Shown: piece by piece, positions 1 to 64,000 of the stretch
Numbering within the stretch: position 1 is the first letter of the stretch
Layout: every line of letters starts with the position of its first letter
Origin: Methylotenera versatilis 301
GTDB lineage: Bacteria; Pseudomonadota; Gammaproteobacteria; Burkholderiales; Methylophilaceae
Direction: 5' to 3'
Length of the DNA: 64,000 nt
NCBI RefSeq assembly: GCF_000093025.1
Contig: NC_014207.1
Span: forward strand, 310,001 to 374,000
The notes under the pieces: generated by a model
Told to the model about the DNA's origin: nothing
The model's input: the letters and a program-made list of their open reading frames with translations, nothing else
Database searches by the model: none
Translations under genes and position numbers: made by a program

Positions 1-885
1 GACCCAATCATTAAACATTGTCGCAATCTCAGGCGCTTGCTTGGTTAAGGTGAAATTAGCTTCGTTATCTTGTGCTAAGGAAAGTAGTGCGGTGGCTTGC
101 AAATTACTGTGGCGAATATTTAAGTCTTCATCCACCACAATAACGCCATCCTGCATCTCTTGTGTAATGAGGGCATTAACTTGCGACAAGTTTTCAATAT
201 CAATGCCGCGCGCAGAAGCAAGTGCTTCACTGTGCTGCATACGTTTCGCTAGACTATAAGCCAGCCATGCTGTCGCAAAGCAACTTAAGCCTAGCATCAC
301 TGGCTGTGTATAGGTTGCCGCAGATAAATTATCTTCGAGTATTTGGTAGCTCTGCTCAAGCAATAAGCCAATAGTGGCGATGGCAGCATAGAATAATGAC
401 AACCTACCATTGCTGGCTAAACTGGCGATAACTATAATAATGACAAGTAAAAGCCCTAGCCCGCTAGTGATGCCGCCAGCAGCAAGCATAAATAAAATAA
501 TAAAAACAATATCAGCCGTGATTTGAAATGGTAAGGAAAGCCGATACACGTCAGACTTTAGTGGACTAATGAGTAAAATGAAGATGCTAAAGATAAAGTA
601 GGCAATCGACAGTTTGAATGTGAGTATGGCGTAGCCGCCTTGCCATATTGAATCTTTACCCAGGTAAAGATAAGAAACAATAAAAACTAAACTTAAAACA
701 AAGCGAAATATGTTGAGTATGTTGATTGCATGGCGCTGAAGCGATAGGTCAATAGAGTCGGCAAGACTTTGTTTGACGTTAGAATCTAACACTTCTGAAT
801 TTAATTTCTTGGGGTTCAATTTAAATAGTGATAGTGATGATGAGCTATTTAGGGATGTGAGCTTTACTGCAGTAAAACTCACCAT
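1..885 (-). CDS. pilS: PilS-type membrane sensor histidine kinase (5' part, runs off window)
   Basis: Reading the minus strand gives an open frame from an ATG at 885 to the window edge (295 codons), with no stop. The N-terminal half has about six hydrophobic segments. The stretch GGITSGLGLLL followed by SNGRLSLFYAA and LLLEQSY is characteristic of PilS, the sensor of the PilS-PilR system that controls type IV pilin transcription through sigma-54. After the membrane part comes a PAS-like segment (QEMQDGVIVVDEDLNI); the kinase core and PilR would lie to the left of the window. The start is uncertain. ATG 885 overlaps the end of the upstream PP0621 gene by 41 bases, and a GTG at 882 or a TTG near 816 are alternatives. 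Confidence 0.8.
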   Translation of the reverse strand, partial: MVSFTAVKLTSLNSSSSLSLFKLNPKKLNSEVLDSNVKQSLADSIDLSLQRHAINILNIFRFVLSLVFIVSYLYLGKDSIWQGGYAILTFKLSIAYFIFSIFILLISPLKSDVYRLSLPFQITADIVFIILFMLAAGGITSGLGLLLVIIIVIASLASNGRLSLFYAAIATIGLLLEQSYQILEDNLSAATYTQPVMLGLSCFATAWLAYSLAKRMQHSEALASARGIDIENLSQVNALITQEMQDGVIVVDEDLNIRHSNLQATALLSLAQDNEANFTLTKQAPEIATMFNDWV

Positions 886-1090
886 TGACCAGAAATGCTT
901 CTGACCTCGGTAAATGTACCGCACATGAAGCACATTGCACCATGTTTTCTATTTCCTGCTCTTTTACAGGCGTATCTTTCTTGATATTTTTATCGTCATT
1001 GTTTGCGCCAGCTTTGTTGCGCTTAAAAGCTACGATCAGTAAATAAATGATTACGCCTAAAAAAATCAGTCGCCACATAAGATTTTGCAC
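845..1090 (-). CDS. PP0621 family small membrane protein
   Basis: An 81-residue protein with one N-terminal hydrophobic helix (about residues 5-22), a charged linker and a C-terminal Cys cluster (CASCAVHLPRSEAF ... YCSKAH) that looks like a small metal- or disulfide-forming motif. This layout matches the PP0621 family, commonly encoded directly upstream of pilS in Beta- and Gammaproteobacteria. No biochemical function is known to me. It is transcribed leftward into the pilS-like gene, with overlapping ends, so the two are probably translationally coupled. Confidence 0.75.
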   Translation of the reverse strand: MQNLMWRLIFLGVIIYLLIVAFKRNKAGANNDDKNIKKDTPVKEQEIENMVQCASCAVHLPRSEAFLVNGEFYCSKAHIPK

Positions 1091-1209
1091 CTGTTAAATA
1101 ATTGATACGATTGTAACCAAAGCTTGGTCTAGTTCAAAATGTAAACCTGATATACTTTCGCTAATGACTGCGTCAACAACTTATAATATATCAATCAACC
1201 GTAAGCGCA

Positions 1210-1812
1210 ATGGCAACAACTAGAGAACTTTCAGATTTCCTTGCGTCGGTAGAACGTCGTGCTTTTAAGCAGACGGCTTATGCCGTGCGTGATGATCATG
1301 CTGCGCTAGATATTGTACAAGACGCGATGATGAAGCTTGCAGAAAAGTATGGTGATAAGCCAGCAGCAGAACTGCCGATGCTGTTTCAACGCATTTTGCA
1401 AAACACTATGCGAGATTTTTGGCGCAGGCAAAAAGTTAGAAATTTATGGACTACTTTATTATCTTCATTTGGCGGCAGCGAAGATGGTGAAGATCGTGAT
1501 CCATTAGAGACGATAGATGTAGAAGATGACAGCGATGAGCCCGCTGCACAGTTGGAACGTAGCCAAACCATCAAGTTGATAGAAGCGGCATTAGAAAAAC
1601 TACCTGCGCGTCAACGAGAAGCCTTCGTGCTGCGTTATTGGGAGGAGATGGATGTTGCTGAAACGGCAAAAGTCATGGGTTGCTCAGACGGAAGCGTTAA
1701 AACGCACTGTTCTCGGGCAGTTCACTCATTGGCGATAGAATTGAAGAAACAAGGTCTAGAAAAATTAGGTCTATCAAGTTTAATGTTAACCAGCGAAGGC
1801 TCAAAAGGCTAG
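1210..1812 (+). CDS. RNA polymerase sigma-70 family factor (ECF-like)
   Basis: A 200-residue sigma factor. Region 2 runs over about residues 10-75 (RAFKQTAYAVRDDHAALDIVQDAMMKLAEKY, then the DNA-melting segment ending in FWRRQK). Region 4 covers about residues 120-180 (LEKLPARQREAFVLRYWEEM, then a helix-turn-helix AETAKVMGCSDGSVKTHCSRA). An acidic linker (GEDRDPLETIDVEDDSDEP) joins them. It is followed by DUF3619, DUF3106 and RDD genes, a cassette conserved in Betaproteobacteria. DUF3619 is therefore a candidate membrane regulator or anti-sigma of this factor; that is inference from gene order. The target promoters are unknown. Confidence 0.88.
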   Translation: MATTRELSDFLASVERRAFKQTAYAVRDDHAALDIVQDAMMKLAEKYGDKPAAELPMLFQRILQNTMRDFWRRQKVRNLWTTLLSSFGGSEDGEDRDPLETIDVEDDSDEPAAQLERSQTIKLIEAALEKLPARQREAFVLRYWEEMDVAETAKVMGCSDGSVKTHCSRAVHSLAIELKKQGLEKLGLSSLMLTSEGSKG

Positions 1813-1822
1813 GAGGTGAGCT

Positions 1823-2266
1823 ATGGATACTCAAAAAGATATGCAAAACAGTCAAGTAAATGAAAATCTAGTGAATGCCAATCTTATAGAAGATGAGCAG
1901 GTAGCTAAACTCGCGGCAAACTTGCTGAATGATAACTCACAACATTTGAATGCGGTTACTTTACAGCGCTTATCAGAAGCACGTGAGTTAGCGGTCAGTA
2001 AATTAGAGGCCAGCCAAGGCGTCAATCGAAGTGATCATGTTTTGCAATGGGTAGGGCATGGCTTTGGTGGATATTTTGGGCAGCATCGTTTGATGTCTGC
2101 TGCCATTATTGTTGGAGCCATGTTGCTTACATTTTTTGCCGCACAAAAATTTAATGCAGATAATAATTTAGAAAATAGTGATGCATTTTTGTTGGCGTCT
2201 GAATTGCCACCAGAAGCATTTGCAGATAAGGGGTTTGATACATGGTTAGTTTCCAAGCGAGATTAA
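1823..2266 (+). CDS. DUF3619 family single-span membrane protein
   Basis: A 147-residue protein starting 10 bases after the sigma-factor stop, behind a strong GGAGGTGAG ribosome site. A soluble N-terminal part with LAANLLNDNSQHLN and LQRLSEARELAV is followed by one transmembrane helix at about residues 91-108 (MSAAIIVGAMLLTFFAA) and a short acidic C-terminal part (LLASELPPEAFADKGFDTWL). This is the DUF3619 pattern. A cytoplasmic domain plus a single membrane span next to a sigma factor is the architecture of a membrane-bound anti-sigma factor, but no recognised anti-sigma motif is visible. Its 3' end overlaps the next gene by 25 bases. Confidence 0.78.
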   Translation: MDTQKDMQNSQVNENLVNANLIEDEQVAKLAANLLNDNSQHLNAVTLQRLSEARELAVSKLEASQGVNRSDHVLQWVGHGFGGYFGQHRLMSAAIIVGAMLLTFFAAQKFNADNNLENSDAFLLASELPPEAFADKGFDTWLVSKRD

Positions 2267-2703
2267 AACTCGTCTCAGTATTTTCAGCTGCATTGTTAGT
2301 CAGTGGATTGATATTTAACCATGTGGTCTTAGCCGATGATACTAACGTGACTTGGGCGCAATTGAATGATGGGCAGCGACAAATCTTAAATCCTTTAGCC
2401 TCTGAGTGGGATACTTTGCGTCCTTGGCAGCGTGAAAAAATGTTGGATATTGCCCGTGATTACCCCAAAATGAGTCCAAGCAAACAAGATTTAGTGCGGA
2501 AGCGGCTCACCAACTGGAGTCGTATGACGCCGTATGAACGCGAGAATGCAAGAAAAAGTCATCAGCAATTTCAGTCTTTGCCCACGGATAAAAAAAATGA
2601 ATTGCGTCAAAAATGGTTGGAATACCAAAAACTGCCAGAGTCAGAAAGAGCCAGATTGCGCGCTGATTCACCAGATACCTACAAGGATGCAGATTTAAAT
2701 TGA
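2242..2703 (+). CDS. DUF3106 family secreted protein
   Basis: A 153-residue protein with an N-terminal signal peptide (hydrophobic residues about 9-29, ending VVLADD). The mature part is rich in Trp, Arg, Lys and Gln, with repeated helical modules such as LNDGQRQILNPLASEWDTL, LRPWQREKMLDIARDY and WSRMTPYERENARKSHQQF, typical of DUF3106. The modules resemble the LTPEER-type repeats of periplasmic envelope-stress sensors, so a periplasmic sensing role in the sigma-DUF3619 circuit is plausible but unproven. It overlaps the DUF3619 gene by 25 bases, implying coupled translation. Confidence 0.78.
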   Translation: MVSFQARLKLVSVFSAALLVSGLIFNHVVLADDTNVTWAQLNDGQRQILNPLASEWDTLRPWQREKMLDIARDYPKMSPSKQDLVRKRLTNWSRMTPYERENARKSHQQFQSLPTDKKNELRQKWLEYQKLPESERARLRADSPDTYKDADLN

Positions 2704-2724
2704 TTGATAAGTTAACTATTACCT

Positions 2725-3192
2725 ATGCAAAATGAGCAAGTAACACAAACAACAGCCCCAAGTTTATTTAAGCTTGGGGCTTGTCTTATTTACGAGGCGT
2801 TAGTCGTGATTGCGCTATCGTTAGCGGTCACAACTATTTTTGTTTTATCACTAGGTGAGGCGACAACAGGGGTTAAACGATATTTGCTACAGCTATTTTT
2901 ATGGCTGACTGTGGGGGTGTATTTTGTTTGGTGTTGGCAGAAAAAAGGTCAGACGCTTGCCATGCAAACTTGGCAGTTAAAGTTGCTCAATCAAGAAGCG
3001 CAGCTGTTGCCATTAAAAGCGGCGATTCTGCGGTATATTCTAGCCAGTCTAAGTCTGATGGTATTCGGTATAGGCTTTTTCTGGGCCATAGTAGATCGTG
3101 ATAGGCTATTTTTGCATGATAGGCTGCTCAAAAATAAAATTATCTACGCTCCACGTAAAACAGCATTGCCACACCCGCCATCAGAAACATGA
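2725..3192 (+). CDS. RDD family membrane protein
   Basis: A 155-residue protein with three or four transmembrane segments (about residues 15-42, 52-68 and 95-120). Conserved RDD-family features are the early Tyr/Glu helix (CLIYEALVVIAL), the KKGQTLAMQTWQLKL loop, and the late VDRDRLFLHDRLLKN with an Asp-Arg pair and HDRL. RDD proteins are small inner-membrane proteins of largely unknown role; some are linked to ion transport. It ends the sigma-factor cassette. Its last 53 bases overlap the 3' end of the convergent lptG. Confidence 0.8.
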   Translation: MQNEQVTQTTAPSLFKLGACLIYEALVVIALSLAVTTIFVLSLGEATTGVKRYLLQLFLWLTVGVYFVWCWQKKGQTLAMQTWQLKLLNQEAQLLPLKAAILRYILASLSLMVFGIGFFWAIVDRDRLFLHDRLLKNKIIYAPRKTALPHPPSET

Positions 3193-4210
3193 TGGTAGGC
3201 ATAATGGCGCTAAATAGTGGCGGCCAGTCATTGAGTAATCCTAAATGTGCAAATACGCGGTTGAGTATTTGATACATGACCCCCAGCATAATGCCAACAA
3301 AAATCTTGGTACTAGCCCCCGCCGCGCGTTGTTGAACAAAACCAAAGGGCAGAGCTAGAACCACCATCACCATGCATGCTAAGGGATAAATCATTTTCGC
3401 CCAGAGTGCCACCTCGTAACGCGTCGTCTTTTGTTTGTTGATACTTAAATGGTTGATATAAGTATATAAATTCCATGCAGACATTTTTTCTGGCATGATA
3501 AGTAATACATTGAGCAATTCTGGTCGAATCAAAGAGTGCCATGTTGCCTCTAAAGACTGGCTTACTTTCACAGAGTCTTTGTCGAAACTGGTGTCTGTAA
3601 CATCCTTGAGTTTCCAAGACTCATGTTTAAACTCCCCCGCTTTAGCATTACGCGTAGAGATAAGCTTTGCATTTTTATCAAAGTCAAAGATGTGGATATT
3701 GAGCAATGTTGCATCTGGCAGCACTTCTTCAACGTTGATAAAGCTATTACCATCTTTTACCCAAAGACCAGACCTGAACTCTTGAGCAACAACAGAGTCA
3801 GTGGCTTTGATACGCATGCGCTGAGCCGTTTTTTCGCTAAATGGTGTGACAAGTTCACCTATTAAAAAAGTGATGATGGTAAATATAGCGCCTATTTTTA
3901 ATAGCAAAACTGCAATATCAAAAATAGATAAGCCGCTCACTCTTAACACTACCAACTCAGAATAACGCGCGAGCTGCCCCAAGCTGTACATGCAACCTAC
4001 TAGCACTGCTACAGGCATCACATCGTAAACATGGCCGGGTGCGCTGAGTAATACGAATAATAAAATTTTACCAAGGCCATAGCTACCTTTGCCTAAAGCA
4101 TCTAACTCTTGAATTAAATCGAAGAAAGAGAACATGGCAATAAGTGCCAGCATGACCATGAGCACATTGCTCACAATCTCTTTGAGTAAATATTTATTTA
4201 GAATTTTCAT
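3140..4210 (-). CDS. lptG: LPS export ABC transporter permease LptG
   Basis: A 356-residue YjgP/YjgQ-family permease. With LptF and the ATPase LptB it extracts lipopolysaccharide from the inner membrane and passes it to LptC/A. Three N-terminal membrane helices (NVLMVMLALIAMFSFFDLI onward) are followed by the coupling-helix region VAVLVGCMYSLGQLARYSELVVLRVSG, a periplasmic beta-jellyroll (about residues 130-260) and three C-terminal helices. It follows lptF on the minus strand with a 27-base gap, the usual order. Its stop codon lies inside the RDD gene on the other strand. Confidence 0.95.
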   Translation of the reverse strand: MKILNKYLLKEIVSNVLMVMLALIAMFSFFDLIQELDALGKGSYGLGKILLFVLLSAPGHVYDVMPVAVLVGCMYSLGQLARYSELVVLRVSGLSIFDIAVLLLKIGAIFTIITFLIGELVTPFSEKTAQRMRIKATDSVVAQEFRSGLWVKDGNSFINVEEVLPDATLLNIHIFDFDKNAKLISTRNAKAGEFKHESWKLKDVTDTSFDKDSVKVSQSLEATWHSLIRPELLNVLLIMPEKMSAWNLYTYINHLSINKQKTTRYEVALWAKMIYPLACMVMVVLALPFGFVQQRAAGASTKIFVGIMLGVMYQILNRVFAHLGLLNDWPPLFSAIMPTIMFLMAGVAMLFYVERR

Positions 4211-4237
4211 ATGAAATCTAGATCACTATTTTCGGAT

Positions 4238-5356
4238 CTAACGTTTAGCTTTCTTTGGCAGTTTTAACCATGAAGGCCGAGGAATGCTGGGTAAAATCGG
4301 TAGCTGCAAAGCGCGTCTATAAAACATATAAAAAACCAAGGTGCCGAAGACTAAATGGATAGGCCATAGCCCTATAATTCCACTCACTTTACCTTGCGCA
4401 ATCCAGGCCTGAATGATATTGAGTAAATTGTTGTAGATAATATAAATCACGATAGCCAGTGCAAAATTTGCTGAGCGTCCTGCACGAGGATCTAATGCGC
4501 TTAAAGGGATGGCTAGCAGAGCAAGTATCAGCGCAGAAACCGGCATAGCAAGGCGCCATTGCAATTCAGCAATATTATTATTACTTTTATTCATGATTAA
4601 ATCACGACTGGAAATCGATTGCGTTGAAGGTGGCTCACGCTTTGCCTCGCTTGCTTCCACGCGAATGGCGTACTTCTCAAACTCTGTTGTTGAGTATTCA
4701 GATGTGCCGCGAGCTCCTTCGTAACGATGGCCGTGCTCCATTAGCAAAAAGTTATCGCCATTTTTCTCGACCAGCCGGCTACCTTGTGCCGCGACAATAA
4801 TCCCTAATTTTTGATGTTGAATCGATTGAACAAAGATGTTTTTAACAATGTTGCCCAACTCATCAAAACTCTCTATAAAGAATACGCGATCTGCATGCGC
4901 AGATTCTTTAAACACGCCAGGACTAATGGCAGCTAAGTCATCACGGCTTTCAAGCTGCACACGAAAATCCTCTACTTTGTTGGTGGCCCAAGGGGTTACA
5001 AATAGACTTAAAAAAGCAATAATTACCACAATAGGAGTGGCAAATACTAGTATTGGGCGTATCCAGCTAGTGATACTAAGACCCGCACTAAACCAAATCA
5101 CCATTTCGGAGTCTCTATACCAGCGAGATAGTGTCAGTAGTATCGCTAAAAATAGACTCAGGGATAACAATAAAGGCATAAACCGAATGATGTTGAAGCC
5201 TAATATGGTAGTGATGGCATCGTTAGGTAGAACGCCTTTTGCCGCCAGTTGAACCAAGTAACCCGCGCGTTGCGCGATGACAATCCCTATTAAAATAAGA
5301 AAAGTACCACTGGCGGTAGCGATGAGTTCGTGTAAGAGTGAACGCCTAAAAAGCAT
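4238..5356 (-). CDS. lptF: LPS export ABC transporter permease LptF
   Basis: A 372-residue partner of LptG. Early membrane helices (FRRSLLHELIATASGTFLILIGIVIAQ) lead to the coupling region RWYRDSEMVIWFSAGLS. A periplasmic jellyroll follows (SPGVFKES ... VFFIESF), then the C-terminal helices (ELQWRLAMPVSALILALLAIPLS, with the conserved DPRAGRS). Length is typical. It is divergent from pepA across an 89-base spacer, an arrangement conserved widely in Proteobacteria. It probably forms one transcript with lptG. Confidence 0.95.
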   Translation of the reverse strand: MLFRRSLLHELIATASGTFLILIGIVIAQRAGYLVQLAAKGVLPNDAITTILGFNIIRFMPLLLSLSLFLAILLTLSRWYRDSEMVIWFSAGLSITSWIRPILVFATPIVVIIAFLSLFVTPWATNKVEDFRVQLESRDDLAAISPGVFKESAHADRVFFIESFDELGNIVKNIFVQSIQHQKLGIIVAAQGSRLVEKNGDNFLLMEHGHRYEGARGTSEYSTTEFEKYAIRVEASEAKREPPSTQSISSRDLIMNKSNNNIAELQWRLAMPVSALILALLAIPLSALDPRAGRSANFALAIVIYIIYNNLLNIIQAWIAQGKVSGIIGLWPIHLVFGTLVFYMFYRRALQLPILPSIPRPSWLKLPKKAKR

Positions 5357-5445
5357 ATGATTTATTGGTAACTATATATTTACAACTATGAATTGCGTGT
5401 AAAACACGCGATAATTTAACTTAATAATATAAAAAGGGTGAAGCG

Positions 5446-6957
5446 ATGAAATCCAGCACTATGGAATTTAGCATAAAAAGCGACAATCCGCTAAAGCTGC
5501 AGAGCGATTGCGTGATTATAGGCGTTTATGAAGATAAAAAACTGTCAGATGCTGCTCAATCTGTCGATACAGCGTCCGCTGGTTACCTTTCAAATATTCT
5601 AAAACGTGGTGATTTTGATGGTAAAGCTGACACCACTTTAATATTGCATAACGTGCCTGGTACAGCCAGTGAGCGCGTTTTATTGGTAGGCTTAGGCAAA
5701 GAGTCTGATTTTGCTGAAAAACAATATTGCAAGGCGGCTCGTGCGTCAATGAAAGCTTTAGCCCATGGCGGCGCCAGTAAAGCCACTACTTTCTTAGTAG
5801 AGTTACCTGTAAAGCAATTAACAACCAAACAAAAAACAGCACATCTTGTTGAAGCAAGCCTTGATGCAACTTATAAGTTTGATGCGATTAAGAAGAAAAA
5901 AGAAGAATCTAAGAAAGGCTTAGCTACACTGAATATTAATGTAGCCGCTGGCGATGTAAAAGAAGCTAAAGCTGGTCTGGCCGATGGCTTGGCATTGGCT
6001 TCAGGTGTGAGCTTTGCAAAAGATTTAGGTAACTTGCCACCAAATGTTTGTACACCTAGCTACTTGGCAGAGCAAGCGCAGTCATTGGGTAAAAAACATG
6101 ATTTCAAGGTTAAAGTTTTAGAGCGTGAAGAGCTTGAAAATTTAGGCATGGGTTCATTTTTAGCTGTGTCACAAGGTAGTGAAGAGCCACCTAAATTTAT
6201 TATCATGCAACACTTAAAAGGTAAAAAAGACCAAAAACCAGTTGTGCTAGTGGGTAAAGGTATTACCTTTGATACTGGCGGTATTTCATTGAAACCAGGT
6301 TCTGAAATGGATGAGATGAAATACGATATGTGCGGCGCGGCAAGTGTGCTCGGTACGTTCAAAACCATTGCAGAAATGGACTTGCCTTTGAATGTAATAG
6401 GCGTTATTCCTACCTGTGAAAATATGCCAGATGGTCGCGCAACAAGGCCTGGGGATGTGTTAACCAGTATGTCTGGACTCACTATTGAAGTATTGAATAC
6501 CGATGCAGAGGGCCGCCTGATTTTATGCGATGCGCTGACCTATGCTGAACGCTTTGAACCAAGCGCCGTGATTGATATTGCAACGTTGACAGGTGCCTGT
6601 GTGATTGCTTTGGGGCATCATGCAAGTGGTTTATTTAGCAATAATGACGACTTAGCAAAAGAACTATTGCAGGCTGGTGAAAAAGCATTAGACCGCGCAT
6701 GGCACATGCCGATGTGGGATGACTACCAACCTTTGCTCGATAGTAATTTTGCTGATATGGCTAATATTGGCGGTCGTGCAGCTGGTAGTATTACCGCGGC
6801 CTGTTTCTTATCTCGATTTGCAAAAAAATATGATTGGGCACATTTGGATATTGCTGGCACTGCTTGGAAGTCGGGCAAAGAAAAAGGGGGGACTGGTCGT
6901 CCAGTGCCACTATTAACCGCATTTTTAGTGAATAGAGCGAATAGCTCGAAAAAATAG
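5446..6957 (+). CDS. pepA: Leucyl aminopeptidase (cytosol aminopeptidase, M17)
   Basis: A 503-residue M17 metallo-aminopeptidase that removes N-terminal amino acids using two divalent metals; in enteric bacteria PepA also binds DNA. The C-terminal catalytic domain contains the metal-binding and signature segments VGKGITFDTGGISLKPG, YDMCGAASV and NTDAEGRLILCDAL, the last being the family signature. The N-terminal domain (about residues 1-170) is more divergent and Lys-rich near 150 (KKKKEESKKG). The ATG at 5446 follows AAGGGTGAAG. It is followed by holC after 8 bases, the classical pepA-holC pair. Confidence 0.95.
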   Translation: MKSSTMEFSIKSDNPLKLQSDCVIIGVYEDKKLSDAAQSVDTASAGYLSNILKRGDFDGKADTTLILHNVPGTASERVLLVGLGKESDFAEKQYCKAARASMKALAHGGASKATTFLVELPVKQLTTKQKTAHLVEASLDATYKFDAIKKKKEESKKGLATLNINVAAGDVKEAKAGLADGLALASGVSFAKDLGNLPPNVCTPSYLAEQAQSLGKKHDFKVKVLEREELENLGMGSFLAVSQGSEEPPKFIIMQHLKGKKDQKPVVLVGKGITFDTGGISLKPGSEMDEMKYDMCGAASVLGTFKTIAEMDLPLNVIGVIPTCENMPDGRATRPGDVLTSMSGLTIEVLNTDAEGRLILCDALTYAERFEPSAVIDIATLTGACVIALGHHASGLFSNNDDLAKELLQAGEKALDRAWHMPMWDDYQPLLDSNFADMANIGGRAAGSITAACFLSRFAKKYDWAHLDIAGTAWKSGKEKGGTGRPVPLLTAFLVNRANSSKK

Positions 6958-6965
6958 CACACGTC

Positions 6966-7388
6966 ATGACTCGTGTTGAATTCTATTTTAATGTGCCTGA
7001 TAAGTTTGCAAAAACTGTAGAGCTGTGTGAAAAGGCGCTTGCTAAAGGGCGCCAACTCACTATTTATACGCAAAACGATGCCATGAGTAGTGAGATGCAA
7101 AACCTACTATGGTCGCATTCAGCCAGCAGTTTTTTGGCAAATAGCCATGTGAATGAAGCGCATAGTCAATTCTCGCCTATTGTGATAGATGCGCAAGGTG
7201 AAAACTTATTACAAGATGATGTGTTAATTAATCTGCAAACGGCGCAGCCGCTTTTTTTTAGTAGATTTAGATACTTGGTCGAATTAGTCGGTAGCGATGA
7301 GGCTGATAAAGCTGCTGCTAGAGTGCGTTTTAGATTTTATAAAGATCGTGGCTATGATATAAAATCAACGGATGCGGCAGCTATTTAA
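6966..7388 (+). CDS. holC: DNA polymerase III chi subunit
   Basis: A 140-residue HolC protein, the clamp-loader accessory subunit that links the replisome to SSB. Recognisable parts are TRVEFYFNVPDKFAKTVEL at the start, RQLTIYTQNDAM, LLWSHSASSFLANSH (the LW-F-PH-like segment), the conserved Ile/Val-rich core, and RFRFYKDRGYDI near the end. It lies 8 bases after pepA, as in many Proteobacteria. The gene that follows here is a coiled-coil protein rather than valS. Confidence 0.9.
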   Translation: MTRVEFYFNVPDKFAKTVELCEKALAKGRQLTIYTQNDAMSSEMQNLLWSHSASSFLANSHVNEAHSQFSPIVIDAQGENLLQDDVLINLQTAQPLFFSRFRYLVELVGSDEADKAAARVRFRFYKDRGYDIKSTDAAAI

Positions 7389-7445
7389 GCCGTAGTTCCG
7401 GTCACAGTTGATGAGTGCTCAATCTAATTTTCATTAGGCTTAATT

Positions 7446-9020
7446 ATGCAAGAAGAAGATATTCCCTTATTAACAGAAGTGCACGTCAAATCTGCACAAT
7501 CTATTAAGCCGATCAATATCACTGCAGACTTGATTGCAGAGCTGACTGCGCAAATTAGGCCGCAATTAAAGCTGCAGCTTGAGGAAGAAATTGAACATGC
7601 CGTCATACAGAAGTTTAAAAAACGCATGCATGATGATTTACTTCACGAGTCAGCAGAGATACAAAAAGCGAGTCAGAATTTTCTTGCTGATGCGCTGAAA
7701 GAGCAGTATGAATTGCAATCGCAACTGCTAGAAGATAAATCTAATGCGATTCAAGAGTTGGCTAGTACTAGATTAACACAGCATATCAACGAAGAACTCA
7801 ACACCTCGCAGCAGGCTAGCCATGCCAGCTTGATGGAAACTATTCATACCGCTATTGTTCAGGCACAACAAACTTCGGTTGAACAAATCAAAGATTCAGT
7901 AGCGCAGGAAGTTAGTCACGCCGTGGCAAGCGCGCAGCAGGCGGTTATGGAGAATAGTGCTGTGTATGTGGATAAAGTGAGAGCAGACTTAGCCACAGAA
8001 ATTCCTAAAATGATGCATGCAAATGCAGACATTATCAAAGCTGACTTAGCTAATATTTTAAGTGAAATGCAGGCTAGAGGTTTGGACGAAATGCAAGCCA
8101 AACTTAGCCAAGTAATGCCCATGATGGAGCAAGCCGTTACTAAGCAGTTTGAAGCAAACTTAGCCAATTTAGAAAGTAATGCGCTTGAAAGCGCTACTCA
8201 AGTTTTGCAATCAAGTGCTAACTTAGCCAAATCTGACTTGGAAAGCGCGTTGGGTCAGATGCATGAAAATGGGATGGCCGAGGTGCAGGCTAAGCTCGCC
8301 GCTGCATTGCCAGCTATGGAGCAGGTACTGACGAACCGGGTGCAGGAAACTTTAAAAACTTTGGAAACTGCAACGATTGAAAATACAACTCAGGTAGCGA
8401 CTAACTTGAAGTCGGATTTAGATAACGCTCTAGTGCAAATGCAAGCGCAGGGCATTGCCGAAGTGCAAGCGAAACTCATTGGTGCGTTACCTATGTTGCA
8501 AGACTCGTTAACGGAAAAGTTGCAGACAACTTTATCTGGGCTAGAAACCAAAACAGTAGAAGATGCCAGCCATGCATTACAAGATAAAATAACGCGCCTG
8601 CATGAAGACATTTTAACTGAGCATCAGAATAATCTGGCGCGTGAATTGTCAACGATTTATCAAGGCCTGACTGCGCAATCGCATACTGAGCTCACGATTT
8701 ATTTGGATGCGTTGCAATTGAAATCTAAACAGCAGCTGGATAAAGAAGTCAGCGAAGCTTTTCCATTGCTATATCAAGGCTTGGCTAGTGAGTTAACCGC
8801 AAGCATAAAACAAGATTTTGTGGGAATGGCAGATGCAAGCAAGCAAGAATTCAAGCAAACGCTAAATGCAGAATTGCCTGAAGTTGAGCAAGCGTTAGCC
8901 AATAAGGTTCAGGAAATACTGAGTGTTGAAGTGCCAAGAATCGAGCAGCTAGTCAGCGCAAACATTAAGGCTGAAATAGAAAAGCTATTAGATTCCGTAC
9001 GCTTGATTTTTAGTAAGTAG
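7446..9020 (+). CDS. Long coiled-coil protein with about 60-residue internal repeats, function unknown
   Basis: A 524-residue, Ala/Gln/Glu/Leu-rich protein that is predicted to be almost entirely alpha-helical, with no signal peptide or transmembrane helix. A short N-terminal segment (EEDIPLLTEV) resembles a linear peptide motif. From about residue 198 there are three tandem copies of a 60-64-residue unit starting at residues 198, 262 and 322. Each has the core K-(A/S)-D-L-x-x-x-L-x-x-M-x-x-x-G-(L/M/I)-x-E-(M/V)-Q-A-K-L, followed by MEQ/LQD and a heptad-like stretch. The remainder has related heptads. It lies 57 bases after holC with an ATG at 7446. Possible roles are a scaffold or a filament-forming or nucleoid/replisome-associated protein; none can be proven from sequence. 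Confidence 0.8.
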   Translation: MQEEDIPLLTEVHVKSAQSIKPINITADLIAELTAQIRPQLKLQLEEEIEHAVIQKFKKRMHDDLLHESAEIQKASQNFLADALKEQYELQSQLLEDKSNAIQELASTRLTQHINEELNTSQQASHASLMETIHTAIVQAQQTSVEQIKDSVAQEVSHAVASAQQAVMENSAVYVDKVRADLATEIPKMMHANADIIKADLANILSEMQARGLDEMQAKLSQVMPMMEQAVTKQFEANLANLESNALESATQVLQSSANLAKSDLESALGQMHENGMAEVQAKLAAALPAMEQVLTNRVQETLKTLETATIENTTQVATNLKSDLDNALVQMQAQGIAEVQAKLIGALPMLQDSLTEKLQTTLSGLETKTVEDASHALQDKITRLHEDILTEHQNNLARELSTIYQGLTAQSHTELTIYLDALQLKSKQQLDKEVSEAFPLLYQGLASELTASIKQDFVGMADASKQEFKQTLNAELPEVEQALANKVQEILSVEVPRIEQLVSANIKAEIEKLLDSVRLIFSK

Positions 9021-9048
9021 GCTTTGCTTGGTAGGATTACTAAAGTCC

Positions 9049-9435
9049 TTAAGCAACGCCGTCAAGTAAAGCTTGGTATGCCTCGGCAGATAACAGGGTC
9101 TTGCTCACATCATCGTCACTCGGCTTATATTTAAATATCCATGCTTGATATGGTTTTTCATTGATTAACTCTGGTGAGTTAATCAACTCTTGATTGATTT
9201 CAATCACTTCACCATTAACCAAAGCGTGTAAATCCGAACCTGTTTTTACTGATTCAACGAGGCCGCAAGGTTGTCCTGCCACTAGCTTAGTGCCAATTGC
9301 AGGGGCTTCTATAAACACAATATCCCCCAGTAAATCCTGCGCGTAGTCTGTAATGCCAGCCTCCCATGCGCCATCAGTCGATGCTTTAGTCCATAAATGT
9401 TCGTTGCTGTATAGAATAGTCTTTGGAATTTGCAT
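9049..9435 (-). CDS. gcvH: Glycine cleavage system H protein (lone gene)
   Basis: A 128-residue lipoyl-domain protein. The lipoylation site is ESVKTGSDL with Lys64 as the acceptor, within the H-protein pattern (NEHLWTK at the start, GITDYAQDLLGDIVFIEAP, PCGLVESVK, NGEVIEIN, and a C-terminal PYQAWIFKYKP). The H protein shuttles the methylamine intermediate of glycine between GcvP, GcvT and Lpd, and in some bacteria serves as a lipoyl carrier. No gcvT, gcvP or lpd is next to it. It is convergent with the coiled-coil gene, ending 28 bases from it, and divergent from pbpG. Confidence 0.9.
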   Translation of the reverse strand: MQIPKTILYSNEHLWTKASTDGAWEAGITDYAQDLLGDIVFIEAPAIGTKLVAGQPCGLVESVKTGSDLHALVNGEVIEINQELINSPELINEKPYQAWIFKYKPSDDDVSKTLLSAEAYQALLDGVA

Positions 9436-9638
9436 TTTGGGTGCTCTGAAAATAACTGCTTAATGATGAATAAGCCTGTGATTATATTGTTAATTATAGA
9501 ATTATGAAAATGAAATTCATGCATAATGAACCCTTAAATTAAGAGTATTATCAAAGATAAACATTTTTAATGACAAAGCTAAAGTTTTTATATAGAATTA
9601 TCTCGTAACTCTATGACGTAAAAGAAACTAATTTATTT

Positions 9639-10670
9639 ATGCGCAAACTTATACTACTTTATACCGCCTTGACACTAAGCTTGTCGCCCATGCTTTCGTA
9701 CGCGGCTGCAAAAAAAACGCATAAGCATGTGGTATCTCACATCAAAGTGTCGCATACCAAATATCAAAAAAATAAAGCCGGCAACTATGACCTTGCAAAA
9801 TATAAGCTGAATAGAAATGTCGCTGGTGTTAAAAAATCAAGAGTACACGTTCAGAAAGTAAGCATGTCGGTGCCACGGGCCTACGACGGTAGTGGACCAT
9901 TAGAGCTAGCTTCATCTAAAGCCTTAGTGATTAATCAGCTGACTGGTGAAATCATCTACGCAAAAAATACCAATCAATCTACGCCCATCGCCTCTGTCAC
10001 TAAGTTGATGACGGCAATGGTGATGTTAGACGCACATTTACCGATGGACGATTTGTTGTTTATCGGTGATGAAGATGTTGATTATCTAAAACGCACACAT
10101 TCTAGATTAAATGTAGGTACTCAGCTTACTCGTGGCGAGCTTTTGCAGCTTGCTCTGATGTCGTCAGAGAATCGTGCGGCTTCTGCATTAGCGCGTAATT
10201 ACCCAGGTGGTATTGGCGCATTCATGGTGGCGATGAATCGTAAAGCTGAAGTATTGGGTATGAAATCTACACGTTTCTATGATGCTACAGGCTTAGATAG
10301 CAACAATGTTTCTACCGCAGAAGATTTAGTGAAAATGGTGAATGCTGCATACCATTACCCTGAAATTCGTCAAGTAACTACAACAGCTTCACAAGAAATT
10401 ACATTGTATGGTCGTGAAAATCCAATTAACTTTGTGAATACTAATTCACTAGTACGCGGTAGTGATTGGGTGATAGGTTTGTCTAAAACTGGCTTTATCA
10501 ATGAAGCCGGGCGCTGCTTAGTGATGCAAGCAGAAATCTCTGGTCAGCCTATGATTATTGTTTTGTTGGATTCAGCAGGCAAGCAGTCACGTATTGGTGA
10601 TGCTAATAGAATTCGTAAATGGATAGAGTATAACGATACTGGCTCATTGGGCGAGAATGTTAGCGGTTAA
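9639..10670 (+). CDS. pbpG: D-alanyl-D-alanine endopeptidase (PBP7-like, S11)
   Basis: A 343-residue low-molecular-weight penicillin-binding protein. It has a signal peptide (about residues 1-23, ending SYAA), then a basic, His/Lys-rich linker (residues 24-75) that may bind the wall. The S11 catalytic domain has SVTK at residues 119-122 (nucleophile Ser119), SEN at 176-178 and KTG at 283-285. The family cleaves D-Ala-DAP crosslinks in the periplasm. The start codon is ATG 9639. A strong hairpin terminator follows at 10686. Confidence 0.92.
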   Translation: MRKLILLYTALTLSLSPMLSYAAAKKTHKHVVSHIKVSHTKYQKNKAGNYDLAKYKLNRNVAGVKKSRVHVQKVSMSVPRAYDGSGPLELASSKALVINQLTGEIIYAKNTNQSTPIASVTKLMTAMVMLDAHLPMDDLLFIGDEDVDYLKRTHSRLNVGTQLTRGELLQLALMSSENRAASALARNYPGGIGAFMVAMNRKAEVLGMKSTRFYDATGLDSNNVSTAEDLVKMVNAAYHYPEIRQVTTTASQEITLYGRENPINFVNTNSLVRGSDWVIGLSKTGFINEAGRCLVMQAEISGQPMIIVLLDSAGKQSRIGDANRIRKWIEYNDTGSLGENVSG

Positions 10671-10685
10671 ACAAGAAATACGAGC

Positions 10686-10720
10686 AATAAAAAAGCGGCT
10701 AAAAAGCCGCTTTTTTATTG
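10686..10720. terminator. Bidirectional rho-independent terminator between pbpG and topA
   Basis: The stem AAAAAAGCGGCT / AGCCGCTTTTTT has a tiny A-rich loop, an A-run on the left and a T-run on the right. It therefore works in both directions, ending rightward pbpG and leftward topA. Confidence 0.9.
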
Positions 10721-10772
10721 CCGAAAACTAGTTAGCTCCTAGATTATTGAGCCTAAGATTATTGGTCTAAGG

Positions 10773-13364
10773 CTATTGAACGGCAGCTTTTTTAGCAGCA
10801 GGTTTCTTCGTTGCGGTCTTAGTTGCCGCTGGTTTTTTAGCCGTGGCTTTAGCTGCAGCGGGTTTTTTTGCAGGTGCTTTTTTCGCAGTTGGCTTTTTCG
10901 TAGTCGTCTTTTTGGCTGGCGCTTCTTTTTGCGCTTTAGCCATCAATAATTCCAAAGCTTCATCCAAAGTTAGCGATTCAGGTTCTACGCTTTTTGGCAG
11001 CGTTGCACGAATCTTGCCGTGTTGCACATAAGGACCGTAGCGACCTGCAAACACTTCAATCTGACCATCTTCAGTTGGATGGTTGCCTAAAGTGGCTAAT
11101 GGCGCTGGGCCAGTATGAGCTGCCGCTAATAAGGCTACTGCGCCATCTAGATCAATGGTAAATACGCTGTCAGTTTTTGGGATCGATTTGAATTTAGCAT
11201 CGTGATTCACGTAAGGCCCAAAACGACCAATATTAGCCACAATCTTTTTATTCGTGACTGGATGTAAACCAAGGTCACGTGGTAAAGATAGCACCATTTT
11301 CGCGGTTTCTAAATTCATATCCGCTAGTGAGATTTCTTTAGGTACGCTGACGCGTTTTGGTTTCTTTTTGTCACCTTCAACGGCTAAACCCAGTTGTAAA
11401 TAAGGGCCGTATGGGCCATTCATCAGCATGATTTCTTTGCCAGATTCATCATCGTTACCAATGATGATTGGATCGCTACCAACTTGTGCTGCGCCATTTA
11501 AGCTGCGTTTGTAATCACATTTAGGTTCGTCGTTATAGCCTGTACAACCGATAAATGTGCCAAAACGGCTAAGTTGTTTTTGTAGCGGCTTGCCACATTT
11601 AGGACAAGCTTCATCAATCAACTCATTACCTGGGCGCTCAACATCTGCTTTGCTGAGTAATTGTTGGTTGAAACCTTGCCAAAATTCCGCCATAAGCGGT
11701 AACCACTCACGCTCCCCCTCGGCAACGCTATCAAGCGCATCTTCGAGGTTGGCGGTGAAGCCGTAATCCACATATTTGGTGAAGTGCTCTGTGAGAAACT
11801 TATTCACCACACGTCCAACATCAGTCGGCGTAAAGCGTTTTTTGTCTAATAATACATATTCACGGTCTTGAAGCGTACTAATGATGCTTGCGTAAGTAGA
11901 AGGGCGACCAATACCGTACTCTTCTAAAATCTTGACTAAGCTCGCCTCACCATAACGCGGTGGTGGCTCGGTGAAATGCTGGTCACCGTAGATTTTTTCA
12001 ACGGTCAGCACTTCGCCAGTTTCAAGGTGTGGAAGTTTGCTTTCGCCTTCCTCTTCCTCATCGTCAGTACCTTCCATGTAAACCGCGATAAAACCTGGAA
12101 ATACTAGGGTTTGACCAGAAGCACGGAATAAATTGGCATCAGAACCTACGCTTAAATCTACGCTCACTGCATCAAATTTAGCAGGCGCCATTTGGCAAGC
12201 CAATGCGCGTTTCCAAATCATTTCATACAGTTTAAATTGCTCGTCTGTTAAGTATTGGCGAACGCTAGCAGGTGTACGGCTAATGTCGGTTGGGCGAATC
12301 GCCTCATGGGCTTCTTGCGCACTTTTTGATTTAGTCTTGTATTGAATGGCAGCTTTTGGCAAGTACTCTGCATCAAAATTCTTTTTCACGTAATCACGAA
12401 TCTGCGCAATGGCCTCAGCTGCAATGCTGAATGAGTCGGTACGCATGTAAGTAATCAAACCCACAGTACCGCTGCCTACGTCCATACCTTCATAAAGCTG
12501 CTGCGCGACACGCATGGCACGTGAAGTCGTAAAGCCTAATTTACGCACGGCTTCTTGTTGCAGCGTGGATGTTGTGAATGGTGCAGCAGGGCTGCGGCTA
12601 CGTTGTTTCTTTTCAACACGTGAAACGGTTGTTTTACCTGCGCTGGCGAGTAATAATTTGCCAACAATGTCAGATTGTTGGTCATGGTTAATCACCGTGA
12701 ATTGCTCAACTTTTTGATTGTTGAGCTGTATTAGTTTCGCCGTGAAGCCATGACTATGTTTTAAAGCATCTAAATGAATAGACCAGTACTCTTGTGATTT
12801 AAACGCTTCAATCTCAAGCTCACGCTCAACAATTAAGCGTAGCGCGGGGCTTTGTACTCGTCCTGCAGATAGTCCACGACGGATTTTTTTCCACAATAGC
12901 GGTGATAAATTAAAGCCTACCAAGTAATCTAAAGCACGGCGAGCTTGCTGTGCGTTGACCATAGGCATAGAGATGTCGCGCGGCTCGGCGATGGCGTGTT
13001 CAACTGCACTTTTGGTGATTTCATGAAACACGACACGTTTCATGACTTTATTTTTAAGTAAGTTCTTAGACTTTAAAATTTCGGCAATATGCCATGAAAT
13101 CGCTTCACCTTCGCGGTCCGGATCGGTTGCGAGATAGATGCTATCAGCACTTTTCACAGCCTTGGCAATTGCGTCTACATGTTTACTGTTACGCTCAATA
13201 ATGTCGTATTTCATGGCGAAATCATTGGCGGTATCAACCGCACCATTTTTCGGAATCAAGTCGCGCACATGTCCGTAAGAGGCAAGCACTTCAAAGTCGC
13301 TACCAAGATATTTCTTGAGCGTTTTTGCTTTGGAAGGAGATTCAACAATTAACAGTTTGGACAT
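10773..13364 (-). CDS. topA: DNA topoisomerase I with Lys/Ala-rich C-terminal tail
   Basis: An 863-residue type IA topoisomerase that relaxes negative supercoils. The Toprim domain carries Glu8 (IVESPSKAKT) and DPDREGE at 81-87. The active-site Tyr306 is in GLITYMRTD. One C4 zinc-ribbon motif is visible (CPKCGKPL ... GCTGY ... CDYK), followed by repeat domains with RFGPYV / RYGPYVQ motifs. The last 54 residues (about 810-863) are a low-complexity tail of KKPA/AKK units resembling histone H1 tails. The ATG is at 13364. It is downstream of ttcA on the same strand, with a 140-base gap. Confidence 0.96.
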   Translation of the reverse strand: MSKLLIVESPSKAKTLKKYLGSDFEVLASYGHVRDLIPKNGAVDTANDFAMKYDIIERNSKHVDAIAKAVKSADSIYLATDPDREGEAISWHIAEILKSKNLLKNKVMKRVVFHEITKSAVEHAIAEPRDISMPMVNAQQARRALDYLVGFNLSPLLWKKIRRGLSAGRVQSPALRLIVERELEIEAFKSQEYWSIHLDALKHSHGFTAKLIQLNNQKVEQFTVINHDQQSDIVGKLLLASAGKTTVSRVEKKQRSRSPAAPFTTSTLQQEAVRKLGFTTSRAMRVAQQLYEGMDVGSGTVGLITYMRTDSFSIAAEAIAQIRDYVKKNFDAEYLPKAAIQYKTKSKSAQEAHEAIRPTDISRTPASVRQYLTDEQFKLYEMIWKRALACQMAPAKFDAVSVDLSVGSDANLFRASGQTLVFPGFIAVYMEGTDDEEEEGESKLPHLETGEVLTVEKIYGDQHFTEPPPRYGEASLVKILEEYGIGRPSTYASIISTLQDREYVLLDKKRFTPTDVGRVVNKFLTEHFTKYVDYGFTANLEDALDSVAEGEREWLPLMAEFWQGFNQQLLSKADVERPGNELIDEACPKCGKPLQKQLSRFGTFIGCTGYNDEPKCDYKRSLNGAAQVGSDPIIIGNDDESGKEIMLMNGPYGPYLQLGLAVEGDKKKPKRVSVPKEISLADMNLETAKMVLSLPRDLGLHPVTNKKIVANIGRFGPYVNHDAKFKSIPKTDSVFTIDLDGAVALLAAAHTGPAPLATLGNHPTEDGQIEVFAGRYGPYVQHGKIRATLPKSVEPESLTLDEALELLMAKAQKEAPAKKTTTKKPTAKKAPAKKPAAAKATAKKPAATKTATKKPAAKKAAVQ

Positions 13365-13504
13365 GCATGCCTAGAAGAATGAGTGATTAAATGGGCTGAA
13401 TTATAGAATTGCTAAGCTTACAACTCGGATAATAGCAAGGTAAATGGCTATAAGACAACAACTTACCGCACATACTACGCAAATTTATCGAATAATATGT
13501 AACA

Positions 13505-14410
13505 TTATGTGTTTCGAATAAATTCGATTCGTGTGCCATCAGTGCTATTTAAGCTTAGCGCTTCACTTTCCTTAGCGATGTCGCCGAAAAGCGGATCTTC
13601 GTCTTCTGGCTTGGCTTGGCTTAAGCCTTTAAAGTCATATAAATCAAAATCAGCCAAGTGTGAAGGCTCTACGTTGCCAATCGCACGGAAAATATTGTTA
13701 ATACGACCTGGTTGTTCGCGTTCCCAAGCTTGCAACATATCTTTTACTTTTTGACGTTGTAAATTTTCTTGACTGCCGCATAAATCGCATGGAATGATAG
13801 GGAACTCCATTTGGCGCGCGTAGCTGGCAATGTCTTTTTCGCTGCAATAGGCTAGTGGGCGAATCACGATATTTTGTTTGTCATTGGTTGAAAGCTTAGG
13901 CGGCATGGCTTTTAATTTCGCGCCAAAGAACATATTAAGGAATAGTGTTTCTACAATATCATCACGGTGGTGTCCAAGCGCAATTTTATTGGCGCCGAGT
14001 TTTTTTGCCGTGGTGTAAATAATGCCGCGACGCAAACGTGAGCATAGGCTACAAGTCGTTGCACCTTCAGGGATCTTCTCTTTTACTATTGAGTAAGTAT
14101 CCGCTTCTACAATACGGTAATCAATGCCAAGCTTTTCAAAGTAAGCAGGCAAAATGTCAGCAGGGAAGCCAGGCTGCTTTTGATCCAAATTCATGGCAAT
14201 GAGTTTGAAGTTAATCGGCGCACGCTCTTGCAGCGCTAGCAGTATCATCAGCATGGCGTGAGAATCCTTACCGCCACTCATGCACACCAGCACGGTATCG
14301 CCTTCTTCTATCATGTTGTAATCGCCAATCGCTTTGCCCGTGGCGCTAATCAGGCTATTGCGTAGCTTGATGAAGTTATTGGAATGGTTTGCTGGTAAGT
14401 GGTTAATCAT
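13505..14410 (-). CDS. ttcA: tRNA 2-thiocytidine(32) synthetase TtcA
   Basis: A 301-residue PP-loop ATPase that thiolates C32 of certain tRNAs, using a [4Fe-4S] cluster. The PP-loop is SGGKDS at residues 45-50. Paired CxxC motifs lie at Cys120/Cys123 (CSLC) and Cys208/Cys211 (CDLC). [16 protein letters not shown] is the conserved second nucleotide-binding segment. The C-terminal part reads [16 protein letters not shown]. The start at ATG 14410 is preceded by a 253-base spacer shared with the divergent GGDEF-EAL gene. Confidence 0.95.
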
Positions 14411-14663
14411 ATGTGCTCATTAATCTCTGCTATTCATCATGATTATAACGTAAGGCAGGCATTAGTTTCCTACCCTGTTTTACATTTTAAGCCGCAGCCC
14501 ATACTTGTAATTTAACAATGCTTTACAATTTTTTTGAATAAAACCATACATATATCTTATAGAGTTTGTAATTTTTGGTAGTCATTGCGCATTTACCACC
14601 CATGGCTGGCTTCATGTTGGATTGGTTTAACGAGTAAGCCTTGTTTATTCAAAGGGGCAGTTA

Positions 14664-16925
14664 ATGAAAATCATGGTTGATTGGAAAGCCTATTTAAGCT
14701 TAGGAGTTTTGTTCGTACTATTTTTGCCTTTAGCCAGTGAATTGGGTGTGCGCGAAATCTGGTGTTTTTCAATTTTCAGTTACGGCGTACTAGGCACTTA
14801 TTGGGGAGTAAGGTTCAATAAACCTGAAGTGCTTAGCCCATGGATTTATTTAGTGCTTGCCCTAACTTTGCAGTTTGTAGGTGCTCTTATTCAAGCCAAT
14901 AGTGATGCTAGCGGAGTATTTGGAGCTGGCTTGTCAGCAGCTGATGGTTTTTTGTTATTGGGGCATTTATGCTTCGCTGTCTCGTTGTGGCAATTTGCCA
15001 GCCAGCAACATCGAAAATTCCCAAAGCATGGCTTTTTTCAGGGCTGGATTATGGCAACCAGCTTGATATTAATTGGCTGGCAGTTTCTATTCTTACCTAC
15101 CATTGTCCAATATGGGTTCTCTATTCATCTTCCACAAACCTTCAGGATGATTTATCCGACAATGTCCTATGTAGAAATTGGCATACTGTTTTGGATGTGG
15201 GTAAGCAGCGAAGCTAATCAATCTAAAGCATTCATTTTTCTTGCAATGGCCACAATATTTTTTGCCGCTGGAGAGTCTTATTTTCACGGTACGAGCCGTA
15301 GTTTAGCCGTACCTAATAATTTAAATTTAATCTTATGGCTGTTAGCCTATATCAATTATGGTGCACTGGCTTTGCATCCAGAAATGAAGAAATTAGGAAT
15401 CCCTAAGCTGAGCGAAGAAAGTAGCCATGCCAATAATGTATTAACGTTGCTTTTGCCTTTGGTATTGTTATTGCCTCTCACACTACTGGTTATTTATTTT
15501 AAGGCGTTGCATCCAGCCACGATAGGTATTCTAGTTGGATTCTTTTTAGTCATCCTGCTTGGCTGGTACCAGCTTAGAGTATCCATGCAGAATATCATTC
15601 ATATGACGCAGCAATTAGAAACGCAAAATAGAACAGACTATCTAACAGGTATTCCGAATCGAAATCATATTGAACATGTGGTTGGCGCAAACATTGATAA
15701 TGTGAGTAAGCTTTATGGCCGAGGATATAACGGTTTACTCATTATTGATGTAGATGGCTTTAAAGCGATTAATAATACTTTTGGATTTAGTACTGGGGAT
15801 TATATTCTCAAGACTATTGCAGAAAATCTTTATGTGGATAGTCTTAAGAAAGGTTACCACTTTGCAAGAATCGATGGTGATGAATTCACATTATTGATGT
15901 GTAACATTAAAAATAGACAGGATATTCAAGCGCAAGCTTGGCATGTTCATCGATTGTTAGATAAGCCTATGAGCATCAATGGTATTCCGATTAAGATGGC
16001 CTTTAGTATAGGTATTTCGATAAGTTCGGCGTTCGAAAAATCAAGCTTTACCACTATGCTAAAAGAAAGCGAGCGCGCGTTAATGTGGGCAAAGAAAAGC
16101 CAATCTCAAGTAGAGGAGTATGATAAAAATAAAGATCTTGAAGAAGATCGAAGTTGGGTTTTGACTGATTTTCGTAGAGCTGTTGCTGAGCATCAGCTAA
16201 TAGTGTATTACCAACCTAAACTTCATATCAATAGTCAGAAAGTAACAGGGGTGGAGGCACTGATTAGGTGGCAACATCCAGAGCGCGGTTTATTAACTCC
16301 AGACAAATTCATGCAACAAATTGAGGAAACAGATTTAATTCACAGTCTATTTACTTTGGTCCTAAATGACACAACCAAACAATGGCGCATTTGGAAAGCG
16401 CAAGACTTAGAGATTTGTATTGCATTAAATGTGACGGCTAGGGATTTGATGAATTATGATTTAGCCAATGAAATTCGGGTTGCGTTGATACAAAATAATA
16501 TGCTGGCCATGTATATGGAAATTGAGCTCACCGAGTCAAGTGCGCTTTCCAATCCAGCTTACGCCAAAAAAGCGCTGACAAATTTAATGGATTTAGGCGT
16601 TAAAATTAGTATTGATGACTACGGAACTGGTTATAGCTCATTGCTGCATTTGCAGCAGCTACCGCTACATTATCTTAAAATCGACCAGCAATTTATTAGA
16701 GAAGTACTCAACGATAAATACAGTGAAACGATAGTCCGCTCCACAATTGAATTGGCGAAGAATTTAAACCTAGAAGTCATCGCCGAGGGGGTTGAGAATG
16801 TGGAGGTGTATCAACAACTCAAACATTTAGGCTGTTATGCGGCGCAGGGCACTTTACTTTCCAAAGCGATTCCAGCAGATAGCGTGATTGGCGTAATTAA
16901 GGCGATTGAGTCGGCTGCTTTTTGA
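14664..16925 (+). CDS. Membrane GGDEF-EAL cyclic-di-GMP signalling protein
   Basis: A 753-residue protein. Residues 1-305 contain about nine or ten hydrophobic helices with no recognised extracellular sensor. A GGDEF domain (about 320-485) begins with DYLTGIPNRN; its signature loop is DGDEF at 404-408 rather than GGDEF, and no upstream RxxD inhibitory site is seen. The EAL domain (about 495-750) keeps EAL (531-533), the ELTES Glu (about 621-624), DDYGTGYSS (from 651), Lys672 and EGVEN (708), so phosphodiesterase activity is likely. Net effect is probably c-di-GMP degradation, with the GGDEF domain possibly regulatory. The start is ATG 14664 after AAAGGGGCAG. Confidence 0.9.
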   Translation: MKIMVDWKAYLSLGVLFVLFLPLASELGVREIWCFSIFSYGVLGTYWGVRFNKPEVLSPWIYLVLALTLQFVGALIQANSDASGVFGAGLSAADGFLLLGHLCFAVSLWQFASQQHRKFPKHGFFQGWIMATSLILIGWQFLFLPTIVQYGFSIHLPQTFRMIYPTMSYVEIGILFWMWVSSEANQSKAFIFLAMATIFFAAGESYFHGTSRSLAVPNNLNLILWLLAYINYGALALHPEMKKLGIPKLSEESSHANNVLTLLLPLVLLLPLTLLVIYFKALHPATIGILVGFFLVILLGWYQLRVSMQNIIHMTQQLETQNRTDYLTGIPNRNHIEHVVGANIDNVSKLYGRGYNGLLIIDVDGFKAINNTFGFSTGDYILKTIAENLYVDSLKKGYHFARIDGDEFTLLMCNIKNRQDIQAQAWHVHRLLDKPMSINGIPIKMAFSIGISISSAFEKSSFTTMLKESERALMWAKKSQSQVEEYDKNKDLEEDRSWVLTDFRRAVAEHQLIVYYQPKLHINSQKVTGVEALIRWQHPERGLLTPDKFMQQIEETDLIHSLFTLVLNDTTKQWRIWKAQDLEICIALNVTARDLMNYDLANEIRVALIQNNMLAMYMEIELTESSALSNPAYAKKALTNLMDLGVKISIDDYGTGYSSLLHLQQLPLHYLKIDQQFIREVLNDKYSETIVRSTIELAKNLNLEVIAEGVENVEVYQQLKHLGCYAAQGTLLSKAIPADSVIGVIKAIESAAF

Positions 16926-16989
16926 GCCACTAGAGAATGATTTTACTCGCTAATTGACTAGCTCTGTGATGAGAGAATAAGCATTAGCC

Positions 16990-17742
16990 CTACAAGTTTA
17001 AACTTCGTCCGCCATCCACAGCCAACACATGACCGGTAATAAAAGGCGCATCTGTCACCAGAAATTTTACCGCTTTCGCTACGTCTTCTGCTTCACCTAC
17101 TCGCTTAAGTAAGGTTTGGTTGATAACGCGTTGACGATACACCTCATTAAACTGCGGGTTGTTTTCAGGCCATTGTACAGGGCCGGGCGCGACTGCATTG
17201 ACCCGCACTTCAGGGCTTAATTCATGCGCTAAGGATTTGGTCAGTGTCACTAAACCAGCCTTCGCCACACTGTAAACAATGTAGCCTTTTTTCGGGCGTT
17301 CTACGTGCATATCGGTAATGTTGACAATGCAGCCATGGTTTTTGCGTAGTTCTGGCGCAGCAGCTTGAGATAAAAACAGTGGTGCTTTTAAATTGCTACC
17401 CATTAAGTCTTGCCATTTAGTTTCATCAATCTCGCCAATTTCGGTGGGATAGTAAGTGGACGCATTATTGATTAGCACGTCTAAGCGGCCAAAGTGGCTA
17501 ATGGTTTCGCTAATTAAATTAGGCAAGCTGGCGATATTCAATAAGTCGCCTTGAATGATTGCTACAGAATTTGGGCGTTGTAAACTTAATTCAGCTTGCA
17601 AGGCGCGTGCTTCTTTGATTGAGTTTTTGTAATGAATCATCAAGTTAAAACCTTCCGCATGCAGGCTACGACATATTGCCGCGCCTACGCGTTTTGCTCC
17701 GCCAGTAATGAGTACCACTTTATTTATGTGTTTTGTAACCAC
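16990..17742 (-). CDS. SDR family oxidoreductase, pteridine reductase-like (FolM type)
   Basis: A 250-residue short-chain dehydrogenase. The cofactor loop TGGAKRVGAAI, with Lys-Arg after TGGA, is the hallmark of pteridine reductases that use NADPH. NNAS (Asn-Asn-Ala-Ser), the catalytic Tyr-x-x-x-Lys (YSVAKAG) and the C-terminal GHVLAVDGGRSL fit the fold. The likely reaction is reduction of dihydro- or biopterins to tetrahydro forms, relevant to pterin cofactors; the exact substrate is inferred. It is divergent from the MidA-family methyltransferase, an arrangement I recall from other Betaproteobacteria. Confidence 0.82.
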   Translation of the reverse strand: MVTKHINKVVLITGGAKRVGAAICRSLHAEGFNLMIHYKNSIKEARALQAELSLQRPNSVAIIQGDLLNIASLPNLISETISHFGRLDVLINNASTYYPTEIGEIDETKWQDLMGSNLKAPLFLSQAAAPELRKNHGCIVNITDMHVERPKKGYIVYSVAKAGLVTLTKSLAHELSPEVRVNAVAPGPVQWPENNPQFNEVYRQRVINQTLLKRVGEAEDVAKAVKFLVTDAPFITGHVLAVDGGRSLNL

Positions 17743-17785
17743 GCATTAATCCAATCTTAATTGTTAGCCATTATAATCTAAGTCT

Positions 17786-18952
17786 ATGAATACATTGCCC
17801 ACACCTTCAGTTGAAGCCCAAGAACATAGCCAGCAACTTATCACGCTGATTCAAAAGACCATCAATGCACAAAAAGGTTGGATAAGTTTTGCAGAATTTA
17901 TGCATTTGGCGCTCTATGCGCCTGGCTTAGGTTATTACAGCGCGGGCAGCCAAAAGTTCGGTGACAGCAAAAAAGGTGGAGGAGATTTTGTGACCGCGCC
18001 ACAAATCTCGCCGTTGTTTGCGCAAACAATTTCTAATCAAATCGCACAGGTGCTAGATATAACGCACGGCAATATTCTGGAGTTAGGCGCTGGTACAGGG
18101 AAATTAGCCGCTGATATTTTATTGACTATGGCGGAGTTGGGTTCAGTTCCAGCCAAATATTTTATCCTAGAAGTAAGTGACCACTTGCGCCAAGTGCAGC
18201 TGGAAACCTTGCAGAGTAAATTGCCGCAAAATTTAGTGCAGCGGGTGGAATGGTTAACTGAACTGCCTTCAAACTTTAACGGCGTGATTATTGGTAACGA
18301 AGTGCTAGATGCTATTCCAGTGCATATGGTTAACGTTAAGAATGATGGCATATATGAACACGGTATAGTTGTTGAGGATGGCGAATTCGTCTGGCAAGAT
18401 AAGATTTCGAGTGAGCCAAGTATGCTAGATGCTGTCAGCAAGCTCAATTTGCCAGAAGGCTACGTGACAGAGATCTGCCCAGCGGCAAGCGGCTTGATTA
18501 CTAGCCTTGCGCATAGCCTGCAGCAAGGCATCATTTTGATGATTGATTATGGATTCGCTGCTCGTGAGTATTATCATCCGCAACGTAATCAAGGCACGCT
18601 CATGTGCCATTATCAGCACTATGCACATAGCGACCCTTTAATTAATATCGGTTTACAGGACATCACGGCGCATGTTGATTTCACCAGTATTGCCCATGCA
18701 GGTGTGAATCATGGCTTAGCGTTGAGTGGCTTTTGCAGTCAGGCGCAGTTTTTAATGAACTGCGGTATCTTAGAGTTGATGTCGCAAGTGTCACCGCATG
18801 ACATGGCGCGCTATGCGCCACTTGCAGCCGCTGCACAAAAATTATTATCTCCCGCAGAAATGGGTGACTTATTTAAGGTAGTAGCCTTCAGTAAAAATAT
18901 TGACGAACCCTTGATAGGTTTTGTCTCAGGCGATAAATCTCATACACTTTAA
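17786..18952 (+). CDS. SAM-dependent methyltransferase, MidA/NDUFAF7 family
   Basis: A 388-residue COG1565 (DUF185) methyltransferase. Motif I is NILELGAGTGKLAADIL. The conserved NEVLDAIPVHMV and IDYGFAAREYYHPQRNQGTL segments are diagnostic. The eukaryotic homologue NDUFAF7 dimethylates an arginine of a complex I subunit; the bacterial substrate is not established. It has a PGLGYYSAGSQKFG N-terminal signature. It lies 4 bases upstream of trmB and is probably co-transcribed with it. Confidence 0.88.
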   Translation: MNTLPTPSVEAQEHSQQLITLIQKTINAQKGWISFAEFMHLALYAPGLGYYSAGSQKFGDSKKGGGDFVTAPQISPLFAQTISNQIAQVLDITHGNILELGAGTGKLAADILLTMAELGSVPAKYFILEVSDHLRQVQLETLQSKLPQNLVQRVEWLTELPSNFNGVIIGNEVLDAIPVHMVNVKNDGIYEHGIVVEDGEFVWQDKISSEPSMLDAVSKLNLPEGYVTEICPAASGLITSLAHSLQQGIILMIDYGFAAREYYHPQRNQGTLMCHYQHYAHSDPLINIGLQDITAHVDFTSIAHAGVNHGLALSGFCSQAQFLMNCGILELMSQVSPHDMARYAPLAAAAQKLLSPAEMGDLFKVVAFSKNIDEPLIGFVSGDKSHTL

Positions 18953-18955
18953 TGA

Positions 18956-19720
18956 ATGAGCATTGATATAATGCGCACTATGACAAAATTAAACCAACCC
19001 GAAGAATCTCCAGTTTTAGATGCTGCCGTAAATGCAGATAAAGTAGCCTTAAAAGGTCGTCGCATACGCAGCTTTGTGTTGCGTCAAGGTCGCGTTACCA
19101 AAGGGCAAGCGCACGCTTTAGAAGTTGGCCGGCCGAAATTTGGCATTGATTACGTGCCAGAAATCATCGATTTAAACGCAAAATTTAATCGCACAGATAG
19201 TAAAAAAATCTTAGAAATCGGCTTTGGCATGGGTGAAACCACAGCAAAGATCGCACAAACTTTGCCTGAATGTGACTTTCTTGCTGCTGAAGTACATACG
19301 CCAGGAGTTGGCGCCCTGCTTAAGTTAATTGAAGAGTTAGCGCTTACTAACATTCGAATTGTTCAGCATGATGTAGTTGATGTACTGCAAAATATGTTGG
19401 CTGATGCCAGCTTAGACGGCGTACATATTTTCTTCCCCGACCCTTGGCATAAAGCACGTCACCACAAACGTCGTTTGATTCAAGCAGGCTTTGTGAAATT
19501 ACTGTGCAACAAGCTTAAAGTAGGCGGTTATTTACATGTAGCAACCGATTGGCAAGAATACGCGGAGTGGGTGTTGGACGTATTAAATGCAGAGCCGCAA
19601 TTACAAAACACTGCAGAAAGCTATGCTGAAAAACCTAGTTATAGGCCACTCACTAAGTTTGAAAACCGTGGCATAAAACTAGGGCACGGCGTTTGGGATA
19701 TGGTGTTTAAGCGTCAATAA
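18956..19720 (+). CDS. trmB: tRNA (guanine-N7)-methyltransferase
   Basis: A 254-residue TrmB that makes m7G46 in tRNA. Motif I is [15 protein letters not shown]. The substrate-binding signature [19 protein letters not shown] is present, and the C-terminal [19 protein letters not shown] is typical. The family-like region starts near residue 35 ([17 protein letters not shown]). The N-terminus before it is poorly conserved, so ATG 18971 or ATG 18980 are alternative starts to ATG 18956. Confidence 0.94.
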
Positions 19721-19745
19721 AACCCACTGACTTGAGTTCTTTAGT

Positions 19746-19770
19746 CTCGATAATGCTGCGCGTTATCGAG
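19746..19770. terminator. Inverted repeat between convergent trmB and engB
   Basis: Two 8-base arms, CTCGATAA and TTATCGAG, surround a 9-base loop. It sits between the convergent ends of trmB and engB, where a bidirectional terminator is expected, but no T-run follows on either side, so the call is tentative. Confidence 0.45.
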
Positions 19771-19790
19771 GTATACATAAGTTAAACAGC

Positions 19791-20459
19791 TTATTCAGGG
19801 TCTTTATCATCTACAAGGTTAAACGACTTACGCACCAAATCCTCAGGCGTTTCCGCAAACAGCCACTTGCCAATCACGGCTTCCGCTTCTTCGACACCTT
19901 GTTTTTTCAGGCTAGAGAACAACTGAATCGTGCATTCGCTATGATAATGATTGCCCCATGTTTCGACCAGTTCTTTGCGCACTCTGTTAAGCGTAAGTGA
20001 GGCTTCACCGCGCGATAATTTATCAGATTTGGTTAATAATACATGCACTGGTTTGCCACTCGGACAAAACCAATTCAACATTTGGCGGTCTAGAGGAGTT
20101 AGCGGATGACGGCTATCCATCACCAACACTAAGCCACCTAAACTTGAGCGCTCACCTAAATAGCGAGCCAGTACGTTTTGCCAGTGTGCGCGCATGGCTT
20201 CTGGTACTTTGGCATAACCGTAACCTGGCAAGTCGACCAAATGTCTGTCATTGCCTAAAGTGAAAAAGTTAATCAGCTGAGTGCGGCCGGGTTGCTTGCT
20301 GACAAAAGCTAGGCGATTGTGATTGGCAAGCGTGTTAAGCGCGCTTGATTTGCCAGCATTTGAGCGACCTGCAAAAGCGACTTCAATACCACTGGCTGGT
20401 GGTAAATCGCGTAAATGATGTGCTGAAATAAAAAAAGCAGCATTTTGAAACAAGGGCAT
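19791..20459 (-). CDS. engB: Ribosome biogenesis GTP-binding protein EngB/YsxC
   Basis: A 222-residue GTPase that acts in assembly of the large ribosomal subunit. The G motifs are [12 protein letters not shown] (G1), GRTQLINFF (G2 region), [11 protein letters not shown] (G3) and [10 protein letters not shown] (G4). Length is near the usual 195-215, with a slightly longer C-terminus ([16 protein letters not shown]). It is divergent from the cytochrome c4 gene, as in many Beta- and Gammaproteobacteria. Confidence 0.95.
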
Positions 20460-20521
20460 GAAAATCCAATTCTTTTGGGTAAAACTTAAACGTCATTTTC
20501 GTAAATACAGCACTGCTTATA

Positions 20522-20546
20522 CCTCGCTATTTGGTGCTAAGCGAGG
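20522..20546. repeat. Inverted repeat in the engB / cytochrome c4 divergent promoter region
   Basis: Arms CCTCGCT and AGCGAGG are separated by 11 bases. It lies 63 bases upstream of engB and about 190 upstream of the cytochrome gene. No T-run follows, so an operator-like site is as likely as a terminator. Confidence 0.4.
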
Positions 20547-20732
20547 ATAAGCTAAATGTTATATTGAGCGACGTGATAAACAATAGTGAAAAATGCTATC
20601 ACGAATAGGTGATTTTCGCTAAAATAGCGCGTTAATTGATTGAATAATTTAGATTAGTCGCAGAAGTCCACTGGAAATCTGAGCGACATGCAGTAAGTTT
20701 TGCGTAAGTATTTTTGATAATTGGGAGCGGTA

Positions 20733-21398
20733 ATGCAATTTCGTCATCTTTTAAGCTTAAATTCAGTAAGAGTTAATTTAACTGGTTTAATGGTAAGTGC
20801 TTTATTTAGTTTGTCTGCACATGCTGCAGCCACCGCAGAAAAGCCAGCTGAAGCTGCGCCAACGACCACTAAAACTGCTGAACAGATTGTTGGCGCTGTG
20901 TGTTCTGCTTGCCATGGCGTTGATGGCAACAGCGTCATTACAGCCAATCCTAAATTGGCAGGTCAGCATCCTGAGTACTTGGTTAAACAATTAACGGAAT
21001 TTAAATCAGGTAAACGTGCTAATGCAGTGATGTCTGGCATGGCGTCGGCATTGAGTGACGAGGATATGAAAAATCTGGCAGCTTATTTTTCAAATCAAAA
21101 ACTCAAGCTTGCAGCGGCTAAATCTAACGGCGCTGGTTCATTAGGTGAAAAAATCTATCGTGGCGGTATTGCTGCGACTGGCGTACCCGCTTGTGCGGCG
21201 TGTCATGGTGCAACTGGTTCAGGTTTACCTAAACAATTTCCACGCTTAGGTGGTCAACATACAGATTACGTATTAACGCAATTAAGAACTTTCAGAACAG
21301 GTGAGCGTGCGAATGCGCCTATGATGATGACTATTGCTACAAAAATGACAGATGCAGAAATGGCTGCAGTGGCTGATTATGTTCAAGGTTTACGTTAG
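20733..21398 (+). CDS. Dihaem cytochrome c4
   Basis: A 221-residue periplasmic electron carrier with a signal peptide (hydrophobic about 15-29, ending AHAAA). Its two c-type haem sites are CSACH at 57-61 and CAACH at 154-158, each heading a homologous half with the conserved KLAGQHPEYL / RLGGQHTDYV segments. The Met ligands are probably in VMSGMA and MMMTIA. I chose ATG 20733 over the TTG at 20721, because GGGAGCGG lies just upstream of the ATG. Cytochrome c4 usually carries electrons from bc1 (petABC is about 23 kb away) to terminal oxidases. Confidence 0.93.
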   Translation: MQFRHLLSLNSVRVNLTGLMVSALFSLSAHAAATAEKPAEAAPTTTKTAEQIVGAVCSACHGVDGNSVITANPKLAGQHPEYLVKQLTEFKSGKRANAVMSGMASALSDEDMKNLAAYFSNQKLKLAAAKSNGAGSLGEKIYRGGIAATGVPACAACHGATGSGLPKQFPRLGGQHTDYVLTQLRTFRTGERANAPMMMTIATKMTDAEMAAVADYVQGLR

Positions 21399-21437
21399 TC
21401 AATAATAATATTTCTCCAAGCGCGGAGAGGTTTAGTA

Positions 21438-21470
21438 AGGGGTTCATCAAAGTGATGAGCCCTTTTTTAT
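21438..21470 (+). terminator. Rho-independent terminator after cytochrome c4
   Basis: The stem GGGGTTCATC / GATGAGCCC has a short AAAGT loop and is followed by TTTTTTAT. It ends rightward transcription of the cytochrome before the convergent sensor kinase gene. Confidence 0.88.
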
Positions 21471-21485
21471 TTCCATCTCAACTTC

Positions 21486-23231
21486 TCAAGCGGTAAGCGT
21501 TTTATCTTCTTCCACCATTTCTAATCTAAAGCGCACTTCACCATCCTGATTGTCTACTAGACTTAATTCGTACCCCGCATTCCTCGCCTGCTGCGCGGCA
21601 TGGAAGAGTCCAACGCCCAAACCATTCTTTGAGCTTATGTGTGCTTTAAACAAACGATCAACGACATTTTTAGGTACTGCAGAGCCTGTATCTGTCACCT
21701 CTAAACAAAAATGGGCACTCGGCATCAAGCTGACTTTGATGATTGTATTTGCCTCTAATTTCGCCTTCTCTAAAGCATTATGCAACAAGTTATCCACCAC
21801 GCTATCTAACACATCTGGGTCAATATCGGTCTTGGGCATGTTAATCGGTGCTTCAAACGATATTTGTAGATTATTATTTAGCTGTTTAAAGCCTTTCCAC
21901 CAGTTGGCCACTTTTTCTTGGCTCTTTTTCTCGGTACTAGGGAGTTCAAGTTTGGTCAAAGTGCTAGCTAAACGCTGGCTTAGTCGTGGAATTTGTTTTT
22001 TCACTAACTCGATTAACCTAGCGTCATCGCTACCATCATCACTGCTTTGTGCAGCAGCGGCAGATAATGTGCCCATGGATTGCAGTATGTTTTTAATATC
22101 ATGTGTCAAGCGCGAGCCAGTTTCATACAGAGACTGCATGTAAGTGTTTTGCACAATCATTTCTTCACGACGTTTCGCTTCATAGAATTCGCCCAAAATC
22201 TGGGTGAGTAATTGCACATGCAGATACATGGCGGGGCTGAATTGCCAGCGTGAATAAAGTGTTAAATGTAGCTGATGAAAAGTAAAAGTAGAAATAAACG
22301 GCGTAGCCTCTCCAATTTGATCTTTCGAGCCTTCGGCTTCCCACATCAAGCCACTTACCCAGTTAAGCTCAACCAGTTCGCGCATAGCTGCTTGCAAGAA
22401 TTTTTCAGCAGTGGATTCATATTCCGCATATTTTGCAATTTGCCTTATCCAATGCTCAAACGGCAGGCCAATGCTGAGTAAGTAACGAGACATCAATAGC
22501 TCTAAACCAGAAAAAGACGAGCTTGGATTCCATAGCCAGCTTAAAACAACCAAAGTGGCGGCTAAACTCATGACTACGACAATGAGTAATTTAATGTAAT
22601 GAATTTTCCAAATCACCCCAATTGCAAAGCTGCCGAGGATGACAATGGAGGACAGTAAGAAAATCAATAAGGTATAGAAGAAATCGATATTGGCGGATTG
22701 TGCCTTGGATTTATGTTTGGCCGATAAGAATAAAATCGCCAGCGGCAGTAACGGCAAAAAATAGGTGAGCATGAAGGCCGCGGCAGCTAAATCATCATTA
22801 GACTTAAGCAGTTTAGGCACTACCCACAACAGTAAAATGGCCAGCAAGTAGGTCGATGCCAATATATTAGGCAGCCTATCGCGCGAAGTTTCTTCTGAAA
22901 AAATACGTCCGCCGATTAACGCAAATAAACTGGCTATCCAAAAAGCAATCACCCACCAGTTGATAAAAAGCATACCTACCGCAGCACCAATTACAATCAG
23001 AAAAGCGGCCTGCCATGATAGAGTTTTGCTTTGCCGCATCACAGGTTGCCACATTAAAAAACAGCCGTAATGACATAAAAATAGCGCTCTATGCAGGTCG
23101 ATGGAGTCACCCCAAATTAACAAGGCATGTAATGATAGAATCATTAAAGCCATTAATCGATCCGAATCGTTAAATAGTTGGTGTGCTAATTTGAGACCTG
23201 GTCTGAGTGATATTTGCATATAATGGCTCAA
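21486..23231 (-). CDS. Multi-span membrane sensor histidine kinase, no partner regulator nearby
   Basis: A 581-residue kinase. Residues about 28-235 contain seven to eight transmembrane helices. A soluble linker (about 240-365) is followed by the phospho-acceptor helix SRLTHDIKNILQSM with His377. The ATPase part has the N box DNLLHNALEKA, G box DTGSAVPKN and G2 box SKNGLGVGLFHA. The HDIKN core and the membrane part resemble the PrsK-like or NtrY-like kinase groups, but no assignment is secure. No response regulator gene adjoins it. Upstream and divergent is a pilin-like gene with a sigma-54 promoter match. It converges on cytochrome c4. Confidence 0.82.
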   Translation of the reverse strand: MSHYMQISLRPGLKLAHQLFNDSDRLMALMILSLHALLIWGDSIDLHRALFLCHYGCFLMWQPVMRQSKTLSWQAAFLIVIGAAVGMLFINWWVIAFWIASLFALIGGRIFSEETSRDRLPNILASTYLLAILLLWVVPKLLKSNDDLAAAAFMLTYFLPLLPLAILFLSAKHKSKAQSANIDFFYTLLIFLLSSIVILGSFAIGVIWKIHYIKLLIVVVMSLAATLVVLSWLWNPSSSFSGLELLMSRYLLSIGLPFEHWIRQIAKYAEYESTAEKFLQAAMRELVELNWVSGLMWEAEGSKDQIGEATPFISTFTFHQLHLTLYSRWQFSPAMYLHVQLLTQILGEFYEAKRREEMIVQNTYMQSLYETGSRLTHDIKNILQSMGTLSAAAAQSSDDGSDDARLIELVKKQIPRLSQRLASTLTKLELPSTEKKSQEKVANWWKGFKQLNNNLQISFEAPINMPKTDIDPDVLDSVVDNLLHNALEKAKLEANTIIKVSLMPSAHFCLEVTDTGSAVPKNVVDRLFKAHISSKNGLGVGLFHAAQQARNAGYELSLVDNQDGEVRFRLEMVEEDKTLTA

Positions 23232-23409
23232 TGATTGATTGAAATTATCCGGCTGACTGATATTGTATGCCGATTTTTAGTAATTTAATCATACTGAAAA
23301 GCGTTAAGAATTGGACACACCTGTTAGATTTTCGACGGCTGATCGATGATTTTTCAACAAATTGTGACTGAAATTAACCAAAATACTAGTAAAATATGCT
23401 AAACGCGGC

Positions 23410-23425
23410 TGGTATGATATTTGCA
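23410..23425 (+). promoter_or_regulatory. Sigma-54 (RpoN) type promoter upstream of the pilin-like gene
   Basis: TGGTATGATATTTGCA matches the -24/-12 pattern TGGCACG-N4-TTGCA, with the invariant GG and GC separated by exactly 10 bases. The transcription start would be near 23436, about 64 bases before the ATG of the pilin-like gene. Such promoters drive pilin genes under PilR control. Confidence 0.72.
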
Positions 23426-23499
23426 TGTATCTGGCTGAGAGATGAGCATTTTATTTGAGTTAGAATGACTTATATAACTTTAATAGTTCGGGGAACTAA

Positions 23500-24168
23500 A
23501 TGAAAAAACAAGCAGGTTTTACATTAATTGAGCTGGCGATCGTACTTGTGATCATCGGCTTACTGCTAGGCGGTGTATTAAAAGGTCAAGAACTGATTAA
23601 TAGTGCCAAGGTTAAAAACTTGGCAAATGATTTTAGAACAATTCCAGTTTACATTTATGGCTACCAAGATAAATTTAAGGCGTTACCAGGCGATGATAAA
23701 GCCGCCAAAACACACCTCGGTGATGCCACAGTAAAAGAGGGTAATGGTGACGGCGCTCTTGGCGGTAGCTGGTTTGATGCCAGCGCAGATAATGCTTCTG
23801 AAGCTTATCAATTTTGGCGTCATGTACGCTTAGCGAATTTGGCACCAGGTGTAACTGATGTTACTAATCCTGATTGGCGCCCGACTAATGCAGATGGTAA
23901 TCCTATAGGTATTATGGCTGGTACAAATGTAGCCGCAAGTTCTGCGATGAAAGATGGTGCTGGAAATGCGATTAAGGGTTCTTATGTTATCTGCTCTCAA
24001 GGAGTTTTAGGTAAATACGTGATTCAGCTAGATGTAACTATGGATGATGGTAATTCGTCAACAGGTTCAATGTTAGCTTCAAAAACCAATGCGCCTGCTT
24101 TGGGCTTGAGTGCCGACACTGGTGTTATTGATCCTGCAGCTTCCTATATAGTTTGCTACGGTATTTAA
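23500..24168 (+). CDS. Type IV pilin-like prepilin
   Basis: A 222-residue protein with a short 6-residue leader and a perfect prepilin peptidase site, G^FTLIE (Phe7 methylated after cleavage, Glu at +5). A hydrophobic helix follows (LAIVLVIIGLLLGGVL) and then KGQELINSAKVKNL. The C-terminal head (about 40-222) is longer than a classical PilA, Asp/Gly/Ala-rich, with two Cys (VICSQG and IVCYGI) able to form a disulfide. It could be a major pilin, minor pilin or pseudopilin. It stands alone, with its own sigma-54 promoter and terminator, which favours an abundant, regulated pilin. Confidence 0.82.
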   Translation: MKKQAGFTLIELAIVLVIIGLLLGGVLKGQELINSAKVKNLANDFRTIPVYIYGYQDKFKALPGDDKAAKTHLGDATVKEGNGDGALGGSWFDASADNASEAYQFWRHVRLANLAPGVTDVTNPDWRPTNADGNPIGIMAGTNVAASSAMKDGAGNAIKGSYVICSQGVLGKYVIQLDVTMDDGNSSTGSMLASKTNAPALGLSADTGVIDPAASYIVCYGI

Positions 24169-24186
24169 TGCATAGCATTGCTAACC

Positions 24187-24216
24187 TTAAGCCCACTTCG
24201 GTGGGCTTTTTTATTG
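24187..24216 (+). terminator. Rho-independent terminator after the pilin-like gene
   Basis: The stem AAGCCCAC / GTGGGCTT has a TTCG tetraloop and is followed by a T-run (TTTTTTA). It is a textbook intrinsic terminator 20 bases after the stop. Confidence 0.93.
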
Positions 24217-24336
24217 CATATATTTTATCCATACAAGCTAGCTAGTCAATTTAACTGCTTGCTTACGCGCCAAATTGTTTTAGAATGGTGACTTCAAAAA
24301 AAACTCAACAAAAACAGACGTACAATTTAGCTGCAA

Positions 24337-25137
24337 ATGACCAACAATATCGTAGAAATTGATAATCTTTCCTTTGGGTACAAAGGGCGATTGCTGCATA
24401 AAGGCATCAATATGGTGTTTCCACGCGGTAAGGTTGTGGCGATTATGGGCGGTAGCGGTAGCGGTAAAACTACTTTATTACGACTGATTGGCGGCCAAAT
24501 CAAGCCTTCAAAAGGTGAAGTGCGCGTTCATGGTGATGTGGTACACAAACAAGACCGCGATGGCATATTTAAATTGCGTCGTAAGATGGGTATGCTGTTT
24601 CAACAAGGTGCGTTGTTTACTGATTTATCCGTGTATGAGAATGTTGCGTTTCCTATGCGTGAATTAACGGATTTGCCAGATTCTATGATTCACGATTTGG
24701 TGTTGATGAAGCTCAATGCAGTAGGCTTACGCGGTGCGCATACACTGATGCCTGCAGAGCTTTCAGGTGGCATGGCGCGACGTGTAGCTTTGGCGCGTGC
24801 TATTGCTTTAGACCCTGCAATCATGATGTACGATGAGCCATTTGCTGGATTAGATCCAATTTCCATGGGCGTGATCTGCAGCTTGATTCGTAGTTTAAAT
24901 GATGCGTTAGGCGCGACTTCGATAATCGTTTCGCACGATGTTAAAGAAACATTTCTAATTGCGGATTACGTTTATTTTGTAGCGAACGGTGTGGTGACGG
25001 CTGAAGGTACGCCAGATGATTTAATGAAATCAACCTTGCCATTTGTACATCAGTTTGTGCACGGTGATAAAGATGGTCCTGTACCATTCCATTACCCAGC
25101 GGGTAATTATCAAGCTGAATTAATGAAACAAAAATAG
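24337..25137 (+). CDS. mlaF: Phospholipid transport ABC ATPase MlaF
   Basis: A 266-residue ABC ATPase powering the MlaFEDB inner-membrane complex that moves phospholipids between the inner and outer membranes. Walker A is GGSGSGKTTLL, the Q-loop is MLFQQGALFTDL, the signature is LSGGMARRVALARA, Walker B is IMMYDEPFAGLD, and the switch His is in IVSHDVKET. It is the first gene of mlaFEDCB; the start is ATG 24337. Confidence 0.95.
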   Translation: MTNNIVEIDNLSFGYKGRLLHKGINMVFPRGKVVAIMGGSGSGKTTLLRLIGGQIKPSKGEVRVHGDVVHKQDRDGIFKLRRKMGMLFQQGALFTDLSVYENVAFPMRELTDLPDSMIHDLVLMKLNAVGLRGAHTLMPAELSGGMARRVALARAIALDPAIMMYDEPFAGLDPISMGVICSLIRSLNDALGATSIIVSHDVKETFLIADYVYFVANGVVTAEGTPDDLMKSTLPFVHQFVHGDKDGPVPFHYPAGNYQAELMKQK

Positions 25138-25172
25138 CCTTAAGTAAACTCATGCCAGCAAGCTTACATTAA

Positions 25173-25979
25173 ATGACCAAATCAAATCCTCTCGTTAGCA
25201 TTATTAAAACCTTGCAAGGTATAGGCCATCGCATGGTTGAGCGTATTTGGCGCTTAGGTGCGGGGGCTAGGTTGTTCTTTTTAACTATTGTGTACTCAGG
25301 TGAAAGCTTTAAGCGTTTTCATCTCACCATGCGTGAGATTTACTCAACGGGCGTAATGTCTCTGTTGATTATCATCGTTTCAGCCTTTTTTGTAGGAATG
25401 GTGCTGGCCTTGCAAGGCTACAACACTTTACAAAAATATGGTTCATCTGAAGCAATCGGCGTTTTGGTTTCACTGTCACTGGTGCGCGAGCTTGGGCCTG
25501 TTGTCACTGCTTTGTTATTTGCAGGGCGTGCTGGTACAGCGATTACGGCTGAAATCGGTTTAATGAAAACTACTGAGCAACTTTCAGCGATGGAAATGAT
25601 GGCGGTGAATCCGATAGCGCGTGTGGTTGCACCAAGATTCTGGGCAGGTGTAATTTCTATGCCTATTTTGGCGACATTGTTTTCTATGGTTGGTATATTA
25701 GGTGGCTATATCGTTGCGGTGCCATTGATCGGTGTGGATGAAGGTGCCTTCTGGTCACAAATGCAGGCAAGTGTGGATTTCCAATCGGATATTGTGAACG
25801 GCATTATTAAAAGCCTCGTGTTTGGCGTAGCTTGCACCATGATTGCTTTGTTTGAAGGTTTTGATGCCCCACCAACTGCAGAGGGTGTGAGTCGAGCAAC
25901 AACTCGTACAGTGGTGATTTCATCATTGACCGTATTGGGTTTAGATTTTGTTTTAACATCTTTTATGCTGGTGATATAG
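25173..25979 (+). CDS. mlaE: Phospholipid transport permease MlaE
   Basis: A 268-residue MlaE/YrbE-family permease with about six membrane helices. Conserved segments are YSTGVMSLLIIIVSAFFVGM, GYNTLQKYGSSEAIGVLVS, LVRELGPVVTALLFAGRAG, the EIGLMKTTEQLSAMEMM coupling region, and the C-terminal GLDFVLTSFM. It follows mlaF by 35 bases and precedes mlaD. Confidence 0.95.
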   Translation: MTKSNPLVSIIKTLQGIGHRMVERIWRLGAGARLFFLTIVYSGESFKRFHLTMREIYSTGVMSLLIIIVSAFFVGMVLALQGYNTLQKYGSSEAIGVLVSLSLVRELGPVVTALLFAGRAGTAITAEIGLMKTTEQLSAMEMMAVNPIARVVAPRFWAGVISMPILATLFSMVGILGGYIVAVPLIGVDEGAFWSQMQASVDFQSDIVNGIIKSLVFGVACTMIALFEGFDAPPTAEGVSRATTRTVVISSLTVLGLDFVLTSFMLVI

Positions 25980-26015
25980 CGCTAAAAGTGTAGTGAAAAA
26001 TTGAGGGGATGCTAA

Positions 26016-26564
26016 GTGGATAGAACTAAAATTGATTTATGGGTGGGGATTTTTGTGGCATTGGGTGTTGCCGCCTTACTAGGCCTTGCTATGAAAGTTG
26101 GCAATTTAACCTCTGGTAAAATTGGCGAAACTTATAGTGTGACAGCAGCTTTTGAAAATGTAGGAAGCTTAAAACCACATGCACCAGTGAAGAGTGCAGG
26201 TGTTGCAGTTGGACGCGTGGATAGTATTGCCTTTAACAGCAAAACTTACGAAGCCATCGTAACAATTAAAATCGATAAACGTTATAATTTCCCTAAAGAT
26301 ACGTTTGCCAATATTTATACAGCTGGTTTGTTAGGCGAGCAGTATGTAGGTTTGGAGGCTGGTGGCGACGAGGATGTGTTAAAAAATGGTGATAAAATTG
26401 CCAAAACACAAGATGCGGTTGTGCTGGAAAAAATGATTAGCCAATTCTTATTTAGTAAAGCCTCTGAGACGGATAAGGATGCGAAGTCATCAACTTCAAC
26501 AAGTGCATCAGAAGTTAAGCCGGCAGGGGCTAAGTCAACCGAATTAGGTGATGCGCCGTTCTAG
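26016..26564 (+). CDS. mlaD: Phospholipid-binding MCE protein MlaD
   Basis: A 182-residue inner-membrane-anchored MCE-domain protein that forms the hexameric lipid channel of the Mla complex. It has one N-terminal helix (LWVGIFVALGVAALLGLAM) and an MCE domain with TAAFENVGSLKPHAPVKSAGVAVGRVDSI split around GLLGEQYVGLEAG. The C-terminal tail is Ser/Thr/Lys-rich. The start codon is GTG 26016, supported by GAGGGG at 26003-26008. Confidence 0.94.
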   Translation: MDRTKIDLWVGIFVALGVAALLGLAMKVGNLTSGKIGETYSVTAAFENVGSLKPHAPVKSAGVAVGRVDSIAFNSKTYEAIVTIKIDKRYNFPKDTFANIYTAGLLGEQYVGLEAGGDEDVLKNGDKIAKTQDAVVLEKMISQFLFSKASETDKDAKSSTSTSASEVKPAGAKSTELGDAPF

Positions 26565-26642
26565 TGAGCTGTGCTGAGATATTCTGTTGAAGCACATTAG
26601 CTTAATAATTTAAATTCAATATCGAATCAAAAAAGGATTCAA

Positions 26643-27260
26643 ATGAAATCAGTTTCAAAATTTTTAGTAGGTATCAGTTTTCTTGCCAGCTTATATTCAG
26701 GCGTAGCAAGTGCGGATGTTGCACCAGATGTGTTAGTGAAGCAAACCGCTGATGATGTATTGGCTATCATTAAAAACGATAAAGAAATCCAAGCTGGAAA
26801 TCAGCAAAAGTTATACGCAGTGGCAGAAGAGAAGATTTTGCCTAACTTTGATTTTGATCGCGTGTGTCGTATGGTGCTTGGTAAAAACTGGAAAACTGCT
26901 ACGCCTGAGCAACAAGCAAGTTTTCAGAAAGAGTTCCGTAGCTTATTGTTACGTACTTATTCTGTAGCATTGGGTAAATATAAAGATCAAGTCATTGAAT
27001 ATAAGCCTATGCGTACTGAGCCAGACGCAAAAAATGTGACCGTAAAAACTCAGATTCTGCAATCAGGTGGCCAGCCGATCGCTGTGGATTACAGCTTGGT
27101 AAAAAGTGGGGCTAGCTGGAAAGTCTACGATATTGTGATTGAAAACGTGAGTTTGGTGACTAATTATCGCAGCCAATTTAGTAACGAAATTCGTCAAAAT
27201 GGTATCGATAGCTTGAATACAAAGTTGGCTGATAAAAATAAAAGTGCTGGTCTTAAATAA
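26643..27260 (+). CDS. mlaC: Periplasmic phospholipid shuttle MlaC
   Basis: A 205-residue MlaC/Ttg2D protein with a signal peptide (about residues 1-24, cleaved after ASA). It ferries phospholipid between the outer-membrane MlaA complex and MlaD. Recognisable parts are FDFDRVCRMVLGKNWKTATPEQQ, LLLRTYSVALGKYKDQ and the C-terminal VIENVSLVTNYRSQFSNEI. The outer-membrane partner MlaA is not encoded in this operon. Confidence 0.94.
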   Translation: MKSVSKFLVGISFLASLYSGVASADVAPDVLVKQTADDVLAIIKNDKEIQAGNQQKLYAVAEEKILPNFDFDRVCRMVLGKNWKTATPEQQASFQKEFRSLLLRTYSVALGKYKDQVIEYKPMRTEPDAKNVTVKTQILQSGGQPIAVDYSLVKSGASWKVYDIVIENVSLVTNYRSQFSNEIRQNGIDSLNTKLADKNKSAGLK

Positions 27261-27275
27261 GCTTAAAGTCTAAAT

Positions 27276-27596
27276 ATGGCTGAATTGGTACAATTTAATG
27301 TTGCTGAACGTATCACCGAGATTGCGAATAAGTGGCATGTCTATGGTAACGTGTTGGTGGATAACGCAAATCTGATATTAAACCATAGTGCTACATTTAA
27401 AATGAACGGTGAAATTGAAGTTGATTTTTCCGGGGTCGATAATGTAGATACGTCTGCTTTGAGTTTAATGTTAGAGTGGCAACGTCGTGCCGTTGCGGCA
27501 AGTTGCAAAATAAAATTTACGAACTTACCAGCGAACCTATCTAGTTTGGCAGATTTATACGGTATACAAGATTTTATTCCGCTAAGCTTTCATTAA
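27276..27596 (+). CDS. mlaB: STAS-domain protein MlaB
   Basis: A 106-residue STAS-domain protein, expected to bind MlaF and support assembly and activity of the ABC complex. The pattern EVDFSGVDNVDTSALSLMLEWQRR is the STAS switch region with the conserved Ser-Ala. The C-terminus (LPANLSSLADLYGIQDFIPL) matches MlaB. It lies 15 bases after mlaC and ends the mla operon; a large palindrome follows at 27685. Confidence 0.88.
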   Translation: MAELVQFNVAERITEIANKWHVYGNVLVDNANLILNHSATFKMNGEIEVDFSGVDNVDTSALSLMLEWQRRAVAASCKIKFTNLPANLSSLADLYGIQDFIPLSFH

Positions 27597-27684
27597 GACT
27601 ACGTTTCTTTAGTTCTATGTTAAGTGCTTATTTTAATGCTTACTTGTTGTAATTTTCAAAAGCATCACCATATAGTAGTCAATC

Positions 27685-27714
27685 ATTACGGCTTGTTCAT
27701 GAACAAGCCGTAAT
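27685..27714. repeat. 30-base perfect palindrome between mlaB and the ABC exporter genes
   Basis: The left arm ATTACGGCTTGTTCA is followed without a spacer by its exact reverse complement. It is 89 bases after mlaB and 66 before the next ATG. It could end the mla transcript as a hairpin (only a weak T-rich stretch follows) or bind a dimeric regulator. Confidence 0.75.
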
Positions 27715-27779
27715 TCATTTAATAGATGGTTAAAAAATCTCAAATTAACTTAACTTATAAGTTGTGATCCAAGTCAAAG

Positions 27780-28697
27780 ATGAAACCAGCAATTCAAATT
27801 AATGGCGTACATAAGAGTTTTGGCGGCTTACAAGCCCTAAAAGGCGTCGATTTAACCATTGCCCAAGGCGAGTTTTTTGCATTGCTTGGGCCAAATGGCG
27901 CAGGTAAATCAACCTTAATCAGTATTCTGGCTGGCTTAATCAAACCGAGTGCGGGTAATATTTCTGTCATGGGTTTTGATGTGGTCAATCAATATCAGCA
28001 AGCTCGGCAATTGCTTGGCATTGTGCCGCAAGAGTTAGTGTTTGATCCATTTTTTAATGTACGTGAAATGCTGCGATTTCAAGCGGGCTATTTCGGACGT
28101 GGGCCGGAAAATGATGCATGGGTTGATGAGATTCTCGAAGGTCTAGGATTGACCGAAAAAGCGCATGTCAATATGCGTAAGCTTTCTGGCGGCATGAAGC
28201 GTCGTGCGTTGATTGCGCAAGCTTTGGCGCATAAACCGCCAGTGATAGTGCTGGATGAGCCGACTGCAGGCGTAGATGTTGAACTTCGCCAAATGATGTG
28301 GGAATTTATCAAAAAGCTGAACCGTGAAGGCCATACCATTGTTCTCACCACGCACTATTTAGAAGAAGCTGAAACCTTGTGCAGCCGCGTGGGCATGATG
28401 AAGCAAGGTGAAATCGTAGCCTTAGATAGCACCGCTAATTTGCTGAATAAGTTTGCTGGTAAGCAGTTGCGCTTGACGCTAGGCAATGTGAGTTTGCCTG
28501 CCAATATTCAAGTTTTATTGCGTAATCAAGAAAATGGAATCTACACTTTTGCCTTAAGCGACATGACGCAAATCGAATTGGTGTTATCGTCATTGCGTGC
28601 TGCGGAAATTAAGGTGTTGGATATGCAATTGAATGAAGCCGATTTGGAGGATGTGTTCATGTCCTTGGTCGGTGTGTCATCTGTGAGTAAATCATGA
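27780..28697 (+). CDS. ABC transporter ATP-binding protein (YadG-like)
   Basis: A 305-residue ABC-2 type ATPase. Walker A is GPNGAGKSTLI, the signature LSGGMKRRALIAQA, Walker B VIVLDEPTAGVD, and the H-loop TTHYLEEAE. The C-terminal about 80 residues form the accessory domain of drug/polysaccharide-type exporters. It overlaps the permease gene by 4 bases (ATGA). The family includes YadGH of E. coli, whose substrate is unknown; its position after mla hints at an envelope lipid or polymer substrate, which is inference only. Confidence 0.9.
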   Translation: MKPAIQINGVHKSFGGLQALKGVDLTIAQGEFFALLGPNGAGKSTLISILAGLIKPSAGNISVMGFDVVNQYQQARQLLGIVPQELVFDPFFNVREMLRFQAGYFGRGPENDAWVDEILEGLGLTEKAHVNMRKLSGGMKRRALIAQALAHKPPVIVLDEPTAGVDVELRQMMWEFIKKLNREGHTIVLTTHYLEEAETLCSRVGMMKQGEIVALDSTANLLNKFAGKQLRLTLGNVSLPANIQVLLRNQENGIYTFALSDMTQIELVLSSLRAAEIKVLDMQLNEADLEDVFMSLVGVSSVSKS

Positions 28698-29476
28698 TTA
28701 ACAATTCATACTTAAGCTCTTTTCGAGGCCCGTGGACGCTCTTGAAGAAAGAGTTGCTCCGTTTTTGGCGTGTTGCGTTTCAAACGGTAGCTGCACCTGT
28801 TATTACGGCTTTGCTATATCTGCTTATTTTTTCTCATGCGCTGGAAAGTCATGTGCATGTTTATGATGGCGTACCTTACACCTCATTCTTGGTGCCGGGT
28901 TTAATCATGATGTCCGTGCTGCAAAACGCCTTTGCGAATAGCTCTTCTAGCCTAATTCAATCAAAAGTGATGGGCAATCTTGTCTTTGTGTTGCTAACGC
29001 CACTCACGCATTTACAGTTTTTTATCGCATTCTTGTTTGCGGCGATTATTCGCGGCTTAGTAGTGGGCTTAGGTATTTATTTAGTCGCTATGTGGTTTGT
29101 GGATATACACGTGACTAATTTCTGGATGGTATTTGCTTTCGCCTTGCTGGGAAGCGCGCTGCTCGGTACGTTTGGCATCATTGCTGGCATATGGGCTGAT
29201 CGATTTGATCAAATGGCAGCATTCCAAAACTTTATTATCATGCCTTTATCGTTTCTATCCGGCGTGTTTTACTCCATACATTCGCTACCACCTTTTTGGC
29301 AAAAGTTGTCACAACTGAATCCATTCTTCTACATGATAGACGGGTTTAGATACGGTTTCTTTGGTAAAGGTGATGTGTCACCACTAATTAGCTTGTCTAT
29401 TGTTGGCGCTTCTTTCTTAGTGTTAGCAATGATTACGCTAAAAATGTTAAAATCAGGCTATAAATTAAGAGCTTAA
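28694..29476 (+). CDS. ABC-2 type transporter permease (YadH-like)
   Basis: A 260-residue permease with six predicted helices (for example [20 protein letters not shown] and [23 protein letters not shown]) and the ABC-2 signature around [24 protein letters not shown] and [17 protein letters not shown]. It pairs with the overlapping ATPase gene upstream. The export substrate cannot be told from the sequence. Confidence 0.9.
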
Positions 29477-29496
29477 GAATTAAGGAAACAATTAAA

Positions 29497-29742
29497 TTGC
29501 TAAGTGCACAACAGTTAGAGGCTTACATCACGCAAAATCTGGCCTGCGAATATATTAAAGTACTAGGCGATGATGGCACGCATTTTGAGTCAGTTATCGT
29601 GAGCAGTGCCTTTGTCGGTAAAAGTATGGTGCAACAGCATCAGCTCGTTTACACAGCGCTGGGCGATAGAATGCGCTCAGAAATTCATGCGCTTTCGATG
29701 AAAACATATACGCCAGAACAATGGAATAAGCAGTCTGCTTAA
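29497..29742 (+). CDS. BolA/IbaG family protein
   Basis: An 81-residue BolA-like protein. The core [35 protein letters not shown] has the conserved His and the FxGxxxxxRH-like segment typical of IbaG (YrbA). These proteins partner with monothiol glutaredoxins in Fe-S cluster handling, and a CGFS glutaredoxin gene follows directly. In E. coli ibaG also lies between the mla genes and murA. The start is a TTG at 29497 with TAAGGAAA upstream. Confidence 0.9.
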
Positions 29743-29819
29743 ACAGACGCAGCAAGCTTGCAAATGGTAAGCAGGCAATTAAAGACAAATAAATTAAATA
29801 CAAAGTAATGGAGAAGCAA

Positions 29820-30131
29820 ATGGACGCACAGGCAAGAATTAAAGAAACAGTAAGCACCAACCCAGTAGTGCTTTACATGAAAGGTAACCCTAAATTTCCG
29901 CAATGTGGTTTTTCAAACTTGGCGACGCAAATTTTAGATGCATGCCAAGCAAAATATATTTCAGTGGATGTATTGCAAGACCAAGAAGTGCGTGAAGGCA
30001 TCAAGCAATTCGCTAATTGGCCAACTATTCCACAGCTTTACATCAATGGCGAGTTTGTCGGTGGTTCAGACATCATGCGTGCTATGTACGAGAGTGGTGA
30101 ACTTCAAACGATGCTAAATGCGGTTAAATAA
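29820..30131 (+). CDS. grxD: Monothiol glutaredoxin, Grx4 family
   Basis: A 103-residue CGFS glutaredoxin (Cys29 in PQCGFSN) that carries [2Fe-2S] clusters, often with BolA proteins. The glutathione-binding WPTIPQLYINGEFVGGSDI is intact. I prefer ATG 29820 over ATG 29808, because GGAGAAG sits just before 29820 and the N-terminus MDAQARI matches the family. It abuts murA with no spacer. Confidence 0.94.
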   Translation: MDAQARIKETVSTNPVVLYMKGNPKFPQCGFSNLATQILDACQAKYISVDVLQDQEVREGIKQFANWPTIPQLYINGEFVGGSDIMRAMYESGELQTMLNAVK

Positions 30132-31394
<1,263 letters not shown>

Positions 31395-31396
31395 AC

Positions 31397-32041
31397 ATGA
31401 TTACCATTGCCCTCTCAAAAGGTCGTATCTTTGAAGAAACCACGCCTCTCTTGGCAGCGGCGGGTATACATCCAGCAGAAGATCCTGAGTCATCACGCAA
31501 ACTAATTATCGGCACCAATCGTGAAGATGTACGTTTGATTATTGTTCGTGCGAGTGATGTCCCGACTTATGTGCAATATGGCGCTGCTGATTTAGGTATT
31601 GCAGGTAAAGATGTGCTTGATGAGCATGGTGGCGATGGCATGTATCAGCCGATTGACCTGCAAATTGCTAAGTGCAAAATGATGGTAGCAGTGCGTGAAG
31701 ACTTTGATTATTTCGCGTCGATTCGAAGTGGTGCGCGTTTAAAAGTAGTGACTAAATATGTCAAAACCGCGCGTGAACACTTTGCGGCAAAAGGCATGCA
31801 TGTGGATTTGATTAAGCTTTACGGCTCAATGGAACTAGGTCCTTTGGTCGGTTTGGCGGATGTGATTGTCGATTTAGTCAGTACAGGTGGAACTTTACGT
31901 GCAAATAACCTCAAAGCTGTAGAGGAAGTTGGCGATATCAGCTCAAGACTTGTTGTAAATCAAGCTTCGCTTAAGTTGAATAGAGGTAAAATTCAACCCA
32001 TCATGGATGCGTTTACAAACGCAATTGCATCCAGAGCTTAG
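31397..32041 (+). CDS. hisG: ATP phosphoribosyltransferase, short form
   Basis: A 214-residue HisG catalysing the first step of histidine synthesis (PRPP + ATP). It has the short form without the C-terminal ACT-like regulatory domain, so it should need HisZ, which is not in this window. Motifs include [27 protein letters not shown] and the PRPP loop [13 protein letters not shown]. It is the first his gene, 2 bases after murA. Confidence 0.95.
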
Positions 32042-32081
32042 ATTAAGCACATTAGATTTAGATTAAATATAGGTCAATAGT

Positions 32082-33380
32082 ATGAAAATAAGACGTTTTT
32101 CTACCACAGATGTAGATTTCGATAGTAATTTAAAAGCCTTACTAGCCTTTGAAACTGCGCAAGATGACAGTATTGATATCGTAGTTGCCGATATTCTTAA
32201 AGACGTTAAAAAGCGCGGTGATGCTGCAGTTTTGGAGTACACCAACCGCTTTGATAAAACGAGTGCGAGCAGCTTAGCTGAGTTGGAAATTAGCCAAGCT
32301 GAGCTAACTGCTGCATTGAATGGTTTGCCAGTAGATCAACGTGAGGCTCTAAAAACTGCCGCAGACCGTGTGCGTACTTACCACGAAAAGCAACTGATGT
32401 CTTCTTGGAGTTATACCGAAGCTGACGGTACTTTACTTGGTCAACAAGTGACTTCGTTAGACCGTGTAGGTTTATATGTGCCAGGAGGCAAAGCGGCTTA
32501 TCCATCATCTGTGTTGATGAATGCAATTCCCGCCAAAGTAGCGGGTGTTAAAGAACTTATCATGGTCGTACCTACGCCAAATGGCGAGCGCAATCAGTTG
32601 GTCTTAGCCGCTGCTGCGATTTCTGGTGTAGATCGCGTATTTTGCCTAGGTGGCGCGCAAGCAGTGGGAGCTTTGGCTTACGGTACTGAAACTGTGCCAC
32701 AAGTGGATAAAGTAGTTGGACCAGGTAATGCCTACGTAGCCGCCGCTAAACGTCGCGTATTCGGTGTTGTAGGCATCGATATGGTGGCAGGGCCTTCTGA
32801 GATTTTAGTGATTTGCGATGGCAAAACCAATCCAGATTGGGTGGCGATGGATTTATTTAGCCAAGCTGAACATGACGAACTAGCGCAAGCGATTCTATTA
32901 AGCCCAGATGCTGACTTTTTAGATAAGGTGAACGCCAGTATTTTGAAGTTAGTTGAAGGTATGCCGCGTAAAGATATTATTCGTACGTCATTGACAGATC
33001 GTGGCGCTTTGATTCAAGTGCGTGATTTAGAAGAGGCTGCAGAAATCTGTAACTACATTGCACCTGAGCATTTGGAATTATCTATGGATGAGCCGCTAGC
33101 ATTCAGCAAAACCATCAAGCATGCAGGTGCCATATTTATGGGTCGCAACACATGTGAGGCGCTCGGTGATTACTGCGCAGGACCAAACCATGTATTGCCA
33201 ACTTCACGTACAGCACGCTTCTCATCACCATTAGGTGTATATGATTTCCAAAAGCGCTCAAGCTTAATTATGGTGTCGGCTGAAGGCGCTCAAACGTTAG
33301 GAAAAGTAGCCGCAACCTTGGCTTATGGAGAAGGCTTGCAAGCACATGCCAGATCAGCTGAATATAGGTTAAAAAGCTAA
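32082..33380 (+). CDS. hisD: Histidinol dehydrogenase
   Basis: A 432-residue zinc NAD-dependent enzyme catalysing the last two oxidations of histidine synthesis. Characteristic segments are [19 protein letters not shown], the family signature region [12 protein letters not shown] ... [20 protein letters not shown], and the zinc/active-site area [14 protein letters not shown]. Length is normal. It lies 40 bases after hisG. Confidence 0.96.
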
Positions 33381-33386
33381 GCCCAT

Positions 33387-34454
33387 ATGAGTAAATTTTG
33401 GAGCGATGTCGTACATAAGCTTACGCCTTATGTACCAGGTGAGCAGCCTAAGTTAGATAACCTAGTGAAACTCAATACCAATGAGAATCCTTATGGCCCT
33501 AGCCCTAAGGTGATCGCTGCGCTTAAGCTGGAAGCGGCAGATTCCTTGCGTTTATATCCAGACCCTAATTCAGATGCGCTCAAAGCGGCAATTGCTGAAG
33601 TGCATCATTTGCAGGCTAAGCAAGTGTTTGTCGGTAATGGTTCAGATGAAGTCTTAGCGCATGTGTTTCAAGCGCTGTTAAAACATAGTCGACCATTGTT
33701 GTTTCCAGACATTACCTACAGCTTCTACCCAGTATATTGCGGTTTGTATGACATTGAATATCAAACAATCCCTTTGGCGGAAGATTTTTCAATCAACATT
33801 GACGATTACGATCAGCCAAACGGAGGCATCATATTTCCAAATCCGAATGCGCCTACAGGTGTTCCTCTATCGTTAGCGACCATTGAGAAGCTGCTGAAAA
33901 AGAATACGCAGTCAGTTGTGGTGATTGATGAAGCGTACGTGGATTTTGGTACCGAGTCAGCGGTGAGCTTGATTAATACTTACCCTAATTTGTTGGTGAC
34001 ACATACTTTATCTAAAGCACGTTCATTGGCTGGCTTGCGTGTTGGATATGCCTTAGGCCATCCAGACTTAATCGAAGCATTGATCCGCGTGAAGGATAGT
34101 TTTAATTCTTATCCTATAGACCGCTTTGCTTCTGCTGGCGCTATTGCTGCTATGCAAGATACGGCATATTTTGAAGAAACGTGCAGCAAAGTCATTGCAA
34201 CACGTGTAGCGCTGATTAAAGATTTAACCCAGCTGGGTTTCGATGTGCTGCCATCAGGTGCAAACTTTATTTTTGCTAAGCATCAAGTAAAAGATGGTGC
34301 AGAGCTGACGGCCTTGCTCCGTCAGAAAAATGTTATTGTGCGCCATTTTAAATCACCAAGTCGGGTTGCACCTTACTTGCGCATCACAATCGGAACTGAA
34401 GCTCAGTCAACAGCCCTCATCGACACACTGACAGAAATACTTTTAGCTGCTTAG
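33387..34454 (+). CDS. hisC: Histidinol-phosphate aminotransferase
   Basis: A 355-residue class I/II PLP aminotransferase. [13 protein letters not shown] at the N-terminus is the HisC signature. [11 protein letters not shown] and [10 protein letters not shown] bind the cofactor, and the PLP Lys lies in [20 protein letters not shown]. It is 6 bases after hisD. After it the his operon is interrupted by the hexulose-phosphate synthase gene. Confidence 0.95.
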
Positions 34455-34682
34455 GTAAACAAAAAAAACTAATTTAATCAATATTATTCGCTATATTTCA
34501 GTGATGAAATGCTACAAAATCACTAAAACATTAAAAATAAGCAAAAAAAGTTTTTAATTTCACATTAAGTGCGTGTTATTATCGCGAAATGTGTGTTTTT
34601 CTACACAATAAAAAATTAACTCACTTTGTATTTTTAATCTAAATAAGTCACTTATGATTTATTTTTAGTTGGAGGATGTAGC

Positions 34683-35573
34683 ATGGCTCAAACCCAAATG
34701 GCATTAGATTCATTAGATTTCGACGGTACCGTCGCTTTAGCAACCAAAGTTGCTCCACACGTAGATATTTTGGAAATTGGTACACCTTGCATTAAGCATA
34801 ACGGTATCAAATTGTTGGAAGTTTTACGCGCTAAGTTCCCAAACAATAAAATTTTGGTTGACTTGAAAACAATGGATGCTGGTTTCTATGAAGCTGAGCC
34901 ATTCTACAAAGCGGGTGCTGACATCTGTACAGTTCTAGGTACTGCTGATATCGGTACAATCAAAGGCGTAATCGATGTTGCTAACAAATACGGCAAAAAA
35001 GCTCAAGTTGACTTGATCAACGTTGCTGATAAAAAAGCACGTACTATTGAAGTGGCTAAATTAGGCGCACACATCATTGGCGTTCACACTGGTTTAGATC
35101 AACAAGCTGCTGGTCAAACACCATTCAATGACTTAGGTATGGTTGCTGCTTTAAACCTGGGCGTTGACATTTCAGTTGCTGGTGGCGTTAAAGCTGCTAC
35201 GACGCAACAAGTTAAAGATGCTGGCGCAACTATCATTGTTGCTGGTGCTGCTATCTACGGTGCTGCTGATCCTGCTGCTGCTGCTGCTGAAATTACCGCA
35301 ATCGCTCACGGCGGTGCTGCTAGTGCTGGCGGTGCTAAGAAATTCTTACCATGGATCATTGGCGCTGCTGTTTTAGTATTGTTATTTACTTTACTAGGTG
35401 GCAAAAAACCAGAAGCTACTGAAGCTCCTGTTGTTGAAGCTCCTGCTGCAACAGCACCTGCTGCTGAAGCGGCACCTGCACCAGCGGCTGAAGTTACTGC
35501 TCCTGCAGAAGCTGCTGCACCAGCTCCAGAAGCGGCTCCAGCTGCGGAAGCTGCACCAGAAGCTGCTAAATAA
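34683..35573 (+). CDS. hps: 3-hexulose-6-phosphate synthase with C-terminal membrane anchor and Ala/Pro/Glu tail
   Basis: A 296-residue protein. Residues 1 to about 208 are a complete HPS barrel of the OMP-decarboxylase superfamily, which condenses formaldehyde with ribulose 5-phosphate in the RuMP cycle. Visible motifs are EIGTPCIKHNG, DLKTMDAG (Asp60, Lys62, Asp65), GVHTGLDQQ, SVAGGVK and AGAAIYGAADP. After a Gly/Ala linker comes a hydrophobic helix at about 221-239 (FLPWIIGAAVLVLLFTLLG) flanked by Lys pairs, then a 55-residue Ala/Pro/Glu tail. Ordinary HPS is about 210 residues. Strong GGAG ribosome site; Ala codons are mostly GCT, as in abundant proteins. It sits between hisC and hisB with a 228-base upstream spacer and its own terminator. 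Confidence 0.95.
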   Translation: MAQTQMALDSLDFDGTVALATKVAPHVDILEIGTPCIKHNGIKLLEVLRAKFPNNKILVDLKTMDAGFYEAEPFYKAGADICTVLGTADIGTIKGVIDVANKYGKKAQVDLINVADKKARTIEVAKLGAHIIGVHTGLDQQAAGQTPFNDLGMVAALNLGVDISVAGGVKAATTQQVKDAGATIIVAGAAIYGAADPAAAAAEITAIAHGGAASAGGAKKFLPWIIGAAVLVLLFTLLGGKKPEATEAPVVEAPAATAPAAEAAPAPAAEVTAPAEAAAPAPEAAPAAEAAPEAAK

Positions 35574-35632
35574 TTATTTGTTACTAAGTGATTAAAATGT
35601 AACTAAGTAGTTAGCTTAAGCTGATGAATATG

Positions 35633-35675
35633 AAGCCTAGTTAAGATATTGTTATCTTGCTAGGCTTTGTTGTTT
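35633..35675 (+). terminator. Rho-independent terminator after hps
   Basis: Outer arms AAGCCTAG / CTAGGCTT and inner arms AAGATA / TATCTT form one long hairpin, followed by the T-rich TGTTGTTTC. It lies 60 bases after the hps stop and 138 before hisB, so it should limit read-through into the distal his genes. Confidence 0.82.
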
Positions 35676-35812
35676 CTTAGGCTTGTGTGGTCATAATCTA
35701 ACAAATATAAAATGTTGTTAGCTTTAATGTATTCAAAAAAACCAATAGCATCTGGTTTAGGTTAAAATATTTACTTATCAATTTATATGCACTTTAGCTT
35801 AAGTGATTCAAT

Positions 35813-36400
35813 ATGCGCTCTGCAGAAGTAGTTAGAAATACCTTAGAAACACAAATCACAGTCGCCATTAATTTAGATGGTACTGGCGTTTCACAATTCA
35901 GTACTGGTTTAGGCTTTCTCGACCACATGTTAGACCAAATCGCCCGTCATGGCATGATGGATATTAGCGTAAACGCTAAAGGTGATTTGCACATAGATGC
36001 TCATCATACGGTTGAAGACATTGGCATTACCCTTGGGCAAGCTTTTACTAAGGCAATAGGCGATAAAAAAGGCATACGTCGCTATGGTCATGCTTATGTG
36101 CCGTTGGATGAGGCTTTGTCACGTGTAGTGCTCGATATTTCTGGACGACCAGGTTTAGAATTTGGTTGTGTGTTTACACGCGCTTCAATTGGCGAATTCG
36201 ATGTTGATTTAATTCATGAGTTCTTCCAAGGCTTTGTGAATCATGCCAATGTTACTTTGCATATTGATAATCTTAAAGGTCATAACGCCCATCATCAAGC
36301 CGAAACGATTTTTAAAGCGTTTGGCCGTGCATTGCGCGTAGCAGTTGAGCTAGATTCACGCATGGCAGGCATTATGCCATCCACCAAAGGAAGTTTATAA
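35813..36400 (+). CDS. hisB: Imidazoleglycerol-phosphate dehydratase
   Basis: A 195-residue monofunctional HisB (no phosphatase domain). Its metal-binding repeats are [30 protein letters not shown] and [18 protein letters not shown], all intact. It starts the distal his segment hisBHAFIE after the hps terminator, so it probably has its own promoter in the 240-base spacer; I could not identify one with confidence. Confidence 0.96.
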
Positions 36401-36449
36401 AACTAAAGCCCTTGTAACGCTTTAGCGGCAACCCCATGAAAATTGTAGT

Positions 36450-37109
36450 ATGAAAAAAATTGATATAGCAGTGGTTGATTATGGCATGGGCAATTTGCGC
36501 TCAGTGTCTAAAGCATTAGAGCATGTCGCACCCAACAAAAACGTACTGGTGACTAGCAACCCTGCTGATATAGAAAATGCCGATCGCATTGTGTTTCCAG
36601 GTCAAGGCGCGATGCCGGATTGTATCCGTGAATTAGATGCTCGTGGTCTGCGTAGTTCAGTCATGCATGCTGCAAGTAACAAGCCATTTCTAGGGATTTG
36701 CATTGGCTTGCAAATGCTGTTTGAACATTCTGAAGAAGGCGACGCAGCTGGATTAGGTTTGTTTAAGGGTAATGTGAAACGCTTTGCAACAGTTGATATG
36801 CATGACGAGAACGGCGAAAAGTTAAAAGTGCCACATATGGGTTGGAATCAGGTTTATCAAAACCGTAACCAACAATCAGCAACGCATGCGCTATGGAATA
36901 ACATAGAAGACGGTGCGCGTTTTTACTATGTGCACAGTTATTATGTGCAGCCTGATGATACAAGCATCATCGGTGGTTACAGCGAGTATCCCAAACAGTT
37001 TACTAGCGCGATAGCGCAGGATAATTTGTTCGCAGTGCAGTTTCACCCAGAAAAAAGTGCAACGGCAGGCTTGCAAATGTTAAGCAATTTCGTAAACTGG
37101 TTACCTTAA
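36450..37109 (+). CDS. hisH: Imidazole glycerol phosphate synthase, glutaminase subunit HisH
   Basis: A 219-residue class I glutamine amidotransferase that feeds ammonia to HisF. The catalytic nucleophile is Cys84 in LGICIGLQML; the His-Glu pair is in FAVQFHPEKSA. VDYGMGNLRSV and FPGQGAMPDC are family signatures. It follows hisB by 49 bases. Confidence 0.95.
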   Translation: MKKIDIAVVDYGMGNLRSVSKALEHVAPNKNVLVTSNPADIENADRIVFPGQGAMPDCIRELDARGLRSSVMHAASNKPFLGICIGLQMLFEHSEEGDAAGLGLFKGNVKRFATVDMHDENGEKLKVPHMGWNQVYQNRNQQSATHALWNNIEDGARFYYVHSYYVQPDDTSIIGGYSEYPKQFTSAIAQDNLFAVQFHPEKSATAGLQMLSNFVNWLP

Positions 37110-37194
37110 ATAAATGTAACTCTGAAGTTATTTTTACAATATTTTTTAATCGCTTAATTTCAATTATTATCAAATAAATCAATATCAAATCATT

Positions 37195-37938
37195 ATGTTA
37201 ATTATCCCAGCAATTGATCTTAAAGATGGCCACTGTGTAAGACTAAAACAAGGCTTAATGGAAGAGTCCACCGTATTTTCTGAAGACCCAGGTGCCATGG
37301 CACGCCATTGGGTAGACAGTGGTGGTAAACGCTTACATTTGGTCGATTTAAATGGTGCATTTGCAGGTAAGCCTGTCAATGAAGCCGCGATTAAATCTAT
37401 TGTTCGCGCAGTTGGAGGTGAAATTCCTATTCAACTCGGTGGCGGTATTCGCGACCTTGAAACCATAGAGCGCTATTTAGATAACGGCATTGACTATGTG
37501 ATTATCGGCACCGCGGCGGTAAAGAACCCAGGTTTCTTGCATGAGGCTTGTGATGCGTTTCCTGGTCAGATTATCGTCGGCTTAGATGCAAAAGAAGGCA
37601 AAGTTGCTGTGGATGGGTGGTCAAAATTGACAGGGCATGATGTGATTGATTTAGCGAAAAAATTCGAAGGTTATGGCGTCAGTTCAATCGTCTATACCGA
37701 CATAGGTCGTGATGGCATGCTAACCGGCGTCAATATTGAGGCGACTGTTGCTTTAGCGCAAGCATTAACAATTCCAGTGATTGCTTCTGGCGGTGTGACT
37801 AACTTAGACGACGTGCGTAAACTTTGCGCAGTGGCTAGTGAAGGTATTATCGGTACGATTACTGGACGAGCAATTTATGAAGGTGCGCTTGATTTCGCTG
37901 CGGCGCAACAACTTGCGGATGAATTAAGTGCTCGCTAA
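37195..37938 (+). CDS. hisA: Phosphoribosylformimino-5-aminoimidazole carboxamide ribotide isomerase HisA
   Basis: A 247-residue TIM barrel catalysing the Amadori rearrangement of ProFAR. The active-site Asp is in [14 protein letters not shown]; phosphate-binding loops are QLGGGIRD and IASGGV; the second catalytic Asp is in [12 protein letters not shown]. An 85-base gap separates it from hisH. It overlaps hisF by 11 bases. Confidence 0.95.
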
Positions 37939-38692
37939 ACGCATTATTCCATGTCTAGATGTGACTAATGGGCGCGTAGTTAAAGGTATTAATTTCTTAG
38001 AGTTGCGCGATGCAGGTGATCCTGTTGAGATTGCTAAACGCTATGACGACCAAGGCGCCGATGAACTCACGTTTTTAGATATTACTGCCAGTTCTGATAA
38101 CCGTGGATTGATTCTGCATATTATTGAAGAGGTCGCTTCTCAAGTTTTTATTCCATTAACAGTCGGCGGCGGCGTGCGTGAAGTTGAAGATGTGCGCAGA
38201 TTGTTAAATGCGGGTGCAGATAAAGTCAGTATTAACACAACTGCAGTGCTTAACCCACAAATGGTGCAAGATGCGGCAAGTCGATTCGGTTCGCAATGTA
38301 TCGTGGTTGCGATTGATGCTAAAAAAGTAGATAACCAGCCGTTTGAGTGGGAAGTGTTTACTCACGGCGGACGCAAGGCGACAGGTTTAGATGCGGTTAA
38401 ATGGGCTGAGTACATGGCTAAACTGGGCGCTGGTGAGTTGTTAGTCACTAGTATGGACAGAGATGGCACAAAAATTGGCTTCAATAATCCATTGAATAAA
38501 GCCATTTCAAATGCGGTCGATGTACCGATTATTGCCTCTGGCGGCGTGGGCAATTTGCAGCACTTGGTTGATGGCGTAAAAGAAGGTGGCGCTGATGCTG
38601 TGCTGGCAGCGAGTATTTTTCACTATGGAGAATATACCGTTAAGCAAGCCAAAGAGTATATGCAGAGAAATGGTATTGAGGTAAGGCTTTGA
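37928..38692 (+). CDS. hisF: Imidazole glycerol phosphate synthase, cyclase subunit HisF
   Basis: A 254-residue TIM barrel that uses HisH-derived ammonia to make imidazole glycerol phosphate and AICAR. It has [36 protein letters not shown] and [13 protein letters not shown], with both catalytic Asp residues. The start is GTG 37928, within the end of hisA, which indicates translational coupling. Confidence 0.96.
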
Positions 38693-39075
38693 GTTGGTTA
38701 GATGACATTAGCTGGGACGCAAATGGTCTTGTGCCTGTCATTGCGCAAGAGCACGACACAGGGCGCATACTTATGTTTGCATGGATGAATCGTGAGGCCT
38801 TGCAGCTGACCAATGACAGTAAGCAAGCAGTTTATTGGTCACGTTCACGCAATAAACTGTGGCGCAAGGGTGAAGAATCTGGTCATGTACAACGTGTGCA
38901 TGAGATTCGCTTAGATTGTGATGAAGACGTCATTCTGATTAATGTAGAACAAGTCGGTGGTATTGCTTGTCATACAGGACGACATAACTGTTTTTTTAAA
39001 AAATTAGAGAATGGCGAGTGGCTTATAGATCAGCCTGTTATCAAAAGTCCGGATGAAATATATAAACATGAGTGA
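38689..39075 (+). CDS. hisI: Phosphoribosyl-AMP cyclohydrolase
   Basis: A 128-residue HisI opening the adenine ring of PR-AMP. The zinc/magnesium site segments are [40 protein letters not shown] and [11 protein letters not shown]. It is separate from hisE, as in other Betaproteobacteria, not fused as in enterics. A TTG start at 38689 overlaps the hisF stop by 4 bases. Confidence 0.94.
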
Positions 39076-39397
39076 CACTTTAAACCGATTGGCTGAATTG
39101 TTGGAGCAGCGTAAGAGCGCTGACCCACAAACTTCTTATGTGGCTAAACTGTATGCTAAAGGCATGGACAGCATACTCAAAAAAGTCGGCGAAGAGGCCG
39201 CTGAAACCATTATTGCGGCGAAGAATGGCGATAATGAGCATCTTATCTATGAAACTGCAGATTTATGGTTTCATACATTGGTGATGTTGGCGCAGGCGGG
39301 TTTAAAGCCTCAAGATATCTTGGATGAGCTGGCCAGGCGTGAAGGTCTCTCAGGCTTAGAAGAAAAAGCTTCTAGAGCGGAAGAAGGCGCAAAATAA
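39068..39397 (+). CDS. hisE: Phosphoribosyl-ATP pyrophosphatase
   Basis: A 109-residue HisE (MazG-like fold) hydrolysing PR-ATP. The segment [17 protein letters not shown] ... [14 protein letters not shown] has the acidic metal ligands. I prefer ATG 39068 ([16 protein letters not shown]) over ATG 39053, as it matches family N-termini. It overlaps the hisI stop by 8 bases and hinT by 1. Confidence 0.93.
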
Positions 39398-39735
39398 TGA
39401 GTGACGATTGCATCTTTTGTAAGATAGTCAACGGTACTATTCCAGCAAAGAAAATCTATGAAGATGAGGATGTCATTGCCTTTAATGACATTAACCCATC
39501 AGCTAGAGTGCATTTTTTGATTGTGCCTAAACTGCATATTGAAAGTCTGGCTAGTTGTGAAGCGCAGCATCAAGCTTTGCTTGGAAAAATGCTATTACTT
39601 GCGCCGAAACTTGCAAAAGAGCAAGGTTTGGCTGGTTTCAAAACGCTCATCAATACAGGTAAAGATGGCGGTCAGTTAGTATTTCATATTCATATACATG
39701 TGCTGGGTGGCGGTAATGCGCCACTTAAAGTTTAA
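39397..39735 (+). CDS. HIT family hydrolase (HinT-like)
   Basis: A 112-residue histidine-triad protein. The catalytic triad is FHIHIHVLGGG; CIFCKIVNG has the Cys pair of zinc-type HIT proteins at the start. The family hydrolyses nucleoside phosphoramidates such as AMP-lysine. The TAATG overlap with hisE and its position before tatA follow the usual betaproteobacterial his-hit-tat order. Confidence 0.93.
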   Translation: MSDDCIFCKIVNGTIPAKKIYEDEDVIAFNDINPSARVHFLIVPKLHIESLASCEAQHQALLGKMLLLAPKLAKEQGLAGFKTLINTGKDGGQLVFHIHIHVLGGGNAPLKV

Positions 39736-39756
39736 TTATATTTCTGGAGAATTATC

Positions 39757-39963
39757 ATGGGTTCATTTAGCATTTGGCATTGGTTAATTGTATTGTTGAT
39801 CGTGGTATTAGTATTCGGAACTAAAAAGCTTAAAAATATTGGTGGCGATGTAGGTGGCGCGGTCAATGAGTTCAAAAAAGCTATGCGTGATGACAAGGTC
39901 ACCGATAACAAAGAGACTGGTAATACTATCGAAGCTGAAGTGACGAACAAAACTAAGCAATAA
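39757..39963 (+). CDS. tatA: Sec-independent translocase subunit TatA
   Basis: A 68-residue pore-forming subunit of the twin-arginine translocase. One N-terminal helix ([16 protein letters not shown]) is followed by the hinge [14 protein letters not shown] and the amphipathic helix AVNEFKKAM. TatB and TatC follow. A CTGGAGAA ribosome site precedes the ATG. Confidence 0.95.
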
Positions 39964-39968
39964 CGGAT

Positions 39969-40385
39969 ATGTTTGATGTTTCCTTCTCAGAGTTAATCGT
40001 TATTGCTGTGGTGGCTCTGATCGTAATCGGTCCAGAGAAGCTGCCAAAGGTGGCTCGTACGCTAGGCGCGATTGCAGGTCGCATGCAGCGATATGTGGCG
40101 CAAGTGAAAGAGGAAGTGAATCGAGAAGTACGCTTTCAAGAGTTGCAACAGTTGCAGCAAGAGATTCAAGATACGGTCACTAAAACCAAAGAGACTATTG
40201 AATCAAGCGTGCAAGGTGGTATAGATGCAATTTCTAAGGATGTTTCTGAGTTCAAATTAGAAGCTACTAATCCGAAAACACCAGAGTTACAACCCACGGT
40301 TGTGAATTCTGCTGATATTAAATCTACGGATACAAAACCTAAAGTCAAAAGAACGCGCGCCAAAAAAATCTCAACTACAGAATAA
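39969..40385 (+). CDS. tatB: Sec-independent translocase subunit TatB
   Basis: A 138-residue TatB that, with TatC, receives twin-arginine signal peptides. The N-terminal helix begins MFDVSFSELIVIAVVALIVIGPEKLP, with the conserved Glu and Gly-Pro. A long amphipathic helix (VARTLGAIAGRMQRYVAQVKEEV) and a variable polar tail follow. It lies 5 bases after tatA. Confidence 0.94.
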   Translation: MFDVSFSELIVIAVVALIVIGPEKLPKVARTLGAIAGRMQRYVAQVKEEVNREVRFQELQQLQQEIQDTVTKTKETIESSVQGGIDAISKDVSEFKLEATNPKTPELQPTVVNSADIKSTDTKPKVKRTRAKKISTTE

Positions 40386-40391
40386 ACGCTA

Positions 40392-41135
40392 GTGACCCCT
40401 ACAGATAACTTCATTTCACACTTAATTGAATTGCGCGACCGCTTATTGCGCATCGTGCTAGGTTTTATTCTTGTATTCATCGGATTTTTTCCGTTTGCAA
40501 ACAAGATTTACGCGCTACTCGCAGCCCCTTTGCTAAGTAAGTTGCCGGCAGGTGGTCAAATGATTGCTACAGCGGTCACCACGCCATTCTTTGTGCCGAT
40601 GAAAGTCGCGATGATGGCAGCATTTATTGTTTCACTGCCACATACCATGTATCAAGTTTGGGCATTTATAGCGCCTGGACTGTATTCGCATGAAAAGAAG
40701 TTCATGATTCCAATGATTATTGCTAGTAGCCTGCTGTTTTTAGCGGGCATGGCATTTGCATATTTTGTAGTGTTTCCGGTTGTGTTTGGGTTCATTGTAG
40801 GTTCAGCACCAAAAGGTGTTGCTGTAATGACCGATATTGGCAATTATTTAGATTTTGTCTTAACGCTGTTTTTTGCCTTTGGTTTGGCATTTCAAGTGCC
40901 GATTGCAGTGGTGATGACTGTGCGCTTTGGTTGGCTAACCGTCGCTCAGCTTAAAGAGGCGCGTGGTTACGTAGTGGTTGCCGCGTTTATCATCGGTGCG
41001 ATATTTACTCCACCAGATATTATTTCTCAGTTTATGTTAGCGATGCCTATTTGGATGTTATTTGAACTTGGCTTAATTGTGGCGTCATTTACCAAGCAAA
41101 CTCCAACGCAGAGCATACTGCCACCAACGTCATAA
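40392..41135 (+). CDS. tatC: Sec-independent translocase subunit TatC
   Basis: A 247-residue six-helix membrane protein that recognises RR signal peptides. Its N-terminal FISHLIELRDRLLR contains the conserved signal-binding Glu. Other family marks are MVYQVWAFIAPGLYSHEKK-like MYQVWAFIAPGLY and FGLAFQVPIAVV. The start is GTG 40392, 6 bases after tatB. Confidence 0.95.
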   Translation: MTPTDNFISHLIELRDRLLRIVLGFILVFIGFFPFANKIYALLAAPLLSKLPAGGQMIATAVTTPFFVPMKVAMMAAFIVSLPHTMYQVWAFIAPGLYSHEKKFMIPMIIASSLLFLAGMAFAYFVVFPVVFGFIVGSAPKGVAVMTDIGNYLDFVLTLFFAFGLAFQVPIAVVMTVRFGWLTVAQLKEARGYVVVAAFIIGAIFTPPDIISQFMLAMPIWMLFELGLIVASFTKQTPTQSILPPTS

Positions 41136-41168
41136 AGCTCCGTCAATAATCACAAGGTTTAGAGCCGC

Positions 41169-42353
41169 TTACTCTTTTTCTACTGCCGGTTTTGGTCGCT
41201 TACCAATCAATACCGCAATGTTCAGTCTTTGCTCTGCTCTCGCGATTTTGAATGTCGCTTTCTGGTTGGGCGGAAGGGCTGCAATTAAATTCAGCATATT
41301 ACTTGTGTCTGCAATCGGTTTGTTGTCTATCGTTAATAGAACATCGCCAGCACGAAGTCCAGCTCTTTCGGCAGGACTATTTTTAAGCACTCCAGCGATT
41401 AACGCACCTTCCGCAGCTTTTAGTTTGAATGACTCCGCTAGCTCTGGGGTGATGTCTTGCGCCTCAATGCCGATCCAGCCTCTAGTCACATTGCCTTGGC
41501 TGACAATTTGATCCATTACTTGGCTCGCTAAAGTAGCCGGGATTGCGAAGCCGATACCCATAGAGCCGCCACTGCGAGAGTATATGGCACTGTTAATGCC
41601 CACTAAGTTACCCTCGGTATCTATCAATGCACCACCTGAGTTACCTGGGTTGATTGAGGCATCTGTTTGAATAAAGTTTTCAAAGGTATTGATGCCTAAA
41701 TGGTTACGACCTAGCGCACTGATAATACCTTGCGTTACCGTTTGACCAACCCCAAATGGGTTGCCAATAGCTAAAACAACATCACCTACACTCAGTTTAT
41801 CTGAGCTGGCAAAAGTGATTGCAGGTAAATTATCGGCTTCAATTTTAATTAAGGCTAAATCTGTATCAGGGTCTGTACCTACTACTTTGGCAGACATTTT
41901 ACGGCCATCTGCAAGTGCGATTTCAATTTCGTCTGCTGAGGCTACTACATGATTATTCGTTAAAATTAAACCTTGTTCGCTAACGATAACTCCAGACCCT
42001 AGACTATTCTCAGGTTGAGTTTGAGTATCAGGATCATCCAATTGGTCGCCAAAAAACTGACGAAAAGCAGGATCATCCAAATATTTTTGATGAGGGTTGT
42101 CTGGCGCCTTTTTACTAGTGAAGATATTCACCACTGATGGCATCGCTTTTTTCACTGCTTGGCTATAAGACCCAACTAAACTGCCACCATTGATAGGCTC
42201 AGCCTGCTTTACCAACACCGTGCTATTAGGTTTTGCCAGCATATTTTCTAGTAAGCTAGGAAAGAAAAGCCGCAATACAAAAACCAGTGCCAAACAAACG
42301 GTGACTGTTTGAGCAAAAATGAGCCATAATTTTTTATGTAGTTGATTGTTCAT
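41169..42353 (-). CDS. Membrane-anchored trypsin-like serine protease with one PDZ domain (DegS-like)
   Basis: A 394-residue S1C protease. One N-terminal helix (about 9-31) anchors it facing the periplasm. The catalytic triad is His135 (TNNHVV), Asp165 (DTDLALI) and Ser239 (GNSGGA). One PDZ domain follows (about 290-385, GLRAGDVLLTIDNKPI). A single PDZ plus an anchor resembles DegS, which triggers sigma-E by cutting its anti-sigma factor. The link to the sigma/DUF3619 cassette at 1.2 kb is only a hypothesis. It converges on tatC. Confidence 0.9.
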   Translation of the reverse strand: MNNQLHKKLWLIFAQTVTVCLALVFVLRLFFPSLLENMLAKPNSTVLVKQAEPINGGSLVGSYSQAVKKAMPSVVNIFTSKKAPDNPHQKYLDDPAFRQFFGDQLDDPDTQTQPENSLGSGVIVSEQGLILTNNHVVASADEIEIALADGRKMSAKVVGTDPDTDLALIKIEADNLPAITFASSDKLSVGDVVLAIGNPFGVGQTVTQGIISALGRNHLGINTFENFIQTDASINPGNSGGALIDTEGNLVGINSAIYSRSGGSMGIGFAIPATLASQVMDQIVSQGNVTRGWIGIEAQDITPELAESFKLKAAEGALIAGVLKNSPAERAGLRAGDVLLTIDNKPIADTSNMLNLIAALPPNQKATFKIARAEQRLNIAVLIGKRPKPAVEKE

Positions 42354-42528
42354 TTTGGTGAGTGTAGTTGTGATATTTAGAGTAGTGGTAGAAAAGCCGC
42401 GTTCATTAAATGATCATTGTATAAATTTGAAGTTAATCTTGCGTTTGCTTGAGTAATGTCATGTACGCAATGTAATATCAGGCTATTCTAGCGAATATTC
42501 AAGGTGATGTGATAAAAAGGTCGTAAAA

Positions 42529-43278
42529 ATGGTAAAACTGAATGAGTTACTTCATTATACCCAAGAACTCATGCAAGTTGAGCGCTTCAAAGATTACTGC
42601 CCTAATGGTCTGCAGGTAGAGGGGCGGTCAGAAGTTAATAAAATAGTGACAGGCGTGACAGCAAGCTTGGCGCTACTCGAAGCGGCTAAACAAGCTAACG
42701 CTGATTTGATTTTGGTGCACCATGGATATTTTTGGCGTAATGAAGATCCTAGAGTGGTCGGTATTAAGCGTAATCGTTTAGCTTTTTTGCTAAAAAATGA
42801 CTTGAACTTAATGGCATATCATCTGCCACTCGATGCACATGCTGAGTTTGGCAACAACGTGCAGCTTGGTCAGGTGTTGGGCATAAGCTCTAGCGGCTTT
42901 GCTGGGGAATCTAAACTCATGGCTTATGGCGAGTTAGTTAAGCCTACCACGCTAGCTGCATTTGCGGCGCAAATTGAATCGACTTTGCAACGTGCGCCAT
43001 TGGTCATTGGCGATCCACAAAAAATAGTGCAGAAAGTAGCTTGGTGTACGGGTGCTGCGCAGGGCTATATTGATACAGCCATTGAGCTTGGCGTAGATGT
43101 TTATATCAGCGGCGAAATTTCCGAGCAAACTACGCATCAATCAATTGAATCGGGTGTGTCATATATTTCAGCAGGGCATCATGTAACAGAACGTTATGGC
43201 GTACAAGCATTAGGCCAACATTTAGCTGAGAAATTTAATTTAATACACGAGTTTATAGATATAAAAAATCCAGTTTAG
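42529..43278 (+). CDS. Nif3-like dinuclear metal-centre protein
   Basis: A 249-residue NIF3/YbgI-family protein. Metal-binding segments are [15 protein letters not shown] near the start and [23 protein letters not shown] near the end; [16 protein letters not shown] and AYHLPLDAH are family marks. Biochemical function is unsettled (proposed GTP cyclohydrolase- or hydrolase-like). It lies between the divergent protease gene and petA, a common neighbourhood in Betaproteobacteria. Confidence 0.92.
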
Positions 43279-43462
43279 TTGTTTTATTTCAGTCACTTAT
43301 AAAATAAAGCTTTAATTAACTTGTAAAGAATTGTATAATCGCAGCCTTTAATATTGCGTCATATTTTTGAGCTTCTAATTTTTTAAATGTAAAAAATATA
43401 GTTAAGCGGATTGATGTTGGCCCCCAAAAGGCAAGAATTCATAATCAGTAGCCGAGGAAATC

Positions 43463-44101
43463 ATGTCAGACAATCACAGTGACAAGCATCAAGCTGGTTC
43501 GCAGTCGGAATCTAGTGCTTCAGTAGATCAAGAAAAGCGTAAATTTTTAATAGCAACATCTGCAGTAGGGGCGCTAGGTTGTGCTGCTGCCGCTGTACCG
43601 TTTATTGTCAGTATGACACCAAGCGAGCGTGCTAAAGCAGCTGGTGCACCAGTTGAGGTGGATATTAGTAAAATCGCCCCAGGTGAGATGATGACTACAG
43701 AGTGGCGTGGTAAGCCTGTGTGGATTATTAATCGTACTGACGAGATGACCGCTGAGCTGACAAAGCACAATGATAAGCTGTCAGATCCAAACTCTGACGT
43801 GACTTCACAGCAGCCTAGTTATTGCAAAAATCCAAGTAGGGCAATTAAGCCTAATTTGGCCGTGATTGTTGGTATTTGTACGCATTTGGGCTGTTCTCCG
43901 TCAGCGAAGTTGCAACCAAAAGGCGATATGGGTGACAGTTGGACTGGTGGCTTCTCATGCCCATGTCATGGATCTAAATTTGATTTGGCAGGACGCGTGT
44001 TAAAGGGTTCACCTGCGCCAATTAATTTGGTTGTGCCGCCATATAAATATTTAGCAGATAACACCTTGCTTATTGGTGTCGATATGGAAGAGAAAGCCTA
44101 A
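43463..44101 (+). CDS. petA: Ubiquinol-cytochrome c reductase Rieske iron-sulfur subunit
   Basis: A 212-residue Rieske protein of the cytochrome bc1 complex. The [2Fe-2S] ligands lie in CTHLGC (Cys139, His141, plus disulfide Cys144) and CPCHGS (Cys166, His169, plus Cys168). The N-terminal anchor helix follows a Tat-type motif that reads EKRKFL: Lys25-Arg26 in place of the usual Arg-Arg. It is the first gene of petABC, after a 184-base spacer containing a TATAAT box at 43334. Confidence 0.95.
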
Positions 44102-44103
44102 TC

Positions 44104-45414
44104 ATGACTAATAAAACTGAATCACAAAATAAATCAGTGTTTGCTAAAGCGCTTAGTAACGGTGTGAATTGGGTTGATGACCGTTTTCCGCTTACCAGCA
44201 ACGTTAAGGCGCACTTGACTGAGTATTACGCGCCTAAAAACTTTAACTTCTGGTACTTTTTCGGCTCGCTGGCTATGTTGGTGCTGGTGTTGCAAATAGT
44301 AACAGGTATATTTTTGACTATGCATTACAAGCCTGATGCAGATTTAGCATTTGGCTCAGTGGAATACATCATGCGCGATGTGCCATGGGGTTGGCTCATT
44401 CGTTATATGCACTCTACAGGCGCTTCAATGTTCTTTGTCGTGGTTTATCTTCATATGTTCCGTGGCATTATTTATGGTTCATATCGTAATCCGCGCGAGC
44501 TTATTTGGCTATTTGGTGTGGCTATATTCTTATGTTTAATGGGTGAAGCGTTTTTCGGTTACCTATTACCATGGGGTCAGATGTCCTATTGGGGCGCGCA
44601 AGTCATTGTGAATCTGTTCTCTGCAATACCTTTTGTTGGTCCTGATGTGTCTCAGTGGTTGCGTGGTGACTTCTTGGTTTCAGATGCAACTTTAAATCGC
44701 TTCTTTGCTTTCCATGTAATTGCATTGCCAATGGTCTTGCTGGGCTTGGTTGTAGCGCACTTAATTGCCTTGCATGAAGTGGGTTCTAATAACCCAGATG
44801 GCGTTGAAATTAAGAAAAATAAGGATAAAACAACAGGTATTCCATTGGATGGTATTCCATTCCACCCTTACTACACTGTTAAAGATTTGGTGGGTGTGGT
44901 GATGTTTTTAATTGTGTTCTCAGCGATTATCTTTTTTGCACCTGAAATGGGTGGGTATTTCTTGGAAACTAATAACTTTGTTCCAGCAAACCCAATGGTA
45001 ACACCGGCGCATATTGCACCTGTTTGGTATTTCACGCCTTACTACTCAATATTGCGTGCTGTTCCGCCTATATTTAACTCACAATTCCCAGGTGTGGCTG
45101 CAATGGGCTTATCTGTAATGGTGTTTGCATTATTGCCTTGGCTAGATAAGAGCCCGGTAAAGTCTATCCGCTATCGTGGGACGCTTTATAAAAAATGGTT
45201 GGCAGCATTCGTGGTTAGCTTTTTGGTGCTGGGCTACCTTGGTACTGAGCCTTCAAATATATGGGGTCAATTTGGGCCTGTGTTGGGTGGTGCTGATCGT
45301 GCAACAGTTGTTGCCCGTGTCTTTACTGTCATTTATTTTGCTTTCTTTGCCTTGATGCCTTTGTACACTAAAAAGGATAAAACTACAGCTGTACCAGAAA
45401 GGGTGACGGGCTAA
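44104..45414 (+). CDS. petB: Cytochrome b subunit of the bc1 complex
   Basis: A 436-residue cytochrome b of the full-length type. Haem ligand regions are RYMHSTGASMFFVVVYLHMFRG and FAFHVIALPMVLLGLVVAHLIALHEVG. The Qo-site loop reads PVWYFTPYYSILRAVP, a PVWY rather than PEWY motif, known from Beta- and Gammaproteobacteria. It carries about eight membrane helices. It starts 2 bases after petA. Confidence 0.96.
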   Translation: MTNKTESQNKSVFAKALSNGVNWVDDRFPLTSNVKAHLTEYYAPKNFNFWYFFGSLAMLVLVLQIVTGIFLTMHYKPDADLAFGSVEYIMRDVPWGWLIRYMHSTGASMFFVVVYLHMFRGIIYGSYRNPRELIWLFGVAIFLCLMGEAFFGYLLPWGQMSYWGAQVIVNLFSAIPFVGPDVSQWLRGDFLVSDATLNRFFAFHVIALPMVLLGLVVAHLIALHEVGSNNPDGVEIKKNKDKTTGIPLDGIPFHPYYTVKDLVGVVMFLIVFSAIIFFAPEMGGYFLETNNFVPANPMVTPAHIAPVWYFTPYYSILRAVPPIFNSQFPGVAAMGLSVMVFALLPWLDKSPVKSIRYRGTLYKKWLAAFVVSFLVLGYLGTEPSNIWGQFGPVLGGADRATVVARVFTVIYFAFFALMPLYTKKDKTTAVPERVTG

Positions 45415-45418
45415 TATC

Positions 45419-46141
45419 ATGAAACTTAAAAATATAATGAAAAAAGCTTTATTAGTTATAGCATTTTTACCATTAGTGGCTTTTGCTAACGAAGGTGCTC
45501 ATTTAGATAAAGCACCAATCGATGCTTCAAATCATGAGTCATTGCAACGTGGTGCACGTACATTTGTTAACTATTGCTTAAATTGTCATAGTGCGAACTT
45601 TATGCGCTATAACCGATTGATGGAAATTGGTTTAACCGAGAGCCAAATTAAAGACAATTTGCTGTTCGCAGGTGAAAAAGTTGGCGATCAAATGAAGGTC
45701 TCTATGAATAAGGCGGACGCTAAGAAGTGGTTTGGTGTAGCGCCACCTGACTTGTCTGTTGAAGTGCGTGCTCGCGGTGCTGATTGGGTTTATAGCTATT
45801 TACGTGGTTTTTATCGTGATAGCACCAGCGCAACTGGATGGGGTAACTGTGTGTTTGACCCAAACACTTGTAAAGTAGCTATGCCGCACGTGCTCTACGA
45901 GTTGCAAGGCGAGCAGGAGATGAATCATGAAACACATCAACTTACACTTACAAAGCCTGGCCATATGTCGGTTGCTGAGTACGATGCTTTGGTTGGTGAT
46001 TTAACAAACTATTTGGCTTATATGTCCGAGCCTGCAAAACAACAGCGCAATCATTTGGGCTGGTTTGTACTACTGTTTTTAGGGGTGTTGTTGGTGCTTA
46101 CTTACAAACTCAAAAAAGCTTATTGGAAAGATATACATTAA
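45419..46141 (+). CDS. petC: Cytochrome c1 subunit of the bc1 complex
   Basis: A 240-residue membrane-bound cytochrome c1. It has a signal peptide (about residues 8-23, ending AFA), the haem site CLNCH at 53-57, and C-terminal anchor helix GWFVLLFLGVLLVLTY. Met-ligand region candidates include MPHVLYELQGEQ. It follows petB by 4 bases and passes electrons to soluble cytochromes such as c4. Confidence 0.95.
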   Translation: MKLKNIMKKALLVIAFLPLVAFANEGAHLDKAPIDASNHESLQRGARTFVNYCLNCHSANFMRYNRLMEIGLTESQIKDNLLFAGEKVGDQMKVSMNKADAKKWFGVAPPDLSVEVRARGADWVYSYLRGFYRDSTSATGWGNCVFDPNTCKVAMPHVLYELQGEQEMNHETHQLTLTKPGHMSVAEYDALVGDLTNYLAYMSEPAKQQRNHLGWFVLLFLGVLLVLTYKLKKAYWKDIH

Positions 46142-46142
46142 T

Positions 46143-46742
46143 ATGATGACCTTATACTCAGGGACGACTGATCCCTACAGCCACCGTTGCCGCATTGTTT
46201 TGTTTGAAAAAGGCATGGATTTTCAAGTAATTGACGTTGACCTTGCAAACAAACCAGAAGATTTGGCAGTAATTAACCCGTATAACCAAGTGCCGGTTTT
46301 GGTTGAGCGTGATTTAGTATTATCAGAAGCTAATATTATCAATGAATATATTGATGAGCGCTTTCCTCATCCACAATTGATGCCGCCTGATCCAGTCATG
46401 CGCGCACGTGCAAGGTTGTTCTTATATAACTTTGAAAAAGAGCTGTTTGATCATATTAAAGACATTGAGTCTGGTGATGATGAGAAGGCAGATAAAGCAC
46501 GTATTACTATTCGCGATAATTTGACGCAATTAGTGCCAATTTTCTCTAAACAAAATTATTTGTTAGGTGACGATTACTCAATGCTAGATGTTGCTGTAAC
46601 GCCACTGTTATGGCGCTTAGGCCACTACGGTATTGATTTGCAAAACCAAGCTGCGCCAATATTAAAGTATGCAGAACGTCTATTCTCAAGACCATTGTAT
46701 TCAGATGCAATGACACCTTCAGAAAAAGCGATGCGTAAGTAA
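46143..46742 (+). CDS. sspA: Stringent starvation protein A (GST fold)
   Basis: A 199-residue GST-like protein that binds RNA polymerase and affects stress and stationary-phase transcription. The N-terminal thioredoxin fold has SGTTDPYSHRCRIVLFEKGMDF, NPYNQVPVLVERDLVLSEANII and the SspA-type DERFPHPQLMPPDP motif. The C-terminal helical domain has LLGDDYSMLDVAVTPLLWRLG. It lies between petC and sspB, a common betaproteobacterial order. Confidence 0.93.
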   Translation: MMTLYSGTTDPYSHRCRIVLFEKGMDFQVIDVDLANKPEDLAVINPYNQVPVLVERDLVLSEANIINEYIDERFPHPQLMPPDPVMRARARLFLYNFEKELFDHIKDIESGDDEKADKARITIRDNLTQLVPIFSKQNYLLGDDYSMLDVAVTPLLWRLGHYGIDLQNQAAPILKYAERLFSRPLYSDAMTPSEKAMRK

Positions 46743-46757
46743 TGGTGCGTTAATTCA

Positions 46758-47180
46758 ATGGCTGATTTCACCTCAACTAAACCTTATATGGTACGCGCTA
46801 TACACGAATGGTGTATGGATAATGGCTGTACGCCGCATTTGCTGGTCGCGGTAGATAGTCACACCCGCGTACCTGTAGCGTATGTTAAAAATGGTGAAAT
46901 TGTATTGAATGTGAACTATACGGCGACCAAAGATTTGCTGATCGATAATGAAGCTATTAGCTTTTCAGCAAGATTCGGCGGTGTTTCGCAAAACCTCTAT
47001 GTACCTATGCATGCAGTAAAAGGTATTTTTGCACGTGAAAATGGTCAGGGAATGTTTTTTGAAATAGAGGACGCTTCACTTTATGCAGGTAAGGATGAGG
47101 CATCAGATGGCCAGGCAGAGCCTTCTGAAGATAAAAATGCAATAAAAAGTAAAAAACCTACATTAACTATCGTAAAGTAG
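46758..47180 (+). CDS. sspB: ClpXP protease specificity-enhancing factor SspB
   Basis: A 140-residue adaptor that delivers ssrA-tagged proteins to ClpXP. The N-terminal fold (KPYMVRAIHEWCMDNGCTPHLLVAVD) is followed by an acidic linker and the C-terminal ClpX-binding tail KKPTLTIVK, comparable to the Pro-Leu-Val-Val-Lys type tail of E. coli SspB. The last bases form one arm of a terminator hairpin. Confidence 0.94.
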   Translation: MADFTSTKPYMVRAIHEWCMDNGCTPHLLVAVDSHTRVPVAYVKNGEIVLNVNYTATKDLLIDNEAISFSARFGGVSQNLYVPMHAVKGIFARENGQGMFFEIEDASLYAGKDEASDGQAEPSEDKNAIKSKKPTLTIVK

Positions 47181-47192
47181 GTTACTTTTTTT
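47151..47192 (+). terminator. Rho-independent terminator overlapping the sspB stop
   Basis: Arms AACCTAC (47155-47161) and GTAGGTT (47177-47183) flank a 15-base loop, with an A-run before and ACTTTTTTT after. It ends the sspAB transcript just before the tRNA promoter. Confidence 0.8.
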
Positions 47193-47208
47193 AAAATATC
47201 AGTATAAT
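47182..47208 (+). promoter_or_regulatory. Probable promoter of the tRNA-tuf operon
   Basis: TATAAT at 47203-47208 is a consensus -10, 18 bases before the first tRNA and followed by an ACGC discriminator. The -35 (TTACTT near 47182) is weak and spaced by about 15. The GC-rich discriminator fits stringent control of stable RNA genes. Confidence 0.55.
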
Positions 47209-47225
47209 ACGCAACTCAAATAAAC

Positions 47226-47301
47226 GCCGGATTAGCTCAGTTGGTAGAGCAGCGCACTTGTAATGCGAAGGTCGTCAGTTCGATTCCGACATCCGGCACC
47301 A
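47226..47301 (+). tRNA. tRNA-Thr(TGT)
   Basis: A 76-base cloverleaf: acceptor GCCGGAT pairs with ATCCGGC, anticodon loop CTTGTAA with TGT, T-loop GTTCGATTC, encoded CCA. First of a four-tRNA cluster ahead of tuf. Confidence 0.97.
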
Positions 47302-47374
47302 AATTCTTAAACATTTACCCTTTTATACAATTTGACAGCCAGTCGAATTTTCAGCATAATCGTGGGTTCGGTTT

Positions 47375-47462
<88 letters not shown>

Positions 47463-47535
47463 TTTGTAACACACCGATTTTGCAAAAGTAGTAGTTGTAT
47501 AGTTTGAGCCTGTTGGCGCTGGTTAAGGTGGATGC

Positions 47536-47611
47536 GCGGGTGTAGCTCAGTTGGTAGAGCTTCAGTTTTCCAAACTGAATGTCGCGAGTTCGAGTCTCGT
47601 CGCCCGCTCCA
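47536..47611 (+). tRNA. tRNA-Gly(TCC)
   Basis: A 76-base tRNA: acceptor GCGGGTG with CGCCCGC, anticodon loop TTTCCAA with TCC, discriminator T, encoded CCA. Confidence 0.97.
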
Positions 47612-47634
47612 AAGACTGGGTACGCAGAACAAGC

Positions 47635-47709
<75 letters not shown>

Positions 47710-47769
47710 AATGATGTGTTAAAGGTTGGTTGTTGTATCAACTTGATTTAAGTAAGTTTTAATTTGAAC

Positions 47770-47795
47770 AAGTTTTATTAATTTTAATAAAACTT
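47770..47795. repeat. AT-rich perfect inverted repeat in the tuf leader
   Basis: Two 12-base arms, AAGTTTTATTAA and its exact complement, separated by TT, 33 bases before the tuf ATG. It may form a weak mRNA hairpin or be a regulatory site. Confidence 0.65.
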
Positions 47796-47828
47796 ATAGT
47801 TAATAAAATATTGTAAAGGACTGAAGCA

Positions 47829-49019
47829 ATGGCAAAAGGTAAATTTGAGCGGACCAAGCCGCACGTTAACGTAGGCACAATTGGCCACGTTGACCATGGT
47901 AAAACAACACTAACGGCAGCGATTACAACAATCCTGTCTAAAAAATTCGGTGGCGAAGCAAAAGCCTACGATCAAATTGACGCAGCACCAGAAGAAAAAG
48001 CACGTGGTATTACGATTAATACTGCCCACGTTGAATACGAAACAGCTAACCGCCACTACGCACACGTAGACTGTCCAGGCCACGCCGACTATGTTAAAAA
48101 CATGATCACCGGCGCAGCACAAATGGACGGCGCGATCTTAGTATGTTCAGCAGCTGACGGTCCTATGCCACAAACACGTGAACACATCCTATTAGCACGT
48201 CAAGTTGGCGTACCTTATATCGTTGTTTACCTAAACAAAGCAGACTTAGTAGACGATGCTGAATTATTAGAACTCGTTGAAATGGAAGTGCGTGACTTGC
48301 TCAGCAAATACGACTTCCCAGGTGACGATACACCAATCATCACAGGCTCAGCACGTGCAGCATTAGAAGGCGACCAAACAGAAATCGGCGAGCCATCAAT
48401 CTTCCGTCTTGCAGATGCATTAGACAACTACATCCCAATGCCAGAACGCGCAATTGACGGTACATTCTTAATGCCGGTTGAAGATGTATTCTCAATCTCT
48501 GGTCGTGGTACTGTAGTAACTGGTCGTATTGAACGCGGCATCATCAAAGTCGGTGAAGAAATTGAAATTGTTGGTCTAAAACCAACCGTAAAAACAACCT
48601 GTACTGGTGTTGAAATGTTCCGTAAATTACTAGACCAAGGTATGGCTGGTGATAACGTAGGTGTATTACTACGTGGTACAAAACGTGAAGACATCGAACG
48701 TGGTCAAGTATTAGCTAAATCAGGCTCAATCAAACCACACACAAAATTCACAGCAGAAATCTACGTGCTAGGTAAAGATGAAGGTGGTCGTCACACACCA
48801 TTCTTCCAAGGTTACCGTCCACAATTCTACTTCCGTACTACAGACGTAACGGGCGCAGTAGAATTGCCAGCAGGAACAGAAATGGTCATGCCAGGTGATA
48901 ACGTATCAATCACAGTGACATTGATCTCACCAATCGCGATGGAAGAAGGCTTGCGCTTCGCTATTCGTGAAGGTGGTCGTACTGTGGGTGCTGGTGTGGT
49001 GGCTAAGATTATTGAGTAA
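47829..49019 (+). CDS. tuf: Elongation factor Tu
   Basis: A 396-residue GTPase that delivers aminoacyl-tRNA to the ribosome. G motifs are [22 protein letters not shown] and NKADLVDD; the switch I segment [19 protein letters not shown] is intact, and the C-terminal [16 protein letters not shown] is standard. Synonymous choice shows strong bias, as expected for an abundant protein. It is the copy lying between tRNA genes and secE; a second copy would be expected after fusA, outside the window. Confidence 0.98.
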
Positions 49020-49035
49020 TAAAAAGTTTTAAATA

Positions 49036-49068
49036 AAAAGCTACGCTAACAACCCAGCGTGGCTTTTT
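49036..49068 (+). terminator. Hairpin terminator/attenuator after tuf
   Basis: Arms GCTACGCT and AGCGTGGC (one mismatch-type G-T pair) flank AACAACCC, with an A-run before and TTTTT after. The tRNA-Trp and secE genes follow on the same strand, so it may attenuate rather than stop transcription fully. Confidence 0.75.
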
Positions 49069-49096
49069 AAGTTGTGAGGCGTTAAGCCTAAACTAC

Positions 49097-49172
49097 AGGC
49101 CAATAGCTCAATTGGTAGAGTATCGGTCTCCAAAACCGAGGGTTGGGGGTTCGACACCCTCTTGGCCTGCCA
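49097..49172 (+). tRNA. tRNA-Trp(CCA)
   Basis: A 76-base tRNA: acceptor AGGCCAA with TTGGCCT, anticodon loop CTCCAAA with CCA, encoded CCA end. It lies between tuf and secE, the conserved position in Proteobacteria. Confidence 0.97.
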
Positions 49173-49224
49173 AATTTGAAGTGATGTTTTAGACATTATT
49201 TAAGTAACGCTAATTAAGTGAATT

Positions 49225-49572
49225 ATGATCAACAAAATTAAGTTGTTGGTGGCATTTTTGCTACTCGCTGCAGGCATTGCAGGATTTTACCTGTTGGCAG
49301 ACAAAGCTACCGTGTTGCGTATACTTGCGGTGCTTGCTGGCTTAGGTGCTTCTGTTGCGGTGCTGTGGACAACGCCTATTGGTCAGCAGTCGCTTGTGTT
49401 TATCGGTGAGGCTGTAGCTGAGGCGCGTAAAGTGGTGTGGCCGACACGTAAAGAAACAACGCAAACTACTATGGTGGTCTTTGTGTTGGTGGTGATCATG
49501 GCTGCATTCTTAGCGGTGGTTGATATCGGATTTGCATTTATGGTGCAGTGGTTAATGGGACGGGGCGCGTAA
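49225..49572 (+). CDS. secE: Preprotein translocase subunit SecE
   Basis: A 115-residue SecE of the three-helix type: two N-terminal helices ([19 protein letters not shown] and [16 protein letters not shown]), the conserved cytoplasmic [21 protein letters not shown], then the essential third helix. It is part of the SecYEG channel. The stop overlaps the nusG start (TAATG). Confidence 0.95.
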
Positions 49573-50108
49573 TGAGTATGAAATGGTACGCGGTACAAGC
49601 TTTCTCAGGTTTTGAGAAGTCAGTGCAAAAGGGACTGGAAGAGCGCATCGTTCGCACTGGTCTGCAAGAGCAATTTGGTCAGATTCTAGTTCCAATCGAA
49701 GAAGTGATTGAGATGAAGGCTGGTCAAAAAACCATTTCTGAGCGCAAGCTTTATCCTGGTTATGTTTTAGTGCAAATGGCTATGACTGACGAAAGTTGGC
49801 ATTTGGTTAAAAGTACGCCACGCGTAACAGCATTTATTGGTGGTAGCGCACAAAAGCCTACTCCAATCAAAGACAAAGAAGTAGATATCATCTTGCAGCG
49901 CATTGATGATAGTAAAAGTAATCCTACGCAAAAACTCACCTTTGAAAAAGGCGAGTCAGTACGCATTGTTGACGGTCCATTTAAAGATTTTTCTGGCAAC
50001 GTTGAAGATGTTAACTACGAGAAGAGTAAGTTACATGTGTCTGTTGTGATTTTTGGACGCTCTACACCAGTTGAACTTGAGTTCAGTCAAATCGAAAAAG
50101 AAGTTTAG
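49572..50108 (+). CDS. nusG: Transcription termination/antitermination factor NusG
   Basis: A 178-residue NusG. The NGN domain begins [24 protein letters not shown] and contains [15 protein letters not shown], with [13 protein letters not shown]. The C-terminal KOW domain has [26 protein letters not shown] start it at ATG 49572, which overlaps the secE stop, as in the usual secE-nusG pair; ATG 49578 is also possible. Confidence 0.96.
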
Positions 50109-50188
50109 TAAGTCGTTGTATTTAAGTAGTTATGTTTAACGGGGAGCTAAAGTAATTTGGCGATATTACCCATTTTAGGAGTTATACC

Positions 50189-50620
50189 ATGGCAAAGAAA
50201 GTCATTGGCTACATCAAACTGCAGATTCCTGCAGGTAAAGCCAACCCAAGTCCACCAGTCGGTCCAGCATTGGGTCAACGCGGTTTGAATATTATGGAAT
50301 TCTGTAAGGCATTTAATGCTGCAACGCAAGGCGTAGAGCCAGGCTTGCCAATTCCAGTAGTGATTACAGCATTTGCTGATAAGAGCTTCACATTTGTGAT
50401 GAAAACGCCTCCGGCGACTATTCTTATCAAAAAAGCGGCGAACATCACTAAAGGTTCACCACGTCCGCATACTGATAAAGTGGGCAAAATTACTCGTAAA
50501 CAAGCTGAAGAAATTGCTACAACAAAAATGCCTGACTTAACAGCGTCAGATATGGATGCTGCAGTACGTACTATTGCAGGTAGTGCACGTAGTATGGGTA
50601 TTGAAGTGGAGGGCGTATAA
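50189..50620 (+). CDS. rplK: 50S ribosomal protein L11
   Basis: A 143-residue L11 ([29 protein letters not shown] at the start; conserved [13 protein letters not shown]). It forms the GTPase-associated centre on 23S rRNA with L10-L12. It precedes rplA by 1 base. Length is usual. Confidence 0.97.
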
Positions 50621-50621
50621 C

Positions 50622-51308
50622 ATGGCTAAAAGAATTGATGCACTACGTGCAAAAGTAGACCGTAACAAACTTTATCCAGTGACTGATGGTTTAACTATCG
50701 TTAAAGAAAATGCAACTGCAAAATTCAATGAATCAATTGATGCTGTTGTGAATCTAGGTATTGATGCTCGTAAATCTGACCAATTGGTTCGTGGTGCTTT
50801 AGTGTTGCCTAACGGAACAGGTAAAACAACACGCGTTGCAGTTTTTGCGCAAGGTGCACAAGCTGAAGCGGCTAAAGCTGCTGGTGCTGATATCGTTGGT
50901 TTTGAAGATTTGGCTGAGCAAGTTAAAGCTGGTGTAATGGATTTTGATATTGTTATTGCAACGCCAGATGCAATGCGTATCGTTGGTGCTTTAGGTCAAA
51001 TCTTAGGCCCACGTGGTTTAATGCCAAATCCAAAAGTAGGTACTGTAACTCCTGATGCTGCTACTGCTGTTAAAAACGCAAAAGCTGGTCAAGTGCAATA
51101 CCGTACAGATAAAGGCGGTATTATCCATTGCACAATCGGTCGCGCTTCTTTCACGGTTGAGCAATTACAAGGCAACTTGTTAGCTTTGGTGGATGCTTTA
51201 AATAAAGCAAAACCAGCTTCAACAAAAGGTGTTTACCTTAAGAAGCTATCTATCTCTAGCACTATGGGTGCTGGTGTACGTGTAGATCAAGCAAGTTTAG
51301 TAGCGTAA
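50622..51308 (+). CDS. rplA: 50S ribosomal protein L1
   Basis: A 228-residue L1 of the 50S stalk; it also represses its own rplKA mRNA in enterics. [15 protein letters not shown] is the family signature, and the end [21 protein letters not shown] is typical. The true start is ATG 50622, just after the rplK stop; an upstream in-frame ATG lies inside rplK. Confidence 0.97.
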
Positions 51309-51646
51309 TAAAGAATGATGATTGGGGCTTGCAAGCCCCAATCGCAAAGGGCTTTGGGCTCATTGATAAGTCTGAGTTTTATTAATCAATGAGGTTATCA
51401 AAGACCGTAGGTGTCCGAAAAGACTTAATGTCAGCGGTTTCTCGGTGGGTGAAGAAGTGAAATTTACTTTAACCTCTGCTTTGAATTTGCTAAACCCTAC
51501 GCAGATGGCGTATCCCTAAACAGGAAAAATATCTCCCAGTGAATGGTCGCCGTAAAATGGTTTTTAGTGTTTTTAATACTAAAAGCAGATTCTGTTTTAG
51601 TAATAATTTATTGTTAGAACAGAGATTTTAACGGAAGGAGAAGACC
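51309..51646 (+). promoter_or_regulatory. rplJL leader region (L10 leader-like) between rplA and rplJ
   Basis: A 338-base gene-free stretch. It begins with a 24-base perfect palindrome (51320-51343, left arm GATTGGGGCTTG), then a second inverted repeat with arms CTCATTGAT (51359) and ATCAATGAG (51385). It ends in a structured leader containing CCCTACGCAGATGGCG and AAGGAG before the TTG start. Position and length fit the mRNA leader where L10-(L12)4 binds to repress rplJL translation. The first palindrome probably ends or processes the rplKA message. Confidence 0.6.
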
Positions 51647-52138
51647 TTGAGTCTAAATCTTACAGAGAAAAAAGCAGTAGTTGCTGAAGTAAGCGCGCAA
51701 GTTGCGGAAGCTCAAGCAATTGTTCTTGCTGAATATCGTGGTATGGGCGTGGCTGACATGACTGTATTACGCTCAGATGCTAGAAAATCAGGCGTGTATC
51801 TACGTGTGTTGAAAAACTCACTAGTGCGCCGTGCAGTTGAAGGCACAGCATTTTCAGCATTAGCAGATAGCATGATTGGCCCGTTGGTGTTTGGTATTTC
51901 ATCAGACCCAGTTGCTGCGGCTAAAGTGTTGAACAATTTTGCAAAAACTAACGACAAGTTCGTGATTAAAGCGGGTGCAATTCCGAATCAGTTGATGGAT
52001 GTTGCTGGCGTACAAGCCTTAGCGTCTACACTAAGTCGCGAAGAGTTGCTTGCTAAGTTTGCTCGTACGCTCAACGAAGTGCCAACCAAATTCGCTCGCG
52101 CGATGGCGGCAATTCGTGATGCTAAAGAAGCAGCTTAA
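51647..52138 (+). CDS. rplJ: 50S ribosomal protein L10
   Basis: A 163-residue L10, base of the L7/L12 stalk. The N-terminal RNA-binding domain has [26 protein letters not shown] and [14 protein letters not shown]; the C-terminal helix that binds L12 dimers ends in [20 protein letters not shown]. The start is a TTG at 51647 with AAGGAG 6 bases upstream. Confidence 0.96.
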
Positions 52139-52177
52139 TTCATTTAACTACATTATTTATTTATAGGGAATATTCAA

Positions 52178-52555
52178 ATGGCAATTACAAATGCAGATAT
52201 TTTAGATGCAGTAGGCAAGATGTCAGTTTTAGATTTGACAGCATTTATTAAAGAAATCGAAGAAAAATTTGGCGTATCAGCAGCTGCCGTAGCAGTAGCA
52301 GCTGGCGCTGGCGCTGGTGCACCAGCTGCAGCAGCTGCAGAGCAAACTGAGTTCACAGTTATGATTTTAACTGCTGGCGAACAAAAAGTTAGCGCAATTA
52401 AAGCAGTTCGTGAAATCACTGGTTTAGGCTTGAAAGAAGCTAAAGACCTAGTTGATGGCGCACCTAAAGCAGTTAAAGAAGGTGTTTCAAAAGCTGATGC
52501 TGATGCAGCATTGAAAAAATTGATTGAAGCTGGCGCGACTGGCGAACTTAAGTAA
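52178..52555 (+). CDS. rplL: 50S ribosomal protein L7/L12
   Basis: A 125-residue stalk protein: N-terminal dimerisation helices ([16 protein letters not shown]), an Ala/Gly hinge (about 38-55), and the C-terminal factor-binding domain with [21 protein letters not shown]. It lies 39 bases after rplJ. Confidence 0.97.
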
Positions 52556-52578
52556 TTAGTTCGTTTTAGTGTTATTTA

Positions 52579-52619
52579 GGCTGACGGGAGACCGTCAGCC
52601 TTCGCCGTTTATAGCGGCG
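52579..52619 (+). terminator. Tandem hairpins between rplL and rpoB
   Basis: A 9-base-arm hairpin (GGCTGACGG / CCGTCAGCC, GAGA loop, 52579-52600) is followed by CGCCG / CGGCG (52603-52619). No T-run follows. As in E. coli this gap probably attenuates or processes the message so that rpoBC is made in lower amounts than L12. Confidence 0.6.
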
Positions 52620-52749
52620 TAAAAAATGTAACAAAATGTAATTAAATTTCGTACTTAACATGAAGTTAGAAATAAAAATACTTTCAACGTTTTAGATTCA
52701 ACTCTAGAACAAGTATTTTAATTTCTGCCCTCAAACATTAGGAGATGCA

Positions 52750-55700
52750 ATGAGCTATTCCTTCACCGAAAAGAAACGCCTTCGTAAAAGTTTCGCCAAG
52801 CGCGAAAGTGTTCAAGAAATTCCATACTTACTTGCAATGCAGTTAGAGTCATACAAAGCATTCTTGCAAGCAGAAATCCCAGCAGATAAGCGTACAGAAG
52901 ATGGTTTGCAATCTACTTTCGCTTCAGTTTTCCCTATCATCAGCCATTCAGGTAATGCGCGTTTAGATTACGTTAGCTATCAATTAGGCGCTGAGCCTTT
53001 TGATGTAAAAGAGTGTCAACAGCGTGGTTTAACTTACGCTGCACCTTTGCGCGTAAAAGTTCGTTTGACCATTATGGACAAAGAAGCTTCTAAGCCAACA
53101 GTTAAAGAAGTGAAAGAGCAAGAAGTTTACATGGGCGAATTGCCTTTGATGACGGAAAATGGCTCATTTGTGATTAACGGTACTGAGCGTGTGATTGTTT
53201 CTCAATTACATCGTAGCCCAGGCGTGTTCTTTGAGCATGATCGTGGTAAAACACATAGCTCAGGTAAATTGCTATTCTCAGCACGTATCATTCCTTACCG
53301 TGGCTCGTGGTTAGATTTCGAGTTTGATCCTAAAGATTACTTGTATTTCCGTATCGATCGTCGCCGTAAAATGCCAGTGACCATTTTGCTTAAAGCACTT
53401 GGTTATACGCCAGAGCAAATCATCGCTACATTCTTTGACTTCGATACTTTCCACGTCAGTGCAAAAGGTGTTGAGTTCACATTAGTGCCTGATCGTCTAC
53501 GTGGCGAAGTGGCTAAATTTGACATCGTAGCTAAAGATGGTGAAGTATTAGTTGCAAAAGACAAGCGTATTACCGTAAAACATATCCGTGATATGGAAAA
53601 AGCTGGCGTGAGCAAAATTGCTGTGCCACAAGACTTTATTCTAGGTCGTGCGATTGGTAAAAATATTGTTGATAAAGAAACTGGCGAAATCGTTGCGAAT
53701 GCCAATGATGAAATTACAGAATCATTGTTAGAGAAATTAATTGACGCAAAAGTAGGCGAAATTAATACCCTTTATTCTAATGACTTAGATCACGGCGACT
53801 ATATCTCTCAAACATTACGTATTGATGAAATTCCTGATCAATATAGTGCACGTGTTGCGATTTACCGCATGATGCGCCCAGGCGAGCCGCCAACTGAAGA
53901 TTCAGTAGAAGCGCTATTTAATGGTTTATTCTTCAATGAAGATCGTTATGATTTGTCACGCGTAGGTCGTATGAAGTTTAATCGTCGTGCATTCCCTGAA
54001 AAAGCGGAAGATCGTCAATCAAACTGGATGCGTAAGTTCTACGAGACGGTAGGTCCACGTGGTGCTGAAGGTGCGTACATTCTTTCAAATGACGATATCC
54101 TTGCTGTTATTGGCGTTTTGCTAGAGTTACGCAATGGCCGTGGCGAAATCGATGATATTGACCATTTAGGTAATCGTCGTATTCGTTCAGTAGGCGAGTT
54201 GGCAGAAAATCAATTCCGTACAGGTCTAGTTCGTGTAGAGCGCGCTGTTAAAGAGCGTTTGTCACAAGCTGAATCAGACAACTTGATGCCGCATGACTTG
54301 ATTAACGCTAAACCAGTATCTAGCGCAATTCGTGAATTCTTTGGCTCAAGCCAATTGTCACAGTTTATGGATCAAACCAATCCATTGTCTGAAATTACGC
54401 ATAAACGCCGTATCTCAGCACTTGGCCCTGGTGGTTTGACACGTGAACGCGCAGGTTTCGAAGTGCGTGACGTTCACTCAACCCACTATGGTCGTATGTG
54501 TCCGATTGAAACACCTGAAGGTCCAAACATTGGTTTGATTAACTCATTGGCTTTGTATGCACGTACTAATGAATACGGTTTCTTAGAAACACCGTATCGT
54601 CGTGTAGAAGGCAATAAAGTGTCTGACACTATTGACTATCTTTCAGCCATTGAAGAAAGCCAGTACATGATCGCGCAAGCGAACACAGACTTAGATGCTA
54701 AGAACATGTTTGTTGAAGACTTGGTCTCATCACGTCATCACAACGAGTTCACCATGACGCAGCCAGATCGCGTTCAATATATGGACGTTGCGCCTGGTCA
54801 AATTGTATCTGTTGCGGCTTCATTGATTCCATTCTTGGAACACGATGATGCGAACCGCGCATTGATGGGTGCCAACATGCAACGTCAAGCAGTGCCTTGT
54901 CTACGTGCTGAAAAAGCCGTGGTTGGTACAGGTATTGAGCGTACTGTAGCGGTCGACTCTGGTACGACAGTGCAAGCGCGTCGTGGCGGTTTGGTAGATT
55001 ACGTTGATTCTGGTCGTATCGTGGTTCGTGTAAACGATGATGAAGCAAAAGATGGTGAAGTTGGTGTAGATATTTACAACTTAACTAAATATACACGGTC
55101 AAACCAGAACACAAACATTAACCAACGTCCATTGGTTCGCGTAGGCGATAAATTGGCACGCGGTGATGTGATTGCCGATGGTGCTTCAACGGATATGGGT
55201 GAGTTGGCTTTAGGTCAAAACATGTTAGTTGGCTTTATGCCTTGGAATGGTTATAACTACGAAGACTCGATTTTGATTTCAGAGCGCGTAGTTGCAGATG
55301 ACCGCTACACTTCAATTCACATTGAAGAGCTAACTGTTGTTGCTCGCGATACGAAACTTGGTGCTGAAGAAATCACACAAGATATTTCAAACCTAAGCGA
55401 GCGTATGTTAGGTCGTTTGGATGAAGTGGGTATTATTTATATCGGTGCTGATGTTGAGGCGGGCGATGTTCTAGTTGGTAAAGTGACTCCAAAAGGTGAA
55501 ACACAACTGACGCCAGAAGAGAAATTGTTACGCGCTATTTTCGGTGAAAAAGCTTCTGATGTTAAAGATACTTCATTGCGCGTGCCATCAGGCATGAGCG
55601 GTACAGTGATTGACGTACAAGTGTTTACACGTGAAGGTTTAGAGCGTGATTCACGTGCGCAACAAATTATTGATGATCAGTTAACTCATTACAAACAAGA

Positions 55701-56922
55701 CTTAGCCGACCAAATGCGTATTGTTGAAGACGATGCATTCGGACGTATTCGTCGCTTGATTGAAGGTAAAACTGCAACTGGTGGTCCTAATAAACTGAAA
55801 AAAGGCGATGTGCTAACTGCTGAGTATTTAGCTTCAGTAGGTCGCTATGACTGGTTTGATATTCGCTTAACTGACGAAGAAACAGCACGTCAATTAGAGC
55901 AATTGAAAGACAGTTTGGCTCAAGCACGTGTTAACTTTGACAGCAAATTTGAAGAGAAAAAACGTAAATTAACGCAAGGTGATGAGTTGCCAGCTGGCGT
56001 ACAGAAAATGGTTAAAGTGTATTTAGCTGTTAAACGTCGCATTCAGCCTGGTGATAAAATGGCCGGTCGTCACGGTAACAAGGGTGTTATTTCAAAAATC
56101 TGTCCAATCGAAGATATGCCGCACATGGCGGATGGTACACCTATGGACATCGTGTTGAACCCACTAGGTGTTCCTTCACGTATGAACATCGGTCAGATTC
56201 TAGAAGTTCACTTGGGCTGGGCTGCTAAAGGTCTAGGTTTGCGTATTGATGAAATGTTACGCGAAGAAGCTAAAGTAGCTGATATCCGTAAGTTCCTTGA
56301 GCAAATCTACAACGACAGCACAGGTAAAAAAGAAGATATCAATTCGTTTACTGACACTGAAGTATTAGAACTTGCACGTAACCTAACAAACGGCGTGCCT
56401 TTCGCAACGCCAGTATTTGATGGTGCAGCAGAATCTGATATTAAAGCGATGCTAGATTTAGCTTACCCCGATGATGCAGCGCGTACTAAACAGTTGAAAT
56501 TCCATGCTGGTAAGACGCAAGTGACGTTATTCGATGGTCGCACAGGTGATGCATTTGAACGTCCAGTCACTGTTGGTTATATGCACGTATTGAAATTGCA
56601 TCACTTGGTTGATGACAAAATGCATGCACGTTCAACAGGTCCTTACTCATTAGTCACGCAACAACCATTGGGCGGTAAAGCACAATTTGGTGGTCAGCGT
56701 TTCGGTGAGATGGAGGTTTGGGCGCTTGAAGCTTATGGTGCTTCATATACATTACAAGAAATGCTGACAGTGAAGTCTGATGACGTCACTGGTCGTACAA
56801 AAGTATATGAAAATATTGTTAAAGGCGAACACAAAATTGATGCTGGTATGCCGGAATCATTCAACGTGTTAGTGAAAGAAATTCGTTCACTTGCTATCGA
56901 CATTGACCTAGACAGAAACTAA
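52750..56922 (+). CDS. rpoB: RNA polymerase beta subunit
   Basis: A 1390-residue beta subunit of RNA polymerase. The rifampicin region (about residues 532-562, [20 protein letters not shown] then [11 protein letters not shown]) has the common sensitive-type residues. [46 protein letters not shown] and the C-terminal [25 protein letters not shown] are standard. It is slightly longer than the E. coli protein (1342). The stop is followed after 11 bases by rpoC. Confidence 0.98.
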
Positions 56923-56933
56923 GGAGAACAGAC

Positions 56934-59900
56934 TTGAAAGCTCTATTAGACTTATTTAAACAGGTAACGCAAGAAGAAGAGTTCGATGCTATTAAGATTG
57001 CACTCGCTTCACCTGAAAAAATCCGTTCATGGTCATATGGCGAAGTTAAAAAGCCAGAAACTATCAACTACCGTACATTCAAGCCTGAGCGTGATGGCTT
57101 GTTCTGTGCAAAAATCTTTGGCCCGATAAAAGACTACGAGTGTCTATGCGGTAAATATAAACGTCTAAAACATCGCGGCGTTATCTGCGAAAAATGTGGT
57201 GTTGAAGTTACTTTATCTAAAGTGCGTCGTGAGCGTATGGGTCACATTGATCTAGCCTCACCAGTAGCACACATTTGGTTCTTGAAATCACTACCAAGCC
57301 GTTTAGGTATGGTATTAGATATCGCTTTACGTGATATTGAACGCGTATTGTATTTCGAAGCATTCATCGTGGTTGATCCTGGCATGACGCCGCTTACACG
57401 CGGTCAGTTATTGACTGAAGATGACTACTTGGCAAAAGTTGAAGAATACGGCGACGAATTCAATGCTGTTATGGGTGCTGAAGCGGTGCGTGAGTTATTA
57501 CGCACGATGGACATTGAGCGTGAAGTGACACAATTACGCCAAGACTTAGGCGCAACAGGCTCTGAAGCAAAAATCAAGAAAATTGCTAAACGCTTAAAAG
57601 TGTTAGAAGCATTCCAAAAATCTGGCATTAAACCAGAGTGGATGATTCTTGAAATCTTACCAGTATTGCCACCAGAATTACGTCCATTGGTACCATTGGA
57701 TGGCGGTCGTTTTGCGACTTCAGATTTGAACGACTTATATCGTCGCGTGATTAACCGTAACAACCGTTTAAAACGCTTGTTAGAGTTAAAAGCACCTGAA
57801 ATTATCGTACGTAATGAAAAGCGTATGTTGCAAGAAGCTGTGGACTCACTATTGGATAACGGTCGTCGCGGTAAAGTGATGACTGGTGCTAACAAGCGCC
57901 CATTGAAATCATTAGCTGATATGATTAAAGGTAAAGGCGGTCGTTTCCGTCAGAACTTGTTGGGTAAACGTGTGGATTACTCAGGTCGTTCAGTGATTGT
58001 GGTTGGTCCGCAACTGAAATTGCACCAATGTGGTTTGCCTAAGAAAATGGCTTTGGAATTGTTCAAACCATTCATTTTCCATAAATTGGAAGTGTTAGGT
58101 ATTGCAACAACGATTAAAGCAGCGAAGAAAAAAGTTGAAGAAGAAGGACCAGAAGTTTGGGATATTCTCGAGGATGTAATCCGCGAGCATCCAGTTTTAC
58201 TTAACCGTGCGCCAACATTGCACCGTTTAGGTATTCAAGCTTTTGAACCTATCTTGATCGAAGGTAAAGCAATCCAATTGCACCCATTAGTTTGTGCGGC
58301 ATTCAACGCCGACTTCGATGGTGACCAAATGGCTGTTCACGTTCCATTGTCGCTAGAAGCGCAAATGGAAGCACGTACTTTGATGTTGGCTTCTAACAAC
58401 GTATTGTCTCCAGCAAACGGTGAGCCAATTATCGTTCCATCACAAGATATCGTGTTGGGTCTTTACTACATGACGCGTGAAAGAGTAGCCGCTCGCGGTG
58501 AAGGCATGCGTTTTGCCGATGTTAAAGAAGTGCAACGTGTATTTGACCAAGGTTTGATTGATATTCACGCGAAAATTACCGTGCGTATTAAAGAGTACGA
58601 GTTAGATTTAGACGGTGTTAAAACTGAAAAAACTAACCGCTATGAAACTACTGTTGGCCGTGCATTATTGTCACAAATTCTGCCAGCTGGTTTAGCTTAT
58701 AGTAACCTTGATAAAGCATTGAAAAAGAAAGAAATCTCTAAGTTAATCAATGCTTCATTCCGTAAAGTAGGCATCCGCGAAACAGTTATTTTTGCTGATA
58801 AACTAAAAGACGCAGGTTACTCATACGCAACTAAAGCTGGTATTTCTATTAGTATTAACGATATGTTAGTACCAAAAGAAAAAGGTGCGTTGATTGCTTC
58901 AGCAGAGTCAGAAGTGAAAGAGATTGAAGATCAGTATGTTTCAGGCTTGGTAACACAAGGTGAGCGTTACAATAAAGTAGTGGATATCTGGGGTCGTGCA
59001 AGTGATAAAGTTGCTGATGCCATGATGAAGCAACTTAAAGAAGAAGATGTATTAGACGCTGGTGGTAAGCAAATTAAAGACAAAGCAGGTAAAGTGCTAC
59101 GTCAAGAATCATTTAATGCTATTTATATGATGGCCGACTCAGGTGCGCGTGGTTCTGCAGCTCAGATTCGTCAGTTAGCTGGTATGCGCGGCCTGATGGC
59201 GAAACCAGATGGTTCTATTATTGAAACGCCGATTAAAGCGAACTTCCGTGATGGTCTAAACGTATTGCAATACTTTATTTCAACCCACGGTGCTCGTAAA
59301 GGTCTAGCCGATACTGCGTTGAAAACAGCGAACTCTGGTTACTTAACACGTCGTCTAGTGGATGTAACACAAGATTTAGTCGTGACTGAAATTGACTGTG
59401 GTACAAGTGATGGTTTGGTAACTAAAGCCTTGGTAAAAGGCGGTGAAGTGATTGAGCCGTTGCACGATCGTATTTTAGGTCGTACGGCTGCACTTGATGT
59501 GGTTAACCCAGAAACGCAAGAAGTGATTTACCCAGCTGGTACATTATTGGGTGAAGATGAAGTTGAGCATCTTGATGCGCTTGGTATTGATGAAGTGAAA
59601 GTGCGTACTGCGCTTACCTGTGATACACGCTATGGTATCTGTGCTAAATGTTATGGACGTGACCTAGGTCGTGGTAAATTAATTAGCATGGGTGAGGCTG
59701 TGGGTGTGATCGCGGCGCAATCAATTGGTGAGCCTGGTACACAGTTGACCATGCGTACATTCCACATTGGTGGTGCGGCTTCACGTGCGGCTTCAGTGTC
59801 GCAAGTTGAAGGTAAGTCTAACGGTGTATTGAACTTCACTTCTACGATGCGTTACGTAACGAATGCGCGTAATGAGCAAGTGGTGATTTCACGTAATGGT

Positions 59901-61178
59901 GAAGTGATCATTGCTGATGAAAACGGTCGTGAGCGTGAGCGTCATAAAGTGCCATACGGTGCAACATTGCAAATTACTGATGGTAAAACAGTAAAAGCGG
60001 GTCAAGCGATCGCAACATGGGATCCACATACCCGTCCAATTATTACTGAGTACGCGGGTCAAATTAAATTTGAAAACGTGGAAGAAGGTATTACCGTTGC
60101 TAAGCAAATTGATGATGTGACTGGTTTGTCATCATTGGTGGTGATCGATCCTAAACAGCGTGCTGGCCAAACTAAAGGCCTACGTCCACAAGTTAAATTG
60201 TTGGATGTTAACGGTGTTGAAGTGAAAATTACTGGTAGTGAGCAGTCAGTGAATACTACATTCCAGTTGGGTTGTATTATTACTGTTAAAGATGGTCAAG
60301 AAGTAGGCGTTGGTGAAGTGATCGCGCGTATTCCACAAGAGTCATCTAAAACACGTGATATTACCGGGGGTCTTCCACGCGTAGCTGAGTTGTTTGAAGC
60401 GCGTTCACCAAAAGATGCAGGTATGTTAGCTGAAGTGACGGGTACTGTTTCATTCGGTAAAGATACTAAAGGTAAGCAACGTTTAGTGATTACTGATTTA
60501 GATGGCATCACCAGTGAGTTCTTGATTCCTAAAGATAAACACGTAACGGCACATGATGGCCAAGTGGTGACTAAGGGTGAGAGCATTGTTGATGGTCCAG
60601 CTGAGCCGCAAGATATTCTGCGTTTACAAGGCCGCGAAGCATTAGCACGTTATATCATCGACGAAGTGCAAGACGTTTATCGTTTGCAAGGTGTGAAGAT
60701 TAATGACAAACATATTGAAGTGATTGTGCGCCAAATGTTACGCCGTGTACGCGTGACAGATGCAGGTGATACGAACTTCATTATGGGCGAGCAAGTAGAG
60801 CGCGCAGATTTGTTGCTAGAAAATGAACGCGTGATTCCATTAAATCTTCGTCCAGCTGAATTTGAATATGTATTGCTAGGTATCACTAAAGCATCATTAT
60901 CAACAGATTCATTTATCTCTGCGGCTTCGTTCCAAGAAACAACGCGTGTGCTAACTGAAGCGGCTATTTTAGGTAAACGTGATGAATTGCGTGGCTTGAA
61001 AGAAAACGTCATTGTTGGACGCTTGATTCCAGCAGGTACAGGCTTGGCATATCATGATGCGCGTAAGCGTGCCGCGGCTGCAGGCAGTGCTCCAGCGAAA
61101 GAAATTCCAGCTGAAGCATTGTTTACAGAAGCTGAAGTTCCAGCAGTAGAAGTGGTAAGTGAAACGGCAGCAGAATAA
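56934..61178 (+). CDS. rpoC: RNA polymerase beta' subunit
   Basis: A 1414-residue beta' subunit. The N-terminal zinc site is [19 protein letters not shown], the catalytic magnesium loop is NADFDGDQM (Asp460, 462, 464), and the second zinc site is [17 protein letters not shown] short Ala/Glu-rich C-terminal tail follows KRAAAAG. The start is TTG 56934 with AAGGAGAA upstream. Confidence 0.98.
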
Positions 61179-61196
61179 AATCAAACAATTAAAGGC

Positions 61197-61225
61197 TTGA
61201 CAATAAAAGTCAGGCTAAATAGAAT
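61197..61225 (+). promoter_or_regulatory. Sigma-70 promoter for the str operon (rpsL-rpsG-fusA)
   Basis: TTGACA at 61197-61202 and TAGAAT at 61220-61225 are separated by exactly 17 bases. They lie 19 bases after the rpoC stop and 111 before rpsL. Confidence 0.8.
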
Positions 61226-61236
61226 GTTGGGTTTTT

Positions 61237-61285
61237 CAGGATAGCTAAATTGTCAGCGATGACATTGCTATCCTGATTTGTTTTG
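61237..61285 (+). promoter_or_regulatory. Leader hairpin upstream of rpsL
   Basis: Outer arms CAGGATAGC / GCTATCCTG and inner arms TGTCA / TGACA around GCGA form a two-part stem-loop, followed by ATTTGTTTTGC. It starts about 5 bases after the expected transcription start, so it may be a leader structure or an attenuator for the str operon, and may also stop rpoC read-through. Confidence 0.6.
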
Positions 61286-61335
61286 CAAAATTTTAAAAAG
61301 TAATATTTGAAGACATCAATTAGAGGTTATAGGCA

Positions 61336-61722
61336 ATGCCAACCATCAATCAGTTAATACGCAAACCACGCGCTAAAGTGGTCACAAAAAGTAAAGTGCC
61401 AGCACTTGAATCATGCCCACAAAAACGTGGTGTTTGTACACGTGTTTACACAACAACACCTAAAAAGCCTAACTCAGCTTTGCGTAAAGTTGCAAAAGTA
61501 CGTTTAACTAATGGCTACGAAGTGATTAGTTACATCGGTGGTGAAGGCCATAACTTGCAAGAGCATAGCGTGGTATTGCTACGCGGCGGTCGTGTAAAAG
61601 ATCTGCCGGGTGTGCGTTACCATATGGTGCGTGGTAGTTTGGATACGGCTGGTGTTAAAGACCGTAAACAATCACGTTCTAAATACGGTGCTAAACGTCC
61701 TAAAGCGGGTAAAGCAGCGTAA
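61336..61722 (+). CDS. rpsL: 30S ribosomal protein S12
   Basis: A 128-residue S12 of the decoding centre. [19 protein letters not shown] has Lys43/Lys44 and [13 protein letters not shown] has the second conserved Lys, both of the streptomycin-sensitive type. It starts at ATG 61336 with GAGGTTATAGG upstream. Confidence 0.97.
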
Positions 61723-61814
61723 TTTATTACGAGTAATGTAATGCATTTAAGCGGCTGAAACGCCTTGCTAATGTAGTTGCTAGCAAAAACTAATTTAATA
61801 GAATAGAGAAAATA

Positions 61815-62285
61815 ATGCCAAGACGTAGAGAAGTCCCCAAACGCAACATTCTTCCTGATCCAAAATTTGGAAGCCAAGAAGTGTCAAAATTTGTAAACGT
61901 ATTGATGACGGGTGGTAAAAAATCTGTTGCTGAGCGTATTTTATACGGTGCGTTTGACCAAATTGCAGCTAAAACAGGTAAAGATGCTTTGGAGGTATTT
62001 ACACTTGCATTAACAAACTTACGTCCATTAGTTGAAGTTAAGAGCCGTCGCGTCGGTGGTGCAAACTATCAAGTGCCGGTAGAAGTGCGTCCTAACCGTC
62101 GTAGTGCTTTGGCGATGCGTTGGATGCGCGATGCAGCGCGTAAACGTGGTGAGAAGTCAATGGGCTTGCGTTTAGCTGCTGAATTAACTGAAGCTTCTGA
62201 AGGTCGTGGTTCAGCAATGAAAAAACGTGAAGAAGTTCACCGTATGGCAGAAGCGAATAAAGCATTCTCACATTTCAGATTCTAA
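61815..62285 (+). CDS. rpsG: 30S ribosomal protein S7
   Basis: A 156-residue S7, which nucleates assembly of the 30S head. [31 protein letters not shown] and [11 protein letters not shown] are family marks. It lies 92 bases after rpsL; fusA follows after 97 bases. Confidence 0.97.
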
Positions 62286-62304
62286 TATTTGAATGTTGTT
62301 TGGT

Positions 62305-62328
62305 TGGCCTAAGTAAGTGCTTAGGCCA
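62305..62328 (+). repeat. Hairpin in the rpsG-fusA spacer
   Basis: Perfect 9-base arms TGGCCTAAG and CTTAGGCCA flank a 6-base loop (TAAGTG). No long T-run follows. It may be an internal processing or partial-termination site between rpsG and fusA. Confidence 0.6.
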
Positions 62329-62382
62329 TTTGCATCGCTCTTTAAGAATTTAAGCAATAATATTTAAGTAAAGGTAATAGCC

Positions 62383-64000
62383 GTGGCTCGTATAACCCCT
62401 ATTGAACGCTATCGTAACATTGGTATTTCTGCGCACATTGATGCAGGTAAGACTACAACGACTGAACGTATCTTGTTTTACACAGGCGTAAACCACAAAA
62501 TTGGTGAAGTGCACAATGGTGCTGCAACAATGGACTGGATGGAGCAAGAGCAGGAGCGCGGTATTACTATTACTTCAGCAGCAACTACTTGCTTCTGGAA
62601 GGGTATGGCTGGTCAATTTGATCAACACCGTATTAATATTATTGATACTCCAGGCCACGTTGACTTTACGATTGAAGTAGAGCGTTCAATGCGTGTGCTT
62701 GATGGTGCATGTATGGTGTATTGTGCTGTGGGTGGTGTTCAACCTCAGTCTGAAACAGTATGGCGCCAAGCAAATAAATACAAAGTGCCACGTTTAGCGT
62801 TCGTTAACAAAATGGACCGCGCTGGTGCTAACTTCTTTAAAGTGTACGATCAAATGCGTGCACGTCTAAAAGCGAATCCAATTCCTTTGCAAGTGCCAAT
62901 CGGTGCTGAAGATAAATTCGAAGGCGTTGTTGATCTTATTAAGATGAAAGCTATCTACTGGGACGATGCTTCACAAGGTATGAAGTTTGACTACCGTGAA
63001 ATTCCTGCAGACTTAAAAGCTGAATGTGATAAATGGCGTGAAAATATGGTGGAAGCGGCAGCGGAAGCTACAGAAGAGCTAATGAATAAATACCTTGAAG
63101 AAGGTGATTTGTCTGAAGCTGACATCATGGTTGGTTTGCGTATGCGTACTATTGCTTTTGAAATTGTGCCGATGGTATGTGGTTCAGCTTTCAAAAACAA
63201 AGGTGTTCAAGCGATGTTGGATAAAGTTGTTGAGTTGATGCCTGCTCCAACAGATATTCCGCCAACTAAAGCTGAAGATGGTGACGGTAATGAGATCCGT
63301 CTTAGAGCTTCTGATGATGAGAAATTCTCTGCATTAGCATTTAAAATTATGACTGATCCGTTCGTTGGTCAATTGATTTTCTTCCGCGTTTATTCTGGTG
63401 TAATTAACGCTGGTGATACTGTTTACAACCCAATTAAGGGTAAAAAAGAGCGTATCGGCCGTATCGTGCAAATGCATGCAAATACTCGTGAGCCTCTAAC
63501 TGAGGTTCGTGCAGGTGATATTGCTGCGGCTATTGGTTTGAAAGAAGCGACTACAGGTGACACGTTATGTAGCTTGAATGATGAGATCATCTTAGAGCGC
63601 ATGATATTCCCTGAGCCAGTGATTCACGTTGCTGTTGAGCCAAAAACAAAGGCTGACCAAGAAAAAATGGGTGTTGCTTTAAACCGTTTGGCGCAAGAAG
63701 ATCCGTCTTTCCGCGTTAAAACAGATGAAGAAACTAACCAAACGATTATTTCTGGTATGGGTGAGTTGCATCTTGAGATTCTAGTTGATCGTATGCGTCG
63801 TGAATTTAACGTTGAAGCAAACGTTGGTGCACCGCAAGTGGCTTACCGTGAAGCGATCAAGAAAAAGGTTGAAGTTGAAGGTAAATTCGTTAAGCAATCT
63901 GGTGGTAAAGGTCAATATGGTCACGTATGGCTAATTCTTGAGCCAAATGAGCCAGGTAAAGGTTTCGAGTTTATCGATCAAATTAAAGGCGGCACAGTTC
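62383..64000 (+). CDS. fusA: Elongation factor G (5' part, runs off window)
   Basis: The start is GTG 62383 ([22 protein letters not shown]) preceded by AAAGG; the frame is open to the window end (539 codons of about 700). GTPase motifs are [19 protein letters not shown] and NKMDRAGA; domain II and the start of domains III-IV are visible ([21 protein letters not shown]). It catalyses ribosomal translocation. Gene order rpsL-rpsG-fusA is the str operon. Confidence 0.97.

What the first reader, a model, noticed from the sequence alone, without database searches (positions are those of the whole stretch)
34683..35573. Hexulose-phosphate synthase fused to a transmembrane helix and a 55-residue Ala/Pro/Glu tail
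Seen: a complete HPS barrel (to about residue 208) continues in frame into a Gly/Ala linker, a 19-residue hydrophobic helix (221-239) and a low-complexity acidic tail. Known: ordinary HPS is a soluble protein of about 210 residues. Inferred: this one may be anchored to the inner membrane. Methanol dehydrogenase makes formaldehyde in the periplasm, so a membrane-tethered HPS could capture it as it enters. The helix and linker resemble those before OmpA-type domains, but no such domain follows; the tail could also be a wall-spanning linker or a partner-binding region.
Basis: partly seen in the sequence, partly recalled or inferred. Interest (0 to 1): 0.8.

Follow-up and report, generated by a model that had tools for sequence, protein, structure and literature searches.

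The report
Membrane-anchored formaldehyde-fixing enzyme in Methylophilaceae
In a family of methanol-eating bacteria, one of the copies of the formaldehyde-fixing enzyme HPS carries a predicted membrane anchor, of either of two unrelated kinds, which suggests that part of this supposedly dissolved enzyme sits on the inner membrane near where formaldehyde enters the cell.

Summary
Window 34683-35573 encodes a complete hexulose-phosphate synthase (HPS), then a Gly/Ala linker, an 18-19 residue hydrophobic helix and a disordered Ala/Pro/Glu tail. It is neither sporadic nor an artefact.

In relatives (187 genome-by-protein entries, 140 genomes) every HPS found in the histidine cluster has a C-terminal extension (120 of 120). 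It is of two unrelated kinds: this helix plus acidic tail (70), or a short, highly conserved amphipathic end, LFGWLKKLFS (50), resembling a MinD-type membrane-targeting helix. HPS genes elsewhere lack both (62 of 67; the other 5 have the amphipathic end). All 40 genomes with two or more HPS genes read hold a tailed and an untailed one. One genome carries both kinds in tandem. Catalytic cores mix between copies, yet the his-cluster genes read all keep a tail.

Best reading: Methylophilaceae keep a dedicated membrane-attached HPS isozyme, first held by an amphipathic helix, replaced by a true anchor in Methylotenera/Methylophilus relatives. Attachment is supported by comparison, not by experiment. 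Formaldehyde capture at the membrane is plausible but untested, and two small-genome genera lack the tailed copy. The two HPS loci were known; I found no mention of the anchors in the capped searches made.

The parts
34671..34675 (+). GGAGG, probable ribosome-binding site
   Evidence: read directly from the sequence
34683..35306 (+). HPS catalytic barrel, residues 1-208
   Evidence: TIGR03128 240.2 bits over cut-off 200; OMPdecase/HUMPS Pfam 2.4e-37; PDB 3ajx E 3e-47; Foldseek TMt 0.92
35307..35342 (+). Gly/Ala/Ser linker, residues 209-220, ending in KK
   Evidence: sequence; AF2 gives no secondary structure here, pLDDT below 50 at 214-216
35343..35399 (+). predicted transmembrane helix, residues 221-239 (FLPWIIGAAVLVLLFTLLG); LPW or LPY motif found in all 69 type B proteins tested
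   Evidence: KD19 2.39; AF2 helix 221-238; dN/dS 0.08-0.19 and motif in 69 of 69
35400..35570 (+). disordered Ala/Pro/Glu tail, residues 240-296, predicted periplasmic
   Evidence: AF2 block pLDDT 42-46; composition A 43%, E 17%, P 13% over 69 proteins, charge of flanks
33387..34454 (+). hisC, upstream neighbour (conserved context)
   Evidence: ORF, named by sequence recognition; used as hisC query and found upstream of most tailed HPS genes
35813..36400 (+). hisB (imidazoleglycerol-phosphate dehydratase), downstream neighbour (conserved context)
   Evidence: ORF, named by sequence recognition; used as query

Best explanation
The gene encodes a dedicated, membrane-attached HPS isozyme of Methylophilaceae. 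The HPS barrel stays in the cytoplasm. A flexible Gly-rich linker leads to one C-terminal transmembrane helix (N-in, C-out), and a disordered acidic Ala/Pro/Glu tail of about 57 residues lies in the periplasm. In many relatives the same gene ends instead in a 10-residue amphipathic helix (LFGWLKKLFS) that would hold the HPS dimer on the inner face of the inner membrane in the way MinD is held. The transmembrane version took its place in the Methylotenera/Methylophilus branch, probably through a tandem duplication of the kind still seen in genome G046. The untailed HPS is made beside the isomerase HPI and serves the soluble RuMP cycle. The anchored copy most likely condenses formaldehyde with ribulose-5-phosphate at the membrane as it arrives from periplasmic methanol or amine dehydrogenases, lowering free formaldehyde. 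Shown: ORF, conservation, pattern of tails, selection. Inferred: membrane insertion, topology, dimer avidity. Speculative (my probability about 0.45): the formaldehyde-capture role.
For:: 120 of 120 his-cluster HPS entries carry a tail (70 type B = TM plus APE tail, two of them cut by a contig end; 50 type A = amphipathic end); outside the his cluster 62 of 67 carry none and 5 carry type A; 40 of 40 genomes with two or more HPS entries read have both tailed and untailed ones; type B KD19 1.67 or more in 69 of 69; net charge of the 15 residues before the helix exceeds that of the 15 after it in 69 of 69; type A (55 entries, 19 different ends): K and L invariant (my sorting pattern demanded these two), G 54, F 53, W 52 of 55; hydrophobic moment 0.739 against 0.362 for permutations (2% reach it). 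Some type A ends sit on cores only 63-69% identical to the window's, so the end is conserved beyond the core's divergence. (hisC+hisB tree, 111 of 119 his loci): A and B exchange at least 2 times (starred branches), 5 by parsimony; no row lacks both; on the core tree tailed and untailed states change 15 times (7 forced), so cores mix while the tail stays. G046 holds B and A in tandem with cores identical over the aligned residues. G046's own MinD ends ...PGLLKRLFGGK. PMC8155659 (passages): one copy of the MinD C-terminal amphipathic helix is reported too weak; dimerisation gives binding. AF2 helix 221-238; each of 13 genomes has one HPI over the cut-off; in 8 it lies beside an untailed HPS, in the other 5 the untailed copy's place was not listed but the HPI lies far from the his copy.
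Against: No experiment shows membrane location. Hydropathy, charge bias and AF2 do not prove insertion; the charge bias partly reflects the acidic tail itself. The amphipathic end is only 10 residues, AF2 gives it pLDDT about 46-51, and its moment is higher than that of the only MinD end compared (0.45-0.55), so the likeness to MinD is loose. Two small-genome genera (g2, g16) have only an untailed copy in the 11 genomes examined, so anchoring is not needed for methylotrophy as such. HPI has no such tail in the 12 C-termini that could be read (a 13th row picked a wrong frame), so the product must diffuse. The his-cluster position does not point to formaldehyde. Five tailed copies lie where no his gene was seen (one, L283, is cut by a contig end). 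In only 8 of 40 genomes is the paralogue closer in core than the best tailed core of another genus, so core replacement is occasional. Genomes were taken mostly from the top of a truncated list, not at random, and in 100 of 140 genomes only one HPS gene was read.
Confidence: 0.75

Rival explanations
1. The two C-terminal ends are protein-docking or clustering elements, not lipid anchors: the amphipathic end and the hydrophobic helix bind the same partner (for example a membrane dehydrogenase complex or another enzyme), so location at the membrane would be indirect or absent.
For: The type A end is almost invariant in sequence, more than a pure lipid-binding helix needs. The ends look peculiar to this gene: an 18-residue type A query hits only HPS, once each, in 15 of 16 genomes (none in G000, which has type B; so short a query is not sensitive).
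Against: Types A and B share little beyond the Gly linker, yet one stands where the other stood; what they evidently share is affinity for membrane. The type B helix tolerates much substitution (pN 0.065-0.21) while keeping its hydrophobicity.
Confidence: 0.13
2. The tail is a neutral or expendable add-on: the his-cluster copy is a dosage duplicate and the C-terminal extension drifts.
For: The Ala/Pro/Glu tail varies in length from 25 to 111 residues after the helix, and the tailed copy was not found in the 11 genomes examined of two small-genome genera.
Against: 0 of 120 his-cluster copies lack an extension; the TM region evolves at dN/dS 0.08-0.19; type A ends are near invariant over the family; the tail stays while cores mix.
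Confidence: 0.04
3. The ends are cargo-loading peptides for a protein shell (microcompartment or encapsulin).
For: A short amphipathic helix after a Gly-rich linker is the form of microcompartment encapsulation peptides (recalled, no call).
Against: No BMC-domain protein in any of 31 genomes searched (19 of the window's genus, 12 of other families of the order), with the control positive in E. coli and Synechococcus. A transmembrane helix would not do this job. Other type A genera and encapsulins were not searched.
Confidence: 0.03
4. Anchoring is real but its purpose is not formaldehyde capture at entry: for example regulated sequestration of HPS, a scaffold coupled to the histidine/PRPP branch, or protection of the envelope.
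For: The copy sits in the his cluster in most genomes read, and the 11 genomes examined of two small-genome genera lack it.
Against: Five tailed copies lie where no his gene was seen, so the tail seems to follow the enzyme rather than the operon; the two tail queries hit no histidine enzyme (the genomes searched were 12 and 16).
Confidence: 0.35

Closest known systems
3-hexulose-6-phosphate synthase (HxlA/RmpA; TIGR03128; structure 3ajx)
   Same: Whole barrel and family score
   Different: The solved HPS 3ajx has 207 residues and 3f4w 211; here there are about 85-88 more, with a predicted membrane helix
The two HPS genes of Methylophilaceae (his-cluster copy and H4MPT/HPI-linked copy), described in PMC4109929, section 17 (section read)
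   Same: Same two loci, about 90% identity within a genome
   Different: That section does not mention C-terminal tails or membrane location
MinD C-terminal membrane-targeting sequence (PMC8155659, passages seen; G046 MinD)
   Same: Short C-terminal amphipathic helix with a K-L-F pattern on a dimerising protein; type A relatives may work like it
   Different: On a metabolic barrel enzyme, not an ATPase; no ATP-driven cycling implied; not a homologue; hydrophobic moment differs
Bifunctional HPS-HPI fusions (NF041755; ORFs of 389 and 387 aa in G447 and G334)
   Same: HPS barrel with a C-terminal addition
   Different: There the addition is the isomerase domain; here it is a predicted anchor
Particulate (membrane-associated) HPS activity reported for Methylococcus capsulatus in the 1970s
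   Same: HPS at membranes
   Different: The unfused Gammaproteobacterial HPS genes read here (eight, at 64-67% identity) end at 211-213 aa, with no such anchor

Membership tests
HPS (TIGR03128) | Score above curated cut-off | tested here: met
   240.2 bits against 200
HPS (TIGR03128) | HUMPS/OMPDC barrel fold with DxKxxD motif | tested here: met
   DLKTMD at residues 60-65; D60, K62 and D65 invariant in the 35 rows of A1; Foldseek TMt 0.92 to 3ajx. That this motif is catalytic is recalled
HPS (TIGR03128) | Formaldehyde + Ru5P condensation activity | not testable with these tools
   needs enzyme assay
single-pass inner-membrane protein, N-in/C-out | One hydrophobic stretch of about 19 residues above KD 1.6 | tested here: met
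   69 of 69 type B proteins, median 2.28
single-pass inner-membrane protein, N-in/C-out | Positive-inside charge bias | tested here: met
   net charge N15 above C15 in 69 of 69; partly driven by the acidic tail
single-pass inner-membrane protein, N-in/C-out | Found in the membrane fraction | not testable with these tools
   needs fractionation
MinD-like amphipathic membrane-targeting sequence (type A relatives) | C-terminal amphipathic helix with basic face | tested here: met
   muH 0.739, 2 Lys; helix 216-224 in AF2 at low confidence
MinD-like amphipathic membrane-targeting sequence (type A relatives) | Binds lipid | not testable with these tools
   needs liposome or GFP assay
bacterial microcompartment cargo | BMC shell genes in the genome | tested here: not met
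   0 of 31 genomes, G000 among them

The most novel reading that the evidence does not exclude
Methylophilaceae keep a separate membrane-bound HPS isozyme whose location is selected so strongly that its catalytic core can be rewritten from a paralogue while the anchor stays, and one anchor type can be replaced by an unrelated one but is not lost. It forms a formaldehyde-trapping layer on the inner face of the inner membrane, opposite the periplasmic dehydrogenases: a spatially organised RuMP entry step.
Probability: 0.4. Interest if true: 0.8.

Novelty: new variant of a known kind. Interest (0 to 1): 0.62.

Why it matters
How methylotrophs keep toxic formaldehyde low while passing a large flux of it from periplasm to cytoplasm is an open question, and HPS is generally treated as a soluble enzyme (both recalled). 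A membrane-held isozyme would give a physical answer that a simple fractionation and tail-deletion experiment can test. It is also practical: synthetic methylotrophic E. coli strains use hps from Methylobacillus flagellatus (PMC5904121 and PMC11136667, passages seen; which copy was not stated in those passages). PMC12628762 (passage) names Mfla_0250 as the Hps marker; by locus number and map position that would be the his-cluster, amphipathic-ended copy (inference, assuming G055 is that strain: C1:260362).

Tried and rejected
Microcompartment cargo peptide: no BMC genes in 31 genomes, 19 of them of the window's genus. Tail shared with other proteins: the 18-residue type A query found only HPS in 15 of 16 genomes and nothing in G000. 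The TM-plus-tail query in 12 genomes found, beside 12 HPS genes, nine weak hits (E 0.004-0.26): five small predicted lipoproteins (L296, L297, L298, L302, L303), two Ala-rich parts of other proteins (L299, L301), one read on the wrong strand (L300, not judged) and one without a locus. Recent recombination between those lipoprotein tails and HPS tails: longest shared DNA word 0-18 bases, no longer within than between genomes, so no sign of it. HPI with a matching tail: not seen in 12 HPI C-termini; the 13th (L345) shows a wrong-frame ORF and is not counted. Own promoter or terminator: the pattern scan finds no more than shuffles, so no claim. HPS outside the family with a tail: class sample, 7 of 369 genomes match (G000 among them); 12 of the 14 loci of the other 6 genomes read, none tailed, L361 only partly readable. 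Order sample: 13 of 399 match, all in the same family. Phylum sample: 11 of 398 match, two in the family; 11 loci of the other nine genomes read, 28-38% identical, 212-220 aa, none with either tail. Sorting: a narrow pattern missed two type A ends (L110, L266); one search uses a wider one, which still demands K and L at two places, so their invariance is partly built in; but no his-cluster gene was left unsorted, and the untailed genes with both ends present all have 209-214 residues. The 80 loci L164-L243 were left out of the counts as expected duplicates of the same assemblies (not checked one by one). Four 5'-truncated entries are kept (L150, L281, L282, L283); two type B entries are cut at the 3' end (L036, L079; of L036 only the start of the helix is visible, and it is not among the 69). 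140 of the 177 matching family genomes were examined, not a random sample; in 100 of them only one HPS gene was read. In the tree, 8 his loci were dropped (too little hisC/hisB sequence) and G046, which has both types, entered as A.

Full report
WHAT IS THERE. The ORF at 34683-35573 is intact and as described. Residues 1-208 are a full HPS by family model, solved relatives and fold. Residues 209-220 are a Gly/Ala/Ser linker ending in KK, 221-239 a hydrophobic stretch FLPWIIGAAVLVLLFTLLG, and 240-296 a low-complexity acidic tail. AlphaFold2 (35-row alignment) gives a confident barrel, a helix at 221-238 with block pLDDT 79 and 77, and a tail with block pLDDT 42-46. No Pfam domain is matched after the barrel. 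The gene lies between hisC and hisB.

SECOND COPY. The genome (G000, 3.06 Mb, one contig) has one other HPS at C1:1729519-1730148, 210 aa, 92% identical over residues 1-210, without any tail. The only HPI above the family cut-off is beside that copy. The two loci were already known: PMC4109929 section 17 (that section read) reports one HPS in the histidine cluster and one in the H4MPT cluster with HPI and transaldolase, the two about 90% identical. That section says nothing of tails. My searches of the held library listed no paper whose title or opening of the abstract describes an anchored HPS; several lists were capped (for example 15 of 97), I opened only a few of the papers, and most subscription papers are not held, among them the M. 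flagellatus genome and proteome papers.

THE FAMILY PATTERN. Of 187 genomes of the family 177 match P0001. I fetched HPS genes of 140 of these and read their C-termini. Of 187 genome-by-protein entries, 120 have hisC and/or hisB on the same strand within the fetched stretch: 70 have a helix-plus-Ala/Pro/Glu tail (type B), 50 have a Gly linker and an end such as LFGWLKKLFS (type A), and none has neither. Of 67 entries elsewhere, 62 have no tail (209-214 residues where both ends are present) and 5 have a type A end; these five are in genera g5, g11, g13 (two) and g21, and no his gene was seen near them (one, L283, is at a contig end). Forty genomes have two or more HPS entries read, and all 40 hold both a tailed and an untailed one.

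PROPERTIES OF THE TAILS. Type B: best 19-residue hydropathy 1.67-2.66 in 69 of 69 proteins with the whole helix visible; the 15 residues before the helix carry on average 1.96 basic and 0.04 acidic residues, the 15 after it 1.32 basic and 2.93 acidic; net charge is higher on the HPS side in 69 of 69. An LPW or LPY motif opens the helix in 69 of 69, and the helix region evolves under purifying selection (dN/dS 0.19, 0.08 and 0.10 in genera g1, g15 and g19, 488 close pairs in all, against 0.02-0.03 for the core; pairs are not independent). Tail length after the helix is 25-111, composition A 43%, E 17%, P 13%. Type A: 55 entries, 19 different ends; K at position 6 and L at 8 are invariant (both demanded by my sorting pattern), G 54, F 53 and 50, W 52 of 55; hydrophobic moment 0.739 against a permutation mean of 0.362, reached by 2% of permutations; none of 200 core 10-mers reaches 0.70. 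Of 13 genomes searched, the one with a MinD over the cut-off (G046) has a MinD ending PGLLKRLFGGK; its moment is lower (0.45-0.55). AF2 makes the last residues of a type A protein a separate helix at low confidence.

EVOLUTION. On a hisC+hisB tree of 111 of 119 his loci (quick method, midpoint root; G046 entered as A) one side of the root is all type A (25 rows). Type B rows all lie on the other side (86 rows, weak support 75; 85 of them without G046 at 99*), mixed with 20 type A rows. Exchange of A and B needs 5 changes, 2 forced by starred branches. Genome G046, at the base of that side, has B then A in tandem between hisC and hisB, with cores identical over the aligned residues, which looks like the intermediate. 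On the core tree (102 rows, thinned) tailed and untailed HPS interleave: 15 changes, 7 forced. In g4 the three tailed genes belong to a divergent HPS class, 63-65% identical to the window's, and group with the divergent untailed copies of the same genomes (96*; 89-93% aa identity). Against frequent recent conversion, in only 8 of 40 genomes is the paralogue closer than the best tailed core of another genus. The fair statement is occasional core replacement with the tail kept.

OUTSIDE THE FAMILY. In samples of the class (7 of 369 genomes with a match, G000 included), order (13 of 399, all the same family) and phylum (11 of 398, two of the family), none of the HPS-like ORFs that I could read outside Methylophilaceae has such a tail; the phylum ones are only 28-38% identical and may not be HPS.

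MECHANISM. Two unrelated C-terminal ends that stand in for each other at one locus, and of which one is always present in the his-cluster genes read, share one evident property: affinity for the membrane. The simplest reading is that this HPS isozyme is selected to sit on the inner membrane, first by a weak amphipathic helix doubled by dimerisation (as reported for MinD, PMC8155659 passages; that HPS is a dimer is recalled), later by a true transmembrane helix whose acidic tail is periplasmic. The step from location to purpose is inference. Methanol and methylamine dehydrogenases are periplasmic (recalled), so formaldehyde crosses the inner membrane, and HPS there would meet it first. Against this, the isomerase shows no anchor and two small-genome genera lack the tailed copy, so any gain must be conditional, for example at high or fluctuating flux.

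VERDICT. Membrane attachment is likely (0.75), the capture role open (about 0.45). New variant of a known enzyme; interest 0.62.

Noticed in passing
L063 (G046 C4:1757207-1762085): Two HPS genes in tandem between hisC and hisB, one with the transmembrane tail and one with the amphipathic end, with cores identical over the aligned residues.
   Followed up: yes
L296, L297, L298, L302, L303 (around 1450-1750): Small predicted lipoproteins (such as MTRSALLAALLALALTAC-GEKPAEEAP...) whose mature part is largely or partly the same Ala/Pro/Glu repeat as the HPS tail; no long shared DNA with HPS tails.
   Followed up: partly
L009, L017, L050, L053, L067, L070, L085 (C-termini of type B HPS): Seven type B tails end in a similar element, (L/V)VGAAK(D/E)A(T/A)G, after the Ala/Pro/Glu stretch; origin unknown.
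   Followed up: no
L263, L265, L267, L270, L272: Genera g4, g13 and g21 have a tandem pair of untailed HPS genes of two classes (84-87% and 64-67% identical to the window's); in G034 and G177 the HPI hit lies just beyond the pair.
   Followed up: partly
L003/L299 (G000 C1 about 1686565): The large ORF hit by the tail query looks like RNase E and has an internal segment SFFAKIKNFFV, another possible membrane-targeting helix (naming by recognition).
   Followed up: no
window 35633-35667: A hand-read dyad AAGCCTAG...CTAGGCTT followed by T-rich sequence lies downstream of the gene and may be a terminator inside the his cluster; the scan did not list it.
   Followed up: no
L361, L363 (G334): Two equal-scoring HPS matches cover only model positions 45-145, and one search found other pieces of L361 in other frames: possible broken gene copies or sequence errors. 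Described only.
   Followed up: no
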